A stretch of DNA of 49,272 nt from contig NZ_KI913949.1 in NCBI RefSeq assembly GCF_000332095.2, forward strand, positions 1,421,101-1,470,372, read 5' to 3'. Positions 1 to 49,272 of this stretch are shown one piece after another. Origin of the DNA: Leptolyngbya sp. PCC 6406. GTDB lineage: Bacteria > Cyanobacteriota > Cyanobacteriia > Phormidesmidales > Phormidesmidaceae. Each line of letters starts with the position of its first letter. Position 1 is the stretch's first letter. The notes under the pieces are model-generated. The model made no database searches. It was not told the origin of the DNA and saw nothing but the letters and a program-made list of their open reading frames with translations. The translations under genes and the position numbers were made by a program.

Positions 1-49
1 CCCAATCCCCCACTCCCCCACTCCCCCACTCCCCCACTCCCCCACTCCC
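1..49. repeat. 9-bp tandem repeat upstream of sufS
   Basis: About five exact copies of the 9-mer CCCCCACTC run directly up to the sufS start codon. No Shine-Dalgarno sequence or promoter is visible inside it. The array may continue upstream of the window. A simple-sequence expansion at this place could vary in length between strains and affect sufS expression; that is inference. Confidence 0.8.
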
Positions 50-1318
50 ATGCCCCTCACCGCCACCCCTACCCTCGCCACCCAATACCGCGATGACTTT
101 CCCATCCTGAAGCAGGAGGTGAATGGCCATCCCCTGGTGTATTTCGACAATGCGGCTACCTCTCAAAAGCCGCAGGCGGTGTTGGCGGCGATTCAGCGCT
201 ACTACGAACAGGACAATGCCAACGTCCACCGGGGGGTTCACGCCCTGAGTGGACGGGCCACAGATGCCTACGAGGGGGCGCGAGATAAGGTGGCGGCCTT
301 TGTGGGGGCTGCGTCGCGGGATGAAATTGTGTTTACCCGCAATGCCAGCGAGGCCATTAACCTAGTGGCCTATGCCTGGGGCATGAGCCAGTTGCAAGCG
401 GGGGATGAAATTATCCTGTCGGTGATGGAGCACCATAGTAATCTAGTGCCCTGGCAGTTCGTGGCCCAGCGCACGGGGGCGGTGCTGAAGTTTGTGGGGT
501 TGACGGAGACCCAGGAATTTGACCTGGAAGCGTTTCGCAGCTTGCTAGGCGATCGCACCAAGCTAGTGGCGGTGAACCATGTATCCAACACCTTGGGCTG
601 CATCAACCCGGTGGCGGAAATTGTTACCCTGGCTCATCACTACGGGGCCAAGGTACTGATTGATGCCTGCCAGAGTGTCCCTCACCTGCCCTTGGACGTG
701 CAAGCCCTGGACTGCGATTGGTTGGTCGCCTCCGGCCATAAAATGTGTGGCCCTACTGGTGCTGGGTTTCTTCATGGCAAATTGGACATCCTGAAGGCTA
801 TGCCCCCCTTCTTGGGAGGCGGCGAAATGATCGCTGAGGTCTCTCTGGAGAGCGCCACCTATGCAGAGCTGCCCCATAAATTCGAGGCAGGCACCCCGGC
901 GATTTGTGAGGCGATCGCCCTAGGGGCGGCGGTGGATTATTTACAGTCTGTGGGTATGGATGCGATCGCGGCCTACGAACATGACCTGACCGCCTATCTG
1001 TACCAACAGCTCACTCAAGTTCCAAGCCTCACCCTCTACGGCCCCCCACCCCAGGCCGATGGCAGTGGCCGCGCTGCCCTGGCCACCTTCACCGTGGAGG
1101 GGGTTCATGCCCAGGATCTATCGACCCTGCTGGATCAGTCCGGTATCGCTATTCGCTCCGGTCACCACTGCACCCAACCCTTGCACCGCATCCTCGGCGT
1201 TAGCTCCACTGCCCGCGCTAGCCTGTACTTCTACAACACCTGTGCGGAAATTGACCTGTTCATCACCGCCCTGAAGGACACCATCCAGTTCTTTGGTACG
1301 GTGTTTGATGAGGATTAA
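50..1318 (+). CDS. sufS: Cysteine desulfurase SufS (group II)
   Basis: PLP enzyme that takes sulfur from L-cysteine as an enzyme persulfide and supplies it for Fe-S cluster assembly by the cytosolic SUF machinery. The 422-residue length fits SufS. Visible family marks are the DNAATSQKP segment (residues 33-41), [10 protein letters not shown] (58-67), the PLP lysine K231 in SGHK, and the catalytic cysteine C374 in RSGHHCTQP. The HHC context is typical of the SufS branch rather than IscS. The start at 50 follows directly on a C-rich repeat without a clear ribosome binding site, so the first few residues are uncertain. In many cyanobacteria sufS closes a sufBCDS operon; the upstream genes would lie outside this window. 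Confidence 0.95.
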
Positions 1319-1339
1319 AGATGACTAGTCCTGGGCGGT

Positions 1340-1459
1340 GTAAAGACTCTACCCGTTCTATTGCGGCACACCTCGGCCCCTCACCGTTCGGCTGAGCTCA
1401 CGCCGAAGCCCTAGCCCTGCCCCAAGGGGAGAGGGGACCGGAAAATATGGGGCTGGTAC
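1340..1459. repeat. Dispersed repeat, copy 1 (inverted partner at 11732-11824)
   Basis: The segment starting GTAAAGACTCTACCCGTTC and ending GGGGCTGGTAC matches the reverse complement of 11732-11824 over most of its length. This copy is longer by about 20 nt in the middle, around TTCGGCTGAGCTCACGCC. Shared blocks include CGGCCCCTC, CCCTAGCCCT and GAGGGGACCGGAAAAT. Both copies lie immediately downstream of a plus-strand gene and face a minus-strand gene. No terminal inverted repeats were identified, so the mobility mechanism is unknown. Confidence 0.75.
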
Positions 1460-1485
1460 AGCGTCAAGTTTGATTTTCGGGATTC

Positions 1486-1562
1486 CGTAGCGGTGAATCA
1501 CGCTAAGGCGTGATTTCGCCTTTTATGTCGCTTGCGAAACGCAAAGCAGAGCAATGCACCTG
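1486..1562. repeat. Palindromic REP-like element with terminator-like hairpin
   Basis: An 8-bp perfect hairpin (AATCACGC at 1496-1503, loop TAAG, GCGTGATT at 1508-1515) is followed by TCGCCTTTTAT. This could act as a terminator for sufS. The wider segment, ending GCAATGCACC, is a degenerate relative of the three GGTGCAT...ATGCACC elements at 30342, 30456 and 42543, sharing the CGCTAAGGCG core. Confidence 0.5.
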
Positions 1563-1580
1563 AGAGGGGCTGTTGGAAAT

Positions 1581-2438
1581 TCAGTGATCTGAAGTATTTG
1601 CCAGGAGAGCGGTGGGGAGGGTTTGATTCAGCTTGCCGCTGCGGAATCCTTCTAAATCGAGGGTGATGTAGGTGAACCCATAGCCTTGAAAGGTGGTAAC
1701 AAGGGCGGGGAGATCGGTGTTCTGGATAAAGGTGACAATCTCCTGGGTGGGCAGTTCAATGCGGGCGGTATTCTCCTGCGATCGCACTCGCAAGTCCCGG
1801 AATCCCAACTGCCGCAGGTAGCGCTCACAGCGAGCGACACGCTGGAGCTTTTCTGGAGTGATGGCTTCCCCATAGGGAAACCGAGAACTGAGGCAGGGCT
1901 GGGCGGGTTTATCCCACCAGGGCAGCCCTAGGGCGCGGGCAATTTCTCGCACCTCCAGCTTGGTGATACCAACTTCAGCTAGAGGGGAACGTGCCCCTCG
2001 CTCCTTCGCCGCCTGGATTCCCGGTCGATAGTCTCCCAAGTCGTCGGCATTCACCCCATCCACGACATAGGGATAGCCCCGGTCTAAGGCCAGGGGTTTG
2101 AGGGTGTCGTGGAGTTCACTTTTGCAAAAGTAGCAGCGGTTGACAGGATTACTGGCGTATTGGGGGTTGTCCAGTTCGTGGGTCTGGACAATCTCGTGGC
2201 GAATCCCGATTTCTGCGGCCTGAATCTGGGCTGATTCTAGGTCATCTGGCATCAGGGAGGGGGAATTGGCAGTGATGGCTAGGGCACGATGTCCCAGTAC
2301 GTCATAGGCTACCTTTGCCACGAGGGTACTGTCGATGCCCCCCGAATAGGCCACTAACACTGGCCCCATCTCCGCCAATAGCGATCGCAGTGCCGCTAAT
2401 TTCGCTTTGTTTTCCTTAGCGCCCGCTTCCGTACCCAC
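1581..2438 (-). CDS. larE: ATP-dependent sacrificial sulfur transferase LarE-like
   Basis: PP-loop ATP pyrophosphatase family. LarE activates the carboxylates of the nickel-pincer nucleotide precursor and transfers sulfur to make thiocarboxylates. The PP-loop SGGIDS sits at residues 32-37. A CxxC pair (C102, C105 in RCYFCK) and C182 in PCLSSRFPYG are present. C182 aligns with the sacrificed cysteine of classical LarE. Three-cysteine forms have been described that carry a [4Fe-4S] cluster and use sulfide catalytically instead of self-sacrifice; assignment to that class here is inference. The gene starts 47 bp after fraE ends and is on the same strand, so it may be co-transcribed with fraCDE. 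No larA, larB or larC is visible in the window. 285 residues is normal for the family. Confidence 0.85.
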   Translation of the reverse strand: MGTEAGAKENKAKLAALRSLLAEMGPVLVAYSGGIDSTLVAKVAYDVLGHRALAITANSPSLMPDDLESAQIQAAEIGIRHEIVQTHELDNPQYASNPVNRCYFCKSELHDTLKPLALDRGYPYVVDGVNADDLGDYRPGIQAAKERGARSPLAEVGITKLEVREIARALGLPWWDKPAQPCLSSRFPYGEAITPEKLQRVARCERYLRQLGFRDLRVRSQENTARIELPTQEIVTFIQNTDLPALVTTFQGYGFTYITLDLEGFRSGKLNQTLPTALLANTSDH

Positions 2439-2485
2439 CGCTGACCTCCTAACTCCAGTCTTCCGCCTAGCCTAACGAACCCCTT

Positions 2486-3271
2486 CTAAAACTGCCGTCG
2501 CGCAAAAATGGCACTGGTTAGAGTTAGCAACAGGGCAATGTACAGCAATCCGTAGAGCAGATTCCCCAGCAACTCCCCGGTAGTGGGCAATAGATCGAGG
2601 CCATAGACTGCCTGATTCCGCAGGTTCAGGCGCTCTAGGTCCGGCAGCACCAGATATAGGCCACTGGTGACCCGTTGGATGGTCGGATTTTCGCTGATTT
2701 CCCCGAGGGCAAGGATATCGGTGCTGAGGTGCCCCATCAGATACACCGCAAAGGTCATCAAAGTGGCGAGTAGAGAACTGGTGAAGACGCCAAATAGCAT
2801 CGCCACCGCTGTCAATAGGGCCATCTCTAGGAAGGTGAAGACTACCGCCAGCAGCAGACTAGTGAAACTGTAGGAAATGGCACTGAGGCTCAGGACTCCT
2901 AAGTAAAGCACCAGCAGTAGGCCCAAGAGCACCACTAACACCGCTGCCAGTCCCAGGTGTTTGCCGAGGATAAACTCTCCTCGACTAACGGGTTTGGCAA
3001 TCAGCACCAGTACAGTGCGCTTTTCGATTTCCTTGTTGATGAGTCCAGTGCCGACAAAAATGGCCACCAACAGCCCCAGAACGTGAATGCCAGCAAGGCC
3101 GAGATCCAGCGTGATTTTGTCGTGGGCACCCGCTGCCACCTCCGGCAACAGGAGCATTGCGGCCCCCATCACCAAAGCATAGAGGGCCACCAGGTAGAGG
3201 ACGCGATCGCGAATTACCTCCAGAAACACATTGCAGGCAATCACCCAGATACGCAATACCGTCATCGCCAT
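2486..3271 (-). CDS. fraE: FraE-like ABC-2 type permease
   Basis: A 261-residue integral membrane protein with about six hydrophobic helices. It has the NosY/ABC-2 permease signature region NKEIEKRTVLVLIAKPVSRG near residues 80-100, on the loop that contacts an ATPase. In heterocyst-forming Anabaena the third gene of fraC-fraD-fraE encodes exactly this type of permease, and it is needed for filament integrity and heterocyst maturation. Position (third in the operon, 104 bp after fraD), orientation and family all agree. No ATP-binding subunit is encoded nearby, which is also true of the Anabaena locus. Without the neighbours this would be called only an ABC-2 permease. Confidence 0.8.
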   Translation of the reverse strand: MAMTVLRIWVIACNVFLEVIRDRVLYLVALYALVMGAAMLLLPEVAAGAHDKITLDLGLAGIHVLGLLVAIFVGTGLINKEIEKRTVLVLIAKPVSRGEFILGKHLGLAAVLVVLLGLLLVLYLGVLSLSAISYSFTSLLLAVVFTFLEMALLTAVAMLFGVFTSSLLATLMTFAVYLMGHLSTDILALGEISENPTIQRVTSGLYLVLPDLERLNLRNQAVYGLDLLPTTGELLGNLLYGLLYIALLLTLTSAIFARRQF

Positions 3272-3375
3272 ACTGCAATAGCCACGTAAATGGTCACGTA
3301 ATATTCAACTCTTGATTTTCAATCAAAGCTGGGTGTCTTTCTACCTCCAGCATCCCCCATTTTCCCTAATCCCCC

Positions 3376-4389
3376 TCAGCCTGCAATGGACTGGGGTTTA
3401 CCTAGACGTTTGGGAATTTCCAGATTACAGGTTACCTGGGCCAAAACCGTAGGCGGCGGCGCGTCCGGCGGCGGCGGCGATCCTTCGGACCGTGGGGCTT
3501 GGGGTCGGGGTGCTTGGGGACGAATCAGACAGATCTTCTCCAAATAGTACCCTTCAGGGCTGGAGCTAGGACCGTTCCACACTGCCATGAGAGACAAGTC
3601 ATAGCCATTCTCCCGACTATGGGGACGGGCCTGGAGATGCCACATCTCTCCCTCGGCGGAATTAACCAACACAGTTTGAGTTTCGGCGCGAATTTTCTCC
3701 ATCTGGCCATTCAAGTTCAGCAGCCAGCGTTCTACCCAGGGCCAAGGAGTGTCGTTGAGTTCCGCTTTAATGCGTTCTTCGGCGGCAATCAGCAGGGGAA
3801 TACCCCCAGATCGACTTCCGGAGTCTGTTGCTAGGCGTGTGACAAAGCCGCTGCCAGTGAAGTTGTCTGTAGCCAAGGTGGGGTATTCCTTGAGCCAACT
3901 CTGTAGCCGAAAATAAAACTGAAACCAACTACTAAACAACACCGCTAGCAGTAGCATCAAAACCAACTTCTGGCGTACTCCCGGTAGGGGGTTCTTAGGC
4001 TTAAGCTCCCAATCTACGAGGACGGGCAGGGCTGCCAACCCCACAGACACCAGTGGCCAGAGGACCAGAGCGTTGGCAAACTCAGCGCCGGGAATCAGAT
4101 CATGAAAATAGGTACAGACAATTGCCCCCGCTACCCAAGGGGCAATGGGAATCCCGAAGGGGCGCACCTTCCTGGCCTCTAGAAACCAGGCGATGCCCAA
4201 GGTCCAAAAGCCCCAACTACTGGTGGTGATGATGAACTGGGTGATCTCCGTGGTACCAGAGAAGCGCGCAATCCAGGACATGGCCCAGGAAAACAGGGCC
4301 AAGTACATTAGGGTCTGCCAAGCAAAGTACTGCTGGGGCAGAAAGAAACCGGTGATCTTGTTCCACAAGTCTTGCAAGATCTTAATCAC
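3376..4389 (-). CDS. fraD: Septal junction protein FraD (DUF5357-like)
   Basis: Predicted 337-residue membrane protein. Five or so N-terminal transmembrane helices are followed by a periplasmic soluble domain and a proline-rich C-terminus. FraD of Anabaena forms the cytoplasmic cap and plug of septal junctions that connect cells in a filament. The reading frame stays open to an ATG at 4596, but that would overlap fraC by about 210 bp. I prefer the GTG at 4389. It overlaps the fraC stop in a GTGA arrangement, has a strong GGAGGGG ribosome binding site just upstream, and gives a length close to Anabaena FraD (about 340 residues). The identification rests on topology, length and gene order as much as on sequence. 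Confidence 0.8.
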   Translation of the reverse strand: MIKILQDLWNKITGFFLPQQYFAWQTLMYLALFSWAMSWIARFSGTTEITQFIITTSSWGFWTLGIAWFLEARKVRPFGIPIAPWVAGAIVCTYFHDLIPGAEFANALVLWPLVSVGLAALPVLVDWELKPKNPLPGVRQKLVLMLLLAVLFSSWFQFYFRLQSWLKEYPTLATDNFTGSGFVTRLATDSGSRSGGIPLLIAAEERIKAELNDTPWPWVERWLLNLNGQMEKIRAETQTVLVNSAEGEMWHLQARPHSRENGYDLSLMAVWNGPSSSPEGYYLEKICLIRPQAPRPQAPRSEGSPPPPDAPPPTVLAQVTCNLEIPKRLGKPQSIAG

Positions 4390-4964
4390 AGGCCCCCCTC
4401 CAAACGATGGCGCAGGAGTAGCAGTACCAAAATGGCACTGAAGCTTAAGGCGTTGGCATGGAGAATGGCAAGGATGTAGGCTGGGGTTGTCTTCTGAGTC
4501 TGAGGGTTCTGACGCAAATCTCCAAAGCCTCGTCGGCGAGATAACTTGGGGGCTTGGGTGGGACGAATCGGAACCCCTAGGAGTTGGGTCAACCACTCCA
4601 GACCCTTAACCTTCAGCCCAAAAGTCAGAAAAAATACGCCTAGGCCCGCTGCGACCACTAAGGGCGTTAGGCTGTTGAGCAAGGCGTTGTCGTAAAATCG
4701 ACCAAATAGAACGTAGCTGATGATCTGGGTGCGTAGGGCTGCTGGAACCAGGGGTTCTAGGCTTAAAAACAGCAGCCATCCCAGTGCTGTGGCAAAAAGA
4801 TTCAGACTGGCGGCATAGCGAATGCTAGGTTGAAAGCCCAGCCGCAATCTTTGCCGCAGCATACCTGCCTCCAGTGCGATCGCAACCAGTAGCAACAAGC
4901 TCTGGAACACCACCGCCCGCAGCGGTACTACCGCTGCCTCATTCACCAGTAAATCGAATGGCAT
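4386..4964 (-). CDS. fraC: Filament integrity protein FraC
   Basis: A 192-residue protein with about five hydrophobic helices and no soluble domain, matching the size and topology of FraC (about 180 residues in Anabaena). FraC acts with FraD at the septa between vegetative cells and in cell-cell molecular exchange. It is the first gene of a minus-strand fraC-fraD-fraE operon; fraD starts within its stop codon, suggesting translational coupling. The operon promoter should lie in 4965-5384, divergent from the CobO-like gene. Its presence is the main sequence argument that the organism grows as filaments. Confidence 0.8.
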   Translation of the reverse strand: MPFDLLVNEAAVVPLRAVVFQSLLLLVAIALEAGMLRQRLRLGFQPSIRYAASLNLFATALGWLLFLSLEPLVPAALRTQIISYVLFGRFYDNALLNSLTPLVVAAGLGVFFLTFGLKVKGLEWLTQLLGVPIRPTQAPKLSRRRGFGDLRQNPQTQKTTPAYILAILHANALSFSAILVLLLLRHRLEGGL

Positions 4965-5384
4965 CGCTCCGTTACACCCGTATCATCCTTGCCTTTGCGG
5001 CTATGTTCTTGGCATTTGGCCCCAGGTACGATGGCTCAGGAACCCAGGAGAGCCTCATCTCTTTGTTGCCCTAATCTAAGGCTTTGTTGCCCTAATCTAA
5101 GGCTCACCCTAAGGTCCAGGGCTCACCCTAGCCTACTTAGAGTGTCCCAGAGAGTGTCCCAGCTAAAGACTTGTCCAGCATGGTCATCCAACGATCCAGG
5201 GATACAACTCCAGGGATACAACCTCTAGAGCAGTAAGCGTAATCGACCCACGGGATGATTTTCTAGATGGAATACTCTTAGGCATAAGGGTATCTCCTCT
5301 GGAGGCGTTTCGCTAGAATTTGGGACTGGGGCTTTGGGGTAAGGATAAATCGATGTTTAGGGATTTTGTAGGGTTTTAGAGCGC
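4965..5384. other. Divergent intergenic region fraC / CobO-like gene
   Basis: 420 bp that must hold the promoters of both the fraCDE operon and the duplicated CobO-like gene. I see no convincing -35/-10 pair. The middle (5061-5224) is made of four back-to-back short direct duplications, listed separately. The rest holds no gene that I can support. Confidence 0.6.
5061..5224. repeat. Cascade of four adjacent short tandem duplications
   Basis: Four different words are each duplicated once, one after another. A 21-mer is at 5061-5081 and 5082-5102 (exact). A 19-nt unit starting GCTCACCCTA is at 5102 and again, partially, at 5121. AGAGTGTCCCAG is at 5139-5150 and 5151-5162 (exact). CCAGGGATACAACT is at 5196-5209 and 5210-5223, with one end difference. 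The words are unrelated to each other, so this is not one expanded array. Confidence 0.9.
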
Positions 5385-6518
5385 ATGGTTAGAACTGGCA
5401 TCGGGATTCGCACGGCCCAACGCACTAGCGAGCGACTGGCAGGACAACTCCATGTCTACGACGGAGAGGGCAAGGGCAAGTCCCAGGTGGCACTGGGGGT
5501 GGTACTGCGCTCCATTGGGCTGGGGATTCAGACCTTTATGGAGAGTCGGGTGCTGCTGCTGCGGTTTCTCAAGGGTCCAGGACGCACCTATGACGAAGAT
5601 GCCGCCATTGAAGCCCTCCAGCGGGGATTTCCCCATTTAATTGATCAAGTCCGCACCGGGCGAGCAGAGTTCTTTGATGCCGATGGCATTACCCGCTTTG
5701 ACAAGCAGGAAGCCCAGAGGGGATGGGATGTGGCCAAGGGTGCGATCGCATCGGGCCTCTATTCTGTGGTAGTGCTAGACGAAATCAACCCGGTTTTGGA
5801 CCTAGGGCTATTACCCATCGACGAGGTGGTGCGGACACTCCAGCGCAAGCCAGAAACCTTGGAAATTATTGCCACGGGACGGGGAGCCCCCCAACCCTTA
5901 CTGGATATCGCCGCCCTCCATTCAGAAATGAAGTCCCGCAACCCCCGTGCTGCTGACTATCCCGGCATTGAGGGCGTGGAAATTTACACCGGGGACGGTA
6001 AAGGTAAGTCCACCAGTGCCCTAGGTAAGGCACTTCAGGCCATTGGACGCGGCATTAGTCAGGACAAATCCCACCGAGTGCTGATCATGCAGTGGCTCAA
6101 GGGAGGACAGGGGTATACGGAGGATGCCGCGATCGCAGCACTACGCCAGAGCTATCCCGCTCTGGTAGATCACCAGCGCTGTGGTCGAGATGCCATCGTT
6201 TGGCGGGGCCAACAGCAGGAAATCGACTATGTAGAGGCGGAGCGGGGGTGGGAACTGGCCACCACCGCCATCGCGTCCGGCCTCTACAAAACCATCATTC
6301 TGGACGAACTCAACCCCACCGTAGATCTAGAACTCCTGCCAGAGGAGCCCATTGTCCAAGCACTACTACGGAAACCTCGGGATACGGAGGTGATTATCAC
6401 AGGCCGTTGCAAAAATCCCCCTGCCTACTTTGAGCTGGCCAGCACCTTTTCGGAGGTATTTAACCACAAGCACTATGCCGAGAAAGGCGTTGATCTGAAG
6501 CGGGGCGTCGATTTTTGA
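5385..6518 (+). CDS. Tandem-duplicated CobO/BtuR-type P-loop ATPase
   Basis: A 377-residue protein built of two homologous halves, each resembling the corrinoid adenosyltransferase CobA/CobO, which moves the adenosyl group of ATP to the cobalt of cob(I)yrinic acid a,c-diamide. Half 1 has the Walker A motif GEGKGKS (27-33) and a VVLDEINP motif near 129-136. Half 2 has GDGKGKS (203-209) and IILDELNP. Both carry the AIASGLY and TGRG/TGRC family segments. A single CobO is about 200 residues, so this is an internal duplication with fusion. Both nucleotide sites look intact. Whether it adenosylates corrinoid or has been repurposed is not shown by the sequence. The ATG at 5385 has no strong ribosome binding site. 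Confidence 0.85.
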   Translation: MVRTGIGIRTAQRTSERLAGQLHVYDGEGKGKSQVALGVVLRSIGLGIQTFMESRVLLLRFLKGPGRTYDEDAAIEALQRGFPHLIDQVRTGRAEFFDADGITRFDKQEAQRGWDVAKGAIASGLYSVVVLDEINPVLDLGLLPIDEVVRTLQRKPETLEIIATGRGAPQPLLDIAALHSEMKSRNPRAADYPGIEGVEIYTGDGKGKSTSALGKALQAIGRGISQDKSHRVLIMQWLKGGQGYTEDAAIAALRQSYPALVDHQRCGRDAIVWRGQQQEIDYVEAERGWELATTAIASGLYKTIILDELNPTVDLELLPEEPIVQALLRKPRDTEVIITGRCKNPPAYFELASTFSEVFNHKHYAEKGVDLKRGVDF

Positions 6519-6742
6519 TCCGAATCCTATCCCGAGAAAGATGTTGATCTGAAATGCCCCATCGGGTGAACCAAAAAAAACGGTGTTGCCAATGTAAAAC
6601 TTAAGCTTAGGGTGGGCATCGCCCACCGTCGATCAGTATCCCGCACAAAAATTTGTCCACCCCGCCCCATCGATTTTGGGTCTAAATTCTGTAATTGCCT
6701 GGAGAGAAGGGGTAGCTCCCCACAATCATTGAGGAAGATCCT

Positions 6743-7738
6743 ATGAGCAGTGATGACCACCCCCTATCGGGGCAGGTAGAGGCTTCAGGTGCGGCAGAGC
6801 CATCCTCTAAAAAATCCTTAGATGAGGATCCGGAGCTACCGCCTGAGCTAGAACCAGAGCTTGCCTTCGCACTCGATTCAACCCCCGACAGACTAGGTGG
6901 GCCGTTCGCCAGTCCATTAGCTAGCCCATCAGGACCGGGCCACCAGCCCCTAGAAGACCGGATCAAACTCCCTAAATCCGCCGCCAACAGTCCCCCCTAT
7001 ACCTATGCCCTAGAGGATCTCCAGGCTCTGCGGCGGGCGATCCAAGATAGTCACCTGGTGCAGTTGGCGTTCTATTTTTTAGACTACATTTTGCGGGCGC
7101 AGACCGCCCTCTTTGAGCAAATCCACAGCCGTAAGCAGTTACCGCGCATCATTCCCGCCATGGCGTTGCTCTGTATGCTGCTCTCGGGCTTGTACGGCGT
7201 GGTGATGGGCTCCTACAACGGCTTTTTTCAGGCCATTTCCTCCGGCATCAAGTTGCCCATTCTATTTTTGCTGACGGCGTTGATCTGTGTGCCCTCCCTC
7301 TACACCTTCAATGTGCTGCTGGGGCAACGATTCCGCTTTCTCCAAACCCTAGCGTTGATGGTGATTACCCTGGCCACCACCAGCATTTTGCTCGTAAGTC
7401 TGGCCCCCATTGCCCTCTTTTTCACCCTCACCACCCCAGATAACTACCAGTTTTTACTGCTGCTGCACGTCCTGATTTTTGGGTTGTGCGGTGTCTATGG
7501 CGTGCGCTATCTCTATCGTGGCTCTGCCTACATTGCCTTTCGTATGGAGCAGCCCCTTAACAACACGCTGTTGAGGATTTGGATGGCCATTTATGCCGTG
7601 GTAGGGATGCAGTTGGGCTGGCGATTACGTCCCTTTGTCGGCAGTCAGGGGATGCCTTTTGAGCTACTGCGGGGGGAGGTGGATGGGAATTTCTACATTG
7701 CGGTCTGGCGAGCTCTGATGGAGATTCTGAATTCTTAG
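6743..7738 (+). CDS. Conserved cyanobacterial multi-pass membrane protein
   Basis: 331 residues. The first 95 or so are acidic and proline/serine-rich with no hydrophobic helix, so probably cytoplasmic and disordered. From about residue 130 there are five or six hydrophobic helices, including the segment MGSYNGFFQAISSGIKLPIL. This pattern (helix, SYN...Q-A-SSGIKLPILF, more helices) resembles a cyanobacterial family distantly like YIP1 proteins. I know no function for it. It is monocistronic by layout: CobO-like gene 224 bp upstream, gyrA convergent downstream. The 6519-6742 gap shows no other gene. Confidence 0.7.
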   Translation: MSSDDHPLSGQVEASGAAEPSSKKSLDEDPELPPELEPELAFALDSTPDRLGGPFASPLASPSGPGHQPLEDRIKLPKSAANSPPYTYALEDLQALRRAIQDSHLVQLAFYFLDYILRAQTALFEQIHSRKQLPRIIPAMALLCMLLSGLYGVVMGSYNGFFQAISSGIKLPILFLLTALICVPSLYTFNVLLGQRFRFLQTLALMVITLATTSILLVSLAPIALFFTLTTPDNYQFLLLLHVLIFGLCGVYGVRYLYRGSAYIAFRMEQPLNNTLLRIWMAIYAVVGMQLGWRLRPFVGSQGMPFELLRGEVDGNFYIAVWRALMEILNS

Positions 7739-7771
7739 GAACCCGGATCCTTATAATGTGTAATTCTTGTG

Positions 7772-7792
7772 GGTCAGGCATCTTGCCTGACC
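7772..7792. terminator. Hairpin between convergent genes
   Basis: GGTCAGGCA, loop TCT, TGCCTGACC form a perfect 9-bp stem with a 3-nt loop. It sits between the stop of the membrane protein (7738) and the stop of gyrA (7910). No long T-run follows on either strand, so termination strength is uncertain. Confidence 0.5.
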
Positions 7793-7813
7793 ATGGATAG
7801 CCTTTCTCACTCA

Positions 7814-7890
7814 GGTTAAGTACAGGCAAGGGGCTTAAGCGGGTTAAGTACAGGCAAGGGGCTTAAGCCCCTTGTTCGTCGAAGTGTCCC
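7814..7890. repeat. Partial MITE with internal 28-bp duplication
   Basis: GGTTAAGTACAGGCAAGGGG begins at 7814 and again at 7842, a 28-bp tandem duplication. The second copy continues into AAGCCCCTTGTTCG and GAAGTGTC. This matches the palindromic centre of the two MITE copies at 18324 and 39493, but the TATAGCGGTT ends are missing here, so it is a decayed or truncated copy. Confidence 0.75.
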
Positions 7891-7909
7891 TAGATTAATC
7901 TCCCTGGAT

Positions 7910-10531
7910 TTATTCTGGGGACTCTTCATTGACGGCAACATCCGGGGCGATCGCGTCTCCACTATCTCCATGGTTGGCTACATCAGCACCATTAATTCCG
8001 TCCCCATCCTCTTCATCCTCATCTAAAATCTGGGGCACGGCGGCGACGGCGGCGATCGCATCGTCCTCATCCAACCGCTGCACCCGTACCCCTTGGGCGG
8101 CGCGGGATTGGATCGAGATGGCATTGATACGCTGGCGAATGATGATGCCCCGGTTGGTCACCAGCATCAGTTCCTCCGACTCATTCACCACCAGTAGTGC
8201 CACCAGGCTGTCATTATCCAGGCGGAATTTCAGGGCTTGTAGCCCCATCCCGGCCCGGTTTTGCAGACGGAAGAGGGAAACGGGTACCCGCTTACCCATG
8301 CCCCGCGCTGTGATCACCAGCACCCAGGGGCCTTGGCTATTGGCTGCCGCCTCTTCACTGTCTTCGTCATTGCCCTCCGCCTCCGCCAGGGCCACGGCAT
8401 CGGTAATTTGGGAGGGCAGCACATCCATGCTGATCAACTCATCCCCATTGCGCAGGTTCATGGCCCGCACCCCCCGCGTGGGCCGCCCCAGGGGCCGCAG
8501 TTGGTCGTCGTCGGCCTTGAAGTGGATGGCCATACCGTGGTTAGAGCCGATCAGGATGCTGTCGCTGGTGCGGCCTAGACGCACCCACCGCAGTTCGTCC
8601 CCCTCCTCTAGGGAAATGGCGATCAGGCCATTGGCACGAATATTGCTAAAGGCAGAGAGGGCGGTTTTCTTAATAAAGCCTCCCCGCGTCAGCATGATCA
8701 GGTACTCGTCATCGGTGAAGCCCTGTACCGCGAGGACGGAGGTAATTTTCTCCTCCTTGGGGATGGGCAGCATTTGCACAATGGGCACTCCCTGGGCAGC
8801 GCGGGAGCCTTCGGGGACTTGGTAGGCTCGCAGGGAATAGGCGACACCGCGATCGCTGAAGAACAGCACATGGTCGTGGCAGCAACAGGTGATGAAATGC
8901 TGGATACCATCGTCTTCCTTGATTCGGGCTCCAGCCTTGCCACGGGTGGCGCGGCTTTGGGCCTCGAAGGTGGTGACGGGCATCCGCTTGATATAGCCGT
9001 ATTCCGTTACCAGAATCACCACTTGTTCGTTGGCGATGAGGGAAATGTCCGTCAGTTCGGAGTCGTCTCGCTCAATCACCGTGCGGCGAGGATTGGCATA
9101 GCGATCGCGAATGTAGGCCAGTTCCGTTTCAATGATGCCTAGAATCCGTTCCCGACGAGCCAGGATGTCTTCTAGGTCAGTAATTTTGGCCCGCAGGTCT
9201 TCGTGTTCCTGCTGGATTTTGTCCGTTTCCAGGGCCGTGAGCCGCCGCAACTGCATTTGCAAAATGGCATCCGCCTGCATTTCCGAGAGGCCATAGGAAC
9301 TAATCAGTTCTTGTTTGGCGGTGGGGGTATCGGCGGCATGGCGAATCAGGGCAATGATGGCATCCATGTTGTCCAGGGCAATCAGGTAACCCTGGAGGAT
9401 GTGATCTCGCTCCTCGGCCTTCCGCAGTTCGTAGCGGGTACGGCGGGTAATGGTCTCCACCCGGAAATCCAGAAACACCTCCAGCATCCGCTTCAACCCC
9501 AGCAGTTGGGGCTCCCCGTCCACCAGGGCCAGCATGTTAACCCCGAAGTTGTTTTGCAGGGGGGTCTGCTTATAGAGGTTGTTGAGCACCACTCGGGGAT
9601 AAGCGTCCCGCTTTAGCTCGATGACGATGCGCATCCCGTCGCGATCGCTCTCGTCGCGAATGTCGGAAATGCCCTCCAATCGCCGCTCGTTGACCATTTC
9701 GGCGATGCGCTCGATCATCGCCGCCTTGTTGGTCTGGTAGGGCAACTCCGTAATGATAATGGCATCGCGATCGGGGCGACCCCGCTGTTCCAGGGTTTCA
9801 ATGGCAGCTACCCCCCGCATGGTAACGGAACCCCGTCCCGTGGTGTAGGCATCGCGAATGCCACTGATACCTAGGATTTGTGCCCCAGTGGGGAAGTCGG
9901 GGCCAGGGATTAGGGCAATTAGCTCATTTAGGGTAATCTCCGGGTTGTGGATCAGGGCAATCACCCCATCCAGCAGTTCTCCTAGGTTATGGGGGGGAAT
10001 GTTGGTGGCCATGCCCACGGCAATGCCGGAGGAGCCATTCAGTAAAAGTTGGGGAATCCGGGCCGGTAGCACCAAGGGCTCCTGCTGGGAGCCGTCGAAG
10101 GTATCGCCAAACTCCACTGTGTCGGACTCGATATCCTGGAGTAGGGCATCGGTGGTGAGGGCTTGGAGGCGACATTCTGTATATCGCATCGCCGCTGGGG
10201 GATCATTGTCCACGGAACCGAAGTTACCGTGGCCGTTGATCAATGGCCATCGCATGGAAAAGTCCTGGGCCATGCGCACCAAGGCATCGTATACCGCTGT
10301 ATCCCCGTGGGGGTGGTATTTACCCAGCACTTCCCCGACCACACGGGCGCATTTCCGAAAGGGGCGATCCGCCGTCAATCCCAGTTCGTGCATGGCGTAG
10401 AGAATGCGGCGATGGACGGGCTTGAGTCCATCCTTGGCATCCGGTAAAGCGCGCCCCACGATCACGCTCATGGCGTATTCCAGATAGGAGCGAGACATCT
10501 CGTTCCGCAAATCTGTGGGGATGATACTCAT
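7910..10531 (-). CDS. gyrA: DNA gyrase subunit A
   Basis: The 873-residue cleavage and religation subunit of type IIA topoisomerase; with GyrB it introduces negative supercoils. The N-terminal domain is highly typical: [17 protein letters not shown] near 26-42, [10 protein letters not shown] at 73-82, and the DNA-cleaving tyrosine Y117 in MRYTEC. In the quinolone pocket, T78 and D82 correspond to E. coli Ser83 and Asp87. The C-terminal wrapping domain carries a degenerate GyrA box, [10 protein letters not shown], of the form I associate with cyanobacterial GyrA; a ParC assignment is less likely but not excluded. The last 45 residues are acidic and low-complexity. The start at 10531 gives the standard N-terminus. 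Confidence 0.93.
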
Positions 10532-10613
10532 GGGGTAAAAAGCTCCAAAATCGCAAGTATTCAGTCAAAAGTCCGGAAGTTGAGTCGGATAGGACTCTAT
10601 AGCACCGAATACG

Positions 10614-10641
10614 TTGCAGAAACTGCATTACTGCGTATAAT
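10614..10641 (+). promoter_or_regulatory. Sigma70-like promoter upstream of deacetylase gene
   Basis: TTGCAG at 10614-10619 and a perfect TATAAT at 10636-10641 are separated by 16 bp. The start codon of the histone-deacetylase-like gene lies 98 bp beyond the -10 box. It reads away from gyrA. Confidence 0.5.
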
Positions 10642-10739
10642 ATCCTATCACATTTTCCAGGGTTTGGGGGTGGCGGATCGCGGGGATCGCTCTTGCCCTA
10701 TCCGGTCTCTAGCCGTTGCTATTCCTGAGGTTTTACCCC

Positions 10740-11672
10740 ATGCCCCCTACGCTGTCGGTGTTCTACTCGGATGTTTTTCTGGAGCATGATACCGGTTCCT
10801 TCCATCCCGAAAATCCCGGTCGTCTGACCGCTGTGGTGCAGGCGCTCCAAGCTGCCCCTTTTGCCTCCCAATTGCGCTGGCGATTGCCCCCGAGGTTACA
10901 GGATCGGGATCCGCTGCCGGCAATTCGTTACCTCCATAGCCTGCACTACATCAGCGATGTGGAGCATCTAGCGGAAACTGGGGGCGGCTCCTTGGATCCG
11001 GATACCCCCGTTTCGCCCCGCAGCTACGAGGTGGCGTTGCTGGCGGTGAATGGTTGGCTGGCGGCGGTGGATCAGGTGGTGATGACGGGGGAGCCTGCCT
11101 TTGTCTTGGCTCGTCCCCCGGGTCACCATGCTCTCAGCGATCGCGCCATGGGGTTTTGCATTTTTGCCAATGCTGCGATCACGGCCCATTACGCCTTGGC
11201 CCAGGCCGGTATTGAGCGCGTCGCCATCCTGGACTGGGATGTTCACCACGGCAATGGCACCCAAGCCCTAGTGCAAAACAATCCCGCCATCGCCTACTGC
11301 TCCCTGCACCAATTTCCGGCCTACCCTGGCACTGGAGCCGCCCGCGATCGCGGCCCCCACGGGACTGTTTTGAATCTACCCATGGCTCCCGGCAGCACCG
11401 TGACAGAGTACCAAGCCGCCTTTGACACCGCCGTGATCCCGTTTCTGCAATCCTTTCAACCGGATCTGCTGATCATCAGTGCGGGCTATGATGCCACCCA
11501 GGCAGATCCCCTGGCCAGCATTGCCCTACAACCCCAGGACTATGGCCTCTTTACCCGTCTGTGCCAAAACGTGCAGCCCCGAATCATGTTTGGCCTAGAA
11601 GGAGGCTATGACTACTCGGCCCTAGCCCAATCCATCGTCGCCACCATCGGCGCTTGTTTAGAGGATTACTGA
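10740..11672 (+). CDS. Histone deacetylase-fold amidohydrolase
   Basis: 310-residue arginase/deacetylase-fold zinc enzyme of the bacterial HDAC-like group (AcuC/class II type). These remove acetyl groups from acetyl-lysine proteins or from acetylpolyamines; the substrate here cannot be told. Family motifs in order: FHPENPGRL (near 23), RPPGHHA with the active-site histidine pair (about 125-131), DWDVHHGNGTQ with zinc-binding Asp and His (about 164-174), SAGYDA (about 245), and GLEGGYD with the transition-state tyrosine (about 287). I chose the ATG at 10740 because TGAGG lies 7 nt upstream; an in-frame TTG at 10716 would add eight residues. It stands alone, divergent from gyrA. Confidence 0.88.
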   Translation: MPPTLSVFYSDVFLEHDTGSFHPENPGRLTAVVQALQAAPFASQLRWRLPPRLQDRDPLPAIRYLHSLHYISDVEHLAETGGGSLDPDTPVSPRSYEVALLAVNGWLAAVDQVVMTGEPAFVLARPPGHHALSDRAMGFCIFANAAITAHYALAQAGIERVAILDWDVHHGNGTQALVQNNPAIAYCSLHQFPAYPGTGAARDRGPHGTVLNLPMAPGSTVTEYQAAFDTAVIPFLQSFQPDLLIISAGYDATQADPLASIALQPQDYGLFTRLCQNVQPRIMFGLEGGYDYSALAQSIVATIGACLEDY

Positions 11673-11731
11673 GCCTTGCAGTGGTAGCAATTAACTAGTA
11701 CCGCAGGGCGTAAATCAGCCCACTATTGTTG

Positions 11732-11824
11732 CACCAGCCCAACATTTTCCGGTCCCCTCGCCCCCTGGGAAAGGGCTAGGGAGAGGGGCCGAGTGTGCCA
11801 CGATGGAACGGTCAGAGTATTTAC
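11732..11824. repeat. Dispersed repeat, copy 2 (inverted partner of 1340-1459)
   Basis: The reverse complement begins GTAAATACTCTGACCGTTCC and ends GTTGGGCTGGTG, matching copy 1 throughout apart from its central extra 20 nt. It lies between the deacetylase stop and the cysE stop, a convergent intergenic space like that of copy 1. Confidence 0.75.
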
Positions 11825-11839
11825 GCCACACACCCTAGT

Positions 11840-12613
11840 TTAGATTCCAGAGCCACCTAGAAATTCCTCAATGATGCGATCCTGGAGGCGGCAGCTTGAG
11901 GAGACATCCCCTGCCCCCGCCATTGCCAGCACCTTCTCGGTCTGTGGCAGATTTCCCATTTGTAGATCCCTCGGCAGATCTCCCGTTTTTAGCGCTTCGA
12001 TCTCCTGCTCCAGAGCCTCCAGCCGATCCACCAAAGCCCGAATCACCTGGGCCTCGGAGTCCGGTAGGCGACCATGCTCCAAAGGCTCCACCCGCTCTCC
12101 AGAGCGATAGACAATCCGTCCCGGCACCCCCACCACAGTGCAGTCGGCAGGAACATCTCTGAGCACTACGGAGCCTGCGCCAATACGGACACTATCGCCC
12201 AATTGAATATTCCCCAGAACCTTGGCCCCCGCCCCTACTACCACGTTTTCGCCCAGGGTCGGGTGACGCTTGCCCACTTCCTTGCCCGTGCCCCCCAGGG
12301 TGACACCCTGGTAGATCAGGCTGTAGTTACCAACGATGGCGGTTTCGCCAATCACAACCCCCATGCCATGGTCGATGAATACTCCACAGCCAATGGTGGC
12401 TCCGGGATGAATTTCAATCCCCGTCAAGAACCGCGCCACGTGGGAAATCAGGCGGGGAAAAAAGGGCAGTCCCATCGACCATAATCCATGGGCCACCCGG
12501 TGGAAGATTAAGGCTTGCAGTCCGGGGTAGCAGAACAGGACTTCCAGCCAGTTGCGGGCTGCCGGGTCACGGTCAAAAATGATCCGAAAATCCGCTTGCA
12601 ATGTCTTTAGCAC
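11840..12613 (-). CDS. cysE: Serine O-acetyltransferase
   Basis: Left-handed beta-helix acetyltransferase that makes O-acetyl-L-serine from serine and acetyl-CoA, the first step of cysteine synthesis. 257 residues. The N-terminal helical part includes DPAARNWLEVLFCYPG. The hexapeptide-repeat domain carries GIEIHPGATIG, the catalytic stretch DHGMGVVIGETA, and the acetyl-CoA region TLGGTGKEVGKRHPTLG. The C-terminal tail from about 205 on is a charged helix of the kind that can contact cysteine synthase. With sufS at the left edge this gives two sulfur genes in the window, but they are 10 kb apart and not an operon. Confidence 0.93.
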   Translation of the reverse strand: MLKTLQADFRIIFDRDPAARNWLEVLFCYPGLQALIFHRVAHGLWSMGLPFFPRLISHVARFLTGIEIHPGATIGCGVFIDHGMGVVIGETAIVGNYSLIYQGVTLGGTGKEVGKRHPTLGENVVVGAGAKVLGNIQLGDSVRIGAGSVVLRDVPADCTVVGVPGRIVYRSGERVEPLEHGRLPDSEAQVIRALVDRLEALEQEIEALKTGDLPRDLQMGNLPQTEKVLAMAGAGDVSSSCRLQDRIIEEFLGGSGI

Positions 12614-12746
12614 GGACCCTGCCTCTTCTTTAATTCCCTAATTTCCTGTCCGAACTATCCTAGCGTTTGGCTAGCCTAGCTCTTTCTAAAATTATTCTCG
12701 CCCCCAATTGCCATCAGTTACAAGGGGTAACGAGGAAAGGCAATTC

Positions 12747-12774
12747 TTGAATTTATAGATAAACTGCGTATGCT
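12747..12774 (+). promoter_or_regulatory. Sigma70-like promoter for the AMIN gene
   Basis: TTGAAT at 12747-12752 and TATGCT at 12769-12774 are spaced by 16 bp. The -10 box ends 62 bp before the start codon of the AMIN-domain gene and no other gene intervenes. Confidence 0.4.
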
Positions 12775-12836
12775 TGGGGTGGCTACGGGCTATCCAGTAA
12801 CTCACTATTCAGGAATGGAACACTAGGGGTAAAGCA

Positions 12837-14867
12837 ATGTATCCCCATCCATGGGCCAAAACAACTAGATATGGATTGATCGTAGACCTGCCCTGGATGC
12901 TGGGTATGGCAGGTGCGATCGCGGCGGTGACCCTGACCCTACCAGCCCAGGGCGCGGTGCTGGAGAACTGGTCCTTTGACCCAGATAGTCGCCAACTGGT
13001 ACTGACCTTACCCAGCAACATCACCCCCACCTATTTCCTGCTGGCGGAACCCGCCCGCATCGTCCTGACAATTCCCAATACCCAACTGGGCAATGTCCCC
13101 CTATCGCGGTACTACAGCGGAGCCATTCGGGGGATTCGGGTTTCCCAGTTTGACGGCAACACCACCCGCATCGTGGTGGAACTGGCCCCCAACACCGTTT
13201 TAGATCCACGCCATGCAGAGTTATCTTCTACCAGCGTCCCCAGCGGAAATCGCTGGGTGTTGCGACCTTTAGTCGCGGATGCGGGAGCGACGGTGGCGAC
13301 GGCACCACCAACCGCGACCACGCCCATTCCGCCCCCCCCCGCCATTCCCAGTTCGACTCCCCCGACTCCGGTGTCGCCACCGCCTAGTGCCAGTCCTGGG
13401 CCAACTGCAATCGCCCCCTTGGGCGAGTCCGTGACCATCGCCCCAGATCCCACCCCATCCCCGGTGACAGTCCCTGACACCGCCAGTTCCATCACCCCTG
13501 ACCCGATCGAGATTCCCGTAATTCCCCCTGCGGCTGCTCCCCCGGTCACTGCCCCGGCAACGACCACACCCCCGACAGCGGCAGTTCCGCCCACAGCCCC
13601 TACCACTGTGGCTCCGGCTTCCCCGGAACGCCCTGCCAGTCCTAGCCCGGTCACGAGTACCCCAGCTCCGGCATCCAGTGGGGTTTCCCCAGCCCTGCCG
13701 GGACTGCCGGAAACAGGAACCGCTGTCGCCGTGGGTGCAGCACAGTCACCCATCGCCCCAGCCTACACCGCTGATGATGGCATCCGCACCGACGCCAGTG
13801 CCCTCTTGGGATCCGCCACTCCGATGGATCAGCCGCCGGAAGCGCTGCCCATTGCGCCCTTTGGCTCCTCGGGACAACCCATCGTAACGGTGCCAACCCT
13901 AGACAGCAGTGCCCCGCCATCCTCGAATCCCCCTCAGGTTGTGGTGCCGCCAATTTCAACCGTTCCCGTAGCTCCCGCAGCCCCGGTTCCGGCAACACCT
14001 CCCTCGGCAGTTCCAGCCCCGACATCCCCAATCCCCGAGCGCCCCTCCACGCTAGCGGTGCCGCCGCCAACGGCTCCCCCTGCCGTTGAACCTCTAACTT
14101 CGCCCCAGTCTCCAGTGAGACCCAGTCCTGCGGTGACCAGCGCCCCAGAATCTCCCCCGGCGTCCCCAGTGGCAGCTCCAGAGTTGGAGCCCTCACCCCC
14201 CGCATCACCAACGACCGTTGCCCCCCTATCTTCCTCGCCCCCCTTCCTGGAAGGGACTGGTACAACACCTCCAGCGCCGCCCCCCCGCCCCGCTCCGAGT
14301 GGGGATGCTACAGAGAACACCATTCCCTTTGGCGCACCCCTACCAAGTCAGGTACGTGTTGCCCCCGCCCCAGAGGCGGGACTAGAGGCGGGACTACCCT
14401 TGGGAACCCGTCTCCAGTTGCGCTACCCCGGCAGCAGCCCCCTAGTGCTAGATCGTCCCGATCCCTGGTATGAGGTTTTGATTGTGGCGGAGGATGTGCG
14501 CCATCCCACAACAGGAGTGGTGTTGGTCGCGGAGGGGACTCCGGTACTGGGGCGCTTTGAGGGCAATAATCGCCGGGGGCAGCGCTTTGTCTCCCAGGTG
14601 ATCTTGCAAGGAGACAATCGCGAACCCCTGTCTGCCACTTCTCCTACCCTACCGGGGACACCCCAGGGCGGCGGCAATCTACTCACCAATACGGGCATTG
14701 GGGCCGCTGCCATTACGGTCCTGTCTGGCTTTTCTGGGGTGGGACTGTTGGGGGGAGCCGTTCTAGGAGCCGCCACAGGCTACGCCACAGGCCCCCAAAT
14801 TGTGACGATTCAACCGGGTCAAATTATCGAAGCGGAGGTCATTGCCCCTTCACCTCCTGCCCCCTGA
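12837..14867 (+). CDS. AMIN-domain, proline-rich secreted or envelope protein
   Basis: 676 residues. A hydrophobic segment at about 18-39 ending in PAQGA looks like a signal peptide. Residues 40-125 form an AMIN domain (LENWSFDPDSRQLVLTLP, RIVLTIPN, GIRVSQF, TRIVVEL), a fold that targets proteins to septal or peptidoglycan sites and also occurs in PilQ. Residues 140-510 are a very low-complexity Pro/Ala/Thr/Ser linker that probably spans the cell wall. Residues 520-676 are a folded C-terminus with a glycine-rich hydrophobic stretch (about 615-650, GGAVLGAATGYATG) like a glycine zipper. A small internal duplication EAGLEAGL occurs at about 517. Function unknown; a cell-envelope role is inferred from AMIN. 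Its 3' end overlaps the convergent pheT-like gene by 49 bp. Confidence 0.8.
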   Translation: MYPHPWAKTTRYGLIVDLPWMLGMAGAIAAVTLTLPAQGAVLENWSFDPDSRQLVLTLPSNITPTYFLLAEPARIVLTIPNTQLGNVPLSRYYSGAIRGIRVSQFDGNTTRIVVELAPNTVLDPRHAELSSTSVPSGNRWVLRPLVADAGATVATAPPTATTPIPPPPAIPSSTPPTPVSPPPSASPGPTAIAPLGESVTIAPDPTPSPVTVPDTASSITPDPIEIPVIPPAAAPPVTAPATTTPPTAAVPPTAPTTVAPASPERPASPSPVTSTPAPASSGVSPALPGLPETGTAVAVGAAQSPIAPAYTADDGIRTDASALLGSATPMDQPPEALPIAPFGSSGQPIVTVPTLDSSAPPSSNPPQVVVPPISTVPVAPAAPVPATPPSAVPAPTSPIPERPSTLAVPPPTAPPAVEPLTSPQSPVRPSPAVTSAPESPPASPVAAPELEPSPPASPTTVAPLSSSPPFLEGTGTTPPAPPPRPAPSGDATENTIPFGAPLPSQVRVAPAPEAGLEAGLPLGTRLQLRYPGSSPLVLDRPDPWYEVLIVAEDVRHPTTGVVLVAEGTPVLGRFEGNNRRGQRFVSQVILQGDNREPLSATSPTLPGTPQGGGNLLTNTGIGAAAITVLSGFSGVGLLGGAVLGAATGYATGPQIVTIQPGQIIEAEVIAPSPPAP

Positions 14868-16576
14868 GCCGCCGTCATGATGGCGGAGCAGTCCAATTCC
14901 CCTGCACACACGGGCTCGGGGAAGGAAAAGTGCTGAAGCACACGGGGATGGATTTCGCCAAACTGTCCAGCAGGCTGGTCCCCGATCCACACCGTCGCCG
15001 CCCGCCCCGGTAAGTAGTAGGGAGCACGGCATTCCGTCAGGCTATAGGACACCCCCAATGCCTTTAGCAGCGTCTGCACATAGGACTTGGCACCACTGAA
15101 GGCGGCACGGGCATCGAGGCTGGCAAAGCCCCAATACAGGGTTTCAGTGATGGTAGGCAGGGACTCAGGATTCACATCGGTAGGACTAGGAAGGTGCAAT
15201 GGCCCCTTTGGGTCTGTCCTTGACCATCGCAATTGCAGCACCTCACCCGTTTCATAGATATTGATGGGCTTGGGAGCGTTGATATTGCGAGAGAGAATCT
15301 CCAGCAGCCCCGCTTGCAGGGTGGTGCGGGTGGTACTGAAGCTGCGGCTTTTAGCATTGCCAATCTGCACCGGGTTGCTCACTCCCCCCGGATTCTCGGT
15401 ATCTGCAAACAGCGCCATCAGTTCCGGGTCCGTGAGGATAAAGCTTTTCACCTCCATCAGCCCCATGCGCTGGGCTAAATCCCCCACCTGAGCCACAAAC
15501 CCCTTCAGGACATCGGCCTTTCCTGTATAGAACTGGACAGCGGTGGGGTCAGGACGCATCGTGTCGATACCGATGGCCACTAACAGATCCCCTGCTAGGT
15601 CCACTTGACTCAAAATGTCGGTGCGGTAGGTGGGCACCAGCACCACATCCGTTCCAGTGGGATGCAAGTCCATACGCGACAGGTATTTCCCTAGGGCATG
15701 TTTGGGAATGGCACTGCCCATGATCTCATTCAAATATTTGGCGGAAAAGGGGACGGCCTTGGGGGTGAGGCTGGGGGTGACTTGGCTGGTTTCCTCGGTA
15801 CGGACGACTACGGTTTTGACCACTGCTCCCGTATCCAGGAAGTTGTGGGCCAGGATATTAAGGGTATCCAGAACGGTCTGGGGCTGAATCCCGGTCACGT
15901 CGATCAGCAGGTTTTGCGTGTCGGCGCTCACCTGTCCTGGTCCTGCTCCGTTGATGATGGGGGGCATGGATAGGACGGTGCTGGTCTCGTCCCGCAACAC
16001 GGGGACGAGATTCCCCGATGGCAGGGTATGGCGATAGAGCCGTCCGGCGGGATGGTCCGCCAGGATTTGGCGGGCGGTCATGGGCTGGTGGCCCTGGAGG
16101 GGAATGAAAGACAATTCATCCTGATGCAGGGCGGTGTAGTAGAGATCTCCGGTGACCTGATCTAGGTCGTAAACCCCAATGGCAATCTTCTTGCGCTGAC
16201 GGCCAAAGGTTTGGGTCACCTTTTCCTGGAACTGGATCAGCACCTCTAGCCCGCCCGCTTGCAGGGAGGCGTTTTCCACGACTAGGGCGGCGATGTGGGG
16301 TCGCAGGGGGGTGACGTTAGCCGAAACGTGGAGGGTGCGACCCGAGGGACCAAGATCATCCGTCAGGTTGCGGGGCTGCCCATTGTAGATGTTGATAGCC
16401 CGCGTAAAGCCTTCGGCAGCTAGTAGGTCGGGCCGCTCCGCCGTCACCTCCACCTCTAACCCCTGATTGTGGAGGGTGGCGTCGAGGCCATAGTCAAAGG
16501 CTTGTTGGGCCAACTGTTGGGGAGGGGTCTGGGTCAGTCGTTGCAGGTAGGCCAGGGGAAAGGTGACGGTGGGCAT
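14819..16576 (-). CDS. Archaeal-type phenylalanyl-tRNA synthetase beta subunit (PheT-like)
   Basis: 585 residues, the size of archaeal/eukaryotic/spirochete PheT, not the roughly 800-residue bacterial form that cyanobacteria normally use. The N-terminus lacks the tRNA-binding EMAP-like B2 domain of bacterial PheT. The B3/B4 editing region carries VEVTAERPDLLAAEGFTRAI, IAIGVYDLDQV, and VLSMPPIING with DTQNLLIDVTG. The B5 domain is around 280-350 (VPTYRTDILSQVDLAGDLLV); the usual acidic pair of the archaeal VDxIEDV segment reads VDLAGDL here. The C-terminal catalytic-like domain ends in FGEIHPRVLQHF. No pheS is adjacent. It may be a functional second PheRS subunit, an editing paralogue or a resistance-type duplicate; the sequence does not decide. 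The last 15 or so residues overlap the AMIN gene. Confidence 0.85.
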   Translation of the reverse strand: MPTVTFPLAYLQRLTQTPPQQLAQQAFDYGLDATLHNQGLEVEVTAERPDLLAAEGFTRAINIYNGQPRNLTDDLGPSGRTLHVSANVTPLRPHIAALVVENASLQAGGLEVLIQFQEKVTQTFGRQRKKIAIGVYDLDQVTGDLYYTALHQDELSFIPLQGHQPMTARQILADHPAGRLYRHTLPSGNLVPVLRDETSTVLSMPPIINGAGPGQVSADTQNLLIDVTGIQPQTVLDTLNILAHNFLDTGAVVKTVVVRTEETSQVTPSLTPKAVPFSAKYLNEIMGSAIPKHALGKYLSRMDLHPTGTDVVLVPTYRTDILSQVDLAGDLLVAIGIDTMRPDPTAVQFYTGKADVLKGFVAQVGDLAQRMGLMEVKSFILTDPELMALFADTENPGGVSNPVQIGNAKSRSFSTTRTTLQAGLLEILSRNINAPKPINIYETGEVLQLRWSRTDPKGPLHLPSPTDVNPESLPTITETLYWGFASLDARAAFSGAKSYVQTLLKALGVSYSLTECRAPYYLPGRAATVWIGDQPAGQFGEIHPRVLQHFSFPEPVCAGELDCSAIMTAAQGAGGEGAMTSASII

Positions 16577-16873
16577 GGGCTGCGATCGCGATGGGACTCA
16601 CAAGGATCACTGCCATAGTAATCTCCCCTGGTTAGGAGCCAGAATTCAATCCAAAATTCGAAAAAGTTTCAGGAAATTTCCAGATAAAGTTCCAAAACGA
16701 CCTTTTCCGGGGTAGTGCAGGGGCCAACATTAGGGGGCAATGCACCTTGGCCAAAAACTTTTAGAACGTTTCTGAGCTGAAAGTGTTCTATTTGCGCTAA
16801 CTTGAACTACTCTTTTTTTGACGAATGTCTATGTCGCTGCTAAAGTCCCCCATAAATAACCTCTGCCGTTGAG

Positions 16874-17572
16874 ATGGTTAGCCCTGCCCCGGCATTGGCA
16901 TTCCTGCCCCGATCCACGCCTCAGAATATTTCAGAACATTCAGTTTCTATGAACCCTTCCCTGAAGTCTGACTCCATGCCCTACACCACCGCTACTGAGG
17001 CCAGCTCGGCGGGCAACTATGCCCCTTCAGTCCCCATTTCGGTGTATCGAGAGCTGGCCACGGAATTGCAAACCACCAAGGCTATGGTGGATGCCCTGAG
17101 TCGCCAAAATCAACAGTTGACCCGGCAGAACAAGCTCTTGCGCAATGAGATTTACCGCTTTGTCCAGTCGGCGGAGCAACTGGGGCAGTTTGCGGGTCTG
17201 GTTCCCCAGGATTCGGCAGTGGCTCCTGAAGCTCGGAGCATACCGAGGGTAGAGATAGAGAATCTAGAGGATGACCCCAGTCTGGAACTGACGGCTACCG
17301 CCCCATCAGTAATTCCCCAAGATCTTGCCATCGTGCCTCGGGAGCGGGAGGCCCAAAGTCCTCCCCGAGACGGCCAACGGCCCCGACCCAAGGTCTCTAG
17401 CCCCAAACCCAAGCTTTTTACTGAACAGCGGGACGACTATCGCCGCAGCCACGCTCCCAGTCCCCGATCCCAAGATTTGGGTAATCTCTGGCTAGTAACC
17501 ACAATTCTGCTGGTGGTTTTCACCGCCTTTGGGGCAGGGTTCTTGATCATGCGCCCCCTACTGAACCGTTAG
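16874..17572 (+). CDS. Cyanobacterial coiled-coil protein with C-terminal membrane anchor
   Basis: 232 residues at most. A central Q/N-rich coiled coil runs at about 60-105 (ALSRQNQQLTRQNKLLRNEI). A charged, proline-rich variable part spans 120-200. One hydrophobic helix at about 204-225 (LWLVTTILLVVFTAFGAGFL) is followed by a short tail. This makes it a tail-anchored inner- or thylakoid-membrane protein with a cytoplasmic coiled coil. I do not recognise a characterised homologue; the pattern VPISVYRELATELQ followed by a coiled coil recurs in cyanobacterial orphans. The start is uncertain: ATGs at 16874, 16949 and 16976 are all in frame and none has a good ribosome binding site. Conservation seems to begin near residue 52. 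Confidence 0.6.
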   Translation: MVSPAPALAFLPRSTPQNISEHSVSMNPSLKSDSMPYTTATEASSAGNYAPSVPISVYRELATELQTTKAMVDALSRQNQQLTRQNKLLRNEIYRFVQSAEQLGQFAGLVPQDSAVAPEARSIPRVEIENLEDDPSLELTATAPSVIPQDLAIVPREREAQSPPRDGQRPRPKVSSPKPKLFTEQRDDYRRSHAPSPRSQDLGNLWLVTTILLVVFTAFGAGFLIMRPLLNR

Positions 17573-17741
17573 GGGATGTGATGGGGTGTGAGGGTGGTGG
17601 GGTGTATGGGTGATGGGGTGTATGGGTGATGGGGTAAATCCCGTAGGGGCGCGAGGCTTCGTACCCAATGCAGGATGCCGCCGTAGGGTGGTTGCCCGTC
17701 AGCCTGATCCCCAGGGGGCGGCAACCGTTAGGGCGAGAACC

Positions 17742-17755
17742 GTATCTCAAGCTAC
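17742..17755 (+). promoter_or_regulatory. NtcA-binding site upstream of glnB
   Basis: GTA at 17742-17744 and TAC at 17753-17755, exactly 8 nt apart, form the canonical NtcA core. At 22 nt downstream is TAGACA (17778-17783), close to the TAN3T -10 element of NtcA-activated promoters. The glnB start is at 17835. This matches the known nitrogen control of cyanobacterial glnB by NtcA. Confidence 0.75.
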
Positions 17756-17786
17756 AGTATTGAACAGGCAGCCTCGATAGACATAG

Positions 17787-18173
<387 letters not shown>

Positions 18174-18181
18174 TCTCTACC

Positions 18182-18252
18182 GTCGCGCCCTTTTCCGGCT
18201 GGAGGGGGGCGCGATGGTCAGAGACCGGCCCCAAGGGGCCATCGCATTTTAA
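18182..18252 (+). terminator. Paired hairpins after glnB
   Basis: The first stem is TCGCGCCC with GGGCGCGA. The second is GGCCCC-AAG-GGGCC, extended by GCGATGG and ATCGC, and followed by ATTTTAATT. The second looks like the actual rho-independent terminator. Confidence 0.6.
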
Positions 18253-18323
18253 TTCCCCGTTTATTAAAATTCCCTGTTCACTAATGTTCCCTCTGGGTTC
18301 CGCCAGAATGGTTACGGGAGAGA

Positions 18324-18429
18324 TATAGCGGTTCCCTAATGTATGAGGGACACCTCAACTTAATGACACTTTGACAAGCAAGGGGCTTAAGCCCCTTGCT
18401 TGTCCTTAACCCGAGGGAGAACCGCTATA
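18324..18429. mobile_element. MITE, TATAGCGGTT family, copy 1
   Basis: A 106-bp element with terminal inverted repeats TATAGCGGTTCCC and, as its reverse complement at the other end, TATAGCGGTTCTCCC. A palindromic centre AAGGGGCTTAAGCCCCTT lies within it. A second full copy in the opposite orientation is at 39493-39599. TATA at both tips suggests TA target duplication, as for IS630/Tc1-mariner-type MITEs. It encodes nothing and lies just upstream of folC, where it may supply part of the leader. Confidence 0.85.
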
Positions 18430-18485
18430 GGGCGAGGAATTTTTGTGCTCCACAGAATGTCGGCTACTCCACGGCAAGTTGCAAT

Positions 18486-19970
18486 ATGTCCCATCAGCCT
18501 CCTGATCCTGAGGGTTGGGAATTCCCCATCCCCTTGGCCGATAGCGCCATCTCGGATCGACTAGAGCCCTACGGTCGCTTTGGGGTGCACCTGGGTCTAG
18601 AACGGATTCAAACCCTGCTGGCGGCTCTGGAGCACCCCCACCAGCGAGTGCCCTTTATCCATGTCGCGGGCACCAATGGTAAAGGATCCGTCTGCGCCTA
18701 CCTGTCCTCGGTCCTAACGGCAGCAGGCTATCGCGTGGGGCGCTATACCTCCCCCCATCTGGTGAGTTGGTGTGAGCGCATCACCCTAAATGGGCGACCC
18801 ATTGCCCCGGCTGAATTGGCAACGGTACTGGATCAGGTTAAGGCGGCAATTGCGCCGGATAGGGAAGCCCCCACCCAATTTGAGGTGATTACCGCCGCCG
18901 CATGGCTGTACTTTGCCCAACAGCGGGTGGATGTGGCGGTGATGGAGGTGGGCTTGGGGGGGCGTCTGGATGCTACCAATGTGGGCGATCGCCCCCTGGT
19001 GGCGGTCATCACCTCCCTCAGTCGCGATCATTGGCAGCGTCTTGGCCCTACCCTGGCGGATATCGCTAGGGAAAAGGCGGGGATTCTCAAGCCGGGATGC
19101 CCTGCTGTTGTCGGTCCCCTGCCCCCGGAAGCGGAGGCGGTGGTCACCGCCCGCCTCACCGCCCTGAACTGCCCCATGCGTCGCCCTGAGCCCGCTGTTG
19201 CCCTCGGGAACGGGATGGCCCAACTGGGGACGCTGACCTATCCCCTGCCGCTGCCGGGGGCGCACCAGTTGATTAATTCCGCGATCGCAGTTTCGACCCT
19301 AGAATTCCTGCGGTATCAGGGCTGGGCTATCCCTGATACCGCCATTACCGTTGGCCTAGGAGCAGCCCGCTGGCCCGGTCGCCTACAATGGCTGACTTGG
19401 CAGGCTCCTAGGGGAGAATGCTATCCCCTGCTCATTGACGGAGCCCACAATCCCGCCGCTGCCGCCGTTCTCCGCCAATACGTGGATACGATCTTGCCCT
19501 CCCTGAGCGGTCCTGGACCCAGTCCTGAAACTAATGGGGGGACCAGGGCCGAAACCGGGACCAAGACTAGGGCCGAGATCAGGGAAGAGGCAAGTCCCGA
19601 GGCTAGGGGGAAAACCCAGGTCGGCCCCGCCGTCACCTGGCTCATGGGTATGCTCAGCACTAAGGACCACACCGAGGTATTCCAGGCTCTCCTGCGTCCC
19701 GGCGATCATCTCCACCTCGTTCCTGTCCCTGGTCATTTATCCGCCACCCCAGAGGAACTAGCCGCGATCGCGACCACCGTCTGCCCCGATCTGGCTACGT
19801 GCCACACCCATCCGGATCTGGAAACTGGATTAGCCGCAGCTTTCCATGAAAATTCTGGCCTGACAGTCCTCTGCGGTTCCCTATACCTCGTAGGCCATGC
19901 CTTTGCCACCCAAGCGAGACGATTGATCCCGGCAGAGCCTCCGCTGTCCACGGTCAGGCAGGATGCCTAA
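18486..19970 (+). CDS. folC: Dihydrofolate / folylpolyglutamate synthase
   Basis: Mur-ligase-family enzyme that adds glutamate to dihydropteroate and folates. The P-loop HVAGTNGKGSV is near residues 58-68, followed by GRYTSPHLVSWCERI and the conserved VGLGGRLDATN. The C-terminal domain has LLIDGAHNPAAAAVL. A lysine/threonine/glutamate-rich insert of about 40 residues (around 340-380) built from imprecise AET/AEI repeats is unusual for FolC and lies between core strands. I chose the ATG at 18486 (MSHQPPDPEGW). The frame remains open to a TTG at 18396, but that codon is inside a MITE and would encode 30 extra residues unlikely to be translated. Confidence 0.9.
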   Translation: MSHQPPDPEGWEFPIPLADSAISDRLEPYGRFGVHLGLERIQTLLAALEHPHQRVPFIHVAGTNGKGSVCAYLSSVLTAAGYRVGRYTSPHLVSWCERITLNGRPIAPAELATVLDQVKAAIAPDREAPTQFEVITAAAWLYFAQQRVDVAVMEVGLGGRLDATNVGDRPLVAVITSLSRDHWQRLGPTLADIAREKAGILKPGCPAVVGPLPPEAEAVVTARLTALNCPMRRPEPAVALGNGMAQLGTLTYPLPLPGAHQLINSAIAVSTLEFLRYQGWAIPDTAITVGLGAARWPGRLQWLTWQAPRGECYPLLIDGAHNPAAAAVLRQYVDTILPSLSGPGPSPETNGGTRAETGTKTRAEIREEASPEARGKTQVGPAVTWLMGMLSTKDHTEVFQALLRPGDHLHLVPVPGHLSATPEELAAIATTVCPDLATCHTHPDLETGLAAAFHENSGLTVLCGSLYLVGHAFATQARRLIPAEPPLSTVRQDA

Positions 19971-20020
19971 CCTACAAGACTTTTAAGTAGCCAAGTCTAA
20001 TTAATTGTAAGAAGGGGTTT

Positions 20021-20055
20021 GGGGGCTGCGCCCCCAGGCAGGGGGCTTCACCCCC
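20021..20055. terminator. Double GC hairpin between convergent folC and binding-protein gene
   Basis: GGGGGCTGCGCCCCC (20021-20035) and GGGGGCTTCACCCCC (20041-20055) are two adjacent short hairpins. They lie between the folC stop at 19970 and the binding-protein stop at 20183. There is no T-run, so they are only probable terminators. Confidence 0.45.
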
Positions 20056-20182
20056 TCCACCCCCACTCACATCTTCTATTTAATTGCACCCACCTACTTA
20101 ATAAAACCCTCATTGCTTATAGCGACATGTAGTTGGATTGCGTACATCCCTGAGGGCGCACAGCCGTGCGCTCCTACCATCC

Positions 20183-21478
20183 CTATCGTCCATCCCACTC
20201 GGCGGCGGCATCGGCGACCGCTTGATCCACCGTCTTCTGGCCCAGCATGGCAGCTTGGAGATTTTCGTAGACGGCCTTTTGCAGCGTCTTGATGTCCTCC
20301 ATGGCCGGAATCAGGACTTCAGCGTCCTGCATTTGTCCAGCACTGACAGAGCGGGCAATGGACACCGGGGAGGCGTCGGCAGGGGGATCGGTGAAGTAGC
20401 TATCCTCTAGGGCCGCGACGGTGGAGGGGAGGACATTGGCAGCCTTGGCAAATTCGAGCTGATTGGCGTCGTTGGTGACATAGAGGGCAAACTTGAGCGC
20501 CGCATCGGGACTGTCGGTGCCCTGGGGAATGGCCAAGTTCATGACCGCGACGTTCTTTTTGCCCGTGGAGCCGCTGATCTGAGGGGCGCTGGCGGTGGCG
20601 GCTGCGATCGCGGGAGCATTGGTCTCGATGGTGCTAAGGAATTCCGCCCCCGAGGCGAGAATGGCCGTTTCCCCCGCTTGATACAGTTCCACCGCGCGAC
20701 GGTGGCCCTGGGTCAGCACCTCCCGAGGGAGGAGTTCCTGCTGGAAGAGATCGGTCCAGTATTGAAACACCGCTTTGCCCTCGGGGGTATTAAAGGCGGC
20801 GTTGCCCACCTCATCCACTAGGGGCACCCCCATTTGCACAAAGGACTGGAGCACATCGGCGGCGTCCTCCGGCACAAAGGACAGGAAGAAAGCGTACTTA
20901 CCCGTGGCGTCCTTGACTTGTTTGGCCACCGTCGCCAGCTCCTCGTAGGTCTGGGGAGGCTGACTCACCCCCGCCGCCTCAAACAGATCCTGGTTATAGA
21001 GGGTGACGCGGGTGGTCAGGTACCAGGGCAGGCCAAAGCTACTGCCATTGAGGGTATTGGCCTCCCAAATCTTGGGCAGGTAGACGGCCTTGTCTTCAGG
21101 GGCGATGCGATCGTCCAAGGACAACCAGGCGTTGCGGCTGGCCAATTGGGAGGCAAAGTCGGGGTTGAGGTTGACCACATCGGGGGCGGTGCCCGCTGAC
21201 ACGGCGGTCAGAATCTTGCTCTGCATGTCGGCCCAGGGCACATCCACCCAGCGCACAGTAATGTCGGGGTTTTCCGATTCAAACTGGGCGATCAGGTCGT
21301 TGAAGTAATCGGTGAAGTCGGGCTGGAGTTGCATGGTCCAAAACTCCACCTCTTGGCTGCCCTCGGCGGGACCGCTGGCATTGTCACCGGGAGAGCCACA
21401 GCTCACAATCCAGCTCAGCAAAAGTCCCATTAGGGCCAACAGTCCAAATCGTTTCCAAGCCCGTTGCGATCGCATCAT
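20183..21478 (-). CDS. ABC-transporter sugar-binding lipoprotein
   Basis: A 431-residue extracellular solute-binding protein of the MalE/UgpB type, which captures sugars or glycerol-phosphate-like solutes for an ABC importer. The N-terminus MMRSQRAWKRFGLLALMGLL is a signal peptide ending in a lipobox IVSC at about residues 26-29, so it should be lipid-anchored outside the inner membrane. Typical segments are VEFWTMQ, FESENPDITVRWVDVPW, GTAPDVVNLN and GLPWYLTTRVTLYNQDLFEAAG. The start at 21478 has GGGAGG a few bases upstream; the frame is open a further 84 codons upstream into purT, with non-protein-like content. No permease or ATPase gene is adjacent. It lies 64 bp downstream of purT, same strand. 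Confidence 0.85.
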   Translation of the reverse strand: MMRSQRAWKRFGLLALMGLLLSWIVSCGSPGDNASGPAEGSQEVEFWTMQLQPDFTDYFNDLIAQFESENPDITVRWVDVPWADMQSKILTAVSAGTAPDVVNLNPDFASQLASRNAWLSLDDRIAPEDKAVYLPKIWEANTLNGSSFGLPWYLTTRVTLYNQDLFEAAGVSQPPQTYEELATVAKQVKDATGKYAFFLSFVPEDAADVLQSFVQMGVPLVDEVGNAAFNTPEGKAVFQYWTDLFQQELLPREVLTQGHRRAVELYQAGETAILASGAEFLSTIETNAPAIAAATASAPQISGSTGKKNVAVMNLAIPQGTDSPDAALKFALYVTNDANQLEFAKAANVLPSTVAALEDSYFTDPPADASPVSIARSVSAGQMQDAEVLIPAMEDIKTLQKAVYENLQAAMLGQKTVDQAVADAAAEWDGR

Positions 21479-21542
21479 TCCCTTACCCTCCCTTAATTCC
21501 CATGGCCAACCCTGAGACCTGTTACCAGAGCAAGATTCTAGC

Positions 21543-22766
21543 CTAGAGCAAAACCTGTACCTTACTGGCACAGGTGCGGGCGCGATCGCGGGCAGTCTCC
21601 ACCGTATCCCCCAGGGCCAAGGCCACCCCCATGCGACGATTGCGGTGGCAGCGGGGTTTCCCAAACAGGCGCAGCTTACTAGTGGGCACCTGGAGCGCCT
21701 CCGCCATGCCCGTAAAGCGCGGCGCTTCACTACTGTCGGTGGCTAGAATCACCGCCGAGGCAGCGGGCTGGGTGAGGGTGATCTTGCCAATGGGCAATCC
21801 TGCGATCGCCCGCACATGTAGCTCAAACTCCGACATATTTTGACTCACCAAGGTCACCAGCCCCGTGTCATGGGGGCGGGGGCTCACTTCGCTGAAGTAA
21901 ACCGTCTGGGGTTGACTCGCATCTCCGGCAATGAATAGCTCCACCCCGAACAAGCCCCACCCCCCCAACGCCTCGGTGACAGCAGCGGCCATGCGCTGAC
22001 ATTCGGCCCAGGTATCGTCATGGAGGGGGCAGGGCTGCCAAGATTCCCGGTAGTCACCCGCCTCTTGGCGGTGACCCACAGGGGGGCAAAAGTGGGTGCC
22101 GTCCTGAGCCCGCACCGTCAGCAGCGTGATTTCTGTTTCAAAGGTGACAAAGCCCTCCACGATGACCCGCTGGGCCTTGCCCCGCCCCGCCTTGCAGGCA
22201 TAGTCCCAAGCCGCATCAATTTCACTGGCCTGCCGCACCAAACTTTGCCCCTTACCAGAGGAACTCATAATCGGCTTGACCACACAGGGCAACCCCACGG
22301 TGGTAACCGCTGCCCGGTATTCCTCCAGGGTTTCTGCAAAACGATAGGGGGAGGTCTGGAGTCCCAGTTCCTCAGCGGCAAGCCGGCGAATCCCTTCCCG
22401 ATTCATGGTCAGGCGGGCAGCGCGGGCAGTGGGAATGACGGTCCAGCCTTCCTGCTCTAGATCCATCAGGGTGTCGGTGGCGATGGCTTCCACCTCCGGC
22501 ACAATTAATCCTGGCTTTTCCGTTTCCACCAGATAGCGCACCCGCGTCCCGTCCAACATATCGATGACGTAGGCACGGTGAGCCACCTGCATGGCGGGAG
22601 CATTGGCGTAGCTATCCACGGCAATCACCTCTAAGCCTAGAGCCATGGCCTCTAGGGCCAGCTCCTTGCCCAATTCGCCAGAACCCAGTATTAGCAAGCG
22701 TTTAGCCTGATCTGAACCCGGTGCTCCCCAGGGGGATGTAGCCAGGTGAGAGGGGAAGTGATCCAT
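21543..22766 (-). CDS. purT: Formate-dependent GAR transformylase (PurT)
   Basis: A 407-residue ATP-grasp enzyme that makes formylglycinamide ribonucleotide from GAR, formate and ATP, the folate-independent version of step 3 of purine synthesis. Diagnostic segments are [19 protein letters not shown] (about 23-41), [54 protein letters not shown] (ATP-grasp lid), [14 protein letters not shown] (metal ligands) and GMAEALQVP. The N-terminal 20 residues before the core ([20 protein letters not shown]) are longer than in E. coli PurT. purD, also in this pathway, is at 32827 but not linked. Confidence 0.94.
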
Positions 22767-23203
22767 AGGAGTCTCCTGTGGGTTTGTCTTGAGGTCAGGG
22801 GTCGGCGCAGGATGGTGCAGAGGCTACTATCGATCTTTTTACAGATCTTTTTTTAGAAGAGATGACCCACTTTTCGCAATTGTGTGTACTATCTCAGGTG
22901 AATCCGGCTTTCTGGGACGCCATAGCGACCCAGAGCCAGACGGGTAGGGGTGCATGGGGAGAAGCCGAGATCGCGCCAAGATCTATTCCGACTTCCACCT
23001 CGGAAATCGAGGGGATCTTAGCAGGGGTTTCTTAAGGTTTGTGTCTTGTTCGTCGCTATGGCGATTCTGGCCTAAATTGTGTACCATGCGTTAGCACAAT
23101 TTTTGTAAACTTCGCCCTTTCAGCGATGTTGACATAGAGTATGTGCTCTAGCTTTAGCGATGGATATGATGGACGATTCATGCGGGTGTGAACGGAGACG
23201 GCG
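22767..23203. other. Divergent intergenic region purT / pilM
   Basis: 437 bp with no coding potential that I trust. TTGACA at about 23129 is a good -35 candidate reading towards pilM but lacks a well-spaced -10. A segment at 22891-22971 can fold and is listed separately. The region probably contains promoters for purT and the pil operon. Confidence 0.5.
22891..22971 (+). ncRNA. Possible structured leader RNA upstream of pilM
   Basis: ATCTC at 22891-22895 can pair with GAGAT at 22967-22971, closing an 81-nt domain. Inside it, GGCTTTCTGGG and CCCAGAGCC form a hairpin with one bulge, followed by a G-rich strand. It matches no riboswitch class that I can identify. It may be an unclassified leader or chance folding. 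Confidence 0.2.
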
Positions 23204-24316
23204 GTGAACATATTTAAGTCCCTATTTTCATCGAAGCAGCGGGGTGTTGGCGTTGAACTCACACCTGAGCGGGTAAATGTGGCCCGGTTGAAAAAGCAGG
23301 GGCAAAAGATCAAGCTGGAAAATTTGGCCTCGGTAGAGATTCCAGAGGGCGTTTTCCAAGAAGGGCAGATTTTGGACGCGCCCGCTATGGCCGAAGCCAT
23401 CCAAACCGTGATGGCGGAGAGTCGTTTGAAGGTCAGGTACGCCACCACTGCGATTCCAGGGCGGGCCATTACCCGCGTGATCCCTGTACCGGCAGAGTTG
23501 GAAGAGAGTGAGTTGAGGGCCATGGTGCTGGAGCAAGAAGCCAGCCTATACCTTCCGTTTCCCCGAGAAGAGGCCGACGTAGACTATCAGAAATTAGGTT
23601 TCTTTGTAGACGAAGACGGGATCGAGAAGGTCCAAGTGTTGCTGGTCGCCGTTCGTAAGGAGGTTACAGACTCCTACGTGGAGACATTCCAGCAGGCGGG
23701 GCTGAATTTGAATGTGTTGGAAACCACCAGCTTCGCCCTGATTCGGACCATCCGGGAGCAACTGCGCCAGTTCACTCCCCAGGAGGCAGCGGCCATCGTA
23801 GACATTGGTTTTGAAAGTACAGAAATTTCCATTGTTGTGGATGGCATTCCCCATTTTTCTCGGGCGGTTCCCATCGGCACCTTCCAAATTCAGAGCGCCC
23901 TAAGTCGGGCCATGAATTTGCCTCCATCCCGCAATACCGATCTGCTCCAGGGCATGACGGTCCCCACGGGCTCCATGGACACCGTGGGCTCTCCCCAGCC
24001 GATGTCGGCGGGGGTTGGGGGCAACCCCGGCACGGCGGCGATGCTGCGGATTCTGGGGGAATTGGCGGACGAGCTACGACGCTCCATCGACTTCTACTTG
24101 AATCAGGGAGAAGACATGGAGGTGGCTCAATTACTGCTAGCGGGACCGGGGGGCTCAATTGGGCAACTGGATGAGTTCTTTGCCCAACGCCTGAGCTTGC
24201 CCGCCAGTCAGATTGATCCAGTAGCGGCCCTGTCTCTGGAGGTGACGGAGGAGATTCCTCCAGAACAGCGACCGGGCCTAGCAACGGTGATTGGCCTCGG
24301 CCTGAGGGAGGTTTAG
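23204..24316 (+). CDS. pilM: Type IV pilus assembly protein PilM
   Basis: A 370-residue actin-like ATPase-fold protein on the cytoplasmic face of the inner membrane. It binds the N-terminus of PilN and links the alignment complex to the pilus motors. It opens with GVGVELTPERVNVARLKKQG, the usual PilM strand pattern, and has VDIGFESTEISIVVDGIPHFSRAVPIG (about 196-222, phosphate-binding strand pair) and LLLAGPGGSI (about 306-315). The start is GTG at 23204 with GGAG about 7 nt upstream. First gene of pilM-pilN-pilO-pilQ; pilN begins 2 bp after its stop. Confidence 0.93.
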   Translation: MNIFKSLFSSKQRGVGVELTPERVNVARLKKQGQKIKLENLASVEIPEGVFQEGQILDAPAMAEAIQTVMAESRLKVRYATTAIPGRAITRVIPVPAELEESELRAMVLEQEASLYLPFPREEADVDYQKLGFFVDEDGIEKVQVLLVAVRKEVTDSYVETFQQAGLNLNVLETTSFALIRTIREQLRQFTPQEAAAIVDIGFESTEISIVVDGIPHFSRAVPIGTFQIQSALSRAMNLPPSRNTDLLQGMTVPTGSMDTVGSPQPMSAGVGGNPGTAAMLRILGELADELRRSIDFYLNQGEDMEVAQLLLAGPGGSIGQLDEFFAQRLSLPASQIDPVAALSLEVTEEIPPEQRPGLATVIGLGLREV

Positions 24317-24318
24317 CC

Positions 24319-25125
24319 ATGTACAGTCTTGACATTAACTTTCTCAGCGATCGCGAAATTCGCCCCATAGCCACGACGACAGGGACGGCCCCCGCGACCC
24401 CTGGTGACCGTGGACCCCTCGTTTTGGGGCTGGTGGTGGCAGTAGTGGCGCTAGCAGCGGTGGGGGGCTATTGGCTCGTGCTGCAACAGCAGCTTCAGCG
24501 TTTAGGGGCGCGGGAGCAACAGTTAGATAGTGACATTGCCGCCATCCAGAGCCAGCTTCAGGAAATTTCCAATATCCGCGCCCAGATTGACATCGTGCGG
24601 GCGGAAAATATGGCCTTTGCCAACGTTTTTAACCGCATTCGGCCCTGGTCAGCCCTATTGCAAGAAATCCGCGATCGCACCCCTGCCCGTATTCGCATCG
24701 TAACTATGCGCCAGACCGCAGGTACGGGTGGCGGAGAAGCAGCGGCTCCAGAAGCAGCGGCTCCAGTGGAGGGAGAAGCAACACCAACTCCTACCGGAGG
24801 GGTTGAAATTATCGGGACAGCCTGCTCCTTTGATGATGTGAACGACTTTGTCTTGGTCCTCCAGCAGTCTCCCCTCCTCACCAGCAATACCGTTGCCATT
24901 GGTCAGTCCCAACGGCAGTTGGAATTCCTGGACCCCACCACCGATGGTAGTTGTCCCGGAACCCCCGCAGGCACCTTGACCGCTCTGGTAGACTTCACCA
25001 TCCGGGCAGACATGACCACAACCCCCGCCAACGAGCTACTGGAGGTGCTGGATCGCCAAGGAGCCGTGGGTCTAGCCACCCGTATCCGGGCTATTCGTGA
25101 CGCAGGAATAGGTACCACGCCATGA
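24319..25125 (+). CDS. pilN: Type IV pilus assembly protein PilN
   Basis: A 268-residue bitopic inner-membrane protein. The N-terminal cytoplasmic peptide MYSLDINFLSDRE contains the INxL motif that docks into PilM. One transmembrane helix lies at about 35-55 (LVLGLVVAVVALAAVGGYWL), then a coiled coil (about 57-95), then a periplasmic ferredoxin-like domain. An exact 15-bp in-frame duplication gives EAAAPEAAAP at about 139-148 in a Gly/Ala/Pro linker. It overlaps pilO by 4 bp (ATGA), indicating coupled translation. Confidence 0.9.
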   Translation: MYSLDINFLSDREIRPIATTTGTAPATPGDRGPLVLGLVVAVVALAAVGGYWLVLQQQLQRLGAREQQLDSDIAAIQSQLQEISNIRAQIDIVRAENMAFANVFNRIRPWSALLQEIRDRTPARIRIVTMRQTAGTGGGEAAAPEAAAPVEGEATPTPTGGVEIIGTACSFDDVNDFVLVLQQSPLLTSNTVAIGQSQRQLEFLDPTTDGSCPGTPAGTLTALVDFTIRADMTTTPANELLEVLDRQGAVGLATRIRAIRDAGIGTTP

Positions 25126-26012
25126 CCTTTACTGATGATTTTGTCCCCGTTGAGGGAATGGATGATTTAGGGGAAGGGCCAGCCTACCCCACAGCCTTTG
25201 GTATTGAGCTGACTCCCAAGGTCCAGGGAATTGCGATCGCGGTGGCAGGCATTGTCGGCGCAGTGGTCTTGTTCACGCGGATTGTGGCTCCAGTACAGCA
25301 ATCCGTGACCGAGCTAGAGACCCGCATTGCAGACAAAGAACTGCAACTAGAATCCCAGCAAGCCAGCCTTGCCCAACAGGAGGAGGTCAAGGCCGAACTT
25401 GACCAAGTCATTCAGCAACGGGTGGGTATCTATGGCCTTCTAGGCGACTCCAGCAGTCTAGACACCCTACTTCTGGACATCAACCAACAGATCAAAGCCA
25501 GTAATGGAGGGCTAACCCAGCTCTTAGCAGGTCGCTTAGCCACAACGGTTCAGACGCTGAAGCTTTTAGGGGCATCCGATCCCGTAGTGCGGGCGCTCTA
25601 CACTGCGGATCTGCGGCAGTTTAATCCCGCAGGAGATGCGGGCCTAATTACGGATGGTACCTATGGCCCAGAGCTTGACGGCAAGTTAGAACGGCAGTCG
25701 GTCAACATCAGTTTTGTTTCCCTGTTTGACCAAGCCCAAGCCATCTTGCGGAATGTGGAGCGCCTAGAACCCCTAGTCATCATTCGAGACTTTAACCAAA
25801 CCTGGGCGATTGCCCCTGATGAGATTGATGAAGATGTCTTGAATCGAGTGGTGCGCCCGATTGCCACCAGCTTCACCCTAGAGGTCTTGGTGCCCGTCGC
25901 CGATCCCACCGAGATTCCGGCACCACCACCGCCGCCCGCAGCGGAGGGTGAGGGGGTTCCAGCGGAAGGGGAAGCCCCGCCTGAGGGAGAAGCCCCGCCT
26001 GAGGGAGGTTAA
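25122..26012 (+). CDS. pilO: Type IV pilus assembly protein PilO
   Basis: A 296-residue partner of PilN in the inner-membrane alignment complex. The N-terminus is cytoplasmic, with one transmembrane helix at about 31-54 (KVQGIAIAVAGIVGAVVLFT) and a coiled coil at about 60-110 (TELETRIADKELQLESQQAS), then the periplasmic domain. The C-terminal 30 residues are Pro/Glu/Gly-rich and end in an 18-bp tandem duplication encoding GEAPPEGEAPPEGG. Start codon overlaps the pilN stop. 75 bp separate it from pilQ. Confidence 0.9.
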   Translation: MTFTDDFVPVEGMDDLGEGPAYPTAFGIELTPKVQGIAIAVAGIVGAVVLFTRIVAPVQQSVTELETRIADKELQLESQQASLAQQEEVKAELDQVIQQRVGIYGLLGDSSSLDTLLLDINQQIKASNGGLTQLLAGRLATTVQTLKLLGASDPVVRALYTADLRQFNPAGDAGLITDGTYGPELDGKLERQSVNISFVSLFDQAQAILRNVERLEPLVIIRDFNQTWAIAPDEIDEDVLNRVVRPIATSFTLEVLVPVADPTEIPAPPPPPAAEGEGVPAEGEAPPEGEAPPEGG

Positions 26013-26087
26013 CCCCAAGTTCCACCAGCCCACGCGAGACCGATCGGATAGCGCCAGCCCTAATGATTTGTGCCCAAGGAGTGAACT

Positions 26088-28265
26088 GTGAAACGTCTAT
26101 TGAGATTTGACAACTGGTTAGTCGGCGGAGCCCTCTTGGCTCTGGTCACCCAACCCGCCCATGGGGCTGCCACCGCAATTACAGGGGTGCGCGTTGCCCC
26201 CACGAACAACGGTGTTCGCATTACCCTCAACACTCAGGCCGACGGCACTCCCCAGGTGTTCTCCATCAGTGAAGGCAAAACGCTCCGCACCGATCTGACC
26301 CAGATGGAACTGCGCTTGCAGGGACGCAATCAGTTCCTCCAGAACAACCCGGCCCCCGGCATTGAGTCCATCGCCCTCATCCCTGTCGGGGACGACGGGG
26401 TGCGCCTGACGGTGAATGGTCAAGACCATGTCCCCGTCAGTTCCGTGACGGAAGCCCGCAATGGCAATATCGTCATCGATATCGATACCCGCAACCGTGC
26501 GTCCCAGGCCAGCACTCCGGTCCCAGACCAGATCACCACAGTCCCTGGCCCTGGCGGCACCCAAATCGCTCAAGCTGCCCCTGAACCCCAGGCCCAACCC
26601 GCCCCTGAAGGTCCGGTCCAAACCCAGCAACAGCCGGATGTCCTGGTTCCCAACCCCCAAGTCACCATCGACGGCACCCCCGTCGCCGCCCCCCAACAGG
26701 TCCAAATCGCGCCGCCCTTCCTCCCCCGCGCCGTCGCCCCTCCCGTTGGCGACATTGCAGTCTCCGAATTTCAGCCCCAATTCGGTGCCATTGACCTCGG
26801 CACCGCCGAGCGGGTACCCCGCCTCGTCCTACGCAACGCCCCCTCTCGGGAAGTTCTCTCCCTCCTAGCTCGCGCCGCTGGCCTGAACCTTGTGTTTGTG
26901 GGCGGTGAAGGCGAAGGCGCAAGCAGTGAAGGGCCACCGGTTACCTTAGACATTCAAAACGAATCAGTTCAAGACGCCTTCAACAGCGTTCTGCGCATCA
27001 CGGGCCTCCAAGCCAATCGCGTCGGTCGCACTATCTACGTCGGCCCCGACCTCCCCATTTCCGCCCAGGATGTCTCCGTCCGTAGCCTGCGCCTGAATCA
27101 AATCAACGTCGGTGAAGCCGTCAATTTTCTCGTCGCCCTGGGTGCAGAAAGCGCCATCAGCCGCGAGCGCCTAGTTACCAGCGTAAACGCGGTCTCTGTC
27201 GGTGAGGGCACGCCTCCCATCACAGAAACGCAAACAACGACTGAGCAACGGGTTGAAGTTCAACGGGTCGATTATCAGGATATCAACCCTATTTTTAGAG
27301 GACTTCAAGTTGTTGGAGAAGAGCGGACAAATTCAATCACCTTAGTGGGTTCTCCTCAATTATTGAGTTTAGCAACCGAACAACTTGTTCGTCTGGATCT
27401 AAGGAAACGTCAGGTTGCTATCAATGTTCGTGTCATTGATATCAATCTCAATGCTATTGATGCTTTTGGCACCAGTTTTTCCTTCTCTCTAGGTAATACT
27501 GGTTTCATTAGTGCCGGTGGGGTTGGAATTGTTAACCTCGGGGGTGGCAACACTCCTTTTCCTGGAGCAACAAGGACTGTACCAGGAGCAGCTCCTATTC
27601 CCTTAATCGGAGCTGGCGCACCCACTGCTTTCAACGTTGGAGCCAATTTTCTGGCTCAGTTGCTGGGAACAATTAGAAATGGAAATTCAAAAATCCTAAC
27701 GGACCCAACTCTAATTGTTCAAGAAGGACAATCAGCCACCGTTGCCCTTACGGAAGATGTTGTTACGCTTATCACAGAAACCAGGGAAGTTGTCAATAAC
27801 GTTGCCCTGACAACCCGTGAATTTGAAGTGACACCGGCTGGTCTAATCCTGCTAGTGGAGGTTGATCGTATTGATGACAATGGATTTGTTTCTTTGTCCG
27901 TTGCACCCAGCATATCGGCTCCTGCAAGTACCTTTGACACTGGTGCAGGTACATTTACCCTTCTCGCTGAGCGTCAGCTCTCCTCTGGTCAGGTGCGTGT
28001 TCGGGATGGTCAGACCTTGATACTTTCCGGCATCATTCAGGAAATCGATCGGACAGATGTAACTAAGATCCCCATCCTGGGAGATTTACCTCTTCTAGGT
28101 GCTTTATTCCGCAGTACAATTCGCGACACTCAAAGACGGGAAGTGATCGTTTTGCTTACACCGCAAGTTCTAGATGATTCCGATCAATCTGTGTATGGCT
28201 ATAGCTATACACCGAGTGAAGAGGTTCAGGAGCTGATTAATCGTTCACCTCAACAAGAGAGATAG
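26088..28265 (+). CDS. pilQ: Type IV pilus secretin PilQ
   Basis: A 725-residue outer-membrane secretin through which the pilus passes. It has a signal peptide (1-26, ending PAHGA), an AMIN domain at about 30-135 that binds peptidoglycan, and a Pro/Gln-rich linker (150-230). The secretin/TonB short N-terminal domain is at about 240-320 (LVLRNAPSREVLSLLARAAG) and N1-type domains follow. The secretin core is from about 430 on, ending VPILGDLPLLGALFRSTI and REVIVLLTPQVL. Base composition changes sharply near 27225: the 5' part is very GC-rich and the 3' part is much more AT-rich with different codon choice. The frame is intact throughout, and a terminator hairpin follows the stop. Confidence 0.93.
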   Translation: MKRLLRFDNWLVGGALLALVTQPAHGAATAITGVRVAPTNNGVRITLNTQADGTPQVFSISEGKTLRTDLTQMELRLQGRNQFLQNNPAPGIESIALIPVGDDGVRLTVNGQDHVPVSSVTEARNGNIVIDIDTRNRASQASTPVPDQITTVPGPGGTQIAQAAPEPQAQPAPEGPVQTQQQPDVLVPNPQVTIDGTPVAAPQQVQIAPPFLPRAVAPPVGDIAVSEFQPQFGAIDLGTAERVPRLVLRNAPSREVLSLLARAAGLNLVFVGGEGEGASSEGPPVTLDIQNESVQDAFNSVLRITGLQANRVGRTIYVGPDLPISAQDVSVRSLRLNQINVGEAVNFLVALGAESAISRERLVTSVNAVSVGEGTPPITETQTTTEQRVEVQRVDYQDINPIFRGLQVVGEERTNSITLVGSPQLLSLATEQLVRLDLRKRQVAINVRVIDINLNAIDAFGTSFSFSLGNTGFISAGGVGIVNLGGGNTPFPGATRTVPGAAPIPLIGAGAPTAFNVGANFLAQLLGTIRNGNSKILTDPTLIVQEGQSATVALTEDVVTLITETREVVNNVALTTREFEVTPAGLILLVEVDRIDDNGFVSLSVAPSISAPASTFDTGAGTFTLLAERQLSSGQVRVRDGQTLILSGIIQEIDRTDVTKIPILGDLPLLGALFRSTIRDTQRREVIVLLTPQVLDDSDQSVYGYSYTPSEEVQELINRSPQQER

Positions 28266-28326
28266 TCGTCGTACATAGGATTGACAACGCAAAGCGTGTT
28301 CACCACCGTTCCCAGAAGCTGAAGTA

Positions 28327-28365
28327 ATAGGATGGGCACCAGCTAAGGCCCTTTGCCCACCCTAT
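28327..28365 (+). terminator. Terminator after the pil operon
   Basis: ATAGGATGGGCA pairs with TGCCCACCCTAT (12 bp, one G-U) around a 15-nt loop, then GGCTTTTAGCTTTTG follows. It lies about 60 bp after the pilQ stop. Confidence 0.6.
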
Positions 28366-28795
28366 GGCTTTTAGCTTTTGTGGTGAGAATGGTGGAAAGA
28401 TTGACGGGGGAAGCGCTTGTTTTCTGGGATCTTTTCTAAAGATGTTTTGATGGTAAATCCAACATCGGTTATCTGCATCTAATCTCAACCATCCAAATAA
28501 CTATTCACAAGAGAAGTGGCATGGGGAAACCAGTTGGGGTGGCCTTGTGTCACTTTTTTCGATTAAGACAGGTCTAAGAACTGGCCTTGCTGCGTTACCT
28601 TCTGTTACAAAGGCCGGGATCTATATAAATTAAAGGTTTTGGCGATCCATATTCAGAAAGTAGCCCTTAGAATAGGTCAGTGAAATTTTGAAATTCTAGG
28701 GGTTTCAGCGATTTCAGGCCATAGCCGCTTGATAACTGGTTTCCACACCAGATCGCCCCCTTTTGTCCTACGTCCCCCAAAGGAGATTGACCGAT
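28366..28795. other. Long leader and promoter region of the HU gene
   Basis: 430 bp, more AT-rich than its surroundings, with no ORF of note. The sequence TATATAAATTAAAG around 28622-28635 is a likely promoter core, but no -35 box at proper spacing stands out. I see no RNA family signature. Confidence 0.4.
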
Positions 28796-29083
28796 ATGAA
28801 TAAAGGTGAACTCGTTGATAAGGTTACGGAAAAAACCGACGTAACCAAGAAGCAGGCCGATGCCGTTCTCACGGCGGCTATTGATGCCATCATCGAAACC
28901 GTTGCCGAGGGCGAGAAAGTCACCCTAGTCGGGTTCGGCTCCTTTGAGCCCCGCCAACGTAAAGAGCGTGAAGGGCGCAATCCCAAAACGGGCGAAACTA
29001 TGGTTATTCCTGCCACTACCGTCCCCGCATTTTCCGCCGGGAAACAGTTCAAGGAAAAAGTGGCGGCAACGGCTAGCGAGTAG
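28796..29083 (+). CDS. hup: HU-type nucleoid protein
   Basis: A 95-residue dimeric DNA-bending protein. It starts MNKGELVDKVTEKTDVTKKQ at the ATG at 28796, which has AAGGAG 10 nt upstream; upstream in-frame codons add only unrelated residues. The conserved core VTLVGFGSFEPRQRKEREGRN and the PATTVPAFSAGKQFKE arm-return segment are intact. Cyanobacterial HU (HanA-like) is needed for chromosome compaction. Confidence 0.95.
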   Translation: MNKGELVDKVTEKTDVTKKQADAVLTAAIDAIIETVAEGEKVTLVGFGSFEPRQRKEREGRNPKTGETMVIPATTVPAFSAGKQFKEKVAATASE

Positions 29084-29093
29084 CTCTCAACCG

Positions 29094-30281
29094 TTGGCAC
29101 ATCCCTCCCGCAATACTCGACCAACCCATGGGGGCAACGTAGCCTGGGCAGCCCAGATTGCGAATTGTTCTCCCCATGGGTTGTTGGATTTTTCCGCTAG
29201 TGTCAGTCCGCTGGGTCCACCCCCGTCGGTCCTAGCGGCCATCCAAGCTGGGATAGCTGCCCTCAGCCGCTATCCCAATCCCACCTATGGAGCCCTACGG
29301 CAGGCTCTTGGTGCCCACCATGGCATTGACCCTGACTGGGTGGTACCTGGTAATGGGGCGGCGGAGCTGCTGACCTGGATTGGGCGCGACCTGGCAGCTT
29401 TGGACGCTACTGCCCTGATTACCCCCGCCTTTGCCGATTATTCGCGATCGCTACGGGCCTTTGGCGGTCGCCCCCACCCTTGCCCCCTGCCCCTAGAGCA
29501 GGCCATAGCGGGAATGGTGGACTGGCAGGCCGTCCTACAGCACAGCTTGCCCCTTCAAAGGTCTCCCCAAGCCTGGGGGCTACTGGTCAATACACCCCAT
29601 AACCCCACAGGGCTGCTGATTCCTGCGGATGTCATCGCTTCTTGGCTCGACCAATTCGCATTGGTCGTCGTGGATGAAGCCTTTATGGACTTTTTGCCCC
29701 CAGAACAGCAGCAGAGTGTGATTTCTCTGGTGGCGGACCACTCCAATCTGGTAGTACTGCGATCGCTGACTAAGTTTTATAGTCTACCGGGACTGCGGCT
29801 GGGCTATGCCATTGCCCAGCCTGAGCGTCTACAGCGGTGGCAGCAGTGGCGCGACCCCTGGCCTGTGAACACGCTGGCGGAGATTGCCGCGATCGCAGCT
29901 TTACAAGATAGCGACTACCAGCAGGCCACCTGGCGATGGCTGCCCCCTGCCCGCGCCGCCCTCGCTACCGGATTGCAAGCAATCCCCGGTTTTTTACCCT
30001 GCCCCAGTGTTGCCAACTATTTGCTGGTGCGGTGCGATGGTCAGGGATCGGCCCAAAGCGGTGATGGCATTTCCGGTCCCGACCTCCAGCACCGCCTCCT
30101 TGTCAACCATCACATCCTGATTCGAGATTGCCTTAGCTTTCCAGAACTGCGCGATCGCTACTTCCGTATTGCCGTCAGAACCCCGGAGGAGAATGGGCGG
30201 TTGTTAGTCGCGTTAAGGGAGGTGATGGGGTGGAGGGGTGTGAGGGTGGAGGGGTGTGAGGGTGATGGGGTGATGGGGTGA
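29094..30281 (+). CDS. Threonine-phosphate decarboxylase / CobD-like PLP enzyme
   Basis: Fold-type I PLP aminotransferase family, closest in pattern to CobD (historically CobC), which decarboxylates L-threonine phosphate to the aminopropanol phosphate of the cobalamin nucleotide loop. It has RPTHGGNVAWAAQ at the N-terminus, DFSASVSPLGPP, RYPNPTYGALRQAL, NTPHNPTG, VVDEAFMDF, and SLTKFYSLPGLRLGY with the PLP lysine. The HisC family is the alternative; the HGGN opening favours CobD. The start is uncertain. No ATG lies between the HU stop and the conserved region, so I suggest TTG at 29094; the frame also stays open back inside the HU gene. The last 15 or so residues are encoded by a GTGATGGG-like microsatellite, so the natural C-terminus has been replaced or extended. 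Confidence 0.8.
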   Translation: MAHPSRNTRPTHGGNVAWAAQIANCSPHGLLDFSASVSPLGPPPSVLAAIQAGIAALSRYPNPTYGALRQALGAHHGIDPDWVVPGNGAAELLTWIGRDLAALDATALITPAFADYSRSLRAFGGRPHPCPLPLEQAIAGMVDWQAVLQHSLPLQRSPQAWGLLVNTPHNPTGLLIPADVIASWLDQFALVVVDEAFMDFLPPEQQQSVISLVADHSNLVVLRSLTKFYSLPGLRLGYAIAQPERLQRWQQWRDPWPVNTLAEIAAIAALQDSDYQQATWRWLPPARAALATGLQAIPGFLPCPSVANYLLVRCDGQGSAQSGDGISGPDLQHRLLVNHHILIRDCLSFPELRDRYFRIAVRTPEENGRLLVALREVMGWRGVRVEGCEGDGVMG

Positions 30282-30598
30282 TGGGGTGATGGGGTGACAG
30301 GAATTTTAAGTTTTGAGTTTTGAGTTTTGAATTTCCCGTAGGGTGCATAGCGCTAAGGCGCGGCTTCGCCCACGCGAAGCAATGCACCGTAGAGATGCCG
30401 CGCCCAATGCAGGGAGTGACAGGGGACAGGGGACAGGATTTTGAATTTCCCGTAGGGTGCATAGCGCTAAGGCGCGGCTTCGCTCACGCGAAGCAATGCA
30501 CCGCAGAGATGCCGCTCTGTAGGGAGGGTAGCCGGGATTGGGTGGGTGATTCAGGAATGGGCTGGCAAAACCCGCCCTGCCCCGTGCCGGGTAATCCA
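30225..30598. repeat. Repeat cluster between cobD-like gene and cobW
   Basis: Region of stacked repeats. A TGATGGGG-type microsatellite (30225-30297) overlaps the 3' end of the cobD-like gene. TTTTGAG repeats follow, then two palindromic elements. GGTGCATAGCGCTAAGGCGC...GCAATGCACC occurs at 30342-30388 and 30456-30502. A segment at 30532-30592 (CCGGGATTGGGTGGGTGATT onward) is repeated at 42683-42743. A third palindrome copy is at 42543-42589, so the two clusters are large partial duplicates of each other. Confidence 0.85.
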
Positions 30599-31654
30599 TT
30601 ACACCTCAATCGCTGCCCGTAAACTGGCTTCTGCGAGGTCATGGCCGATGAAAACCAGCCGGGTTTGGCGGGATTCCTCAGACTGCCAGGGCCGATCGTA
30701 GAAGGTGTCGAAGCGGGGACCAACCCCTTGCAGGACCAAGCGCATGGGCTTATGGGGGACGTTGACAAAGCCTTTGATGCGATAGATTTCCTGGGTTTCC
30801 ACTAGGGCTTTTAGGCGTTGGACCAAAGCCTGGGGGTCAAACCCTTGCTCAAAGGTGAGGGGGATGGCGTTGATGTGGTCGTCGTGGTCGTGGTCTTCTT
30901 CGGGGTCGTGGTGGCTGGGACGACTATCGAGATGGTCCTCGACGGCGGCGTTAAACCCCAGGAGAACATCGGGGCTGATCTGGCCGCGATCGCAAGGCAC
31001 AATCTTGACGCCCTGGGGCGCTTGGGCCTGGAGCCAAGTGGTGACGCGGTGTTGGGTGGTCTCATCCACGCAGTCAGTTTTGGTCAACAGCACCAGATCG
31101 GCGCAGTTGAGCTGATCCTCAAACAGTTCTTCGATGGGGGTTTCGTGATCCAGGCTGTCGTCGGCTTGGCGCTGGGCCTCCAGAGCGGCCAAATCCCCCA
31201 CCAGTCGGCCCGCCCCTAGGGCATCACAGTCCACAACGGTGATCACCCCGTCCACGGTGGCGTGGGTGCGGATTTCGGGCCAGCGGAAGGCTTGAACCAG
31301 GGGTTTGGGTAGGGCCAGCCCCGAAGTTTCGATCACGATGCAATCGATGTGCTCTCGGCGAGCGACGAGGGCCGCCATGGTGGGCAAAAACTCTTCCTGG
31401 ACGGTGCAGCAGAGACAGCCATTGGTGAGTTCGACAATGTTGGCGGTGGGGGCGTTCCCTGGGTCAAGGGCTTTCCCCTCCTCATCGCAGACCTGGCAGG
31501 ACTTGAGCAGGTCACCATCGATGCCCACTTCTCCAAATTCATTTACCACGACGGCAATGCGCCGCCCTTGGTTGTGTTGCAACAGATGGCGCACCAGGGT
31601 GGTTTTACCGGAGCCTAGAAATCCGGTAATGACGGTAACGGGGATTTTATGCAT
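30599..31654 (-). CDS. cobW: CobW-family GTPase / metallochaperone
   Basis: 351-residue G3E P-loop GTPase. Walker A GFLGSGKTT (about 11-19), the CLCC metal site in NGCLCCTV (about 79-86), a VIETSGLALP switch segment, TKTD guanine specificity, and a histidine/aspartate-rich loop (HHDPEEDHDHDDH, about 249-261) for metal binding. CobW proteins supply Co(II) for corrin synthesis, while relatives carry zinc. Here the B12 riboswitch upstream of the shared transcript and the hupE partner argue for cobalt. It starts 6 bp after hupE ends. The 3' end abuts the repeat cluster, which may hold the terminator. Confidence 0.9.
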   Translation of the reverse strand: MHKIPVTVITGFLGSGKTTLVRHLLQHNQGRRIAVVVNEFGEVGIDGDLLKSCQVCDEEGKALDPGNAPTANIVELTNGCLCCTVQEEFLPTMAALVARREHIDCIVIETSGLALPKPLVQAFRWPEIRTHATVDGVITVVDCDALGAGRLVGDLAALEAQRQADDSLDHETPIEELFEDQLNCADLVLLTKTDCVDETTQHRVTTWLQAQAPQGVKIVPCDRGQISPDVLLGFNAAVEDHLDSRPSHHDPEEDHDHDDHINAIPLTFEQGFDPQALVQRLKALVETQEIYRIKGFVNVPHKPMRLVLQGVGPRFDTFYDRPWQSEESRQTRLVFIGHDLAEASLRAAIEV

Positions 31655-31660
31655 GGTGAT

Positions 31661-32365
31661 CTATCCCAATACCGCGCTGGAGAGGAAGGTGGCTCCGATG
31701 CCCAGCAGGGTGAAGCCCGCAAACCGGAGGGGAAGTTCTGCTGCTTCGGGGGCTGAGCACCAGCGACGGGCTAGGGTCAGGGTTGCGATCGCAATTCCCA
31801 GTTGCACCAGGGCAAACCCCGCCAGGTAGGCCAAAATCGGCGTCATCTCCGCCCCAATCACCGCCTCCCCATAGGCATAGCCGTGGAATAGACCCGCGAT
31901 CGCGCCCAGAACTGTGATGGTCAGAGACCGAACCCAAGGGACCATCGTGATGCCACTCACCCCCCGTCCCAGGGCCAAAATTAGCCCAAAGGTCAGAACG
32001 GATAGAGAAATCACCAGCTCCAGCCCCGGCAGATCAACACGTCCTAAGTGCAATCCCGTGCCCCCCAAGGTTCCCGCCACAAAGACAACGGGCAAGACCC
32101 AGCCCCAGGCCCTCTGGATGGTGGCCAGAAGCCCCACAGCGACAATAAAGGCGAAATGATCCAGGCCAATGACAGGGTGGGCCAACCCTGACCAAAAGCC
32201 TTCAAAGACAGTACTAGGGATTTCACCCCCTGTCGGATGGTGAGCAAAGGCAGGAGAAGCCAGCAGCAGCAGCCCCATGCCGAAGAGGGAAACGGTGCTC
32301 ATCCGTCCGATCCCCATGCCAAAAACTTTCCCAGATCCCTGGGATTGCCAAAACCGTTTAGTCAT
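31661..32365 (-). CDS. hupE: HupE/UreJ-family cobalt/nickel permease
   Basis: 234-residue membrane protein with a cleavable signal ending ASPAFAHHP (about residue 40) and six predicted helices. The family signature HPVIGLDHFAFIVAVG is at about 63-78 and a second histidine site FHGYAYGEA lies at about 163-171. HupE/UreJ proteins import Ni or Co; B12-riboswitch-linked cyanobacterial HupE is taken as a cobalt importer. I chose the ATG at 32365 because GAGG precedes it by 5 nt; an upstream in-frame start at 32422 would lie in the riboswitch expression region. Operon with cobW. Confidence 0.88.
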   Translation of the reverse strand: MTKRFWQSQGSGKVFGMGIGRMSTVSLFGMGLLLLASPAFAHHPTGGEIPSTVFEGFWSGLAHPVIGLDHFAFIVAVGLLATIQRAWGWVLPVVFVAGTLGGTGLHLGRVDLPGLELVISLSVLTFGLILALGRGVSGITMVPWVRSLTITVLGAIAGLFHGYAYGEAVIGAEMTPILAYLAGFALVQLGIAIATLTLARRWCSAPEAAELPLRFAGFTLLGIGATFLSSAVLG

Positions 32366-32439
32366 CTGTACCTCGCAGATTTCGAGACTGTGTAAGGGCT
32401 GGCGGGCATTCTGACTGACCAAGTTCGCTCCCTACCTCC

Positions 32440-32590
32440 AGTTGCGCCCCAGGCGGATAGTCACTGGAAAAGGGATTTCCCCTTGGATTACAGTTGCGGG
32501 ACAGCGTCGGACTTGCACCGAACTTTCCCCCATTCAGTGCCCCAGGACTGGATTTGCCTGTCCTAAAGCGACTGAATTTTCGATGGCTGA
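32440..32590 (-). promoter_or_regulatory. Cobalamin (B12) riboswitch
   Basis: Read on the minus strand, it contains GGTGCAAGTCCGACGCTGTC followed by CCGCAACTGTAA (32487-32519), the hallmark core of the adenosylcobalamin riboswitch. CCAGTGAC follows as a B12-box-like element, then GGCGCAACTGG-like 3' sequence. Boundaries are approximate. Downstream, CTCG and CGAG (32383-32386 and 32372-32375) can form a small stem that covers the GAGG ribosome binding site of hupE, suggesting translational control of hupE-cobW by B12. Confidence 0.92.
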
Positions 32591-32704
32591 TCCCCATCGA
32601 AGCCAAGCCCAGATAGATTACCACGGAGCCCCCATCACGCCCAGGGTCCGGGGCAATCCTTAACATGGTGCGCGAACGGAGTAGGATTTGACCGCGAAAC
32701 CCTT

Positions 32705-32829
32705 AGGGATCTGCGGGTTAATAGTGTACCCAGTGGCCAGGTTTCGACTTCGCTCAACCTTCAGTAATCGAGGGCTGAGCGGAGTCGAAGCCCGATCGGC
32801 GGGTAGTTTATTTTCCTGCAAGTCCCTTA
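32705..32829. mobile_element. MITE-like repeat, AGGGATCTGC family, copy 1
   Basis: A 125-bp element with imperfect ends AGGGATCTGCGGG and, as reverse complement, AGGGACTTGCAGG. A second copy at 41168-41319 shares nearly all of it. It has an inner hairpin TTCGACTTCGCTCA...TGAGCGGAGTCGAA. It touches the stop codon of purD, so it inserted at the very end of that gene. Confidence 0.75.
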
Positions 32830-34107
32830 GCTCTCTGCCCGCACCCGGTAGCCGATGTCGGGACGGAAATAGAGGGTATCGAACTGGATTTCTGCCATGC
32901 CCTGATAGGCCAATGCCACCGCTGCCTCCACCGTATCTCCTAGGGCGGTCACCCCCAGAACCCGGCCTCCATTAGCGATAACCTGGCCCTCTTTAAGCTG
33001 GGTACCCCCATGAAAAACTAGGGTTCCGACCTCCTCCGCTGCGGCCAGACCCGAGATCACCATCCCCTTTTGGTAGGTGTCGGGATAGCCCTCAGCGGCG
33101 GCTACGACGCAGGCCGCAGCTTGGGACTTCCACTCTAGAGGGGGCAAATCTTCGAGGCGCTGCTCAATGCAGGCCATAAAGATATCGTCTAGGGGCGTTT
33201 CCAAGAGGGGCAGCACCACCTGGGTTTCGGGATCGCCAAAGCGGCAGTTAAACTCCACCACCTTGGGCGTACCGTCGGGGGTGATCATTAACCCGGCATA
33301 GAGCACACCGCGATAGTCAATGCCTCGGGACTGAAAAGCCGCGATCGCAGGTTCTAGGATCGTCTCCTGGATCCGGACCAGCAAATCCGGCGGCACCACT
33401 GGCGTTGGGGCATAGGCTCCCATCCCCCCAGTATTCGGTCCCGTGTCTCCCACACCAATAGGCTTGTGATCCTGGGCAGGCACCAGGGGACGAATGGTGC
33501 GGCCATCGGTCACCGCCAGCACCGATGCCTCCTGGCCCACCAGATATTCCTCAATCACCACCCGCTGCCCAGCGGAGCCAAACTGCCCCCCAAAGGCCGC
33601 TTCGATAGCCGCTTTCGCTAGCTCCACAGACTGGGCGACCGTCACCCCCTTGCCCGCCGCCAAACCATCCGCCTTCACCACAATGGGGGCTCCCTGGGCT
33701 TCGACATGGGCGATCGCAGCGGACGCCTCTGAAAACACCGCCGAAGCCGCCGTGGGAATACCCGCCGCCGCCATCAAATCCTTGGCCCAAGCCTTGCTAG
33801 CCTCCACCTGGGCTCCCGCCTGGGTAGGACCAAAGACCGCAATCCCCTGAGCTTGTAGCGCATCCACAATTCCCTCAGCCAGGGGTTGCTCTGGCCCCAC
33901 CACCACCAGGGCCAGGTTATTCACCAAAGACACCCGCGCAATACCCTCAAAATCACTGGGGTTCAGGGCCACATTTGTACAGCCCTTTAGGGTAGCAGTG
34001 CCGGCATTGCCCGGAATACACACCACTTCCGTGATCCGAGGCGACTGCAAAAGCTTCCAGGCTAGGGCGTGCTCGCGTCCGCCGCTGCCAATCACAAGAG
34101 CTTTCAC
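32827..34107 (-). CDS. purD: Phosphoribosylamine-glycine ligase (GAR synthetase)
   Basis: A 426-residue ATP-grasp enzyme making GAR from phosphoribosylamine and glycine, step 2 of purine synthesis. Its product is the substrate of PurT, encoded 10 kb to the left. It starts MKALVIGSGGREHALAWKL. VKADGLAAGKGV and VIEEYLVGQEAS form the ATP-grasp, then YAGLMITPDGTPKVVEFNCRFGDPETQVVLPLL. The last codons adjoin a MITE, and the TAA stop lies at its boundary. Confidence 0.95.
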   Translation of the reverse strand: MKALVIGSGGREHALAWKLLQSPRITEVVCIPGNAGTATLKGCTNVALNPSDFEGIARVSLVNNLALVVVGPEQPLAEGIVDALQAQGIAVFGPTQAGAQVEASKAWAKDLMAAAGIPTAASAVFSEASAAIAHVEAQGAPIVVKADGLAAGKGVTVAQSVELAKAAIEAAFGGQFGSAGQRVVIEEYLVGQEASVLAVTDGRTIRPLVPAQDHKPIGVGDTGPNTGGMGAYAPTPVVPPDLLVRIQETILEPAIAAFQSRGIDYRGVLYAGLMITPDGTPKVVEFNCRFGDPETQVVLPLLETPLDDIFMACIEQRLEDLPPLEWKSQAAACVVAAAEGYPDTYQKGMVISGLAAAEEVGTLVFHGGTQLKEGQVIANGGRVLGVTALGDTVEAAVALAYQGMAEIQFDTLYFRPDIGYRVRAES

Positions 34108-34532
34108 AAAGTAACCTCCGACAAAATCTAGTGCCGCTATTCTCCCATGGTGATGGTCTAAATTTAAGGCAATATTGGCTGGATTTTTTCCCTGTTTTTA
34201 TGCAAATCCCAATGCTTGCGGCTTTAGGTCACAATATAGGGACGAGTAATCGGATTCAGGGCTGCACATCTCAGGGCTGCACACCATTCATCTGGGTCAC
34301 GGCATCATCCAACCATTAACCAGATTTACCGGACTGCTTTGCCGAGGGCTGAAGGAATAGCCAGGGCCAATGGCGGCAGTTTCGGAGGTATTCTCCCCGA
34401 TCATCCAGTATCTGACTTCCCGCAAGGAGGCTGCTTCTGGGAACCTGTGGAGACAAACCTCATCGGAGACACTCTCTGTGACCACAGACGAATGCCGCTG
34501 CATCGGCTGTTCGACTACGGACTCCATCTACC
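34108..34532. other. Intergenic region purD / adenylate cyclase
   Basis: 425 bp without a supported gene. It holds one short tandem duplication: TCAGGGCTGCACA occurs twice with a 16-bp period at about 34256-34285. It probably contains divergent promoters, but I see no clear boxes. Confidence 0.5.
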
Positions 34533-37505
34533 ATGACTGAGCGATCGTTAGCCCAGAAAGAACTGAATGCTTTGTCGGATATGACCTCGGGGAACTCAGA
34601 CGGACCTAATCTACATCAGGAAGTCGCAAGCCTGCGCCAGGAGGTGCTGGAACTGCGTGCCGCCCTGAGCGATCGCAATCGTAGCCTGGAGCAGACCCAG
34701 CAAAGAACCACCGACCTAGAACGGCGGTTTGTGGAGCAGACCGCAGCCCTGCGGGAATCGAACGATACCCTAGTAGCGGAGATTGTCGAACGCAGTCAGG
34801 CCGAAAACGCCCTGCGGTCAGCCCGAGACCAACTTCAAGCTATCCTGGATGCCGTTCCTGGCATTGTGTCTTGGATCAGCGACGACCTTCGCTACCTGGG
34901 GGTCAACAAGCACCTGGCCAAGACCTTCAACATGCCAGTGGAAGCCTTCCAAAACCAGGACATTGGCTTTCTCCACACCAGCGGCGAGTTTATTCAGTTC
35001 GTCAAAGACTTTTTCCAGAGCAGCCAGCCAGACGCCTACCGAGAAATCAGCGCCCAAGTTGGGGGGCTCCAGCGGCGCTTCCTGATCGTGGCCCAGAAGT
35101 ACAATCACGGAAAAGCCGCCTTCACCGTCGGCATCGACATTACCGAGCGGAACCAAGCGGAGATCGCCCTGCGGGATGCGGAGGCCAAGTACCGCAACAT
35201 CTTCGAAAATGCGGTCGAGGGCATTTTCCAAACCACCACCGAAGGCCATTACCTCAGCGCCAACCCAGCCCTAGCCCGCATCTACGGTTACGACAATGCC
35301 GATGAAATGATGGTGTCCCTCACCAGCATTCAACAGCAGCTCTATGTCGATCCCTCCCGCCGAGAAGAATTTGTCCGGCATCTGGAGGAATCGGGCTCAA
35401 TTCAGGAATTTGAGTCCGAGGTTTACCGCAAAGACGGCACCATTATTTGGATTTCCGAGAATGCGCGCTCCGTCTACGGAGATGATGGCCAGGTGCTCTA
35501 CTACGAGGGCACCGTTGAAAACATCACCCACCGCAAAGAAACCGAGACCGCCCTCCAACGGGCCAACGAGGAATTGGAGCAGCGCGTCGCCCGCCGCACC
35601 GCCGCCCTGACGGAATCGAACCAGCGGCTCCTGTCAGAGATTCGCGAACGGCACCGTATTGGCGAAGCCCTCCGCAGCTCCGAGGCGGAACTGCGGGCAC
35701 TATTTGCCGCCATGACGGATGTGATCACGGTGTTTGATGCCGATGGTCGCTACCTCAACATCGTGTCTACGAATTCCCAGCTTCTGTTTAATCCCGGCAT
35801 AGAGCGTATTGGCCGCACCGTCTATGAGGTGCTACCCCCCTACCAAGCCACCCTATTTATGCGCTACATCCAGCAGGCCCTCAATACCCGTCGTCCGGTG
35901 CGGCTAGAGTACAGCTTGCCCATTGGCGCGTGGAATCGGGAAGGGGATGCCAGTGGGCGGGCGGAAATTGACAATTTTGACAATACCGCCTGGTACACCG
36001 CCATCGTCTCCCCCATGCCAGACAACCGGGTGATCTGGGTAGCACGGGATATCACCGAAAAGCGGCGGGCGGATGTGGCCCTGCAACAGGCGGAGGAAAA
36101 GTACCGCAGTATCTTTGAGAACAGCGCTGAGGGTATTTTCCAGGCTAGCCCTGATGCTCGCTACCTCAGTGTCAACCCAGCCCTGGCTCGCATGTATGGC
36201 TACCTGAGCCCAGCGGACGTAATCGAGCAGGTGCAGAACATTGACCAGCTCTATGTGGACGAGTCTCGGCGACGGATGATGCTCCAGCGGCTCCATACCC
36301 AGGGGGCGGTATTTGAGTTTGAGTCCCGCGTCTACCGGGCCGACGGCAAGGTGATTTGGGTGTCGGAAAATGTGCGGATGGTACGGGATACCCATGGGCA
36401 GTTAGCCTACTACGAGGGCACCATGGCGGATATTACCCAGCGCCGTCAGGCGGAGGAGGCGCTCAGGGAAAGCCAACGAACCCTGGCGACCCTCTTGGGG
36501 AACTTGGCGGGTATGGCCTACCGTCGCCGCTGTACTGCCGATTGGCCGCTGGAGTTCGTCAGTGATGGCTGTTACGAACTGACGGGCTATTCTCCGGCGG
36601 ACCTATTGGGGAATGATGTGGTGCCCTTTGAACAAATGGTGCATCCCGACGATCGGGCCTATGTCCAGGGGGAGATGAACCGGGCCTTAACCCATGGACA
36701 CCATTTCCAAATGACCTACCGCATCCTCACCGCCAATGGTCAGGAAAAGTGGGTGCTGGAAAAGGGGATTGGGGTCTTTTCCCGCGATCGCGACCCCATT
36801 GCCATTGAGGGCTTTCTCACCGACATCACAGACCGGAAGGAAATTGAAGAGGCGCTGCGGGTAGAGCAGGAGCGATCCGAACGGTTGCTGCTCAATATTC
36901 TGCCTGTCTCCATCGCTGAGCAGTTGAAGCAGGACACCAAGTCCGTAGCCTATCGCTTTGAGGAAGCCACCATCCTCTTTGCCGATATCGTCAACTTCAC
37001 AGCCCTCTCCTCTGCCCTATCACCGACGGAGTTGGTAAACCTGCTGAACGAGATTTTCTCCACCTTTGACCATCTGGCGGAGCGCCACCGTCTGGAGAAA
37101 ATTAAGACCATCGGTGATGCCTACATGGTGGTGGGGGGCATTCCCAACTCCATGCCAGACCATATAGAAGCGATCGCAGAAATGGCCCTCAATATGCAGG
37201 ACGCTATTTCCCACTTCAAACGCCACGATGACATCCCCTTCAGCCTCCGCATCGGCATTGACACGGGTCCAGTGGTGGCGGGGGTCATTGGCCTGAAGAA
37301 ATTTTCCTATGACCTGTGGGGCAACGCCGTCAACGTCGCCAGCCGCATGGAATCCCAGGGAATAGCCGATAACATTCAGGTCACAGAAACCGTCTACGAA
37401 CACCTGAAAAACCGCTATGTCTTTGAGTCTAGGGGCATGATCGATGTGAAGGGCAAGGGGGAAATGCTCACCTATTTGCTCAAGGGCCGACTGGGGGAGG
37501 CATAG
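34533..37505 (+). CDS. Multi-PAS class III adenylate cyclase
   Basis: 990 residues. N-terminal coiled coil (20-90), then PAS domains at about 98-210, 225-340, 385-510, 520-640 and 650-765, with a second coiled coil at 345-380. The class III catalytic domain is at about 800-985. Catalytic residues are all present: both metal aspartates (ILFADIVNF and IGDAYM), the adenine-specifying lysine in KIKTIGDAYM and aspartate in SYDLWGNAVN, and the transition-state Asn and Arg in NAVNVASRM. So it should make cAMP, not cGMP. No transmembrane segment is evident, so it is probably a soluble sensor. PAS2 and PAS4 are near duplicates (IFENAVEGIFQ / IFENSAEGIFQ, NPALARIYGY / NPALARMYGY). The start lacks a clear ribosome binding site. 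Confidence 0.9.
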   Translation: MTERSLAQKELNALSDMTSGNSDGPNLHQEVASLRQEVLELRAALSDRNRSLEQTQQRTTDLERRFVEQTAALRESNDTLVAEIVERSQAENALRSARDQLQAILDAVPGIVSWISDDLRYLGVNKHLAKTFNMPVEAFQNQDIGFLHTSGEFIQFVKDFFQSSQPDAYREISAQVGGLQRRFLIVAQKYNHGKAAFTVGIDITERNQAEIALRDAEAKYRNIFENAVEGIFQTTTEGHYLSANPALARIYGYDNADEMMVSLTSIQQQLYVDPSRREEFVRHLEESGSIQEFESEVYRKDGTIIWISENARSVYGDDGQVLYYEGTVENITHRKETETALQRANEELEQRVARRTAALTESNQRLLSEIRERHRIGEALRSSEAELRALFAAMTDVITVFDADGRYLNIVSTNSQLLFNPGIERIGRTVYEVLPPYQATLFMRYIQQALNTRRPVRLEYSLPIGAWNREGDASGRAEIDNFDNTAWYTAIVSPMPDNRVIWVARDITEKRRADVALQQAEEKYRSIFENSAEGIFQASPDARYLSVNPALARMYGYLSPADVIEQVQNIDQLYVDESRRRMMLQRLHTQGAVFEFESRVYRADGKVIWVSENVRMVRDTHGQLAYYEGTMADITQRRQAEEALRESQRTLATLLGNLAGMAYRRRCTADWPLEFVSDGCYELTGYSPADLLGNDVVPFEQMVHPDDRAYVQGEMNRALTHGHHFQMTYRILTANGQEKWVLEKGIGVFSRDRDPIAIEGFLTDITDRKEIEEALRVEQERSERLLLNILPVSIAEQLKQDTKSVAYRFEEATILFADIVNFTALSSALSPTELVNLLNEIFSTFDHLAERHRLEKIKTIGDAYMVVGGIPNSMPDHIEAIAEMALNMQDAISHFKRHDDIPFSLRIGIDTGPVVAGVIGLKKFSYDLWGNAVNVASRMESQGIADNIQVTETVYEHLKNRYVFESRGMIDVKGKGEMLTYLLKGRLGEA

Positions 37506-37968
37506 GAAGGGAGGTTGTCCGGTGGGCGGGTGATCGATATTGGGCTGACTGACATGGGTGGATGAGGAGAAGAGAAGGGGACTGCATTATCGGAGCATGT
37601 TACAAAACTTTGTCCCTAGAGTTAGTCAGTAACACTTTTTCTAGGGCAATCTGTCTAATATTCAAGGCATCAGCGCCAGTGGGTTCTCCAATGTTAGGAA
37701 AGTGCGATCGCTGCCTAGAGCAGGTATTGCTCTTCCTCTCTGGAAACCCCTCTGAAATCTAGATTCAGTGTAGGCAGTTGGTTTCATACCTATGATCTTT
37801 TGTCACTGTTTCTCGTTCTTAGCACCGCCGTTGGTCTTAGGCGCAGGGAACTGTGTCACGGGATTATTGCAGATAAACAGCTCTCCTATGGCACGGGTTC
37901 GCCCGTGCCATTTTTCATGGCAGCCATACTGGCCGTCAGCTTCGTAATTCTGTGTTCAAAACCGTCCT
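37506..37968. other. Intergenic region downstream of the cyclase
   Basis: 463 bp with only short frames that look random. It contains a TATGAT box at about 37791 and a strong terminator at 37888-37917. These may bracket a short non-coding transcript of about 115 nt. Confidence 0.45.
37888..37917 (+). terminator. Strong rho-independent terminator
   Basis: ATGGCACGGG, loop TTC, GCCCGTGCCAT, then TTTTT: an almost perfect 10-bp GC-rich stem with a T-run. It lies 385 bp after the cyclase stop and 50 bp before the next gene, so it ends either the cyclase message or an independent small transcript. Confidence 0.8.
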
Positions 37969-38310
37969 ATGAGCTACACCTTTGAAATCGTCGGCATTTC
38001 CCCCCTGTGGAACTTTTTTACCCACCAGCAACGGGTTGAAAGTACCCCCCACCGCAGTCGCGCCTATCTAGGCAGCCACCACTGCACCCTCGATAGCTTC
38101 ATTGCTGCCACGGATCTCATCCACGAGAAACCTGACTGGGACTGGGATGCGGTCGTGAATGACATCGTCTCCTTCTGGGTCAGCCACGGAGAAGCCATCA
38201 ACCATTGGCGAGCGGAGTTTCAACGGGCAGATGAGGATAGCCTGATTGTGGGTCGAGTGGCCAACTTCACCACCCTGCGAGAGGAACTCGAAACCCTATT
38301 TCAAGAGTAG
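37969..38310 (+). CDS. Conserved small cyanobacterial protein
   Basis: 113 residues, no signal peptide or membrane helix, acidic and tryptophan-rich. Features are SYTFEIVGISPLWNFF at the start, a DWDWDAVVNDIVSFWVSHGE segment and a C-terminal helix TLREELETLFQE. It resembles short orphans that occur only in cyanobacteria, beginning MSYTF-I-G-SP. No function is known to me. It is alone between a terminator and prs. Confidence 0.65.
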   Translation: MSYTFEIVGISPLWNFFTHQQRVESTPHRSRAYLGSHHCTLDSFIAATDLIHEKPDWDWDAVVNDIVSFWVSHGEAINHWRAEFQRADEDSLIVGRVANFTTLREELETLFQE

Positions 38311-38483
38311 AGGGGTATCCTCTCCTAGGCTCAACTCCAGCGGACAAGGAGGGGAGCAGGTGGCCCGGTGGCATAGCTGCTGGGTCAGGCTAGCAGCGAA
38401 AAAACTTTTCGGGAAAAATGCTCAGAAGGTTTTGAGGCAAGGATGCTAGCATTGCCGTATTGATTTTAGATTTGGGGTTTGTT

Positions 38484-39476
38484 GTGATCGGCTCTGCAAC
38501 TCTGCCTCTCCAGGCGACACTGCCTACCCTCAGCGATAACAATCGTCTGAAGTTATTTTCGGGCTCGGCAAATGTCAACCTCTCTCGGGAGGTGGCTCGC
38601 TACCTAGGCATAGACCTAGGGCCAATGGTCCGCAAGCGATTTGCAGATGGTGAACTCTATATCCAGATCCAGGAATCCATTCGCGGCTGTGATGTCTACC
38701 TGGTTCAACCCACCTGCTATCCGGTCAACGACCACTTGATGGAATTGTTGATCATGATAGATGCTTGCCGTCGGGCGTCAGCTCGACAGATCACGGCGGT
38801 GATTCCCTATTACGGCTACGCACGGGCCGATCGCAAGACCGCTGGCCGGGAGTCTATCACGGCCAAGCTGGTGGCCAACCTGATAGCCCAGGGTGGCGCG
38901 GGTCGGGTACTGGCTATGGACCTCCACTCAGCTCAGATTCAGGGCTATTTCGACATTCCCTGCGACCATGTGTACGGTTCCCCCGTCATCATTGACTACA
39001 TTGCCCGCAAGGAGATTCGAGACCTGGTGGTGGTCTCTCCTGATGTGGGGGGGGTAGCCCGTGCTCGCGCCTTTGCCAAGAAGTTAGACGATGCGCCGCT
39101 GGCGATCATTGACAAGCGCCGTCAGGCCCATAATGTGGCGGAGGTGATGAATTTGATCGGGGATGTGCGGGGCAAAACCGCCGTACTGGTGGACGACATG
39201 ATCGACACCGCTGGCACCATCTGCGAAGGAGCCCGCCTGCTGCGGAAGGAAGGGGCGCGGGAGGTCTATGCCTGCGCCACCCATGCGGTCTTTTCGCCGC
39301 CCGCCATTGAGCGCCTGTCCAGTGGCCTGTTTGAGGAGGTTATTGTCACTAACACCATCCCAGTGCCGGACGAAAACCATTTTCCCCAGCTCACCATGCT
39401 GTCAGTGGCCAACCTAATTGGGGAGGCGATCTGGCGCATCCACGAAGAAAGCTCCGTCAGCAGTATGTTCCGTTAA
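38484..39476 (+). CDS. prs: Ribose-phosphate pyrophosphokinase (PRPP synthetase)
   Basis: A 330-residue enzyme forming PRPP from ribose 5-phosphate and ATP, feeding purine, pyrimidine, histidine and tryptophan synthesis. It has LFSGSANVNLSREVARYLG, RFADGELYIQIQESIRG, the metal/ATP signature DLHSAQIQGYFDIPCDHVYG, and the PRPP loop VLVDDMIDTAGT. I prefer the GTG at 38484 (preceded by GGGG); a TTG at 38460 is also in frame. A MITE lies 17 bp after the stop. Confidence 0.94.
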   Translation: MIGSATLPLQATLPTLSDNNRLKLFSGSANVNLSREVARYLGIDLGPMVRKRFADGELYIQIQESIRGCDVYLVQPTCYPVNDHLMELLIMIDACRRASARQITAVIPYYGYARADRKTAGRESITAKLVANLIAQGGAGRVLAMDLHSAQIQGYFDIPCDHVYGSPVIIDYIARKEIRDLVVVSPDVGGVARARAFAKKLDDAPLAIIDKRRQAHNVAEVMNLIGDVRGKTAVLVDDMIDTAGTICEGARLLRKEGAREVYACATHAVFSPPAIERLSSGLFEEVIVTNTIPVPDENHFPQLTMLSVANLIGEAIWRIHEESSVSSMFR

Positions 39477-39492
39477 GGCGGTTTCTAGAAAA

Positions 39493-39599
39493 TATAGCGG
39501 TTTTCCAATCGGGTGAAGGACAGGCAAGGGGCTTAAGCCCCTTGTTTGCCGAAGTGTCGTTAAGTTGAGGGGTACCTCATACATTAGGGAACCGCTATA
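39493..39599. mobile_element. MITE, TATAGCGGTT family, copy 2
   Basis: 107 bp, inverted relative to 18324-18429. TATAGCGGTTTTCC is at one end and GGGAACCGCTATA at the other. The shared centre is CAAGGGGCTTAAGCCCCTTG and shared flanks include GTTAAGTTGAGG/CCTCAACTTAA. It lies directly after prs and its palindrome may help terminate that gene. Confidence 0.85.
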
Positions 39600-39649
39600 T
39601 CTTCTCCAATGGTGGGCAGTGCTACAAAGATTAAAGGCCCAGGATTAAA

Positions 39650-39680
39650 GGCCCAGGGAGCGCATCGCGCTCCCTGGGCC
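39650..39680. terminator. Bidirectional terminator hairpin
   Basis: GGCCCAGGGAGCGC (39650-39663), loop ATC, GCGCTCCCTGGGCC (39667-39680): a perfect 14-bp stem. On the minus strand it is followed by TTTAATCC, fitting a terminator for the DUF3531 gene; on the plus strand TCTGGCTTTT follows. Just before it, ATTAAAGGCCCAGG is duplicated with a 15-bp period. Confidence 0.75.
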
Positions 39681-39688
39681 TCTGGCTT

Positions 39689-40144
39689 TTAAGCGTCTGT
39701 ATCGGGGATGAAGTCGGCGCGATAGCTGTCGGGAATCGGCCAGTCACTATTGTCGCCGCCAATGATGACTTCTTCTACCGTGACGTAATCTCGGCTGAAC
39801 TGGGTGAGGGCGTTGATGAGAATGTCTAGTGCGATCGCATCTGTGGTGCCTAGGTCAAACCAACATCGTGCCCAGACCCCTTCGTATTCCATTTCCCCCA
39901 TATTGTGCATGAGGGAACTCAGGGTATCGCGGCTATCGGGATCGGTGTAGGTAAAGTAGCTGATCTCCATGCCCTCTTCCTGCACTTGGAGGTTTTCGGC
40001 ATTGAAGCCCCCCAACTTGCCGAGGAAAAACCAGGAGTCGAAGACCTCTTCGATATATTGGCGTTCCATATTAGAGGGGGTGCTGCTAAATCGCAGCCAG
40101 ATCCAAATATTGAAAAAGTCGCATTCGCGAAACTGCACCTGCAT
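39689..40144 (-). CDS. DUF3531 family protein
   Basis: 151 residues, soluble, very acidic, with aromatic clusters FNIWIWLRF and DSWFFLGKLGGFNAENLQVQ. The C-terminal half contains MEYEGVWARCWFDLGTTDAIALDILINAL. This pattern is the DUF3531 family, found in cyanobacteria and plastid-bearing eukaryotes. No function is established. It lies 54 bp downstream of ispE on the same strand and could share its transcript. Confidence 0.8.
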   Translation of the reverse strand: MQVQFRECDFFNIWIWLRFSSTPSNMERQYIEEVFDSWFFLGKLGGFNAENLQVQEEGMEISYFTYTDPDSRDTLSSLMHNMGEMEYEGVWARCWFDLGTTDAIALDILINALTQFSRDYVTVEEVIIGGDNSDWPIPDSYRADFIPDTDA

Positions 40145-40198
40145 AGCTGGGGGAGGATCCTATAGGGGCGGTGGGAAATAATCGTCACAACACCATGA

Positions 40199-41143
40199 CT
40201 ACGCCGTCAACTGTACTCCGGTACTGCTGAAGCGGGTTACCCAGAGGGCTAGATCGGGGTCGGCGAGGCGATCTCGTACCTGTTCTTGAATCGTCTCTGC
40301 TGCTTCCCGTGTCGTGGTGAGGGTAAACACTGTGGGGCCGGAACCGGACATTAGGGTACCGAGGCCCCCTGCGGCGACCATGGCCGCCTTGAGATCCGCC
40401 ACCGCTGGATGGGCGGGGAGGACTACCTTTTCTAAGTCGTTGTAGAGGGCTTTGCCCAGGGCAGGGCTATCCTGATGCGCGATCGCACTTACCATGGGAC
40501 CAGAATGGAGCGCCTGACGACGGCGGCTATGGGCTTCGTCCCCCTGCAAATAGGTGGCCTCAAATTGCTGGCGATAGGTGCCATAGGCCCAGGGAGTGGA
40601 CACAGAAAGGCTCTGGTATTTCCCCAGCACGGCGTATAGGTTGGGGGGACTCGGGAGGGAATCTAACTGCTCGCCGCGACCCGTTGCGATCGCAGTGCCG
40701 CCGCCGATGCAAAAAGGCACATCAGAGCCCAACTCTGCCCCCAGGGTTTGCAATTCCCCCTGGGTTAACCCCAACTGCCACAGCATATCCAGCCCCACCA
40801 GTACCGCCGCCGCATTGGCAGAGCCCCCCGCCAGCCCTGCGCCGACGGGAATCTGTTTTTCAATGCTGATTTCCACGCCGCCGTGGTGGTGATGGGCTTG
40901 GGGGTATTTAGCCGCCATCAATGCCGCTGCCCGGTGGGCCAAGTTGGTGGCATCCTGGGGCACGAGGGGGTGGTCACACTGGACCCGAATCTCGGAACTG
41001 GGTAGGCTGCGAACAGTGACGCGGTCGGCCAAGTCTACACTTTGCATGACCATGACCAGTTCATGAAAGCCATCCCGGCGATGGCCCATAATTTCCAGAT
41101 AAAGATTGATTTTGGCCGCTGCCAATAGGGAATACAGACGCAT
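40199..41143 (-). CDS. ispE: CDP-ME kinase IspE
   Basis: A 314-residue GHMP kinase phosphorylating 4-diphosphocytidyl-2-C-methyl-D-erythritol in the MEP isoprenoid pathway, which cyanobacteria need for carotenoids, phytol and quinones. It has AAAKINLYLEIMGHRRDGFHEL at the start, the ATP loop PVGAGLAGGSANAAAVL (about 96-112), and LMSGSGPTVF near the C-terminus. rsmA lies upstream on the same strand, a frequent rsmA-ispE pairing, but here a MITE-like repeat separates them. Confidence 0.95.
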   Translation of the reverse strand: MRLYSLLAAAKINLYLEIMGHRRDGFHELVMVMQSVDLADRVTVRSLPSSEIRVQCDHPLVPQDATNLAHRAAALMAAKYPQAHHHHGGVEISIEKQIPVGAGLAGGSANAAAVLVGLDMLWQLGLTQGELQTLGAELGSDVPFCIGGGTAIATGRGEQLDSLPSPPNLYAVLGKYQSLSVSTPWAYGTYRQQFEATYLQGDEAHSRRRQALHSGPMVSAIAHQDSPALGKALYNDLEKVVLPAHPAVADLKAAMVAAGGLGTLMSGSGPTVFTLTTTREAAETIQEQVRDRLADPDLALWVTRFSSTGVQLTA

Positions 41144-41167
41144 TACACCTTGGGGACGGGGATATTA

Positions 41168-41319
41168 AGGGATCTGCGGGTTAATAGTGTACCCAGTGGC
41201 CAGGTTTCGACTTCGCTCAACCTTCAGTGATCGAGGGCTGAGCGGAGTCGTTCGCTTTAGCGTCTCCCGAAGGGAGAAAGCCCGATCGGCGGGTAGTTTA
41301 TTTTCCTGCAAGTCCCTAA
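41168..41319. mobile_element. MITE-like repeat, AGGGATCTGC family, copy 2
   Basis: 152 bp, same orientation and ends as 32705-32829. It carries an additional 28 bp in the centre (TTCGCTTTAGCGTCTCCCGA and following) not found in copy 1. It sits between rsmA and ispE, splitting an otherwise compact operon. Confidence 0.75.
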
Positions 41320-41348
41320 GGGCTCTGGAGAGAGACTGGAGCTACGCC

Positions 41349-42269
41349 TCAGGACGCGGCTCCCCCGGAAGGGGATTGTTCCTCCAGGATTTTATTACTC
41401 AATGCCACCCAGTTGGCGATACTGAGGTCTTCGCCTCGGGCTGTCTCGGGAATCTCTAGGGCAGCGAGAAGGGGAAGTAAGCGATCGCGGGGGATTAGCC
41501 CCTCCAGATTATTCCGCAGCATTTTACGCTTGCTGGCAAACCCAAGGGTAACAATCTGGGCGAGAAGCTGGGGATTTTGGGCGGGGGTGGGGATGGGACG
41601 CGGGGTGAGCCGCACCACCGCTGAGGCCACCTTGGGGGGGGGCTGAAAGGCTTTGGCAGGCACGGGACAGATGACTTCGCAATCCGCCAAATACTGCACC
41701 CGCACCGTGAGAGCTCCAAAAGCTTTGCTGTGGGGTCGGGCACAGAGGCGCTGGGCCACCTCCTGCTGCACCAGTAACACGATGCTCTCAAAGGGGTAGG
41801 GATTGGGCTGGGCAATCGTCCCCAGCAGGCGCTCTAAAATCGGGCCAGTGATGTAATAGGGAATGTTGGCGACAACTTTATTGGGGCTGGCTTTATGGGG
41901 ACTGGCTTTATGGGGACTGGGATTAGCGCTGGAATGGGGATCAGACCTGAACTGGGAGTCCCTGGGCTGTTCCGCTAGCATCGACCGCAGGTCTAACTTG
42001 AGGACATCCCCCTCAATCAGCTCAAAGGTCTCACGGTCCCCAAACTGACTCCGGAGCCGCCGACACAGGTCTCGATCTACCTCTACTGCCACGACCGACC
42101 CGGCTTGAGCCATAAGCCGCTGGGTCAGCAAGCCCGTACCGGGGCCAATCTCTAAAACGCGATCGCACAAGCCCAGCGCCGCCGCCGCCACAATGCGGTC
42201 CAGAATCACCTCACTGCGCAGCCAGTGCTGGCCAAAACGTTTTCGGGGGCGGGCTTGAAATGGGGACAA
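41349..42269 (-). CDS. rsmA: 16S rRNA dimethyladenosine transferase
   Basis: 306-residue KsgA/RsmA, which dimethylates two adjacent adenines in helix 45 of 16S rRNA during 30S maturation. It has RKRFGQHWL at the start, the SAM motif LEIGPGTGLLT (about 40-50), VEVDRDL, and the NIPYYITGPIL catalytic motif. Between motif III and NIPYY is an insertion of about 25 residues, including ASPHKASPHKASPNK, encoded by a 15-bp repeat; this is unusual for RsmA. The remainder is standard, so activity is probably kept. Confidence 0.92.
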   Translation of the reverse strand: MSPFQARPRKRFGQHWLRSEVILDRIVAAAALGLCDRVLEIGPGTGLLTQRLMAQAGSVVAVEVDRDLCRRLRSQFGDRETFELIEGDVLKLDLRSMLAEQPRDSQFRSDPHSSANPSPHKASPHKASPNKVVANIPYYITGPILERLLGTIAQPNPYPFESIVLLVQQEVAQRLCARPHSKAFGALTVRVQYLADCEVICPVPAKAFQPPPKVASAVVRLTPRPIPTPAQNPQLLAQIVTLGFASKRKMLRNNLEGLIPRDRLLPLLAALEIPETARGEDLSIANWVALSNKILEEQSPSGGAAS

Positions 42270-42359
42270 GACTCAGGTGCGGGACTGAATTGCAGAGGAC
42301 TGGAGCAGAGGGCTGGGATAGATGGGTAAATCCTACAGTAATCCGGTGATGGGGTGGGG

Positions 42360-42487
42360 TGATGGGGTGTTGGCGTTGGCGAAGCCACTCCCTGGGAGTT
42401 AGCCTGCCCGGAGGGCTTAGGGGTGATGGGGTGTTGGCGTTGGCGAAGCCACTCCCTGGGAGTTAGCCTGCCCGGAGGGCTTAGGGG
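42360..42487. repeat. 64-bp tandem repeat, two full copies
   Basis: The unit beginning TGATGGGGTGTTGGCGTTGG and ending GGAGGGCTTAGGGG occurs at 42360-42423 and 42424-42487. The first 10 bases of a third copy follow at 42488. The copies are identical, so the duplication is recent. The edge word TGATGGGG is the same microsatellite found at 17580-17640 and 30225-30297. Confidence 0.9.
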
Positions 42488-42542
42488 TGATGGGGTGGCA
42501 GGAGTTTTGAGTTTTGAGTTTTGAATTTTGAATTTCCCGTAG

Positions 42543-42589
42543 GGTGCATAGCGCTAAGGCGCGGCTTCGCCCACGCGAAGCAATGCACC
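42543..42589. repeat. GGTGCAT palindromic element, copy 3
   Basis: A 47-bp palindrome with GGTGCAT and ATGCACC ends and an internal GCGCTAAGGCGC and GCTTCGC...GCGAAGC. It is identical to 30342-30388. Flanking sequence, TTTTGAG repeats on the left and CGTAGAGATGCCGCGCCCAA on the right, is also shared, so the unit that spreads is larger than the palindrome. Confidence 0.85.
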
Positions 42590-42897
42590 GTAGAGATGCC
42601 GCGCCCAATGCAGGGAGTGACAGGTGGCAGGTGGCAGGTGACAGGTGACAGGTGACAGGGAAGAACTGTAGGGGCGGGTTTAGCCGGGATTGGGGGGGTG
42701 ATTCAGGAATGGGCTGGCAAAACCCGCCCTGCCCCGTGCCGGTATTCCCGGTTCCTTAGGGCTCCATGGGGAGTATGCCGCTGGGTAGGATATTATTCAT
42801 GTCTTCACTAAATTGCTTGAAGCAAAATGAATTCACAGCAGCGGCAAACGGCAGCGTGCTGATCTAATCAAGACAGGGCAAATCCAGCGCCAAAGCC

Positions 42898-44886
42898 ATG
42901 AATCCGATCAACCACTCCCAAACCGCTGCCTTTCTCTGGTCCATCGCCGATCTGCTGCGGGGCGACTTCAAGCAGTCCCAGTATGGCCGCATCATTCTGC
43001 CCTTTACCCTGTTGCGACGGCTGGAATGTGTGCTGGAAACCACCAAGAAGGATGTCCTAAAAGCAGCCGAGAAACATCAAGACAAGTCCGATTCGGTTCG
43101 AGAAAAGCTGCTACTACGGGCGGCAGACCAGCAGTTTTACAACGCTTCGCCGTTAACCCTAGGCACCCTGTCGGATACCCAGACCGCTGATGACCTAATC
43201 AGCTACATCCAGTCCTTCAGCACCGATGCGCGAGAAATCTTTGAGCACTTCCACTTTGAGGAATTTGTGCAGCAGCTAGCGGCCAGCGACCTGCTCTACC
43301 AGGTGGTGCAGCGCTTTGCCGTGACGGATCTGAGCCCCCAGAGCATCCCCAACTTCGGCATGGGCATCATCTTTGAGGAGCTAATTCGCAAGTTTGCCGA
43401 GAGTTCTAACGAAACCGCCGGGGAACACTTCACCCCCCGCGATATTGTCCACCTGACCACCTCCCTGGTGATTACTGGACAAGACCCCAAGCTTAAGCCC
43501 CACGGCATTGTCACCATCTATGACCCCACGGCGGGGACAGGGGGCTTTTTGTCCGAGGGGGATGAGTACATTCAGCAGATCAGCGAAAAGGTCACCGTGT
43601 CGCTCCACGGACAAGAGCTGAACCCCGAGAGCTACGCCATCTGTAAGGCAGACATGCTGATCAAGGGGCAGACGGTGAGCAATATCAAGCTGGGCAATAC
43701 CCTGTCAGACGACCAGTTGGCGGGGGGCCACTTCGACTTTATGCTCAGCAATCCGCCCTTTGGGGTGGAGTGGAAGAAGGTGCAAAAGCAGGTCACCGAT
43801 GAGCACCAAGAACGGGGATTTGCAGGCCGCTTTGGCCCCGGTCTGCCCCGCGTGTCGGATGGCTCACTGTTATTTTTGCTGCACCTGGTCAGCAAAATGC
43901 GCGCTCCCCACGAGGGCGGTTCTCGCATTGGCATCATTCTCAATGGCTCACCGCTGTTTACCGGCGGGGCGGGCAGTGGCGAGTCAGAGATTCGCCGCTA
44001 TCTACTGCAAAACGACCTGGTGGAAGCGATCGTCGCCCTACCCACCGATATGTTCTACAACACCGGCATTGCTACCTATGTATGGATTTTGTCGAACCAC
44101 AAGCCAGCGCCACGCCGGGGCCAGGTGCAGTTGATCGACGGCAGCCAGCAGTTCAGCAAAATGCGGAAATCCCTGGGCAGCAAGCGCCAGTTTTTGAATG
44201 AGGCCCAAATTGACGCGCTGGTGCGCCTCTATGGTCGGTTTGAGGAAACGCCCCAGAGCAAAATTTTTCCGGTGGAGGCGTTTGGCTATCGCCGTATCAC
44301 CATTGAACGCCCGCTGCGGCTGGCCTTTCAGGTAACGGCGGAACGGGTAAAGGCGGTACTGGCAGAAAAGGGGGTGCAAAAGCTGGATGGCGAGGCCCAA
44401 AGCCACCTAATTACGGCGCTGCAAACCCTGGAGGATGAGCCGCTTCACCTCAGCCGTGCCCCCTTTAGCAAGCTGCTGAAACAGGCTCTAGCGGTGCATG
44501 ATGTTACCCCCAGTGCGGTCCTCCTGAAGGTGTTGCTGAATGCCTTTGGGGAGCGCCACCCCGAGGCAGAGATTTGCCGGGTGAAGGATAAGCCCCAGGG
44601 CGATCCGGAGCCAGATACGGGGCTGCGAGACTATGAGAATGTGCCCCTAGGCGAGTCGATCGATGAGTACTTTGAGCGGGAGGTGAAACCCCATGTGCCC
44701 GATGCCTGGATCGATCGGGACAAGTGCGATGCCCTGGATGGAGAGGTGGGCATTGTCGGGTTCGAGATTCCCTTTAATCGTCATTTTTATGTGTTTCAGC
44801 CACCGCGCCCCTTGGCGGAGATTGACCAGGATCTCAAGGCTTGCACCGATCGCATTAAACAGATGATCGAAGATTTATCGGCTTGA
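42898..44886 (+). CDS. hsdM: Type I restriction-modification methyltransferase HsdM
   Basis: 662-residue N6-adenine DNA methylase subunit. The N-terminal helical HsdM_N domain covers about 8-140 and the Rossmann methylase domain about 160-450. SAM-binding DPTAGTGGF starts near residue 209 and the catalytic NPPF motif is at about 285-288. The C-terminal 200 residues are a longer extension than in EcoKI HsdM. The methylase frame is intact. Its hsdS partner begins 2.7 kb downstream, past three toxin-antitoxin loci and an IS, and is truncated. hsdR is not in the window. Without HsdS the methylase should lack DNA specificity unless another HsdS exists. Confidence 0.93.
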
Positions 44887-44944
44887 TAGTATTGAGGTGT
44901 CTAATGTTGCAACATTTGTGGTAACGCCTATTCTGGAGGCAATC

Positions 44945-45166
44945 ATGTATTTAACCGTCAGGAAACGCGGCAACTCTCTCAGCGTCATTATTCCGAAGGA
45001 AATGGCGACAAGTATGCAGGTAGACGATGGTGATACCTTGTTCGTCACAAAAACGCCGACGGGTTACGAAATTTCGCCCTATGATCCGGAGTTTGTCAAA
45101 AAAATCGAAGCAGCCCGTCGCGGCATGAAGAAGTATCGTAATGCTTTGAATGAGCTAGCGAAATGA
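44945..45166 (+). CDS. MazE/AbrB-type antitoxin
   Basis: 73-residue swapped-hairpin AbrB DNA-binding protein: MYLTVRKRGNSLSVIIPKEM, then a short C-terminal toxin-binding tail. The ATG at 44945 has GGAGG 6 nt upstream, while an earlier in-frame GTG/TTG-type start would give non-homologous residues. It overlaps the Doc-family gene by 4 bp (ATGA). Such antitoxins neutralise the toxin and repress their own promoter. The Doc toxin more classically pairs with Phd; AbrB-Doc pairings also exist. Confidence 0.88.
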   Translation: MYLTVRKRGNSLSVIIPKEMATSMQVDDGDTLFVTKTPTGYEISPYDPEFVKKIEAARRGMKKYRNALNELAK

Positions 45167-45570
45167 AGGAGCCATGCTGGCTAGAAGGGCCAGATGTCCG
45201 GGTCATTCATGGCGAAATTATCGCCGAGTCGGGGGGCGCAATGGGGATTTTAAGCGAGGGGAACCTAGAGGCCACCCTCAGCAAGCCCAAGCAACTCTAT
45301 TTTTACGGTGAGGCGATAACGCTGTTCGATCTGGCCGCAGCCTACGGCTATGGGTTGGTGAAAAACCACTGCTTTGTGGATGGGAATAAGCGTATCGCGT
45401 TGATTGCGGTGTACACATTTTTGGCGGTAAATGGGGTGGAGCTGACGGCTTCGGAGGTCGAGGCCGCCACCTTTTTTTGGAATCTAGCGGCAAGTTGTGA
45501 AACCCAGGATATCTGTATGCAGCAGTTGGCAGATTGGTTGCGAGACAACAGTGAATCTATCGCCGACTGA
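45163..45570 (+). CDS. Doc-family (death-on-curing, Fic-fold) toxin
   Basis: A 135-residue Fic-fold toxin. The active-site loop HCFVDGNKRIA (about 69-79) keeps the His, Asp, Asn, Lys and Arg of the HxFx(D/E)xNKR motif, so it looks active. Doc kinases phosphorylate elongation factor Tu and stop translation. Start overlaps the antitoxin stop, so translation is coupled. It is the first of three toxin-antitoxin loci between hsdM and hsdS. Confidence 0.9.
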   Translation: MKEPCWLEGPDVRVIHGEIIAESGGAMGILSEGNLEATLSKPKQLYFYGEAITLFDLAAAYGYGLVKNHCFVDGNKRIALIAVYTFLAVNGVELTASEVEAATFFWNLAASCETQDICMQQLADWLRDNSESIAD

Positions 45571-45600
45571 GGACGTAGAAACTTTCCTATAAAACGACCC

Positions 45601-45936
45601 ATGAATACTCAACTGGCCAATTCGTTAGCAGAAGCTGTATCGGCGTTGTCCCTGGAGGACTTCCAGGGATTTCAGGCTGCACTGCTGGAGCACATGGTGA
45701 AAAAAACGCCGGGGGTCGCTGGGGGTCATGCCTGTATTCGCAACACGCGAATCGCGGTGTGGACGCTCATTTCTCTGGCTCAGCAAGGGATGAATGATGA
45801 AGGGCTGATCAAAAACTTCCCTGGGCTAACTCCCTTTGACCTCTTGGCTGCTCGGGTCTATTACCAGGCTCACCAGGCAGAAATTGATGCCCTGATTGCC
45901 TCTCATCACAGTGAGGATGCTTGGGATGCAGTTTAG
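45601..45936 (+). CDS. DUF433 antitoxin-like protein
   Basis: 111 residues. The DUF433 winged-helix-like core is at about 35-95, with CIRNTRIAVWTLISLAQQGM (the usual motif is PCIRGTRI) and LTPFDLLAARVYYQAH. DUF433 proteins occur next to DUF5615/PIN-like toxins and are taken as their antitoxins. An N-terminal extension of 35 residues (ALSLEDFQGFQAALLEHMV) is extra to the core. Its stop lies inside the start of the next gene. Confidence 0.85.
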   Translation: MNTQLANSLAEAVSALSLEDFQGFQAALLEHMVKKTPGVAGGHACIRNTRIAVWTLISLAQQGMNDEGLIKNFPGLTPFDLLAARVYYQAHQAEIDALIASHHSEDAWDAV

Positions 45937-46318
45937 GTTCTATGCCAACGAAAACTTGGCTGCGGAATTAGTCGAGACATTGCAGCAATTGGGCCACGAT
46001 GTTTTGACCTCTTATGAAGCTGGTAACGCTAATCAGCGCATTCCCGATGATCAGGTCTTAACCACGGCAACGACTGATGGTAGGGCAGTGCTCACGTTTA
46101 ATCGAGATGATTTTCTGGCCCTGCATCGCAGTGGGGTAGACCACAGCGGCATTGTGGTGTGTAAGGACGACAGCAATATTGGGGATTTAGGAAAGGTGCT
46201 GCACGACTATCTCACGGCTCAGGAGACTTTGCATAACCGTTTGTTGCGGGTTTTGCGGAAAAATCAACCCGGCGCAAGCCAACCGGTTTTTGTCGTGCGG
46301 GAGTATGGACGCCAATGA
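45926..46318 (+). CDS. DUF5615 PIN-like toxin
   Basis: 130 residues from the ATG at 45926, which overlaps the DUF433 gene by 11 bp; an upstream in-frame start at 45896 adds 10 residues. The PIN-like/Mut7-C fold has YANENLAAELVETLQQLGHDV at the N-terminus and AVLTFNRDDF (about 60-70). Acidic residues N/E/D replace the common DEN opening (ANEN here). Such proteins are presumed RNases and pair with DUF433. Both partners look intact. Confidence 0.85.
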   Translation: MQFRFYANENLAAELVETLQQLGHDVLTSYEAGNANQRIPDDQVLTTATTDGRAVLTFNRDDFLALHRSGVDHSGIVVCKDDSNIGDLGKVLHDYLTAQETLHNRLLRVLRKNQPGASQPVFVVREYGRQ

Positions 46319-46504
46319 AGCAGGGATACCATAGAACCAGTACACAGCAGGTTTTGCCAATGACGACGTTGCTAGAAATTGCTGCTGCTATTCAAGAACT
46401 GCCGGAAGCAGAGGTACGAGAACTCTCAACGTGGTTGCAGAGTTATCTGGATGAACAGTGGGATCGGCAGATTGAGGATGAGAGGGTGTCTGAGAAGTAG
46501 AAAG

Positions 46505-46562
46505 GCCCTCAAAAACGCTACTCTATCAGTCAGTAAATACACTTGATAGGGTTTTTGAGGGC
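46505..46562 (+). promoter_or_regulatory. Hairpin covering the transposase ribosome binding site
   Basis: GCCCTCAAAAAC (46505-46516) and GTTTTTGAGGGC (46551-46562) are exact reverse complements. The right arm contains GAGGG, the only Shine-Dalgarno candidate before the ATG at 46564. Folding of read-through mRNA from outside promoters would hide it, a known way for IS elements to limit transposase translation. Confidence 0.65.
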
Positions 46563-46563
46563 A

Positions 46564-47358
46564 ATGCGATTATCCTACCCCACCGATTTGACTGATGAAC
46601 AATGGGATATTCTCTCTCTCTTGATTCCTCCGGCGAAGCCTGGTGGACGACCTCGGAGCACGGATATGCGAGAAGTGGTCAATGCGATTCTGTACGTTCT
46701 GGACAATAGCACCAAGTGGCGGTGCTTACCCCATGATTTCCCGAAGGCCAAAACGGTCTACCATTATTTTCGCCAATGGCGCAATGATGGGGTGTGGGAA
46801 CACATCAATCACCGATTGCGGGAGTTGGTGCGGTTAACGGAGGGGCGCGAAGCGTCTCCCAGTGCAGCGGTGATGGATAGTCAGTCGGTGAACAGCGATG
46901 TCTACATTTCGGAGTCGGTCGGCTTCGATGCAAACAAAAAGGTCAAAGGTCGGAAGCGAAACGTGGTGGTCGACACAATGGGTTTAGTGCTGATGGTTGT
47001 GGTTACCGCAGCGAGTCTCCCTGAGCGGGATGGCGCACGAAAGGTGCTAGAAAAAATGCATCAGGTTAGTCAGTGGTTCACTCGCCTGTGTGTCATTTGG
47101 GTTGATGGGGGATATAGCGGTAACGATTTCATGAAAGAGATCATGGACCGCTTTCGATGGGTGATTGAGGTGATCAAGCGCCCCGACTGTGCGCAGGGAT
47201 TTGTGCTGTTACCCAAGCGGTGGGTGGTGGAGCGCACATTTGGCTGGTTTACTTTTTGCCGCCGCTTGAGTAAAGACTATGAGCGCCTACCAGAGACCGC
47301 TGAGGCATGGATTTATGTGGCCAATATTCGAGTCATGTTAAGGCGACTAACGTGCTAA
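46564..47358 (+). CDS. IS5-family DDE transposase
   Basis: 264 residues. N-terminal DUF4096-like domain (YPTDLTDEQWDILSLLIPPAKPGGRPR), then an RNase H-fold catalytic domain with candidate DDE residues D105 (MDSQSV), D181 (VDGGYSG) and E223 (WVVERTFGWF), the last in the YREK-like ERTFGWF motif. The ATG at 46564 is preferred over an upstream TTG at 46543, because homology begins at MRLSYPTDL. Frame complete, so the element could be autonomous. Confidence 0.92.
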   Translation: MRLSYPTDLTDEQWDILSLLIPPAKPGGRPRSTDMREVVNAILYVLDNSTKWRCLPHDFPKAKTVYHYFRQWRNDGVWEHINHRLRELVRLTEGREASPSAAVMDSQSVNSDVYISESVGFDANKKVKGRKRNVVVDTMGLVLMVVVTAASLPERDGARKVLEKMHQVSQWFTRLCVIWVDGGYSGNDFMKEIMDRFRWVIEVIKRPDCAQGFVLLPKRWVVERTFGWFTFCRRLSKDYERLPETAEAWIYVANIRVMLRRLTC

Positions 47359-47472
47359 TTCATACCTACATTCCAGCTTTTCAGACACCCTCTGATGTAG
47401 AAGCAGGTAGGTTAGATCACCTGATTGCCAGGGCTGAGGCTGATATTGCGGCTGATAATGTGAGGGATCTGG

Positions 47473-47604
47473 ATGAAATCCTTCACAACGGCTGATTTTT
47501 GGCAAGTAAGGGTAGGTTGGGTGAAACGAAGTGAAACCCAACACCAGACCGGATTTTGTTGGGTTCTGCTAACGCGCCACCCAACCTACAAGATATTTTT
47601 TTGA
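47473..47604 (+). pseudogene. Remnant of RelE-like toxin
   Basis: An ATG at 47473, overlapping the antitoxin 3' end by 23 bp, encodes MKSFTTADFWQV and then runs straight into a palindromic repeat (47511 on), ending at 47604. This opening resembles RelE/HigB-type toxins that follow antitoxins of this kind, where about 80 more residues are expected. The rest is gone. A short chimeric peptide of 43 codons is formally open but should have no toxin activity. Confidence 0.6.
47511..47590. repeat. GTAGGTTGGGTG palindromic repeat
   Basis: GGTAGGTTGGGTG at the left and CACCCAACCTAC at the right are inverted repeats bounding about 80 bp, with an inner GGGTTTCACTTCGTTTCACCC-type arrangement. It is a type of element widespread in cyanobacteria and proteobacteria. 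It lies between the toxin remnant and hsdS and may have replaced the body of the toxin gene. Confidence 0.7.
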
Positions 47605-47614
47605 GTGAAACGGT

Positions 47615-48724
47615 ATGAGCTTTCCGAAGTATGAGGCGTATAAGGATTCTGGGGTGGAATGGTTGGGGGAAGTGCCCGAGCATTGGGGTATCAGCAGGAA
47701 CAAACGTGTTTTTAATATCGTGAGTAAAACTGTAGGAAAAAAATCTACGGAATTTCAACTTTTATCATTGACTCTTCGTGGTGTAATACCTAGAGATATT
47801 GACAGTGGAAAAGGAAAGTTTCCAGCAGAGTTTGATACATATCAAATAGTTGAGCCAGGAAATATAGTTTTCTGTTTGTTTGATATTGATGAGACTCCTA
47901 GAACAGTGGGGCTGTCCAGTAATTCTGGGATGATCACCGGGGCTTATACAGTCGCAACTGCACTTTCTTATGCGGATCCTCGCTTTATTTATTATTACTA
48001 TTTCAATATTGACTTACGGAAAGGGCTAAGACCTTTTTATACCGGATTGAGAAAGGTCGTACGCCCTGAAACTTTCATGAATATTGAAATGCCTTTGCCT
48101 CCACAGGCAGAGCAAATACAAATATCCAACTTCCTAGACCATGAAACGGCGCGTATTGACGCATTGATCGCGGAGCAGCAGCGGCTGATCGAACTGCTCA
48201 AGGAAAAGCGGCAGGCGGTGATTTCCCATGCTGTCACCAAGGGTCTCGACCCCACCGCCCCCATGAAAGATTCCGGCGTCGAGTGGCTAGGCCAAGTCCC
48301 CGTCCATTGGGATGTCATGCAATTCAAGTTTGCGACTAACTTGATGCAGACTGGCCCTTTTGGGAGTCAATTACATGCAGAGGATTATATTGAAAATGGT
48401 ATTCCCCTTATTAACCCTGCTCACATAATTGAAGGGCAAATAGTACCAGATCAAAATGTCTCAGTTGATGAGAAAACAAAAGAGCGCCTACCAAGACACC
48501 ATCTTAAAGAAAGTGATTTAATTTTGGCTCGGAGAGGTGAGCTAGGGCGATGTGCAGTTGTGCGTCAGCAGCACTCTGGCTGGTTATGTGGATCAGGGAG
48601 TATGCGAGTTGAACTATCTGAGAAGCTAATGTCAGATTATACATATCTTCTGATAAGTTCTGAAGGTGTTAAGGCAGAGCTATCAGTTACTTCAAACAAC
48701 ACTCCGGACAGTTTTTCGGGGTAG
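47615..48724 (+). pseudogene. hsdS: Type I specificity subunit HsdS, truncated by an IS
   Basis: TRD1 covers residues 1-155, opening KYEAYKDSGVEWLGEVPEHW. The first central conserved helix is at about 165-215 (QISNFLDHETARIDALIAEQ, LIELLKEKRQAVISHAVTKG). TRD2 opens with the same DSGVEWLGQVPVHW module at about 218. The reading frame breaks at about residue 363, where IS sequence starts; the second conserved helix (about 50-60 residues) is missing, and the frame closes at TAG 48722-48724. The two TRD interiors are AT-rich while the conserved parts are GC-rich, the mosaic expected from domain swapping. A half-specificity protein of this kind would be unlikely to assemble a normal HsdM2S. Confidence 0.88.
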
Positions 48725-49272
48725 GTTGGAGAAAAGCTATCCACCGCATAGAGTGCAGGTGTACGAAAAACACGGTGCACCGATGGATAGCCTCAACCGC
48801 ATCTTAGCCGGTCTGCTGACGACAGCAGGCCATTTAGCAAACCGCAGCGCCAGTTTCTGATGACGCTGATGACCACGATTTTTGTGGTTTGTGGCAAAGT
48901 CAACTACACCAACCTGAGTCGATACAGCGACCGCTGTGAACGAACCTACCGGCGACATTTTGAGGCTGGACTGGGCCTAGAAAGCTTGAACCAAGCCTTA
49001 ATTGAGCAGGTGATTGCAGACACCAGCACTCAGATTGCAGTGGTGGACTGCACCTTTACTGAGAAAAGTGGTCGTCACACCTACGGACTGGACTGGTTCT
49101 ACAACGGCAAAACGCAGCGGGCCGAACGGGGGTTGGAATGGTCAGTGGTGGCGGTGGTTGATCTGGGGCAGAAGACCGGCTATGCCCTATCGGCGCAACA
49201 AACCGCAGCGGGGCTAGGGGCACAAGAACCTGCCACGGCTGACGAGACAACACCCCCCAAGAGCCGAGTTGA
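48704..49272 (+). mobile_element. Partial insertion sequence (right end outside window)
   Basis: Starts where hsdS homology stops, at about CCGGACAGTTTTTCGGGG, and continues to the window end. The left boundary is estimated from the end of hsdS homology, and its other end and target duplication cannot be seen. The coding part resembles DDE transposases of an IS4-like kind frequent in cyanobacteria. Confidence 0.7.
48783..49272 (+). pseudogene. IS4-like transposase, frameshifted and partial
   Basis: The first frame begins MDSLNRILAGLLTTAGHL at 48783 and stops at 48860. The family-like sequence continues in the -1 frame with SKPQRQFLMTLMTTIF, VNYTNLSRYSDRCERTYRRH and VVDCTFTEKSGRHTYGLDWF (first catalytic Asp likely in VVDCTF), up to the end of the window without a stop. 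The switch from one frame to the other lies around 48830. There is no canonical slippery heptamer there, so a single-base deletion is more likely than programmed frameshifting. Translation could still start at the internal ATG at 48860. The family name is tentative. Confidence 0.6.

Follow-up and report, generated by a model that had tools for sequence, protein, structure and literature searches.

Results

An archaeal-type PheT gene in Leptolyngbya sp. PCC 6406

The stretch of DNA analysed here, hereafter the window, comprises 49,272 nucleotides (C1:1421101-1470372). At 14819-16576, on the minus strand, an open reading frame with an ATG start encodes a protein of 585 aa, which we assigned as an archaeal-type phenylalanine--tRNA ligase beta subunit (PheT) from TIGR00471, Pfam, and an AlphaFold2 model with structural alignments. 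The protein scores 326.8 bits on TIGR00471, the archaeal PheT model, over model positions 1-551 (cut-off 282.65), but 110.3 bits on the bacterial model TIGR00472, below its cut-off of 402.65. A preliminary description of this DNA had claimed an archaeal-type length and motif order, and the protein has both: all four motifs then named, VTAERPDLLAAEGFTRAI, GVYDLDQV, LSMPPIIN and FGEIHP, are present.

Two Pfam domains score above their cut-offs: the B5 domain (residues 276-336; 15569-15751, minus strand; PF03484, 39.9 bits, cut-off 28.6) and the catalytic-like module B6-B7 or CLM, the predicted contact with PheS (residues 360-562; 14891-15499, minus strand; PF17759, 113.1 bits, cut-off 22.4). The B3/4 editing domain (residues 117-238; 15863-16228, minus strand) is below cut-off (PF03483, 24.9 bits against 29.3) and aligns with Pyrococcus horikoshii PheT. 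A B1-like segment (residues 38-66; 16379-16465, minus strand) also falls below cut-off (PF18262, 21.6 bits against 26.8). Pfam, searched up to an E-value of 1, gave no other domain in this protein, including EMAP II-like B2 and C-terminal B8.

The AlphaFold2 model (mean pLDDT 90.1, pTM 0.63) aligns with the P. horikoshii PheT fragment 2cxi over 334 residues (Z 42.2, rmsd 1.6 Å, 30% identity) and with the human cytosolic beta subunit 3l4g_B over 536 residues (Z 39.4, rmsd 6.6 Å, 25% identity), the latter over residues 1-567. The predicted fold is thus that of the archaeal/eukaryal beta subunit. It shares length, domain order and editing Asn with these proteins, and gives no match to the extra bacterial domains; it differs from them by its low sequence identity and by a glycine at residue 329, which the whole cyanobacterial clade has. 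The bacterial PheT of the same genome has the B5 and CLM core in common with the archaeal-type protein but is 810-828 aa long with extra bacterial parts. On TIGR00472 it scores 731.9 bits, on TIGR00471 only 91.5.

Editing site and acidic cluster

Residue N209 (codon at 15950-15952, minus strand) corresponds, by alignment and with residues counted by hand, to the editing-site Asn217 of P. horikoshii PheT, whose role is described in PMC3275996. This position is Asn in 35/35 cyanobacterial and 46/46 archaeal PheT rows. Roles have also been ascribed to L202 and S211 of the P. horikoshii protein.

In the acidic cluster of B5, D320, D326 and D330 are retained. Residue 329 (codon at 15590-15592, minus strand), in contrast, is Gly in all 36 cyanobacterial rows and acidic in all 46 archaeal rows (Glu in 42, Asp in 4), which upholds the earlier remark that this cluster departs from the archaeal pattern. 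The acidic residue is a regularity of these 46 rows, outside any curated definition. The rows are those matches that were retrieved as loci, and represent two phyla: the one that includes a Hecatellales genome, with 61 genomes searched, and the one that includes a Micrarchaeota genome, with 30. They contain no spirochaetes or eukaryotes, and neither Euryarchaeota nor Asgard archaea.

A distant PheS partner and a resident bacterial enzyme

A search of the genome for PheS gave two matches, at C1:5286874 and C1:2258584; no pheS is found inside the window, and pheT has no pheS neighbour, as had been noted. It is nevertheless not the "stand-alone" gene that was proposed, because an archaeal-type PheS of 501 aa is encoded on the same contig about 0.82 Mb away, and the two genes occur together in 34/35 carrier genomes. 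This PheS scores 392.7 bits on NF003210 (cut-off 350) and is highly conserved over its catalytic part. Its structure model is weak (pLDDT 61.1), with the human alpha subunit 3l4g_C as top Foldseek match at a TM-score of only 0.26. The equivalents of human alpha N410, Y412 and F438, counted by hand on an alignment, are N, Y and F; the roles of these residues are given in PMC3275996.

Searching the genome for both types also returned a bacterial PheS and a bacterial PheT. Replacement of the bacterial enzyme, one of the possibilities raised at first, was rejected for this genome because the bacterial pair is still present. The bacterial PheT retains its VTN and PLHAF stretches, which hold the bacterial editing residues (for residue numbers see PMC3275996).

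tRNA-Phe with bacterial-type U20

A tRNA scan of the genome gave 45 hits, with 150 of 182 candidates scored. ARAGORN, run on the 44 loci holding these hits, reported two tRNA-Phe genes identical to each other, and a dedicated second tRNA-Phe was not found among them. The tRNA-Phe carries A73, C13-G22 and the GAA anticodon, as archaeal determinants require, and has the bacterial-type U20 in place of G20, a property of the substrate rather than of the protein. G20 is listed among the determinants for archaeal PheRS in Table 1 of PMC9976931. Charging of this tRNA by an archaeal-type PheRS could therefore be weak. A tRNA-Phe pattern, searched for in 45 genomes, matched in 33/36 carriers, and every zero-mismatch match had U20. 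Carriers G386, G359 and G042 gave no match to the pattern, and in G308 one match with two mismatches is unlike a tRNA-Phe.

Distribution among cyanobacteria

Archaeal-type PheT was detected in at least 35 of 388 Cyanobacteriia genomes. The culturable Nodosilinea nodulosa PCC 7104 is another hit, from a separate search. Archaeal-type PheS accompanies it in 34 of 35 carriers, compared with 0 of 20 non-carriers that we chose; the exception, G341, is an 86% complete genome. Apparent stops within PheS in 10 genomes were read as terminal, given that each frame runs without interruption for 484-544 aa. The two genes are adjacent in 5/35 carriers (G042, G308, G214, G173 and G240), and also in a broken pair in Chamaesiphon polymorphus (L176), where both are shortened and the archaeal-type pair is thus dispensable.

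Bacterial PheT is complete in 32 and partial in 3 of 36 carriers, and bacterial PheS is present in 35/35. Bacterial PheT was not found in the 910-contig draft G371, which does encode bacterial PheS. The gene would have been unremarkable as the sole, vertically inherited PheT of all cyanobacteria; it is instead a second PheT in a minority of genomes.

Phylogeny, co-divergence and selection

In a quick tree, 16 cyanobacterial PheTs form one side of a branch facing the 46 archaeal PheTs (SH-aLRT 100); in this tree the archaeal branches were flagged as long and the residue composition as uneven. The foreign origin suggested earlier is supported, the archaeal-type lineage being foreign to most cyanobacteria. 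Distances of PheT and PheS are correlated over 16 genomes (r 0.954, Mantel p 0.0002), the tree not being taken into account. For 66 pairs from 12 related genomes, our own Nei-Gojobori script gave a median dN/dS of 0.10 (PheT) and 0.09 (PheS), values that indicate purifying selection on both genes in these genomes.

We mapped carriage onto a tree built from the bacterial PheT of 30 genomes, of which 17 are carriers and 13 are non-carriers of our own choice. It requires 8 changes against a shuffled mean of about 10; as 58 of 500 shuffles gave a number as low, carriage is not clearly clustered. Two groupings, named post hoc from an earlier tree, were also tested: G042 with the two f24 rows was rejected (p-AU 0.014), and the f1 rows kept together without G042 were not (p-AU 0.086).

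Gene neighbourhoods and mobile elements

Here pheS follows, at a distance of a few bases, a DUF760 gene and a polyketide synthase piece of 1825 aa, on the same strand. No polyketide synthase or similar protein is among the families common to at least 4 neighbourhoods, a listing that leaves rarer families outside; the families that are common look like local synteny of related genomes. Two broader neighbourhood families were also seen, with example members of 1261 and 1019 aa. Upstream sequences compared by eye showed no clear regulatory or promoter motif common to pheS and pheT.

No match covering 80% of PheT was found in 72,556 plasmid or 50,697 phage records. Weak partial matches at 21-27% identity occur in 10 plasmid and 2 phage records, some of them annotated as PheT. 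Among viral contigs, 21 stretches fit a pattern and none codes for a PheT relative.

Discussion

Our best reading is that of an old, acquired and working second PheRS, retained beside the bacterial one. That pheT encodes the beta subunit of such an archaeal-type enzyme we hold to be probable, at about 0.82. Archaeal-type PheS (alpha) and PheT (beta) would assemble into an (alpha-beta)2 enzyme of the archaeal/eukaryal kind. Phe would be activated in the alpha active site, the ordinary tRNA-Phe(GAA) of the cell would be charged by this enzyme as well as by the bacterial PheRS, and Tyr-tRNA-Phe would be hydrolysed in the B3/4 site of PheT; that the subunits assemble, that the enzyme is active and that it shares the tRNA are our inferences. 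Cyanobacteria probably acquired the pair in one or a few events, with an archaeal-type lineage as the source. It would since have passed on mostly by descent with losses, probably with at least one more lateral transfer, pheS and pheT becoming separated in several lineages.

PheT acting alone as a free-standing editing factor that clears mischarged tRNA, as was first envisaged, would fit the conserved editing Asn and the distance between pheT and pheS in this genome. This is very improbable because the partner is conserved: the cognate alpha subunit is in the genome and in nearly all carriers, with its catalytic part highly conserved and the gene under purifying selection, and the bacterial PheT keeps its own VTN and PLHAF stretches. 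The pair could also be a functionless relic or a replacement in progress, for which the broken Chamaesiphon pair speaks, as does G371, though that draft is fragmented and has bacterial PheS. The low dN/dS, the co-divergence of the two subunits and the whole or partial bacterial PheT in 35/36 carriers make this unlikely.

Why the archaeal-type PheRS is retained is a question of its role rather than of its identity. Our preferred guess, a tentative one that takes up the immunity-type paralogue raised at first, is tolerance: the isozyme would withstand a compound, produced by the cell or by its neighbours, or a condition that impairs the bacterial enzyme. The Phe pocket of its PheS is of the archaeal/eukaryal kind, unlike the bacterial one (PMC3275996); an occasional benefit would fit the patchy spread, the bacterial enzyme being present as well, and the decay in one lineage; and in this genome the DUF760 gene and the polyketide synthase piece stand beside pheS. 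Such synthases are, however, not among the families common to at least 4 neighbourhoods, and a literature search on PheRS self-resistance showed no PheRS case in the titles and opening lines of abstracts that it returned. A conditional back-up under stress or nutrient limitation, by analogy with the second ThrRS of Anabaena, is a rather doubtful candidate: it has that cyanobacterial precedent (PMC4787780) and the purifying selection on the pair in its favour, but the upstream regions show no common motif by eye.

The split between bacterial and archaeal/eukaryal PheRS is held to date from the separation of Bacteria and Archaea (PMC3275996). Bacteria known to own the archaeal type are certain spirochaetes: an archaeal-type alpha and beta pair also entered Spirochaeta, Borrelia and Treponema (PMC3191353). 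In these it replaced the bacterial enzyme, whereas this cyanobacterium encodes both. Two enzymes for one amino acid are also known from Anabaena, with ThrRS T1 and T2, but according to PMC4787780 that pair serves another amino acid, predates diversification of the phylum and is used in a zinc-dependent manner. We found no earlier description of archaeal-type PheRS in cyanobacteria in the literature searched.

Speculatively, a minority of Cyanobacteria may run two PheRS from different domains of life on one pool of bacterial-type U20 tRNA-Phe, the archaeal-type one re-tuned for that tRNA, remodelled in the acidic cluster through Gly329 and retained because it is insensitive to a natural attack on the bacterial PheRS. 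The patchy occurrence of both types together, with the second under purifying selection, raises the question of what maintains a seemingly redundant essential enzyme. It would offer a natural example of an archaeal-type PheRS with a bacterial-type tRNA and, if its role is tolerance, would point to natural compounds against bacterial PheRS.

Archaeal-type PheT and a second PheS in Leptolyngbya

The open reading frame at 14819-16576 (minus strand) encodes a PheT of 585 residues, in which the four motifs quoted in the preliminary description are all present. In a profile search this protein passed the archaeal PheT model along its entire length and failed the bacterial one. Pfam placed CLM and B5 above cut-off and B3/4 and B1 under it, with no further domain at E-values up to 1. 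Among solved chains, the closest in sequence are PheT of P. horikoshii, at E 2.1e-45, and the human cytosolic beta subunit, at E 1.9e-40. Structure prediction gave a confident model (pLDDT 90.1), which superposes on 2cxi at 1.6 A for 334 residues and on human beta at 6.6 A for 536. A C-terminal tail extends past the conserved end, and the 3' ends of the gene and of a convergent 676-aa ORF (12837-14867, plus strand) share 49 bases (14819-14867).

The genome search proposed in the preliminary description, covering 5.78 Mb in 3 contigs, returned two PheT and two PheS matches. Bacterial PheT (TIGR00472, 731.9 bits) and bacterial PheS (335 aa; TIGR00468, 361.2 bits) are accompanied by an archaeal-type PheS of 501 aa (NF003210, 392.7 bits for a cut-off of 350). 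Each subunit is thus present in a bacterial and an archaeal-type copy, enough to specify two PheRS enzymes. The archaeal-type pheS lies about 0.82 Mb from the pheT under study on the same contig, so that the view of this PheT as stand-alone does not hold.

Distribution among Cyanobacteriia

Across 388 Cyanobacteriia genomes, TIGR00471 scored above cut-off in 32. Three further PheTs of the same kind fell below it, in G008 (255.2 bits), G386 (222.4) and G371 (210.7), the last two on short contigs, giving at least 35 carriers. Among the matches listed, non-carriers had none better than E 8.7e-30, which is the level of bacterial PheT, and 10 of the 388 genomes had no TIGR00471 match. Archaeal-type PheS was found in 34 of 35 carriers versus none of 20 non-carriers of our choice, two of which gave partial matches of 22-23 bits; the carrier in which it was not found, G341, is 86% complete. 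All 35 carriers have bacterial PheS. Bacterial PheT, searched in the carriers and a Chamaesiphon genome, is complete in 32 of 36, partial in three drafts (G338, G377, G214) and absent from one (G371, a draft). Besides a complete copy on another contig, G240 has a further bacterial-type PheT-like match that is split into three pieces (G240:C66:41408-43189).

A peptide-pattern scan of named species genomes returned 33 loci, 3 archaeal and 30 cyanobacterial, the latter in records named Nodosilinea, Leptolyngbya, Phormidium, Chamaesiphon and others. As the patterns were derived from a cyanobacterial alignment, the scan may miss distant bacterial carriers. Nothing listed in our literature searches describes a cyanobacterial PheRS of archaeal type, and we provisionally regard the enzyme as new to the literature.

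Origin and gene order

A PheT tree combining 16 cyanobacterial sequences with 46 archaeal ones has the former as one side of a branch (SH-aLRT 100); the method was a quick one and flagged both the length of archaeal branches and residue composition. Over 16 genomes, distances of archaeal-type PheT correlate with those of PheS (0.954) and of bacterial PheT (0.869). The archaeal-type pheS and pheT are adjacent in G042, G308, G214, G173 and G240, which is probably the older order, and apart in the Leptolyngbya genome. The archaeal-type genes of G042 share 69% identity with those of Leptolyngbya, while the bacterial PheTs share just 61%, and a joint tree placed G042 beside the Leptolyngbya branch. 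Constraining G042 to group with the f24 rows of the tree was rejected (p-AU 0.014), and holding the f1 rows together without G042 was not (p-AU 0.086). We interpret this as probably reflecting lateral transfer between cyanobacteria. In Chamaesiphon polymorphus the two archaeal-type genes are truncated, PheT ending after 399 residues and PheS after about 372, just beyond the stretch that we take to be motif 2.

Signs of function and possible role

For each gene, 66 pairs from 12 related genomes were compared, and the median dN/dS came out at 0.10 (PheT) and 0.09 (PheS). The editing Asn is conserved in all PheT rows (35/35 cyanobacterial, 46/46 archaeal), S203 is Ser in 34 of 35 cyanobacterial rows, and L194 is Leu in 35/35 of these but merely 26/46 archaeal rows. 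By alignment, archaeal-type PheS carries N, Y and F at the equivalents of human alpha Asn410, Tyr412 and Phe438. PheT retains D320, D326 and D330, whereas position 329 holds Gly in every cyanobacterial row (36/36) and an acidic residue in every archaeal one (46/46). The departure of the acidic cluster from the archaeal pattern, already noticed in the preliminary description, is thus borne out for the sampled clade; its acidic residues presumably bind magnesium at the alpha-beta contact.

The two tRNA-Phe genes of Leptolyngbya are identical, with A73, GAA, C13-G22 and U20 (positions counted by hand). For position 20, Table 1 of PMC9976931 lists G20 in archaea and U20 in bacteria. The archaeal-type PheRS, if working, would act on a bacterial-type tRNA. 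G264:C1:5036464-5036490 and G275:C367:27574-27600 each hold a second tRNA-Phe-like anticodon arm, matching with one mismatch and altered on its upstream side.

Recurring neighbour families look like local synteny only; in Leptolyngbya, though, pheS stands behind a polyketide synthase piece. At this locus (L081, region coordinates), pheS follows by a few bases a DUF760 gene (L081:8070-8414, minus strand), itself behind the 1825-aa piece (L081:8526-14000, same strand), which has acyltransferase, KR, carrier, sulfotransferase and hydrolase domains. Elsewhere, a Trm1-type tRNA methyltransferase gene (L102:4026-5129, plus strand) precedes pheS-pheT by about 40 bases in G308, and an AIPR-family gene (PF10592; L070:2680-4542, minus strand) stands immediately downstream of archaeal-type pheS in G008. 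In G173, an EF-G-like gene (L103:4038-6125, minus strand) runs divergently from pheS-pheT, with a Glu/Leu/Phe/Val dehydrogenase gene (L103:10128-11405, plus strand) downstream.

Bacterial PheRS clears meta-Tyr from tRNA-Phe and human cytosolic PheRS reportedly does not (PMC3275996), which counts against such clearance as a role for an archaeal-type PheRS. A conditional isozyme would have a precedent in the second ThrRS of Anabaena (PMC4787780). Because its Phe pocket is of the archaeal/eukaryal kind, the archaeal-type PheRS might be kept as an enzyme that tolerates some agent or condition harmful to its bacterial counterpart.
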